Virus record (IMG/VR): IMGVR_UViG_3300037069_003604
Span: 1-23,055 of that record
Source: a virus
DNA: 23,055 nucleotides
Direction: 5' to 3' (one strand)
Part shown: positions 1 through 23,055 of the stretch, piece by piece
How positions within the stretch are numbered: the first letter of the stretch is position 1
Layout of the letters: each line of letters starts with the position of its first letter
Made by a program: the position numbers and the translations under genes
Notes under the pieces: generated by a model
Seen by the model: only the letters and a program-made list of their open reading frames with translations
The model's database searches: none
Told to the model about the DNA's origin: nothing

Positions 1-907
1 TTTCATTATTTTCAACTGATTGCAGAGGGGAACTTCCAGCGGCTGGATTCCAGTTTGCACCACCGCCCCCACCTCCGCTACCAGAACCGATAGGGGAAAT
101 AGTTCCATCATGAGCAATGGTATATAAAACCCCGCCCTTGCTATAAAAACGATAGTTGCCTGAAGCAGGCAAAGAGGGAACACTTCCTTGATCGACAAAA
201 TCCGTATAAGTCTGAAGCCCATGGGTCAGATATCCATCAAAGGATGAAAGTACGGTTTGGAGGATTTGAGTCGTGCTTTGAGGCGCTCGGTTAAATGCCG
301 AGCTGTTCACAACGATGTTGCCACCAATAGGCATCATCTGACGTTCATCAGTAATCGCAGATTGGTCAGCGACGCCCGTGACTGCAGTTACATAGACCTG
401 AGCTAGCACCAAGAACCCTGAAGGCGTAGAAGGGGCAACAGGAACGTTTCCAGGGGTGCCTGCGACCACCTGGATATTTGCGCCCCAATCCGTTTCAGTG
501 GTGAAGCTCTGCGTCGTAATCGTCGAAGTAATCGGGTCCTTGTAATTTCTTGTCTCAGTCTGCGAAGTGTTACGAATATTTTTGACAACAATTAAATCAA
601 TACGATCATGCACGCTATCTGGAGCAGATAAGGTGACTGGAATCGCAGAAGACGAAAAGATAGGTCTTTTCGTTGATTCTGGGTCAGATTGAGTATTATC
701 GGTTTGGAATCCTAGTCCAGGCTGGACGCTTAAATTGACAGATCCAATGAATTCAACCAGGAATGAATTCCCGAAAAATGCATTATCGGTCTGTTGAAGC
801 ATCTGATAAATGACGCGCTCGTAAAGCTCTTTTTCTAAAACGGCGGTCTCTGCGTTTAAATCCTCATAGATCAGCTCTTCGCCGTCATTATAAAAAATCC
901 TTGGCAT
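1..907 (-). CDS. Tail fibre / baseplate-attached fibre protein, 3' end cut by window
   Basis: The frame opens at ATG 907 and stays open to position 1, giving at least 302 codons; the C-terminus lies outside the window. The start overlaps the TAA of the preceding gene (TAATG) and has an AAGGAG SD about 6 nt upstream. The N-terminus begins MPRIFYNDGEELIYEDLNAE, followed by a beta-rich region containing DRIDLIVVK and then TDERQMMPIGG near residues 195-205. At the cut end the chain becomes Gly/Ser-rich (SGSGGGGGA), a typical linker before a receptor-binding domain. Its place as the last gene after the gpI-like protein is where myophages encode fibres. The role in attachment to the baseplate and the host is inferred from position and composition; no named family was confirmed. 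Confidence 0.75.
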   Translation of the reverse strand, partial: MPRIFYNDGEELIYEDLNAETAVLEKELYERVIYQMLQQTDNAFFGNSFLVEFIGSVNLSVQPGLGFQTDNTQSDPESTKRPIFSSSAIPVTLSAPDSVHDRIDLIVVKNIRNTSQTETRNYKDPITSTITTQSFTTETDWGANIQVVAGTPGNVPVAPSTPSGFLVLAQVYVTAVTGVADQSAITDERQMMPIGGNIVVNSSAFNRAPQSTTQILQTVLSSFDGYLTHGLQTYTDFVDQGSVPSLPASGNYRFYSKGGVLYTIAHDGTISPIGSGSGGGGGGANWNPAAGSSPLQSVENNE

Positions 908-1521
908 TACGAACTCCTTTCAAAAAGTCGATACAATGTGCCACCTGCTTGGTTGTCGTTTAAAATTAAATTCAAAAGGGATAAAACTACAGCACTACTT
1001 TCGTTTGTACCTAAATAACTTGCCTCATTGAGAAAGTAGGAACGGCTTATGAAGCTATTTGGATTTGGTACCTGTTTGTCGATGATGACGCTAAAAGTGT
1101 TGTAATAAATGTATGTGAACACTTCCGCACGATTGATATAGCTCTGGCCAATGAAGAGTCCATCTCCATTGCCATGCTCCCTAATCGTTGCAGTTCCTTG
1201 AATCAAAACGTCATTAATGAGCTTGAGAAGTGCAACAGGGTTGACCTGATTGAACATGTTTTGAATTCGGGGAGCATAAACAGGTGTACTTTCTCCTGGA
1301 AGCCTTGAAACACTTCTTTCATATCCGAGAAGATCTACGATGGGAGCAGGAGATTGTAAAATGAAAGTAGCACTCTGAGCATCATCAATATCTTGCTGAA
1401 TTTGTGCAAAAACTGCTGCGATCCCTTGGAAAATGGCAGGTGCAAATACATACTTCTCAAACCACCAGGAAGGCACGAATTTGACAATCTTGGCATACCA
1501 CTGCTCTTGAGTTAGCGCCAT
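907..1521 (-). CDS. Tail protein I-like baseplate wedge protein
   Basis: A 204-aa protein starting MALTQEQWYAKIVKF, directly downstream of the baseplate J protein (start overlaps its stop as TAATG). The N-terminal half is helical and contains FQGIAAVFAQIQQDIDDAQ. A segment near residues 60-100 (LDLLGYERS-like, then LPGESTPVYAPRIQNMF) resembles the region of P2 gpI/YmfQ-type wedge proteins that follows gpJ. Gene order gp25-like, J, I, fibre matches the baseplate wedge operon of P2- and Mu-like phages. In that context the protein would complete the wedge and connect it to the fibre. The family assignment rests mainly on synteny and length, so it is moderate. Confidence 0.7.
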   Translation of the reverse strand: MALTQEQWYAKIVKFVPSWWFEKYVFAPAIFQGIAAVFAQIQQDIDDAQSATFILQSPAPIVDLLGYERSVSRLPGESTPVYAPRIQNMFNQVNPVALLKLINDVLIQGTATIREHGNGDGLFIGQSYINRAEVFTYIYYNTFSVIIDKQVPNPNSFISRSYFLNEASYLGTNESSAVVLSLLNLILNDNQAGGTLYRLFERSS

Positions 1522-2723
1522 TATGTACTACCCACGCTTTCGGCAATCAATTTAGAATACGCATAAGGGGGGGCGACATCTGCAGTGGGTTGAACTGTTG
1601 AAAATACCGTAATATCCCCTGTTCCAGAGGGTCCGAAAATCGCTAGTATGGCAGCATTAGCCAGTACGCGATTAAATCCGGTACCGACAGGTAGGCTGTT
1701 AATATAAGTAGACATAGCGTTATAGATGTTGGAGAGATCAATTTGCAATGCTGCATAATTAGGCCCTGTTGGATTAAGAGTAATCGCAGCTAACCAATTT
1801 ACTGGTTCAGCAACTGCTGATTTGACTGGAACTGCAACACCCGTGGCTCTGGTAGATGTAATAGCTTGAGATACTTCATTGATCAAAGATTGATTGGCTG
1901 ACCCAGAAGAATCAGCAATATATAAATTCACATAAGGTATATAAAAGTAACTCCCAATCGGAGTTGAATTAGAAATGTTCCATTGAATCACAGGTACTGC
2001 AGTTGAAACAACAGTAGCCGTTTTTACCCCTGCTATTGTCTTAGCGATAGCTTCGATAGAGGGGATTGTAGCGCCTTTATCTCCCTCGACTAGATTTCGG
2101 ATTGTTTCACGGTAGGTAGGGCTATCTTGAGCATCTTCACCTGTTTGGTTTCCTGCATTTGTTACTGTAATTGTAGAATCCGATAATGAGCTTTCGATAA
2201 CGTTGATAGCACCAGCACTTGCACTCCCTGCGGCTCCTTTAATCACTGCAGTAATTCCAACTGAAATATTTAAAGACGAGCTTCCTGAAGCAGCCAGAGT
2301 AACAGTTGAGTCAATAGTGTAGCGCTGAACGTTACCATTTGGGTCCGGCTTAGTCTTGACAACCGTGCCAGAAAGTATAGTGACGGCTCCATGAGTTGCC
2401 GTTGGTCTTGAAAAAGTTGCAACATCCACAGCAGCAACAGCCCCTGGACGCTCAAAAGCATCCCCGTAATGATCCACAGCCAATGTTTGAAGATCATCAG
2501 GACCACCTCCATTTTCATCAGGACCTTGCGCTAAGTTGAAAAATGTTTTACTAAATTGAATCGTATTATACCTTTGCAGCTCTGTACCGCCTACAGAAAA
2601 GACACCTGCAAGGCCGTCTAGGATTGACCCATCCAAGAAATCTGTAAGCTCAGGATTAGCGTTTTGAACTGTATCTTGAAACAGGTTATATAAATCTTGT
2701 TGGCTTTTTAATGGAAGACTCAT
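1521..2723 (-). CDS. Baseplate J family protein (gp6-like wedge)
   Basis: A 400-aa protein with the standard Baseplate_J layout. The N-terminal helix begins MSLPLKSQQDLYNLFQD. The segment FLDGSILDGLAGVFSVGG follows, then a beta-rich middle domain (FSRPTATHGAVTILSGTVVK, VKGAAGSASAGAINVIES-like). The conserved EDAQDSPTYRETIRNLVEGDKGATIPSIEAIAK stretch lies near residues 195-230 and is the hallmark of this family. These proteins form the inner wedge ring of contractile tails and dimerise around the hub. The start codon lies within the end of the gp25-like gene (overlap 2720-2723). A C7 run on the coding strand (1567-1573) encodes Pro-Pro near the C-terminus. Confidence 0.92.
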   Translation of the reverse strand: MSLPLKSQQDLYNLFQDTVQNANPELTDFLDGSILDGLAGVFSVGGTELQRYNTIQFSKTFFNLAQGPDENGGGPDDLQTLAVDHYGDAFERPGAVAAVDVATFSRPTATHGAVTILSGTVVKTKPDPNGNVQRYTIDSTVTLAASGSSSLNISVGITAVIKGAAGSASAGAINVIESSLSDSTITVTNAGNQTGEDAQDSPTYRETIRNLVEGDKGATIPSIEAIAKTIAGVKTATVVSTAVPVIQWNISNSTPIGSYFYIPYVNLYIADSSGSANQSLINEVSQAITSTRATGVAVPVKSAVAEPVNWLAAITLNPTGPNYAALQIDLSNIYNAMSTYINSLPVGTGFNRVLANAAILAIFGPSGTGDITVFSTVQPTADVAPPYAYSKLIAESVGST

Positions 2724-3130
2724 GTAATACCTGCGCTAAATGGTGTATAGGTTAAAGGAATCCCATCAGAATACCCGATAGGAGTTATAAAAACTTTAAT
2801 AACTGTCATTTGAGGTGTCCCGTCTTCTGAAGAAATAGACACCGTATCTACCGATTGAACTCTTGGATCTAATGCAAATTGCTCCTGAATCAGAGTCGCC
2901 AATTTTTGCTGCACCGAAAAAGATGAACAAGAATTCTCATATTGAGTAATACCGACTCCATATGTCGGTTTATGCACTAAAGTACCTGGAACAGTGACTA
3001 GACGGTGAAACAAAGCAGCTTTTAGATTAGCAATTCCGCTGATTAATGCCAAATCCCCCCCGGACGAAAGCACCAGGTCTCCATTCACCAGGGCAATATC
3101 TGTTTTCAGCGCTTCAGTAATATTGCTCAT
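2720..3130 (-). CDS. gp25-like baseplate wedge protein
   Basis: A 136-aa protein of the T4 gp25 / P2 gpW / XkdS type. Visible family features are the beta-hairpin DLVLSSGGDLALISGIANL near residues 18-36, the helix-turn KAALFHRLVTVPGTLVHKPTYG near 38-59, and a C-terminal half with QQKLATLIQEQFALDPRVQSV followed by strands. In T4, gp25 is the sheath-initiating wedge core component, and this protein probably performs the same task. The start ATG overlaps the stop of the spike gene (3127-3130) and has AAGGTG upstream. Length matches the family. A G7 run at 3055-3061 encodes the two glycines of SSGGD. Confidence 0.92.
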   Translation of the reverse strand: MSNITEALKTDIALVNGDLVLSSGGDLALISGIANLKAALFHRLVTVPGTLVHKPTYGVGITQYENSCSSFSVQQKLATLIQEQFALDPRVQSVDTVSISSEDGTPQMTVIKVFITPIGYSDGIPLTYTPFSAGIT

Positions 3131-3894
3131 TCTGCACCTTTTTCAGTAAATGCTATTTCAGAAAGAATATCACCATTTTGAACAGGGGAAGATTTATATT
3201 CGTCTAATTGGTTTTGAATTTCAGAGGCATCATTTCCAGTTTCCAATGCTTGTGATCCAGTCAATCCGGCTTGCGTAGCTGAAGTCACAAATAAAGCGGC
3301 TGTTAGAGGCGGACTAGGCGGACCCGGCGCAGCTGTGGGATGTGTATGGGTAGATACATTTGTAGAAATTGTCTGAACTTCTGTTGCGAGATCATTGACT
3401 TGACCTGCTAAGGTATTTAAATCGCCTGAAAGTTGTGCAAGCTGAGTTAATACATTTTCAAGTAAAGTTTGTAATTGAGTGCCTAAAACGAGAGGCTCGC
3501 TAGGCTCGATATTAGGTCTGCCTATTCCTACTTTGGTATCAGATCCAATGTAGTTTTTCATTCCAGCTCTGGAATAAACAACCTTATCGCCTTGTTGAGC
3601 AAATTTTGGAATAGGCTCATCTTTATTATTTACAAGTCTAAGAACATAACATTCATCGGGATGACCATCAATAAAAGCAACTATTGCTAGATCATCGATC
3701 TCAGGAAATTCAACGTCCATGACATCTGAAAATGTCATCTGCGCTACAACCTGTCTGTTCTCAGGGAGCAGATTCACCATAACTCTGAGCTTACTTCCAT
3801 CATTAGCAAGCCCAAGTTTAACGATAGTTCCTACCCCAATATGCAATCGAGTATCTTTGAAAATATCTCTCAGTCCTTCAAGATCATACATCAT
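3127..3894 (-). CDS. Baseplate central spike / puncturing protein (gpV / gp138-like)
   Basis: A 255-aa protein with an N-terminal OB-like beta-barrel (about residues 15-95, GVGTIVKLGLANDGSKLRV...), a central strand-rich region, and a heptad-like stretch (about 140-180: LQTLLENVLTQLAQL, LNTLAGQVNDLATEV) that probably forms a trimeric coiled coil. A His-x-His motif (H183-T-H185-P) followed by a proline-rich PGPPSPP is reminiscent of the metal-binding HxH spike-tip motif of P2 gpV and phi92 gp138. Here about 70 residues follow the motif instead of it being C-terminal. The gene sits between hub and gp25-like protein, the expected place for the membrane-piercing spike. AGGAG precedes the ATG at 3894; a second ATG follows at once. 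Confidence 0.82.
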   Translation of the reverse strand: MMYDLEGLRDIFKDTRLHIGVGTIVKLGLANDGSKLRVMVNLLPENRQVVAQMTFSDVMDVEFPEIDDLAIVAFIDGHPDECYVLRLVNNKDEPIPKFAQQGDKVVYSRAGMKNYIGSDTKVGIGRPNIEPSEPLVLGTQLQTLLENVLTQLAQLSGDLNTLAGQVNDLATEVQTISTNVSTHTHPTAAPGPPSPPLTAALFVTSATQAGLTGSQALETGNDASEIQNQLDEYKSSPVQNGDILSEIAFTEKGAE

Positions 3895-5432
3895 GAAAGA
3901 CTCCTAAACGTAGTATCGATAATATTCTGGAAATCCACTGAAAGCTTCCACCCAGAAGTGTCGTTAATACTCATTCTGTAGCTTTTTATTTGAAACCTTG
4001 GAGAGAATTTGCCCATAGTTTCAGCGAATACTGAGGCTACTTTAGAATCATAATTTCTTTGAATTAAATATTCTACCCTGGCCGGATAACTCGATAATCT
4101 TGAAATTTCACCCAAATCATCCGTATTAATTTCAAGGCAGATCGTTTGACCTTTTCTGATTTGCGTAAGATCGTAATTTTTATAAGAAATGGTTTGATCA
4201 CCGTTGGTATCTCGTGTTGTTCCTCTTCCTAACATTTCAAAGGTATCAAAAGAACCTTCCAGTTGTTGCAGAGAATATTGTTCATAAAGGGTCTGTCCAA
4301 TTTTAACTAACGCATCTAAATCAGCCACGTCATGAACGGGAAACGTGATATATGGAGCCGGTGCTTTGACTGCAGAAGTATCTATTGATCCATCGGGTTT
4401 TAATACGGGAATACTAATCGGTGCAAAATTTGTAGATTCACCGTTCGCTGTTGTTCCGCTCTCTTGTTGAAAACCAAAAGCAGTCCCCCAAGCAACTGTT
4501 GCTTGCTCAGGAATTCTAGCGATCAATACCTGCTTATCGATTCGGCATCTTACCTGAAGATTAAATCCTTTGAACCTTCCCAATTTTCTTTTGAGCTTTA
4601 AATTCTTTACATTGACACCATAGATAATTTTAATGTCATCCTTGGTTTCAGAATTGAGAGGTATAAACTGATTTTTTGGATTGGCTAGAATAATAGTAGG
4701 GACTAATTGCCCATTTTTAATAGATCTACTGAAGTAACAAATTAATCCTGCCCTATGGCAGATGTCTTGGATAATTTCCCAGTAAGTTTCGTGTTGACCT
4801 GGATTTTTAGATCCAGTGAGAGGATCATTAAAATCTGGATAATATTGAGCAAGCGTTGGCAATGTTTCAGGCTGAAAAGTAACTGGGTCGATGGTTTGAT
4901 TGAGAACAGCCACTTGTGAAACTGCTGGAATTTGAGAGAGTAATGTTTGAATTGCCTCATCAATAGGTAAGTTCAAAGATATTGGGGTATTATTAATATA
5001 CTTTTGGTCGATTAATAATGCAGTAGTGTCCCTTCCACTGAGTTTTACCATCCGGTTTGTGTCATCAAATTCAATTTCTTCTTCATCTGCAAAACCAATA
5101 AATACGGCATTTGAAATTGTTGGATCAACTACAGTGGAAGCACCGGGAATAATTTTATTAAAAGTCCCATCGCTATTATAGAGCTTGCCCATGTCTTGAA
5201 AGTAAATGACTACTCCGCATGATCTGATACTCCTTGGATCAAATGGAAAATTCTTATAATCAATTTCCATGTTAAAAGTATCAGTTGTTTTATAATCATT
5301 CACTTGAATCGTGATATCTTTTGCTTGGACTAGAATTCTTTGGATGTTACTTAAATCAACATTACTGGAAAGTTTAAAATCTTCCGGTAAAATTCGAAGC
5401 TCAACTGCAGACTGCGGAAACCAGTAAGAAAT
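3891..5432 (-). CDS. Baseplate hub protein (GpD / gp27 / XkdQ-like) with probable ATT start
   Basis: Hub protein of about 513 aa with the beta-barrel pattern of late-control GpD/gp27-like proteins: ISGRDTT-type motif VKLSGRDTTALLID, then INLPIDEAI-like repeats, and a C-terminal region with KIGQTLYEQYSLQQLEGSF and YSLQQ. It should form the trimeric ring linking the tube to the spike encoded next (overlap 3891-3894). The first conventional start is GTG 5303, which has no SD and lies inside an apparent strand. The frame stays open upstream for 43 more codons (SYWFPQSAVELRIL, FKLSSNVDLSNIQRILVQA), reaching ATT at 5432. A GGAGGG SD lies 7 nt before that ATT. I therefore place the start there. The ATT directly follows the TAA of the LysM gene in the same frame, so readthrough is an alternative. 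Confidence 0.82.
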   Translation of the reverse strand: MSYWFPQSAVELRILPEDFKLSSNVDLSNIQRILVQAKDITIQVNDYKTTDTFNMEIDYKNFPFDPRSIRSCGVVIYFQDMGKLYNSDGTFNKIIPGASTVVDPTISNAVFIGFADEEEIEFDDTNRMVKLSGRDTTALLIDQKYINNTPISLNLPIDEAIQTLLSQIPAVSQVAVLNQTIDPVTFQPETLPTLAQYYPDFNDPLTGSKNPGQHETYWEIIQDICHRAGLICYFSRSIKNGQLVPTIILANPKNQFIPLNSETKDDIKIIYGVNVKNLKLKRKLGRFKGFNLQVRCRIDKQVLIARIPEQATVAWGTAFGFQQESGTTANGESTNFAPISIPVLKPDGSIDTSAVKAPAPYITFPVHDVADLDALVKIGQTLYEQYSLQQLEGSFDTFEMLGRGTTRDTNGDQTISYKNYDLTQIRKGQTICLEINTDDLGEISRLSSYPARVEYLIQRNYDSKVASVFAETMGKFSPRFQIKSYRMSINDTSGWKLSVDFQNIIDTTFRSLS

Positions 5433-6668
5433 TTAGCTACCCTCCAGATTTGGGATTTCAAGAATTTTACCAGGAACTAATAAAGATGATTGCAAATGAT
5501 TATGGTCATAAATATCAGTCCAATGGGAAGAAGTTTTGTAAAACTTAATACTAATATTCTGAAGTGTATCTCCGGTTTGTACCCTATACCTTGCGATAGG
5601 AACAGTTTTAGCCAACGCTTCAAACATAGTTTTCATTTGAGCTAAATATGAAGAAAGTTGACTAGTCGCGCTCATAGTCTCATGAGAATACGAAATGTTT
5701 TGAAATGTAGATGTAGCAAGAGATGCTGGACCAGGAGTCTGTAAGCCTGAAAAGAAATTTGCTGCAGTAAATTGAGGATTATCTTTACTAAATCCACTAA
5801 ATGAATTGGAGAGCTTATTAAATTTCCTATTAAATATGGAAATTTGAGATCTTGCATTAGCAATCAGGCCTAATGCTCTCTGGGCGCTATTAGCGATATC
5901 CTGTCCTGTGGCAAGAGTAGTGGAAACGAAATGAGTCACTAAATTTACATTTTTGGCCACAGAGCTGATCAGTCCATTCATCACCCCTGCAATGCTTTGA
6001 GGTACAGTAGACGGAACTGTTCCATAATTCTGTGCGAATGTTTGAGCAGAATTGATTAAATTTTGATTAATAGAACTTGGGGATTGCTTTTCAGGTGCAG
6101 CAAAATAGTTATTGATAGGCTGCTTTTCGCTCACTACGAAAAATTCAAGCTCATAGTCTATCCAAGAAAGTTTATTCATCTTGAAATCAACTTTCTCTAA
6201 AAATCCGAATCTGAACCAATTATCAGTGGTTCCATGCATCCCAAACTTAAGCAGATTCCCTCTTTTTCTTACTTCATCGCACGCTTTGCTCATTTGGTAA
6301 GAAACACCATAGTAAGACGGGTCTTTATATCTCTTATCCTTAAATCTACCTTTAATAACTAAAGGCCCTTCCTTGGGCCCAAGTACTTGCACTGCAGGTT
6401 CTGGATTTCCTGCATAATATTCTTTTGCAAGTCGTTGTTCCCCACTCCATGGGAAAGGTTGCATGGGCATCATATTGCCAACTAACCTGATAATCGTGTC
6501 AAAATTTGGGACACCCTTGATATATTCAATGATCTGAAACCCACCTGTGAAATCGTTGGGTCTTAAACCTCCATTAGGAACCGTGGTGCTAAATGGATTT
6601 TTAATGAGGGCTGCAATTGGGTCTATAACAGAACTTGCTACAGATGCACTTTGATCAAGAATGCTCAT
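5433..6668 (-). CDS. LysM-containing baseplate protein (gp53 / XkdP-like)
   Basis: A 411-aa protein with a C-terminal LysM domain (about residues 360-405: YRVQTGDTLQNISIKFYK ... LLVPGKILEIPN). The N-terminal domain (about 40-185) contains FQIIEYIKGVPNFDTIIRLVG and ends with a strand region (DNWFRFGFLEKVDFKMN, IDYELEFFVVSEKQP), resembling XkdP/gp53-like baseplate and DNA-circularisation-type proteins. A helical, low-complexity linker (about 200-345) joins them. Such proteins sit between tape measure and hub and connect the wedge to the hub; the LysM may instead be a purely structural module. GGGGG lies 4 nt before the ATG. The chain ends naturally four residues after the LysM, but the following hub frame is in phase with only the TAA between. 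Confidence 0.85.
   Translation of the reverse strand: MSILDQSASVASSVIDPIAALIKNPFSTTVPNGGLRPNDFTGGFQIIEYIKGVPNFDTIIRLVGNMMPMQPFPWSGEQRLAKEYYAGNPEPAVQVLGPKEGPLVIKGRFKDKRYKDPSYYGVSYQMSKACDEVRKRGNLLKFGMHGTTDNWFRFGFLEKVDFKMNKLSWIDYELEFFVVSEKQPINNYFAAPEKQSPSSINQNLINSAQTFAQNYGTVPSTVPQSIAGVMNGLISSVAKNVNLVTHFVSTTLATGQDIANSAQRALGLIANARSQISIFNRKFNKLSNSFSGFSKDNPQFTAANFFSGLQTPGPASLATSTFQNISYSHETMSATSQLSSYLAQMKTMFEALAKTVPIARYRVQTGDTLQNISIKFYKTSSHWTDIYDHNHLQSSLLVPGKILEIPNLEGS
5440..5445 (-). promoter_or_regulatory. Ribosome binding site deciding the hub ATT start
   Basis: GGAGGG on the minus strand, 7 nt upstream of ATT 5432-5430. No ATG, GTG or TTG exists at that spacing in any frame. It is embedded in the last codons of the LysM gene (CTG GAG GGT AGC TAA ATT), so initiation would be coupled to termination of that gene. 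Confidence 0.65.
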
Positions 6669-8482
6669 CTGGCCCCCGCAAAGTTAGGAGTGCTAAACCC
6701 ACTGTTTGTCGATTGTCCGCGGCCTTGAGTCGGATTGATTGCAAGCTTTTTGAGATGGGTTGTGACAGCAAATGCTACTCGGTCAGGTTCAAGCTGTTCT
6801 CTCATATCAAACCTAGCTTCGATCTTTCCAACGTTTGTCACCTGATTCACAACTGCTTTAGTAGGGTCTGCTTTCAAATGTTTACCCATGAAATCATCAA
6901 ATTCTTCTTTAAAATTCTTTGTAAAATTTGTCAGAGGATTTTGTAGCTTCATTAAATCATCCACAAATCCAAAAACTGCATAACTGAATCCAGACCATAT
7001 TGCCGTAAGAGTCACAACAGCCGTACCAATCATATCAAAAAGATTGGCAAGGCCTTCAATGAGAGGAAGAAGGATTTGAACATAATTAGAAGTTTCAAAA
7101 AGTGGAGCAAGAAGTCTTGCGAAAAAATCGATTGTCATATTAATGGGAAGCATAATCTTCTCGAATGCTTCTTTCAGCTTAATCATGACGGCCATAATTC
7201 TTGGACTCATCGTTAACATATTTTGGATATCTGCAACTTTTGCAATCGCTCTAGCTCTAGAGATAATCTGAAAGACTCCTAATAAAATTAAAAAAGGAGC
7301 TAATACGTCAGCAACCATTATTCTAAAAAGACTAAATAATTTACTAAATACATTAAATCGCATCATTAAACCAAATAATTCGATGCTCAGAGTTTTAGTG
7401 AATCTAAGAAGATTAACGATAGCTCGATTTAATAAACCTCCACCGAATGTAATCCCTAACTTGTAAAGTCCAAAACTAATCAGCGAAATCCATGGAGCCC
7501 ATTCAGCAGCTTTCTTAAAGTCTTTTCCTAAAGTCCTTAATTGAATAATTCCAATGAGAAGCGCTTTTGGATCGGAGATGATATTCCCGATCAGCATTCC
7601 GATATGATCTCCGATAGCCTTACCATTGGTAGCCAGATAGTCATTGATAGCTCTGAATACCTTAATAACTGGTTTAATAATTGCTTCACCAATGGGTTTT
7701 AAAACACGTTCAATTTGATTTTTTAGGATTGTAAACTGAACTCCCAAATGATTTAATCTCGCATCCAAATATTCCGCATTGCCGCCTAATGTCTCAAGAG
7801 CCCTGGTTAAAAGATCAATTTTCTTATCCTGATTCATATTTGCAAGCTGTTGAGGATGCATGATGTGTTTTTCGCGAAATTCAGGGGTTTGAATTAAGCG
7901 TTCAAAAAGCTTTCCGCCGACGGCTTGACCTGGACTTAAAGCTCTGGCTAATTGCTCTGCTCCTGCATGTTGAGGTAAGCCGACAGACTCAGAAGCCATC
8001 ATCATGTTACGAGCAAGTTTAATCCCACCTTGATAATTAGTTCCCAATTTTTGCCTTGCAGCCAATGGAGAAGCCACCAATTGGGTGATATCTGCCAAAG
8101 CACCGCGATCTAATCCAAACTTAATAGAAGTATCTGAAATATCCTCTAGAATGGTCTGAGAGGTTTCTAAACGTTCATTAAAGCTTTTTACATGGCCTGC
8201 AAGAACTTGAATGTTTGAACTGATATTATTAGCGAAATCTAGGGCAGAGTGATTAAATTCTTCAGAAATCTGGACGGATCGCGTCAATATAGTGAGCAAT
8301 CCGCCCGATCCAAAACCGAGATGGGCTACTAAGCCCGAAGCGAGATAATTCAAACTACCGAGAGCAGAACCAGCAGATTTAGATAATCCATCAACCGAGT
8401 CTTGAAGAGATTTCGTATTAATTAGAGCCTGGCCGACATCAAACTTAAATTCAGCCGCGACTGCGAAAGCTTCTTCAATCAT
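6665..8482 (-). CDS. Tail tape measure protein
   Basis: A 605-aa, largely helical protein after the chaperone and before the baseplate genes, the diagnostic place for the tape measure. The N-terminus (MIEEAFAVAAEFKFDVGQAL) and helix-rich first 280 residues are typical. The middle has several long apolar segments (about residues 285-315, 330-355, 385-410 and 455-495), as in tape measures that insert into the host membrane during ejection. The usual relation of about 0.15 nm per residue would give a tail near 90 nm (inference). The start ATG overlaps the stop of the frameshifted T frame (ATGA at 8482-8479) and has GGGAG about 9 nt upstream. The stop overlaps the start of the LysM gene. Confidence 0.93.
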   Translation of the reverse strand: MIEEAFAVAAEFKFDVGQALINTKSLQDSVDGLSKSAGSALGSLNYLASGLVAHLGFGSGGLLTILTRSVQISEEFNHSALDFANNISSNIQVLAGHVKSFNERLETSQTILEDISDTSIKFGLDRGALADITQLVASPLAARQKLGTNYQGGIKLARNMMMASESVGLPQHAGAEQLARALSPGQAVGGKLFERLIQTPEFREKHIMHPQQLANMNQDKKIDLLTRALETLGGNAEYLDARLNHLGVQFTILKNQIERVLKPIGEAIIKPVIKVFRAINDYLATNGKAIGDHIGMLIGNIISDPKALLIGIIQLRTLGKDFKKAAEWAPWISLISFGLYKLGITFGGGLLNRAIVNLLRFTKTLSIELFGLMMRFNVFSKLFSLFRIMVADVLAPFLILLGVFQIISRARAIAKVADIQNMLTMSPRIMAVMIKLKEAFEKIMLPINMTIDFFARLLAPLFETSNYVQILLPLIEGLANLFDMIGTAVVTLTAIWSGFSYAVFGFVDDLMKLQNPLTNFTKNFKEEFDDFMGKHLKADPTKAVVNQVTNVGKIEARFDMREQLEPDRVAFAVTTHLKKLAINPTQGRGQSTNSGFSTPNFAGAR

Positions 8483-8978
8483 GTATCTTTTCTCCCGGAT
8501 TCCGCTTCAATGATCTCTAACAGTTTATTTGAAAAGATATCAAATTGCCATGGTTCCCATTCATCCACCATTTCGGGTGTGACGCATGTGTATCTAGCAA
8601 TCCAAGCTTTTCTCTCCCAGAGAGTTCGAGCGCGATCAGAAATTATCCTCCTGAAACCAGCTCGATTTGGGGCTCCTTTCCCGCATCATCCCCCCCTGCT
8701 AATTTACCTACAACCTTTAAAAGCTGGGTATATTCGCCCATGCTTAAAATAGAATCTAAATCTTCACGCTCAAGTGCATTCAAAGCTTTGCCATCAATTG
8801 ATACCAACAATGACTGAAGTAAAGCTTTCTGCATCATTACTTGCATCAAAGAGCTATCCCCATCCGCTCTTTTTGCCACCTGCTGAGCTGCATTCTCTGT
8901 ATCTGAAATTTTCATCACTCTGAGTAGAACAACCTTTTGAGTCGATAAAGTTACTTTAACAACGTTTATTTTCGCCAT
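8479..8978 (-). CDS. Tail assembly chaperone GT fusion by programmed -1 frameshift
   Basis: Joined product: frame of the G gene from 8978 to 8676 (101 codons), then -1 frame from 8676 to 8479 (65 residues plus TGA), 166 aa in total. The extension starts GAPNRAGFRR and continues with IISDRARTLWERKAWIARY, then PEMVDEWEPWQFDIFSNKL and LEIIEAE, a Trp-rich helical sequence. It has no conventional start upstream of MVDEWEP. It fills an otherwise empty gap of about 160 nt and ends in an ATGA overlap with the tape measure start. The -1 frame is closed by TGA at 8688-8686, so the shift must occur between there and the G stop; the GGGAAAG heptamer lies exactly in that interval and in X XXY YYZ phase. 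The lambda G/GT system uses the same heptamer. Confidence 0.85.
8643..8978 (-). CDS. Tail assembly chaperone, unshifted product (G-type)
   Basis: A 111-aa product starting MAKINVVKVTLSTQKVVLLR, followed by KISDTENAAQQVAKRADGD, a helical core, and GEYTQLLKVVGKLAGGDDAGK. This resembles G-type tail assembly chaperones that coat the tape measure during tube polymerisation. I chose ATG 8978 (AGGAG about 10 nt upstream) over the ATG at 9041, which would add 21 residues of non-conserved leader with no SD. The gene lies between tube and tape measure, the canonical slot for G/GT. Near its 3' end a GGGAAAG heptamer allows a -1 shift into the downstream T frame. Without the shift, translation ends at TAA 8645-8643 after ELVSGG. 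Confidence 0.88.
   Translation of the reverse strand: MAKINVVKVTLSTQKVVLLRVMKISDTENAAQQVAKRADGDSSLMQVMMQKALLQSLLVSIDGKALNALEREDLDSILSMGEYTQLLKVVGKLAGGDDAGKEPQIELVSGG
8676..8682 (-). other. Slippery heptamer GGGAAAG for -1 frameshift
   Basis: In the chaperone reading frame the bases read gcG GGA AAG, that is X XXY YYZ, the ideal phase for simultaneous P- and A-site slippage to GGG AAA. It matches the heptamer known from lambda gpG/gpGT. A G7 run (8690-8696) ends 7 nt upstream and could pair with the anti-SD as a stimulator. A TCGAGC/GCTCGA stem (8665-8660 with 8631-8626) starts 10 nt downstream, but its 28-nt loop makes it a weak candidate. Confidence 0.82.
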
Positions 8979-9061
8979 ATTTTTCGGGCTCCTGATCCCG
9001 TAATTGTGGTGGAGGGTATTACTTCCAGAGGAACCCCCCATAACCTCTCAGGATTAATGCT

Positions 9062-9487
9062 TTAAAGCGCTTTGCGCCCAGAGCATTGGAACTCAATTCG
9101 TTTGGTCATCTTTGCTTGAAGACCTTCCTGTTTTCTGCTCATCTTGAATTGCATGTCATAATAGACATAACTTTGAGTTGTACCATCGGTGTAATATTCA
9201 GTAGTCACCATGGTGTAATCTTCAACTCCAATTCCATTGAGATTATTCGTAACCAAGGCATCAATGAAAACATCAACCTCTGCATTTTTTACTTCTGCAT
9301 CGACAGAACCAGACCATCCCTCAATTGCCTGATCCCCTTCAGGTTCAGGAGCGCCAACATACATAGCGCGCATGAAAGTTGAATCTTGGTTAATGTCAAC
9401 CGAAGTTAAATTAGCAAAACCGACTTGAGTGCCATTTCCAAAAAACTTGATTTGTCCCTGGTGGCCTCTTATTGAAGCATTAGCCAT
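9062..9487 (-). CDS. Tail tube protein
   Basis: A 141-aa protein immediately after the sheath, as in XkdK/XkdM and P2 FI/FII order. The sequence reads as the beta-barrel of contractile tail tubes: GHQGQIKFFGNGTQVGFANL, then TSVDINQDSTFMRAMYVGAP, a mid-chain region EGWSGSVDAEVKNAEVDVF, and a C-terminal strand pair ending KRIEFQCSGRKAL. It stacks as hexameric rings inside the sheath. AAGGGGG lies about 5 nt before the ATG. A GC-rich inverted repeat covers the last codons (9067-9077). Confidence 0.9.
   Translation of the reverse strand: MANASIRGHQGQIKFFGNGTQVGFANLTSVDINQDSTFMRAMYVGAPEPEGDQAIEGWSGSVDAEVKNAEVDVFIDALVTNNLNGIGVEDYTMVTTEYYTDGTTQSYVYYDMQFKMSRKQEGLQAKMTKRIEFQCSGRKAL
9067..9077 (-). 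terminator. Small GC hairpin at tube gene end (possible attenuator)
   Basis: GCGC-AAA-GCGC on the minus strand ends 2 nt before the TAA stop and is followed by TTTAAAG. It is short for an intrinsic terminator but lies where expression should drop between the abundant tube protein and the low-level chaperone. Confidence 0.3.
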
Positions 9488-9497
9488 CTTATCCCCC

Positions 9498-10952
9498 TTA
9501 TCCTGAAGCTTCGGTTACAACTACGCTTTCACCGATCTCTGTTTGAAGAACGATAAATCGCATAGAACTAAAGATTCTTCTTTTGTATAAAATCTTAAAA
9601 TATCCGGCTGCGATTGAATCATCCGTGTTTAAACTTTTGGTATCGACTAAAGATGCCTTACCAGAAGACACTTCAGCATCACTAGGCACTAAACCGCTTG
9701 TTTCAAGAAGTCTGTTGTATGAAGAAATAGCTCCTGCAACATTCCCTCGATTCAAAGCACTATTCAGTCCATTTTGAAAATTCTTTAAGTATTTAGCCAG
9801 AGATTGAATGATATAATCAGTCATTCTTCGTCGAAACACCATAATCTTAGAACTGTTAGCAATCTGAGTCACAATCCCACTTTTGATTTTGATTCCTAAA
9901 TCAGAATCTACTTCAAATGCAGAGATGCCTGCGGCATTCAAACTGATATAATCGCTTCTCTCAAGAGATTGACTTAAGGATTCAATTCCACCGAAATATT
10001 GAGCATTACCGGCAAAAGCAGGGTCAATATTTGGAGCCATTTGAGATAAAGCAGCGGCGTAGAAGCTTGCTAAGCTAACTAGCGTACTGACACCAGCGAT
10101 TGAAGTATATCCATAGGGATAACAATAAATAATACGTCCATCGGTATCTCTATAACTAGCTACATCAATGATTGCGGAAGAAACACTTGCATCGCTACCA
10201 TAATCTAGCACGCACATTTTATCAGTAGTTGCTGCCATCGATGTTTTTAAATATCCATTCCTAGTTGTATTATAAGCATCTAAGAAAAGAATATTTCCTG
10301 CGCCTGAAACTTGGCTTGCATTGATTGCAGTCTGATAATCTGTATCAGCTACTGAGCCATCGCTACCGCTCGATAAGTTTGTAGCAGAGGCATTCGCGGG
10401 TTCGCTGGTATTTAAAACAACCGTTGCTGTAATTAAATTAGAATTAGCAAAAGGATTATTGTTGACACTGATAGAAGCTATCTGAACATTGTCATAAACT
10501 TCATCAGGCCATACAGCTCCTGGATTTGCATCGTGGACAATATATTTTTTACCTGCAATAGAACCTGCAGCAATAGTGATTTGGATATTATTTCCGTATG
10601 CGCCTGACCATAAAGCAGTGAAAGTGATTGCAGAAGCAGGTGTTGCATTTGGAAATGTATGAGTGGCGGCTGCAGCACTAGAAGAGACAACTCGGATCAC
10701 ATTGAGTAATCCAAACTTCTTATTCTGAAGTGCGACTAATCCGCTATAACTTAAGTTATTCCCATAACGTTCAAAAAGTTGCCCGGTAGAACCTACGGAT
10801 TGTAATCCAGGGGCTCCACGTTCAAATTGACCTACTAATATCGCGACGCCTGTAGGAACGCCTGTCACCGAAGGAGGTGGGCTTGTATCATCGATATAAA
10901 TACCATCTAACAAACCCCAATCCGTAGGGTTAGTTGAGCTATAAATAGACAT
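9498..10952 (-). CDS. Contractile tail sheath protein
   Basis: A 484-aa sheath protein. The N-terminal region GIYIDDTSPPPSVTGVPTGV, then AILVGQFERGAPGLQSVGS and FERYGN, is the standard start of phage sheath proteins (Mu gpL, XkdK type). The variable middle domain includes LWSGAYGNNIQITIAAGS and DGSVADTDYQTAI, and the C-terminal half includes YRDTDGRIIYCYPYG, FRRRMTDYIIQSLAKYLKNF and the terminal strand RFIVLQTEIGESVVV used for the handshake between subunits. Its length is normal for P2/Mu-size tails and below T4 gp18. The SD (AAAGGAC) is about 7 nt from the ATG but sits inside a small hairpin, one of three in the leader. Confidence 0.94.
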   Translation of the reverse strand: MSIYSSTNPTDWGLLDGIYIDDTSPPPSVTGVPTGVAILVGQFERGAPGLQSVGSTGQLFERYGNNLSYSGLVALQNKKFGLLNVIRVVSSSAAAATHTFPNATPASAITFTALWSGAYGNNIQITIAAGSIAGKKYIVHDANPGAVWPDEVYDNVQIASISVNNNPFANSNLITATVVLNTSEPANASATNLSSGSDGSVADTDYQTAINASQVSGAGNILFLDAYNTTRNGYLKTSMAATTDKMCVLDYGSDASVSSAIIDVASYRDTDGRIIYCYPYGYTSIAGVSTLVSLASFYAAALSQMAPNIDPAFAGNAQYFGGIESLSQSLERSDYISLNAAGISAFEVDSDLGIKIKSGIVTQIANSSKIMVFRRRMTDYIIQSLAKYLKNFQNGLNSALNRGNVAGAISSYNRLLETSGLVPSDAEVSSGKASLVDTKSLNTDDSIAAGYFKILYKRRIFSSMRFIVLQTEIGESVVVTEASG

Positions 10953-10957
10953 AGATC

Positions 10958-11014
10958 TGTCCTTTCAATGGACATAATAGAACCTTCAATGGTTCACGGG
11001 ACTATCCTTAGTCC
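10958..11014 (-). promoter_or_regulatory. Sheath leader with three tandem stem-loops, the last covering the SD
   Basis: Minus-strand hairpins in order: GGACTA-AGGA-TAGTCC (11014-10999, containing the TAA of the upstream gene), GAACC-ATTGAA-GGTTC (10995-10980), and TGTCC-ATTGAAA-GGACA (10974-10958). The last includes the AGGA core of the sheath SD in its 3' arm. The second and third loops share ATTGAA. This 55-nt spacer is long for this compact operon. A role in translation control or mRNA processing is inferred. Confidence 0.5.
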
Positions 11015-11640
11015 ACTATCACCGTTTCGGTGCCCGAAGAATCATCAGTGAGATCGATATTCTCAGAGGTGACTTCAGAAGATATTTGAATACTCTTCAT
11101 AGCGTAATATGTTTGTTTTCGAATTTCACGAGTATTTACAAGAACTGTAATTTTCTCTCTGCGTTCCTGTCTTTGAGCTGATGCCTCATCGTCGATACAC
11201 TCGGTAGTGTCTAAATCAAATCTGGCATAAACATGCTCGTTATATCCACGTAATTTAAGAGATAATCCATCTGGCCTACCTTCTGAAACACCTTTCATAT
11301 CGTTCTGCTGTCGATTGAAAGCAGTCATTATTTTCGCCAAATAAAGATCTCTTTGGAGCTTATCTCGGGTCCATAAATCTAATTGGAATATATCATCCCA
11401 TTCCGCTACGACTAGAGTAGCCGTTACTTTACCGTTTACGTCAGGAGTTGTGATGTGAACTTGCTCTGGAAATAAAGGTGATCTTTTGGGTTTCATCGTC
11501 GAAATAGTCACGGAAGGATATTCGAGTTGTTGATTGCCGTAAGGCCATTCCTGAATGACAGTAAGACCCTTAATTTGCCTCTGAAGGTATTTTGCAAGGG
11601 TGGCTATGCATGCGCTCATTGGAGTTAACGAATTACCCAT
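11008..11640 (-). CDS. Tail terminator / tail completion protein
   Basis: A 210-aa protein between the HK97-gp10-like protein and the sheath, the usual place of the tail terminator in myophages. Visible features are a first helix (ACIATLAKYLQRQIKGLTVI), an extended strand EYPSVTISTMKPKRSPLF, and VVAEWDDIFQLDLWTRDKLQRDLY, a strand-helix unit typical of terminators that cap the last tube ring. The C-terminal 40 residues are acidic and Ser/Thr-rich (DDSSGTETVIVD). GGAG lies 7 nt before ATG 11640; the start overlaps the previous gene by 8 nt. The assignment is by fold pattern plus position. Confidence 0.7.
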   Translation of the reverse strand: MGNSLTPMSACIATLAKYLQRQIKGLTVIQEWPYGNQQLEYPSVTISTMKPKRSPLFPEQVHITTPDVNGKVTATLVVAEWDDIFQLDLWTRDKLQRDLYLAKIMTAFNRQQNDMKGVSEGRPDGLSLKLRGYNEHVYARFDLDTTECIDDEASAQRQERREKITVLVNTREIRKQTYYAMKSIQISSEVTSENIDLTDDSSGTETVIVD

Positions 11641-12085
11641 GCTTAATCTCCTGTTTGATGTTCTCGATGATCTTGGGCAGTGTGTTTTCTAAAACATGCC
11701 TAGGAACCATTCCATGCTGCTGAATCTTTTTTTGAGTAGCTCTTGCAAGCTTCCAGACTTCAGGCGAGAAATCGGGCGGCTGAGATGGATCTTGTAAAAC
11801 CCGTTTTGCCCATCTGAGAAGAGGAGCCAGGGGGGGCGTAAAAGGTCTTGTTCCATATTCAATAATGCCTGCATAAGGAGCATGATTACCAATAATGGCT
11901 TGCTTCTCATCTATTCTAAAATCCCAACTAGCGGAATATAGCCCGGTATCAACAGGAGAAGCTGCAACTAAATCTGAAATACTTTTTTGAAGCCCTCGAC
12001 TAACGGCTTTTCTGACTTCTTTTTGGGATCTCCCATAAAAGTTTCCAAGCTCTTTGCTAAGCTGATCGAGGTCAATCGTCTTCAA
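11633..12085 (-). CDS. HK97 gp10-like head-tail / minor tail protein
   Basis: A 150-aa protein with the HK97 gp10 family pattern: an N-terminal helix (LSKELGNFYGRSQKEVRKAV), the conserved SPVDTGLYSASWDFRID, the turn NHAPYAGIIEYGTRPFTPP, and a C-terminal helix. The family joins or completes the tail near the neck. The start is TTG 12085, preceded 6 nt upstream by GAGG and overlapping the TGA of the previous gene (TTGA). An ATG alternative within the first residues is absent. A coding-strand C7 run (11830-11836) encodes Pro-Pro in FTPPLAP. Confidence 0.85.
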   Translation of the reverse strand: MKTIDLDQLSKELGNFYGRSQKEVRKAVSRGLQKSISDLVAASPVDTGLYSASWDFRIDEKQAIIGNHAPYAGIIEYGTRPFTPPLAPLLRWAKRVLQDPSQPPDFSPEVWKLARATQKKIQQHGMVPRHVLENTLPKIIENIKQEIKHG

Positions 12086-12603
12086 ATAATCCTCAAAGCT
12101 TTCTTAGCAAAACCTAGAATTTTTTTAGAATATTCTAATCCTTTGACAGCGTATTCTGCAGCCGCCTCTCGGTTCTTTTTAAGCCCTAAAATGCCTGCTC
12201 CATAGATGGCATTTCCTACAAGGAAATTTCTAGTTTCTTGCCTTGCAAATTGTTTGGCTCGTTCTTTTTTATGACCTTTTCCTACCACGCTAGCTGCAGC
12301 TAAAGCAGTACCAGCTGCATCAATCACATGAGTCGCTGCGCTTCCTAGTGCTAATCCTCTAGGGGTAGCAAAAGTTGCCGCTCCAATGGCACCTGTGGCA
12401 GCCGATAAACCAAGAGATGCAAGATCTAATTTATGATTTACGTTAATTTTATCAGATTTTTTAAAGCCATTTTTGTGTGTAGAATATGCAGCCCCTGCAC
12501 CTGTGGCTAAGCTTGCAGCTTTGGCAATATGACCCGCACCTAAAGATGCACGAATAGGAATAATTCGGCCATTTTTTCTAATAAATCGAATTGCATCCGA
12601 CAT
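12082..12603 (-). CDS. N-terminally tagged Ala/Gly-rich basic protein (putative virion cargo)
   Basis: A 173-aa protein of no family I recognise. Residues 6-18 (RFIRKNGRIIPIR) carry the peptide shared with three other proteins here. The rest is Ala/Gly-rich with three apolar segments (about 61-80, 83-109 and 127-141), separated by Lys-rich loops such as KGHKKERAKQFARQE. It ends in a basic amphipathic helix (KKILGFAKKALRII). The composition fits a protein that inserts into or crosses membranes, like phage ejection proteins; this is inference. GAGG lies 4 nt before the ATG. It closes the accessory block just before the gp10-like gene, which it overlaps by 4 nt. Confidence 0.8.
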   Translation of the reverse strand: MSDAIRFIRKNGRIIPIRASLGAGHIAKAASLATGAGAAYSTHKNGFKKSDKINVNHKLDLASLGLSAATGAIGAATFATPRGLALGSAATHVIDAAGTALAAASVVGKGHKKERAKQFARQETRNFLVGNAIYGAGILGLKKNREAAAEYAVKGLEYSKKILGFAKKALRII

Positions 12604-12609
12604 AAAACC

Positions 12610-12825
12610 TCATGGTTTACTCGATTGAAAAAGATCTTTATCTGGCTTACCTTTATTCGTTAATTTGGCAGAATCTTTGGAGAGATTTTCGCTCGATGAA
12701 CTTTCTTGAGCAGCTTCTAATCGATTCGATTCGGAATTATTGATATCGCTAGGACCTGAACCGCCATATTGACCAACAGGGCGACGATTATAATCAACGC
12801 TTAGTTCTGTAGAAGTTTTTCCCAT
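12610..12825 (-). CDS. Small hydrophilic protein between tagged genes
   Basis: A 71-aa, Ser/Asn/Lys-rich, probably disordered protein (MGKTSTELSVDYNRRPVGQY..., then SSSSENLSKDSAKLTNKGK). I chose ATG 12825 because the G7 run just upstream can act as an SD (pairing with CCUCC using one wobble); ATG 12843 would add six residues and has no SD. It overlaps the 3' end of the preceding tagged gene by about 32 nt, and its stop is 6 nt from the next tagged gene. No family recognised. It could be a small structural or chaperone-like partner of its tagged neighbours, but nothing proves this. Confidence 0.6.
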   Translation of the reverse strand: MGKTSTELSVDYNRRPVGQYGGSGPSDINNSESNRLEAAQESSSSENLSKDSAKLTNKGKPDKDLFQSSKP

Positions 12826-13240
12826 ATCCCCCCCGATTATCATTCATTTTCTGATGCCCATAAAGAGTAGCGCCAAGAGCAGCAAGAGTATACTTGCCTT
12901 TATTCCTGGCAACATGGGCAGCACCTACCGCAGCCTTATGGTAATTATCCAAGGTGGAGGCAATCTTGGAAGCTTTCGTAGCCTGTTCCAATTGATGTTC
13001 AGCCCTTCCATGTAACTTGGCTCCCACATGAAGATACTTTCCTTCAGCCATAGCACTGAATTTATCAGCATGTTTTGAGAATGTTTCAGACTTCTTTAAG
13101 GCGATACTTGCCTTTTGAACGAAAGCACTGGCTCGTGCTCCAAGCTCCACATGAGCTGATTGCAAATTCTTTCCAGCCAGAGGAAAACGAATTGGGATAA
13201 TCCTACCCCCTTTTCGAATGAACTTGACTATGTTAGCCAT
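12794..13240 (-). CDS. N-terminally tagged helical basic protein (putative virion cargo)
   Basis: A 148-aa protein of unknown family. Residues 6-18 (KFIRKGGRIIPIR) match the shared tag; the 11-residue core is identical to that of the NlpC/P60-like neighbour although 8 of 33 bases differ, all silently. The body is a long, Ala/Lys/His-rich helical region (AGKNLQSAHVELGARASAF, QKASIALKKSETFSKHADK), ending in a short apolar stretch (KYTLAALGATLYG) and a basic Gly/Tyr-rich tail (GGYGKNFYRTKR). GAGGG lies 5 nt before the ATG. It starts 8 nt inside the end of the preceding gene, so the two are translationally coupled. Confidence 0.82.
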   Translation of the reverse strand: MANIVKFIRKGGRIIPIRFPLAGKNLQSAHVELGARASAFVQKASIALKKSETFSKHADKFSAMAEGKYLHVGAKLHGRAEHQLEQATKASKIASTLDNYHKAAVGAAHVARNKGKYTLAALGATLYGHQKMNDNRGGYGKNFYRTKR

Positions 13241-14168
13241 TCCCGCCCTCTTTCTTTTTCAATATTTTATGAGCAAGATAAGAAATACCCGCTGCGGCAG
13301 CTCCCCATTTTAAGCCTCTTCCAATAATTGCCACATAGGTTTTTGCAGAAGTCCCTGCAGCTTTTACAATATTCCGTTTAGCAACCTGCTCAATACCTTT
13401 TGCTTTCCTGAATTCTCCAGCAAAAGTATGCTCCCCTAATTTACTAAATTCTCTTCCAGCATAAGCCCTGATAGGTAAAGTATGACATACCATTGGGTCA
13501 TAGCTACGATTTACTTTTTTACCAAAAGGGAAAAGGTAATTACTGACTGCATTTTTTGAATACTCTTTAAAGTTCTGATAAGGCACATGCTTTTTAGCGG
13601 CAGTCTTGGCGAATTCAATTGCGGAAGCTTTTTCAGCTTTTCCAGCGTTTTTAAACCTAAACGCTGAAACATTCTGTTGAGCCATGAAATTCTCTAAAGA
13701 GTCCGTGGTTGCTCCCACATTAGTAGTCATGTGAGATACACGGCCTTTTCCTAAGTAAACGCCACCGTGGTACTTCTTGCCTCCACCAGCAAGAGGGATG
13801 ATGGTTGCATTCGAATAGAGAAGAGAGCTTCTTTTCAGCCCAAAGAATCGAGCGGTTTTGTGCGCTTTTTTCTGCATGTGTTCTGGCAGAGAGTCAATTG
13901 CATCTCCAACGCTCAAACCTGATGCACCCTTAGCATGAGAACCTGCCGTCAAGATATCTCCAGGCTTAAGCCTCTTTTGGAAGCTTTTAACGCCCCTAGA
14001 ATTCCTAACAGCAGACTCTTTCAAGTCAGCCTTATGCTCTTGGTGCAAATGATATCCCGCTGCTACCGCAGCCCCTGACACACCGGCAGTAGTTGCGGCA
14101 GCGCGGGCTTGATCTTCATTCCGGTCATGAATCGGAATTATTCTGCCACCCTTTCGGATGAATCTCAT
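13233..14168 (-). CDS. N-terminally tagged permuted NlpC/P60 (YiiX-like) hydrolase, putative virion-borne
   Basis: A 311-aa protein. Residues 2-14 are the shared tag (RFIRKGGRIIPIH). An Ala-rich apolar segment follows (about 21-38), then a papain-like domain in permuted order: LKPGDIL (68-73), H134 in KYHGGVYLGKGRVSH (GD and H-x-G-x-Y/x-G as in YiiX/LRAT-like proteins), and a candidate nucleophile C228 in YDPMVCHTLPIRAY. Such domains cleave peptide or amide bonds in peptidoglycan, or acyl/ester bonds in lipids. A second apolar segment lies near the C-terminus (about 286-302) before a Lys-rich end. Encoded in the head-neck region, it is best read as a virion hydrolase for cell entry; that role is inferred, the domain call is by motif. 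Confidence 0.78.
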   Translation of the reverse strand: MRFIRKGGRIIPIHDRNEDQARAAATTAGVSGAAVAAGYHLHQEHKADLKESAVRNSRGVKSFQKRLKPGDILTAGSHAKGASGLSVGDAIDSLPEHMQKKAHKTARFFGLKRSSLLYSNATIIPLAGGGKKYHGGVYLGKGRVSHMTTNVGATTDSLENFMAQQNVSAFRFKNAGKAEKASAIEFAKTAAKKHVPYQNFKEYSKNAVSNYLFPFGKKVNRSYDPMVCHTLPIRAYAGREFSKLGEHTFAGEFRKAKGIEQVAKRNIVKAAGTSAKTYVAIIGRGLKWGAAAAGISYLAHKILKKKEGGNG

Positions 14169-14404
14169 TAGAGAGGGCCAGGGCCTTTGCGGTATCTTCC
14201 TGCATCAGCATTTAATTGTTCTGATATGGAACCTTTTTGAGCTTGATCAATTGGATTGAAAGCGCGGTCATGGCGCTTTTCATCTAAATCAGCATCGTCG
14301 GTTGCAGCAGAACCATAACCACTGGTTGCTTGAAGTTTTCCTTGGAGATTGGCGTATTCTCCTTCGGCTTTGAGTAATTGTTTTTTTCCCATATCACTTG
14401 CCAT
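14168..14404 (-). CDS. Small hydrophilic protein upstream of tagged hydrolase
   Basis: A 78-aa charged, probably disordered protein (MASDMGKKQLLKAEGEYANL, then DDADLDEKRHDRAFNPIDQA) of no known family. GAGG lies about 9 nt before ATG 14404, which lies inside the last codons of the preceding gene. Its stop overlaps the start of the tagged hydrolase (TAATG), which itself lacks a clear SD and so depends on coupling to this gene. A role as partner or assembly factor for the hydrolase is possible but not shown. Confidence 0.7.
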   Translation of the reverse strand: MASDMGKKQLLKAEGEYANLQGKLQATSGYGSAATDDADLDEKRHDRAFNPIDQAQKGSISEQLNADAGRYRKGPGPL

Positions 14405-14858
14405 ATTTAATACCTCGCTGGTTAGTCAACTCACGCACTTGGACTGACCAAGTAACGTAACTTTCGGTTACATTGATGACTTGATACATCCGTTCCCCTA
14501 TCATATATAACTTTTGTATATTCTGACTAGGGCTAGTTCCATCAAGATCAGATATCTTATAATTTTGCTTTGATATATTCGTAAGAATAATGTCTCCAGA
14601 TTTTACGGCTCCGCCTTCTTTTAATCGAAGATCTTGACTGAAGTTCTTCATTCCTGGCGATGGCAAAATCTGTGCTATCGAATCGATGGCATGTCCTTCA
14701 GGTTGATTATTAGGACGGGTCAAACCTTTATCCTTAAACCAAGTCCTAGTTACCAAATAAACTGGTTCAATAATGGCACCGATTGAATCTCTCACACCCA
14801 AAATGGCATTCATATTCGGCAAAAGAGTTTTTACAATACCATTAGGATAATCGGTCAT
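14394..14858 (-). CDS. Probable head completion / neck protein
   Basis: A 154-aa protein two genes after the decoration protein, where stopper or neck proteins are encoded. It shows WFKDKGLTRP, then a beta-rich second half: KEGGAVKSGDIILTN (a barrel turn), KLYMIGERMYQVINV and TWSVQVREL. That strand pattern (a measure of 'GD/GE-R-Y-V-V' hairpins) resembles small beta-barrel head-completion proteins of the SPP1 gp16 / lambda FII kind, but no specific family is certain. Its ATG overlaps the stop of the preceding gene (ATGA); the SD is weak. Confidence 0.55.
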   Translation of the reverse strand: MTDYPNGIVKTLLPNMNAILGVRDSIGAIIEPVYLVTRTWFKDKGLTRPNNQPEGHAIDSIAQILPSPGMKNFSQDLRLKEGGAVKSGDIILTNISKQNYKISDLDGTSPSQNIQKLYMIGERMYQVINVTESYVTWSVQVRELTNQRGIKYGK

Positions 14859-15214
14859 ACCGTAACACCGATATTCGAACCCCCTGAAATGCCAATATAG
14901 GGAATATCAAGATGAGCTGCCAATTCTCGCGCAAATTTTTTTCTCTCAGTACGAAGCTGGCTTAGCTCTTTCGCATTCAACTCGATATCATTAACTTTAG
15001 ATGCAGCCAAACGAGAAGGCGCTTGAAAAATCTGCTGCTCTAAGACTGCAATCTGTGCAAGGTAAGCTCTTACCAAGTTCTCAGTGTCTATCGGTAATTG
15101 ATGAAGTCGGTCGTTCAAGATCTTATTATAGATCACTGAACCCGCTTGCAATGTTTTACCGCCATAGCCAAGAATCTGAACGACCTTATTTTGCTCCTGG
15201 CTTGAGAGCGCCAT
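14855..15214 (-). CDS. Helical head-tail connector-like protein (function uncertain)
   Basis: A 119-aa, mostly helical protein starting MALSSQEQNKVVQILGYGGK, with DTENLVRAYLAQIAVLEQQI in the middle, a charged helix (AKELSQLRTERKKFARELAA), and a short beta/Gly end (IPYIGISGGSNIGVTV). I chose ATG 15214, which has AAGGTGG 3-4 nt upstream; the longer frame to 15271 lacks this. It overlaps the end of the Lys/Ala-rich small gene by 29 nt. Its position after the capsid genes and before the neck candidate suggests an adaptor that binds the portal, but I do not recognise the family. Confidence 0.5.
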   Translation of the reverse strand: MALSSQEQNKVVQILGYGGKTLQAGSVIYNKILNDRLHQLPIDTENLVRAYLAQIAVLEQQIFQAPSRLAASKVNDIELNAKELSQLRTERKKFARELAAHLDIPYIGISGGSNIGVTV

Positions 15215-15392
15215 TTTCCACCTTACCTGCAGGTTTTGCTGCTTCAGGTTTAGCTGCTGGCTTAGAAACAATATGTCCTACAGCTAGATTTCCAGCTTGG
15301 GCATGCGCAGCTTTATGATTATCTGCATGGGCTTTCGCTTTTGCAGCTTTAAATTGATTTGCGCTTTCTAAGCGCCGTCTAGAAAATATCAT
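15186..15392 (-). CDS. Small Lys/Ala/Pro-rich basic protein
   Basis: A 68-aa protein with a basic start (MIFSRRRLESANQFKAAKAK), several His residues, and a C-terminal low-complexity tail of AKPAAKPEAAKPAGK type that resembles histone H1-like or linker sequences. AGGGG lies about 6 nt before ATG 15392. The gene follows the decoration gene after a 67-nt spacer holding a hairpin and a G9 run. Binding to DNA or to the capsid interior is possible from composition only. Overlap with the next gene supports real translation. Confidence 0.6.
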   Translation of the reverse strand: MIFSRRRLESANQFKAAKAKAHADNHKAAHAQAGNLAVGHIVSKPAAKPEAAKPAGKVENGALKPGAK

Positions 15393-15406
15393 ATGAACCC
15401 CTAAAT

Positions 15407-15468
15407 CAAGGAGGAGATTAGCCGGTGTGCACTAACCCCCCCCCAGAGGAAAACCCACTTTAGAGTGG
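15407..15468 (-). other. Spacer after decoration gene: stop-codon hairpin, G9 run, second weak stem
   Basis: On the minus strand CCACT-CTAA-AGTGG (15468-15455) holds the decoration stop TAA in its loop and is followed by GTTTTCC. A run of nine G (15444-15436) follows, then GGTTAG...CTAATC (a 6-bp stem with one G-U pair). This could be a leaky terminator or processing site lowering expression after the abundant head proteins. Confidence 0.35.
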
Positions 15469-15888
15469 ATAATATTCAATCTGAATCAATGCCTTGGTTG
15501 AAGTGACAGTGCCTGCAGCAGTGATCACTAGAACCAGAGAAGTGCCAGCAGGAATATCAACCTCTTGTTGAGAAAGAGGAGCTGATGGATCTTCGAGAAC
15601 GACATCAGGGCTAGATAATGTCATTGCACCGGGTGTATTGGCTACCAAAGCACCTTCATTAGCCGCACGGGTATCATAAGTAGCATAAACATTTGAACTC
15701 AAGTCTTGAAGCGAGAATTGCAAATAGTTACTGTTACTAGCTGAAATCCCAGCTTGATCAATTAAATGAGCAAGCTTGATACGGCTATGTTTGCGAACAT
15801 ACATAACTGGCAATGTAATCGTTGCAGCCTGAGTTCCAATCGGTACCGAATTAATATTTGGGTTACGTTCATTTAAAGTCATCGACAT
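15460..15888 (-). CDS. Probable capsid decoration (head stabilisation) protein
   Basis: A 142-aa, strand-rich protein lacking charged helices: AATITLPVMYVRKHSRIKLA, LQFSLQDLSSNVYATYDTRA, and a C-terminal pair LVLVITAAGTVTSTKALIQI. It looks like a beta-sandwich. It is the first gene after the major capsid protein, with a strong AAGGAGG SD 8 nt before the ATG, as expected for a protein made at capsid-like levels. Position, size and fold all suit a trimeric or monomeric decoration protein; the family is not recognised by name. A short stem-loop covers its stop codon. Confidence 0.6.
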   Translation of the reverse strand: MSMTLNERNPNINSVPIGTQAATITLPVMYVRKHSRIKLAHLIDQAGISASNSNYLQFSLQDLSSNVYATYDTRAANEGALVANTPGAMTLSSPDVVLEDPSAPLSQQEVDIPAGTSLVLVITAAGTVTSTKALIQIEYYPL

Positions 15889-15903
15889 TTTAAATCCTCC
15901 TTA

Positions 15904-16803
15904 TTAACCGTTCACAGTCACGGTACGTAACAGAGCGGTTTTCTTGAACAGAGGATCAATGGCTTGATCGAAAGACCGACTCCCTGTCCATTGGTCGCCC
16001 GCGAACACCCATTGACGATGAAGGATGTCATAATCTGACTCAAGTTCCATTTCCTGTTTCACCATGAAACCATAAGCATTGGCTTTATGAATCCATGCGT
16101 CATATGCATTCTTGCTATTGATTTGACCGGCGGTATTTTTGCCAACGGTATCAACGGAGATGATCGCGACGCCGCCTAAACGGCCTTCGAAACCTTCGAC
16201 CATGAACATTGGATCAAGAGCGTTGGCGACCAAAAAGCCTGCTGTGGTATCAGTCATCATGTCCAAGAACTGCATCGAGTGCATGAACATTACGACGCTA
16301 TCCTTGTGTTTGTCGCCGAATGCTACGATCTTACCAATATTCAAATTGCGAATATTCATGGTGCCGTAGCTGTTTCCAGAAGCAGACTGATAGCCCAAGG
16401 TGTAGCTAGAAGCGAAAGCGGTATACAAATCTGCATCCACTTTCTCAGCCATTACACGGCCAATCTGTTCTTGAATTTCCTGGATGATCCTTTCAGTACG
16501 AGCTGCGGAAGTCTTGAATGCGTGTTTAGTAATGCCGACTGCCTTGCTGATTTCGGAAACCGTAACGTTGAACGAATCGTCTGTCAGTGAGTCCACCAAT
16601 AGGCCCTCATCCTCTGTAGGATTTTCAGCAGCGCCGATTTTCTTGAAATACGGGAAATTCTGAGTCAAGCCAGGTGCAGCACTCAGAGAGTCGTCACGAA
16701 GAGCGAAAGCTCCATATACAAGTTTTCTGTCGAAATATGCCATAATGTGGTCTTGCCACACTTTTGGCTGAAAATTAAAATCTGCCGAAACTGTTGCTGG
16801 CAT
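15904..16803 (-). CDS. Major capsid protein (HK97 fold)
   Basis: A 299-aa protein directly after the scaffold with an optimal GGAGG SD 6 nt before the ATG. The pattern is that of a compact HK97-fold capsid protein without an N-terminal delta domain: FPYFKKIGAAENPTEDEGLL (E-loop entry), SEISKAVGITKHAFKTSAAR followed by the spine helix RIIQEIQEQIGRVMAEKVDA, the P-loop region, KDSVVMFMHSMQFLDMM, GRLGGVAIISVDTV, and a C-terminal A-domain with KANAYGFMVKQEMELESDYD. No protease is visible next to it, so a separate scaffold rather than a cleaved delta domain probably guides assembly. A small stem (ACCGT/ACGGT, 15924-15907) covers its last codons. Confidence 0.92.
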   Translation of the reverse strand: MPATVSADFNFQPKVWQDHIMAYFDRKLVYGAFALRDDSLSAAPGLTQNFPYFKKIGAAENPTEDEGLLVDSLTDDSFNVTVSEISKAVGITKHAFKTSAARTERIIQEIQEQIGRVMAEKVDADLYTAFASSYTLGYQSASGNSYGTMNIRNLNIGKIVAFGDKHKDSVVMFMHSMQFLDMMTDTTAGFLVANALDPMFMVEGFEGRLGGVAIISVDTVGKNTAGQINSKNAYDAWIHKANAYGFMVKQEMELESDYDILHRQWVFAGDQWTGSRSFDQAIDPLFKKTALLRTVTVNG

Positions 16804-16817
16804 GATTCGCCTCCAAG

Positions 16818-16833
16818 ACTCGATTAAACGAGT
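16818..16833 (-). promoter_or_regulatory. Stem-loop around scaffold stop codon, upstream of capsid SD
   Basis: ACTCG-TTTAAT-CGAGT on the minus strand places the scaffold TAA (16826-16824) in the loop, and ends just before the GGAGG SD of the capsid gene. It could unfold when ribosomes finish the scaffold gene, coupling or uncoupling capsid translation. Short stems occur by chance, so confidence is low. Confidence 0.35.
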
Positions 16834-17567
16834 TTCTTTTTAGCCTTCGCTTCTGCAACAAGAGCGGCATATAAGTCCCGGTTCTTTTCATATAAGGCAC
16901 TTTTCTGAAGAATGCTCATCGAGCAAAACTTCTCTAAAGTGATCTTATCTTCCCCGCCTGAAGGATTAGGGTTTCCATTTCCCGTTCCTCCTGCTCCGAC
17001 CGTTGAATTAGCTGCGCCTTTAGATCCGCCTTTTTTGGCTTCTGATACGATTTCAGCAAGCTTACCTTCAGAAAGTTCTTCACCCTCTTCAAGTTCGCTT
17101 ACAGCTTCTGAAATCAGGAATTGGTAATATTTCAACCTGTCGTTAGGAATACCGTTACTCACTGCTGACTCTAAAATTGCATTACGAAAAGCTAAGTTTT
17201 GTTTTTCTTTTTCTGAAGCTTTGAGCCTTTCTTCAGGGGGGGCTGTATCGTCATCGATACCTGCTGCCTTTAGAATTGCTTTTCGCTTCGCTTCGGAATC
17301 CTCGAATTTAGACTTCAAGTCTTTTGCTTTGGTCCGATGCGTGGCGTTCTCTTTTCTAAGTTTCGCCAAATATTTCTTTGTTTTCTCGTCGAGCTTCGAT
17401 TCATCGGGCTCTTCGCCGTCACCACCAGGGCTACCAGCTTCTTCAACAGCCGCATTATAAGCCTGTTCTGCCTTCAACGCTTCCGCTGCTAATTCCTTAT
17501 TATCAGGTGACGTTCCAGCTTTCGCCTTAGCGTCATCCATTGCTTGCTTTAACTCTTCAAGAGTCAT
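16824..17567 (-). CDS. Capsid scaffolding protein
   Basis: A 247-aa, highly charged helical protein just upstream of the capsid gene, the standard place for a scaffold. It opens with MTLEELKQAMDDAKAKAG, continues through an acidic linker (GDGEEPDESKLDEK), a long predicted coiled coil (KYLAKLRKENATHRTKAKDL to about residue 135), a second helix pair, a Gly/Asn-rich hinge (GAGGTGNGNPNPSGG), and ends in a short basic helical unit (KSALYEKNRDLYAALVAEAK) of the type that binds capsid subunits. I chose ATG 17567, with GGAAAGG 8 nt upstream; ATG 17606 would add 13 residues (MKSTPGECGKARA) without an SD. A C7 run (17236-17242) encodes Pro-Pro. Confidence 0.85.
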   Translation of the reverse strand: MTLEELKQAMDDAKAKAGTSPDNKELAAEALKAEQAYNAAVEEAGSPGGDGEEPDESKLDEKTKKYLAKLRKENATHRTKAKDLKSKFEDSEAKRKAILKAAGIDDDTAPPEERLKASEKEKQNLAFRNAILESAVSNGIPNDRLKYYQFLISEAVSELEEGEELSEGKLAEIVSEAKKGGSKGAANSTVGAGGTGNGNPNPSGGEDKITLEKFCSMSILQKSALYEKNRDLYAALVAEAKAKKKLV

Positions 17568-17654
17568 TGCCCGCGCCTTTCCGCACTCACCAGGAGTACT
17601 TTTCATTCAGTTTAAGTTAAACAATGCGGCTAGACTAGAACAGAGTTTTGACGA

Positions 17655-18548
17655 TTATTTCATCCTGGGTGGTTTACGAGGTGCTTGAGAATTGATTGGA
17701 ATGAAGGCATCACCTTGGAGATGACCCCAATTTGGGAGATAAGGAACCATGACGCTTCTATCATTTGGGCGGTCGGGTGGAACCATATAACTTCGAATTT
17801 TGTTATCCCATGAATACTCAAATGGCTCTGAAACATCTGCAATTAAATGTAACGATGCGGCATATTCACTGTCTTTGCCTGTCCTCGCATCCATAGGATG
17901 AATTAAGGTTTTTTTGAGCCCTTCTTCTTCTTCCGACATTTCTTTAAGTCCATTGAGTTTTCCGAGATTGTACACGTGGTGGAGTTCGGTTCGGACGATT
18001 CGGGTAAGCTTCCATTCTTCTCCATTGAAGAATTGCGAGAGCGTTCCAACAATCTCTCCAGTGTTTTGAGCGCCGATTGTTGCGTTAACGAGTCCGTTCG
18101 ATATCTTCTGAAAGAGTCCTTGGCCATATGCGTCTAAATTTGTCTTATACTTGGTTAATAAGAGATTATTAGTATCCCTGGCTATAAGAGTAGCATTCAA
18201 ATCAATCGGTGTAATAGCCCCCGTAAATTCTTCGTCAAATGTTTTGATTTCAGAAGTTAGATGCTCAATGCCTTTCATGGCTGCTTTAAATGCTCCGTTA
18301 GCCATGGCACCGTTTAAATGGTCCTGAATGGCCGTAATTGCCCCCTGAACCTGTGCTAAAACACCTCGAAGGTGTTGGGCTGAAAATCTTCCAGGAGGTA
18401 GTTTAGAAAGCCTGTCCACCAGATCTTTTCTGATGTCCTGGTATGACTTCATAATTTGGATAGCTTGGTCGTTTTCGAGCGAAAGGATTTGCTTGATATG
18501 ATCTTCGACAACTCCAATAGAGTCGACGGCTTCAAAAAAATTCGGCAT
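17655..18548 (-). CDS. MuF-like minor head protein (SPP1 gp7 type)
   Basis: A 297-aa protein with a helical N-terminal two thirds and the Mu F signature near the C-terminus: RIVRTELHHVYNLGKLNGLK (183-202) followed by IHPMDARTGKDSEYA (216-230). Family members bind the portal and enter the capsid, and in some phages carry toxins; here the protein ends about 65 residues after the motif, with no extra effector domain. AGGAAAGG lies 6 nt before the ATG, which overlaps the stop of the tagged gene upstream (TAATG). Unusually, three genes separate it from the portal. Confidence 0.88.
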   Translation of the reverse strand: MPNFFEAVDSIGVVEDHIKQILSLENDQAIQIMKSYQDIRKDLVDRLSKLPPGRFSAQHLRGVLAQVQGAITAIQDHLNGAMANGAFKAAMKGIEHLTSEIKTFDEEFTGAITPIDLNATLIARDTNNLLLTKYKTNLDAYGQGLFQKISNGLVNATIGAQNTGEIVGTLSQFFNGEEWKLTRIVRTELHHVYNLGKLNGLKEMSEEEEGLKKTLIHPMDARTGKDSEYAASLHLIADVSEPFEYSWDNKIRSYMVPPDRPNDRSVMVPYLPNWGHLQGDAFIPINSQAPRKPPRMK

Positions 18549-19009
18549 TATCTGCCTTTCCTGATGGCTTTAGCGGCAATATTTACCGCATCCCTGATCG
18601 CCGTAGAAAGCGGGTAACCCACTTTTTTCAAGTGTTTTGATTCCGTGGCAAATATTCCTAAAGCAGTTGATCCAGCAGTTATTGCTACTTTAGCTTTTTC
18701 ATTATCTTTATATTTGGTTTGACTCAAAAGCTTGTTTGCTCCATACCCGATCAAACCAGAAGCTGCGACGGTTCCCAATGCTTTTACCTTGAAACCTTGC
18801 TGGGAGAGTTGCTTTGATTTCAATCGTTTTCCTCTTTTTAACGCTGAAGCTGCTTTATGTACTAGATTTGAAGATACACTTGCAGTAGTAGAACTGACAA
18901 TCAATCCAGAACCTATAGCGGCCGCCCCATTCGCTCTTTCTTGATTTGCCTCGCTCATTTTAATCGGTACTAATCTTCCATGGATTCTTCTGAAAATGAC
19001 TTGCGACAT
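18548..19009 (-). CDS. N-terminally tagged Ala/Gly-rich basic protein upstream of MuF
   Basis: A 153-aa protein of unknown family. Its start carries the divergent copy of the shared tag (FRRIHGRLVPIK, residues 6-17): F, R, G, R, P and I of the consensus are kept, and I/L/V replace one another. Three apolar Ala/Gly/Ser segments follow (about 27-45, 76-92 and 107-121) between Lys-rich loops, and the chain ends in a basic helix (AAKAIRKGR). The layout matches the tagged protein at 12082-12603. I chose ATG 19009 (GGAG 5 nt upstream) over GTG 19015. It is coupled to MuF downstream and overlaps the end of the glycosyltransferase gene if GTG is used. Confidence 0.78.
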   Translation of the reverse strand: MSQVIFRRIHGRLVPIKMSEANQERANGAAAIGSGLIVSSTTASVSSNLVHKAASALKRGKRLKSKQLSQQGFKVKALGTVAASGLIGYGANKLLSQTKYKDNEKAKVAITAGSTALGIFATESKHLKKVGYPLSTAIRDAVNIAAKAIRKGR

Positions 19010-19011
19010 AT

Positions 19012-19974
19012 TCACTCCATATCTAGCGAGTCTTCGTTTCGAGCACGCATATATTTCCTAATATCTTCCCTCAATTTAATCTGCCTAGATGTAATCACAA
19101 CGAGTTCAAGCACTCCCTGGTCATTCCTTTTTAGATCAGTATTCGGATCAAATTGATTATCAATTAAAACTCGCCACCGATCATGGTAACGCCTGTCTTT
19201 CTTTTTGCCATGCCAATGATGAATCACAGTACCCGGAACATATCCTAAATCTCGCTGAATAAACTTTTCAGCCCGCTTCTCCCACTCCAAGAGTCCCACT
19301 GCATAATTTGGATTTAAACCAGGATTCAAAGATTCTTTCATCATCCCAATAAGTCCGTAAGACATATGTCTGTCGCCCGCACCCATGATAGCGGTCTCAA
19401 TCAGCCCTCCTAAATGGTTGAAGGACTCCCTTCTCATCGCCCAACAGTAACCAGGATGAAATGAAGTATATTTATATGATTTGGATTCAAACTTACCTTC
19501 GATATATGCCCAGGCAAACCCTTCATATTTCCCAAATGTTTGACCATGAGGGCCCAGGTCTAGCGCATGTTGGAACATTTGAACTACATGATGATGTTGA
19601 AGTTGATGAACTGTTTCATGAACCCAACTTTCTCGTTCAATAGCCCAATGAGATGGTAATAAAGTAATATCTGCATCAATGAAAGCAAAATATTTCCAGT
19701 GAGGAGCAACCTCTGATAATCTTCTCACACCTAGATTAATCAGATTCTCTTTATGCCAAAGCTCGTGAGAAGTTCTTAATTGAAGATGAAAAGGATTACC
19801 GACTTCAGTTATTTCAAAATGTCGGTTTCCATAAGCTAACTCTACAACTAGAAGCTTAACACCCGCTTGATTCATTTCTTCTTGAAACTTTTTGAAGAGG
19901 CGGACCCTAGTTTTATAACGGACAGGATTGCTGATTACAGCAATGACATAAAAAGAATCGACATCAATATTCAT
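19012..19974 (-). CDS. GT-A type glycosyltransferase-like protein in head operon
   Basis: A 320-aa protein. It opens with a nucleotide-sugar-binding strand pattern (FYVIAVISNPVRYKTRVRLF), has the DxD metal site in YFAFIDADITLLP (D100, D102), a mid-chain acceptor region with YCWAMRRESFNHLGG, then GAGDRHMSYGLIG (198-210, the GGD-like catalytic motif of GT2/GT27-like enzymes), and a C-terminal HHWHG (252-256) that may complete metal binding. All the key residues expected of an active GT-A enzyme are present. The start overlaps the stop of the His-rich gene (ATGA) with AAGGTGAG upstream. It sits between portal and MuF. Glycosylating a virion protein or a host target are both possible; substrate is unknown. 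Confidence 0.78.
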   Translation of the reverse strand: MNIDVDSFYVIAVISNPVRYKTRVRLFKKFQEEMNQAGVKLLVVELAYGNRHFEITEVGNPFHLQLRTSHELWHKENLINLGVRRLSEVAPHWKYFAFIDADITLLPSHWAIERESWVHETVHQLQHHHVVQMFQHALDLGPHGQTFGKYEGFAWAYIEGKFESKSYKYTSFHPGYCWAMRRESFNHLGGLIETAIMGAGDRHMSYGLIGMMKESLNPGLNPNYAVGLLEWEKRAEKFIQRDLGYVPGTVIHHWHGKKKDRRYHDRWRVLIDNQFDPNTDLKRNDQGVLELVVITSRQIKLREDIRKYMRARNEDSLDME

Positions 19975-20183
19975 ATCTCACCTTCTGATTGGCCGTCGCC
20001 ATCATGATCATTGTCACTCATTGCATTTGGATGACAAGCTTCTCCATGCGATTTACAGCGTTCGGCGTGTCCTTGTTTCATGACAGAATGTTGTGAAGAA
20101 GCATCCTTATGACTGACATCGCCATGCGAGGAATGAATCGATTTTGAATTTCCATCTTTATCCATCACGTTTCTATGAGCCAT
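19971..20183 (-). CDS. Histidine-rich small protein
   Basis: A 70-aa hydrophilic protein with nine His (residues 3, 17, 20, 25, 32, 39, 46, 51, 60) and two Cys (43, 50), the densest part being HAERCKSHGEACH, a plausible zinc or nickel site. No signal peptide or membrane segment. AAAGGAG lies 7 nt before the ATG, the best SD of this region, so it is probably well translated. The gene lies between portal and glycosyltransferase and overlaps the latter by 4 nt. No family recognised. It may bind metal for the neighbouring enzyme or be a virion component; neither is shown. Confidence 0.7.
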   Translation of the reverse strand: MAHRNVMDKDGNSKSIHSSHGDVSHKDASSQHSVMKQGHAERCKSHGEACHPNAMSDNDHDGDGQSEGEI

Positions 20184-20195
20184 ATTGATTCTCCT

Positions 20196-21689
20196 TTATT
20201 GTCCCATTCCGCCAAATCCCCCCCCAAACGGGTTTAAATCTGGCTCAGCTGCAATCTTTTTAAGTTCTTCTTCTATATTATCTACCGATGGAATGACTTG
20301 TGCAATCCATCGTGTCAAGGTCTCACGCGAGATGATTTTCCCTGTCGATAGGGAGTTTGCAGCCTGTGCCATTAAATTGATGTCTTGTAGCGTGGGGGGG
20401 AATACAGGAGGCCACTGAACAGTAATATCAGCGGATTGCGGTATATAGCCTTCTGGTGTCTGGATGACCGTATCCATGCCCTGCGCATTGTAATGGAGGC
20501 ACGTCATGCCAATTTTGAGCAGCAATGTTATTAGGTTTGGTTCGATGACTGCTCGTAGTTCGTCCACCAGCTCAACGAGAGGACCATGCAAAATATTAAG
20601 AGCAGTCCCACTTTGAGCAGCACCCGCCAATTTTTCAGGATCGTGAATAACAACGCGCACCACATCAAGCATGAGAGAGCGGTTACGGTCCCTTTGTTCT
20701 CCTGCCGCTTCAACTCCTCCCAAATTAGTTTCAAGATACTCGGCTTTTCCATCTTTCCCGAGATTCCATGCTTTCTGTGACGACTTAATGAGAGCGTCAA
20801 TCTCATCTTCATCTACACCATTTATGCCAAGTTGGGGCTCCTGGTTGTAGCCAATAGCCTGGCTGCTTTGGGAGAGGCTATAATTCATGTCGTCAATGAA
20901 ATCTAAGATGTCGGCAAATAATGAATGGCCATCATAATCAAACTTGTCTTTTACTGTGGCGAACCATTCTCCTTGAACCCATCCTAGCCCGTGTTCAGCG
21001 CGGCCAACCTCTTCGAACTTAGGCGTGTTGCCTTCTCGGTATTCGGGGTTATCATAGATAATATCAACCGTCTTTGATAGCTGGAGGCGATACCACTTTT
21101 TCTTAGGATTCCCATTCTGCTCACGTTCATTCCAGTCTTCGTAAATGTATTTGATATCAATGCTATCAAGTTCACCAGCTGTATCAAATGCCGGATAGCA
21201 ATACTTTGACTGTGCATATTCAATTTGAATATTGCCATTTACAAGGTAATAACGCACGAATACTGCGCCACTCTTCAATAAATTCTTTATAGGATCGATT
21301 AGGCTTTTTCTGAACTTTGAAGCTTTGATAACTGTTCTGAAAAAGTCTGTGTCTTCTTCATCATCTTCAACGAGGAAAGTAGGGAAGGCTGAAGAACCGA
21401 CCAGTTTTGCAGCGACTTTATCCACCAAAACTTTAGGAAGATTGTAAATGATTCTCGGCTTACGATCACGAATTGGAACATAATTTTCTGATTTAGCCGC
21501 CTCTTCCCAATTTTGAAGTTGGTCATATTGAGTGTTGTCATAGTATTGATCGTAAATATCCAAGTCTTTACGGCGAAAAACTTTACTGCCGCTCAACTCC
21601 TCAGACATGATTACGCCTAAATGATTCGCGGCAAATCGTCGCAATCGGCTCATATCTGCTTTCGGATTTTTATTTAAGGTTCGAGCCAT
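20196..21689 (-). CDS. Portal protein (SPP1 gp6-like)
   Basis: A 497-aa protein with the gp6-like portal layout: YVPIRDRKPRIIYNLPKVLV followed by DKVAAKLVGSSAFPTF (the conserved N-terminal strand-helix), a wing region with LLKSGAVFVRYYLVNG, GHSLFADILDFIDDMNYSLSQ leading into the stem, and the helical crown with SGTALNILHGPLVELVDEL. It forms the dodecameric DNA gate at the head vertex. The C-terminus is Gly-rich (NPFGGGFGGMGQ, encoded over a G8 run at 20218-20225). AGAGGT lies a few bases before the ATG; 9 nt separate it from the upstream gene. Terminase genes would be expected further right, outside the window. Confidence 0.92.
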   Translation of the reverse strand: MARTLNKNPKADMSRLRRFAANHLGVIMSEELSGSKVFRRKDLDIYDQYYDNTQYDQLQNWEEAAKSENYVPIRDRKPRIIYNLPKVLVDKVAAKLVGSSAFPTFLVEDDEEDTDFFRTVIKASKFRKSLIDPIKNLLKSGAVFVRYYLVNGNIQIEYAQSKYCYPAFDTAGELDSIDIKYIYEDWNEREQNGNPKKKWYRLQLSKTVDIIYDNPEYREGNTPKFEEVGRAEHGLGWVQGEWFATVKDKFDYDGHSLFADILDFIDDMNYSLSQSSQAIGYNQEPQLGINGVDEDEIDALIKSSQKAWNLGKDGKAEYLETNLGGVEAAGEQRDRNRSLMLDVVRVVIHDPEKLAGAAQSGTALNILHGPLVELVDELRAVIEPNLITLLLKIGMTCLHYNAQGMDTVIQTPEGYIPQSADITVQWPPVFPPTLQDINLMAQAANSLSTGKIISRETLTRWIAQVIPSVDNIEEELKKIAAEPDLNPFGGGFGGMGQ

Positions 21690-21698
21690 GATTACCTC

Positions 21699-23055
21699 TT
21701 ATTGGGATTCTTCACAATGATAATGGAAAGTAGCAGTTACTTGAGAAGTAAATGCTACTCCTGCGCTAAGGGTTTGAGCACTCGTGCTTGCATCTGACAT
21801 AACTAATCGCTGAGTATTCCAGGCAACAGAGCCAGCATCATTGCTCGGTGAAAACGTGCAAATGGGTGCCACTCCCCAAGTTTTATTGAAATTTATTGTA
21901 CACTGAGTTCCAGTTGCCCATGAAGCTGTTCCAGTTTTTAAACTTATCTTTCCATCCGTATCAGTTCCATTAGTAATAGTACAAGTTGGCGAACCGCCTG
22001 TGCCAGCATTTCCAGAAAGGGTGGTGGTTGGAGCCGTGGTCTGTGCGACTTTGATATGCCCGTCTTTAATTGAAAGCATCACATTTGTTCCGCTTACTGC
22101 CCCTGCACCTAATTGCATCTCTCCTTTTGGAAACCCTGGAACGACAAGTTGAGTAACAGTTCCGATGATGTCTCCGCTTGAACTGAGTCGAGAACTGCTT
22201 GCTCCAGCTAGGACAACAATTCCCGCCCCTGTTACTGAGTTCGTTGCGGTACTTGTGCAGCCCCAGTCGGATAACGTGATAAAGCCTGTCGATGGCGTTG
22301 AGGGTGTCACAATACATGGATTTGACCCTGAATTTACTGTTGAGAGATTGAGAGTCATCGTGGCGGTGTTGTCAGTAACGTTCATTTCTCCAGTTATAGT
22401 ATTTATATTTGCTGTAAAACTAGAGGTACCCGATTGATCCAATGAATGCCCAGAAGCATTATCATTTTGAATCGTGCCTTGAGTACCAAAATTCCACACG
22501 CGTCCACCTGTCTGAGAGATAGTAGGAGCTGAAGCGGTATTGTTCTCAAATGTAGTATCCCAGGCCGAAAGTGTTGACTTCACGCCGTTAGTTGCATCAT
22601 TCGTTGCAGATAGAGCAGAACCAACACCAGAGGATGATTGAACGTAAGAATTGATTAGGGCTAGTCGTTGAAAGGTTGTCCCGCCGAAAGTAAGAGTATT
22701 ATTTGCACCGGAAGTGATTAATACAAAGCCGACCACATAGACTTCATTGAGTGCAGCGACAGTTCCCGTAGCGGTGCCTGAAAGGTCAACCGTGAATTGC
22801 CCTCGAATGAGACAAGCCCTGCTATTCTGAAGAGCATTTTCGCAAACAAGGTTAACCCCCTGTTGACTGAGTGTCACATTTTCTTGATAGCCATTAGAGG
22901 TGTTTGAGGGCTGAACATGAATGATAGATTGCTTGTAGTAGTTTGAAACCGGGTTTGCAGCGGTGATAGCCGCACCAATGGTTCGATAGGGTTTTAAAAG
23001 AGAGCCGTCGCCGGTTGAGTCATTGCCCACATCTTGAGAAACATAGAAATTTCTC
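21699..23055 (-). CDS. Beta-helix fibre-like protein, 5' end cut by window
   Basis: The frame runs off the right edge. GTG at 23030 could be read as a start, but the codons before it (RNFYVSQD) join the typical beta-helix opening FYVSQDVGNDSTGDGSLLKPYRTIGAAI, so the true start lies outside. The first 330 visible residues are Thr/Ser/Asn/Gly-rich with regular short strands, as in right-handed parallel beta-helices of the pectin-lyase type. From about residue 335 a separate C-terminal domain (GHIKVAQTTAPTTTLSG ... CTINFNKTWGVAPICTFSP, ending FHYHCEESQ) resembles the terminal beta domain found in many uncharacterised phage fibres. It probably is an exposed spike or fibre. Its place just before the portal, 9 nt away, is unusual. 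Confidence 0.7.
   Translation of the reverse strand, partial: RNFYVSQDVGNDSTGDGSLLKPYRTIGAAITAANPVSNYYKQSIIHVQPSNTSNGYQENVTLSQQGVNLVCENALQNSRACLIRGQFTVDLSGTATGTVAALNEVYVVGFVLITSGANNTLTFGGTTFQRLALINSYVQSSSGVGSALSATNDATNGVKSTLSAWDTTFENNTASAPTISQTGGRVWNFGTQGTIQNDNASGHSLDQSGTSSFTANINTITGEMNVTDNTATMTLNLSTVNSGSNPCIVTPSTPSTGFITLSDWGCTSTATNSVTGAGIVVLAGASSSRLSSSGDIIGTVTQLVVPGFPKGEMQLGAGAVSGTNVMLSIKDGHIKVAQTTAPTTTLSGNAGTGGSPTCTITNGTDTDGKISLKTGTASWATGTQCTINFNKTWGVAPICTFSPSNDAGSVAWNTQRLVMSDASTSAQTLSAGVAFTSQVTATFHYHCEESQ

Follow-up and report, generated by a model that had tools for sequence, protein, structure and literature searches.

An uncultivated phage with a contractile tail very probably encodes a pair of tail assembly chaperones of the lambda gpG/gpGT type, the longer of which would be made by a -1 frameshift near the end of the G gene. 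The window, that is, the whole stretch of DNA analysed, is a complete virus record of 23,055 bases in which the tail genes lie on the minus strand. The frame relation of the two reading frames, their placement between the tail tube and tape measure genes, the conservation of T and the purifying selection acting on it, the missing start codons and the fold of G fit this type of system together. The original prediction, made from the window alone, was of a programmed -1 frameshift giving a GT chaperone, and it is supported by the frames, by a conserved signal, by selection on T and by the fold of G; the part that has to be qualified is the slippery heptamer, which is incomplete in some relatives.

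Results

The order of the tail genes, as given by the list of open reading frames and by PHROG matches, is sheath, tube, G/T and tape measure protein. The sheath gene (9498-10952, minus strand) matches PHROG tail sheath proteins (E=1.7e-17) and marks the phage as contractile-tailed. The tail tube gene (9062-9487, minus) is assigned by its position between sheath and chaperone, its profile match (phrog_12993) being to a family of unknown function, while the tape measure gene (6665-8482, minus) has PHROG tape-measure matches, the best with E=1.4e-5. Two overlapping reading frames, G and T, are flanked by the tube and tape measure genes, the arrangement expected of a lambda-type pair. Neither the sheath nor the tube of the window had a match among 50,697 deposited phage records, and a search of prokaryotic genomes with the sheath returned no relatives.

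Other features of these genomes were recorded along the way. Several minus-strand ORFs of the window (12082-12603, 12794-13240, 13233-14168 and, more weakly, 18548-19015) start with the motif [RK]FIRK.GRIIPI, also found in relatives at the N-termini of ORFs that lie upstream of the sheath (L002 at nt 3713, L003 at nt 1715 and 1962, L004 at nt 1839, L016 at nt 2213 and 2621); a common peptide for targeting or for packaging is one possibility. Between the head genes there is an ORF of 320 aa (19012-19974, minus) that has no significant Pfam or PHROG match and that, by eye, resembles a glycosyltransferase. The tail sheaths of L027 and L028 (region 4001-5842) have 613-614 aa, ca. 130 residues more than the 473-492 aa of the other relatives.

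The G gene (8643-8978, minus) runs from ATG to TAA and encodes a zero-frame product of 111 aa. Near its end, at 8682-8676 on the minus strand, there is the slippery heptamer GGGAAAG, in X_XXY_YYZ phase and read as G_GGA_AAG in the G frame, precisely as predicted to the base. The -1 frame is closed immediately 5' of it by a TGA (8688-8686, minus), and from the heptamer onwards the T frame (8682-8479, minus) comprises GK, a further 65 residues counted after the slipped Lys codon, and a TGA (8481-8479) that overlaps the tape measure ATG at 8482 as ATGA, so that the predicted length and junction were also exact. From these frames, the G-T fusion is predicted to have 166 aa (8978-8479, minus), made up of 101 residues of G, through the K, and the 65 of T. 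The heptamer by itself occurs at chance level (3 copies of GGGAAAG in the window versus 3.52 expected), and thus the case rests on its phase, placement and conservation. Across the G/T overlap there are also two antisense ORFs of 80 and 90 aa (8510-8817, plus strand), probably a by-product of coding constraint.

As the prediction had stated, ORF calling missed the T frame (it has no entry in the start-to-stop list of frames of at least 60 aa) and no usual start codon lies near its 5' end. Its first in-frame ATG, at 8571, is already inside the T domain, and initiation there would delete the first T helix. An independent start might still be imagined at the end of G, where an AGGAGG (8652-8647) just 5' of the G stop could act as ribosome binding site for a non-standard codon, and in-frame ATA and ATT codons do follow it. 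However, the spacing from AGGAGG to these codons is 0 and 3 nt, respectively, which is too short; in 35 of 40 genomes (see below) no ATG, GTG or TTG precedes the T core; and a T with its own start would need neither a slippery heptamer nor a constant -1 phase, both of which are conserved. We regard such separate translation of T as very unlikely, and favor the frameshift.

Relatives were collected in steps, the sheath query providing 5, a sheath alignment 23 loci and a tube alignment 45 loci; after removing duplicates and truncated loci, the final set had 39 non-redundant uncultivated relatives, 40 genomes with the window, with 48-80% identity to the window in the tube protein. HMMs of G (built from 20 relatives) and of T found both proteins in every locus that reaches the region (39 of 39 relatives), T being always in the -1 frame of G, with an overlap of 37-133 nt, and directly before the tape measure gene. 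Conservation of both frames had been proposed as a check. T is also conserved as a protein, with a motif common to the relatives (W..IAWICRYTSL.P..V..MTPWQF) and three residues (R30, Y31 and E61 in the numbering of the window's T) that do not vary among 20 sequences, and AlphaFold2 models it as a three-helix domain (pLDDT 84.2). In the part that encodes only T, mismatches were most frequent at third codon positions (0.45, 0.33 and 0.66 for positions 1, 2 and 3), and pN was below pS in 190 of 190 pairs, many of them saturated at synonymous sites. T is under purifying selection, and the excess of nonsynonymous change that would have spoken against the frameshift was not seen.

These data also bear on the suspicion, natural for a metagenome assembly in which one base would join the two frames, that G and T were formerly one gene, broken by a sequencing error or a disabling mutation. 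The identical -1 offset is found in 39 other contigs, down to ca. 48% tube identity and from many separate metagenomes, and the purifying selection still acting on T argues against either kind of break. Of the alternatives to a programmed frameshift weighed here we give this one the least credence, to the point of practically discarding it.

The slip sites themselves are strongly, if not universally, conserved. The 40 sites comprise GGGAAAG (13), GGGAAAC (12), CCCAAAG (4), AAAAAAG (2) and TTTTTTG (1) in heptamer form, and GTCAAAG (2), GGAAAAG (1), ACAAAAG (1), GGGGGAG (2), GGGGGAA (1) and CCCCCAG (1), which, where X_XXY_YYZ was absent, are candidates, chosen for their position and as the closest run that looked slippery. 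A heptamer of the form X_XXA_AA[AGC] is present in the G/T overlap in 31 of the 40 genomes; 1000 synonymous recodings, which redraw the codons but keep the G protein, gave 4.0 on average and never more than 10. The three heptamers that work best in E. coli (CCCAAAG, GGGAAAG and AAAAAAG; PMC4066793) are found in 19 of 40 versus 1.6 expected from recoding. Since the 40 sequences are related, they cannot be counted as so many independent trials, although they have diverged considerably. Selection acts here on an RNA signal over and above the protein. The G/T overlap of L062 (3247-3268) has two canonical heptamers, GGGAAAC and GGGAAAG, which share one phase and are separated by 15 nt.

The nature of these sites also makes it highly improbable, somewhat more so than a separate start for T, that the frame changes through transcriptional slippage on a homopolymer and not on the ribosome. 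There is a run of seven G nearby in the window (8696-8690), and runs of five bases (G or C) or six (A or T) occur in a few relatives; but the G7 run is upstream of the TGA at 8688-8686, so slippage on it would run into that stop, and neither of the most frequent sites, GGGAAAG and GGGAAAC, is a long homopolymer.

Eight of the 39 relatives have no X_XXY_YYZ heptamer in the overlap. In four of them the XXX half has been lost and only A_AAG is left (L007/L038, L010/L040, L011/L064 and L012/L061, each pair being two locus names for one contig); these are four of the seven nearest relatives of the window, and all seven together with the window form a clade of eight with 100/98 support. Well-supported branches within it force at least two independent losses of XXX, and the mixture is also seen in an earlier tree of the sheath. 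Five more distant relatives use other runs, GGGGGAG in L043 and L047, GGGGGAA in L046, CCCCCAG in L059 and, in L066, TTTTTTG only, six bases upstream of a GCAAAAG. Disrupted heptamers in relatives had been named in advance as evidence against the frameshift, and such relatives do exist, but all of them keep an open -1 T frame, and we take them as a sign that the slip site can be looser, not as evidence against frameshifting. In the four relatives with A_AAG only, T is intact and no start codon precedes the core, so that either slippage of a single tRNA or some other route would provide their T. A_AAG is recognized as a minimal -1 site, for example in IS1222 (PMC5009743), and tetramer sites in E. 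coli need a strong stimulator (PMC4066793). In these four, z-scores of the downstream fold were -2.7 (L038), -1.8 (L040), 0.6 (L064) and -1.6 (L061), and a Shine-Dalgarno-like site was detected in L007 only (P=0.01).

As for stimulators in the whole family, neither an upstream Shine-Dalgarno-like element nor a downstream hairpin could be established. The candidate in the window is a G-rich run, AGGGGGGGA (8697-8689, minus), ca. 7 nt upstream of the heptamer and with a duplex energy of -10.3 kcal/mol with the anti-Shine-Dalgarno sequence. Compared to other positions along G such runs rank high (median rank 0.05), but they are not stronger than in synonymous recodings (P=0.11 in the window, Fisher P=0.16 over 20 genomes), since the protein often has two adjacent glycines at this point. 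Similarly, a downstream hairpin that seemed to have support in a set of 20 genomes (Wilcoxon P=0.02) had over 40 genomes a mean z of -0.78, versus -0.54 at some other offsets. Rfam returned nothing above the gathering score.

The identity of G as a chaperone comes from its predicted structure. The AlphaFold2 model (pLDDT 88.9) has as best PDB fold match the HK97 tail assembly chaperone 2OB9 (TM 0.50-0.53, E 0.34), and in BFVD it matches gp181 (E 1.6e-3) and gp182 (E 3.5e-3) of Bacillus phage G, as well as named tail assembly chaperones of Rhodococcus phage Finch, Bacillus phage Gemini and Arthrobacter phage Molivia. The E-values are weak singly, but the weak scores agree with each other and with the gene order, and for this reason the model suggests that G has the tail assembly chaperone fold. 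Sequence-family profile searches with G and T gave no significant match; tail assembly chaperones have low sequence similarity to one another (PMC5009743). The matches of G to chaperone families were all sub-threshold (phrog_389, E=0.068; phrog_25875, E=0.025; Phage_TAC_7, E=0.057), none passing its curated cut-off, there were none in NCBIfam, and G used alone as a query returned no relatives. The sole PDB sequence match of the G profile, the C-terminal domain of Uup (E=0.0025), was unsupported by the fold search and is taken as chance. For T, comparison of the sequence with the named T-domain families of Pfam and PHROG and the fold search produced nothing significant, and the alignment of 20 T sequences was too diverse to serve as a search query.

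Discussion

The gpG and gpGT tail assembly chaperones of lambda are a frameshift system (PMC5009743, citing Xu, Hendrix and Duda 2004), and the system of the window resembles it in the place between tail tube and tape measure, the GGGAAAG heptamer, the -1 direction and the short T extension. Most ribosomes would terminate at the TAA of G, yielding the chaperone of 111 aa; in a minority, the tRNA-Gly on GGA and the tRNA-Lys on AAG would slip back one base, to GGG and AAA, and continue in the T frame to give the 166-aa fusion. In a lambda-type system the ratio of G to GT is fixed, GT binds both the tube and the tape measure proteins, and the virion contains neither chaperone. If lambda is a guide, the G part may coat the tape measure protein and the T part may recruit tail tube subunits, both G and G-T leaving before the tail is complete. 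That ribosomes slip here, how often they do so, and what the two parts bind is inferred.

The differences are that the phage of the window is contractile-tailed, has no significant sequence similarity to lambda in profile searches and has some relatives without the XXX half. The HK97 chaperone is the nearest solved fold to G, but with 18-20% identity. The chaperones of contractile tails, of the P2 E/Mu gp41 type (Phage_TAC_7) and the XkdN-like type of PBSX (phrog_389), share with the window the tail type and the gene position, but were matched below threshold from several members only, and T is not detectably related. IS1222, a transposase gene with the site CGA_AAG, and other A_AAG sites (PMC5009743, PMC4066793) resemble the four relatives that keep NNA_AAG, while the window has the full heptamer. 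Along similar lines, PRFect lists sites other than XXXYYYZ, e.g., GGGGGAA, in annotated chaperone genes (PMC10885494), and such G5/C5 sites are matched by L046, L043, L047 and L059 only and not by the window.

The system is an ordinary one of its kind; what is new is the lineage, which has no match in the deposited phage records searched. The known frameshift of tail chaperones is thereby extended to a lineage of uncultivated contractile-tailed phages, and a family of T domains is provided that has no significant match to any model of Pfam or PHROG. It is plausible, although we would stop a little short of calling it probable, that the P-site half of the chaperone slip site was lost at least twice in one clade of contractile-tailed phages, leaving A_AAG, and that the two-tRNA heptamer is not essential for tail assembly. 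If this is true, the G:GT ratio would be set there by single slippage of tRNA-Lys plus context. The clade of the window is a natural series, from the full heptamer through the weaker GGGAAAC to A_AAG only, in which the relation of slip-site strength to tail assembly could be tested.
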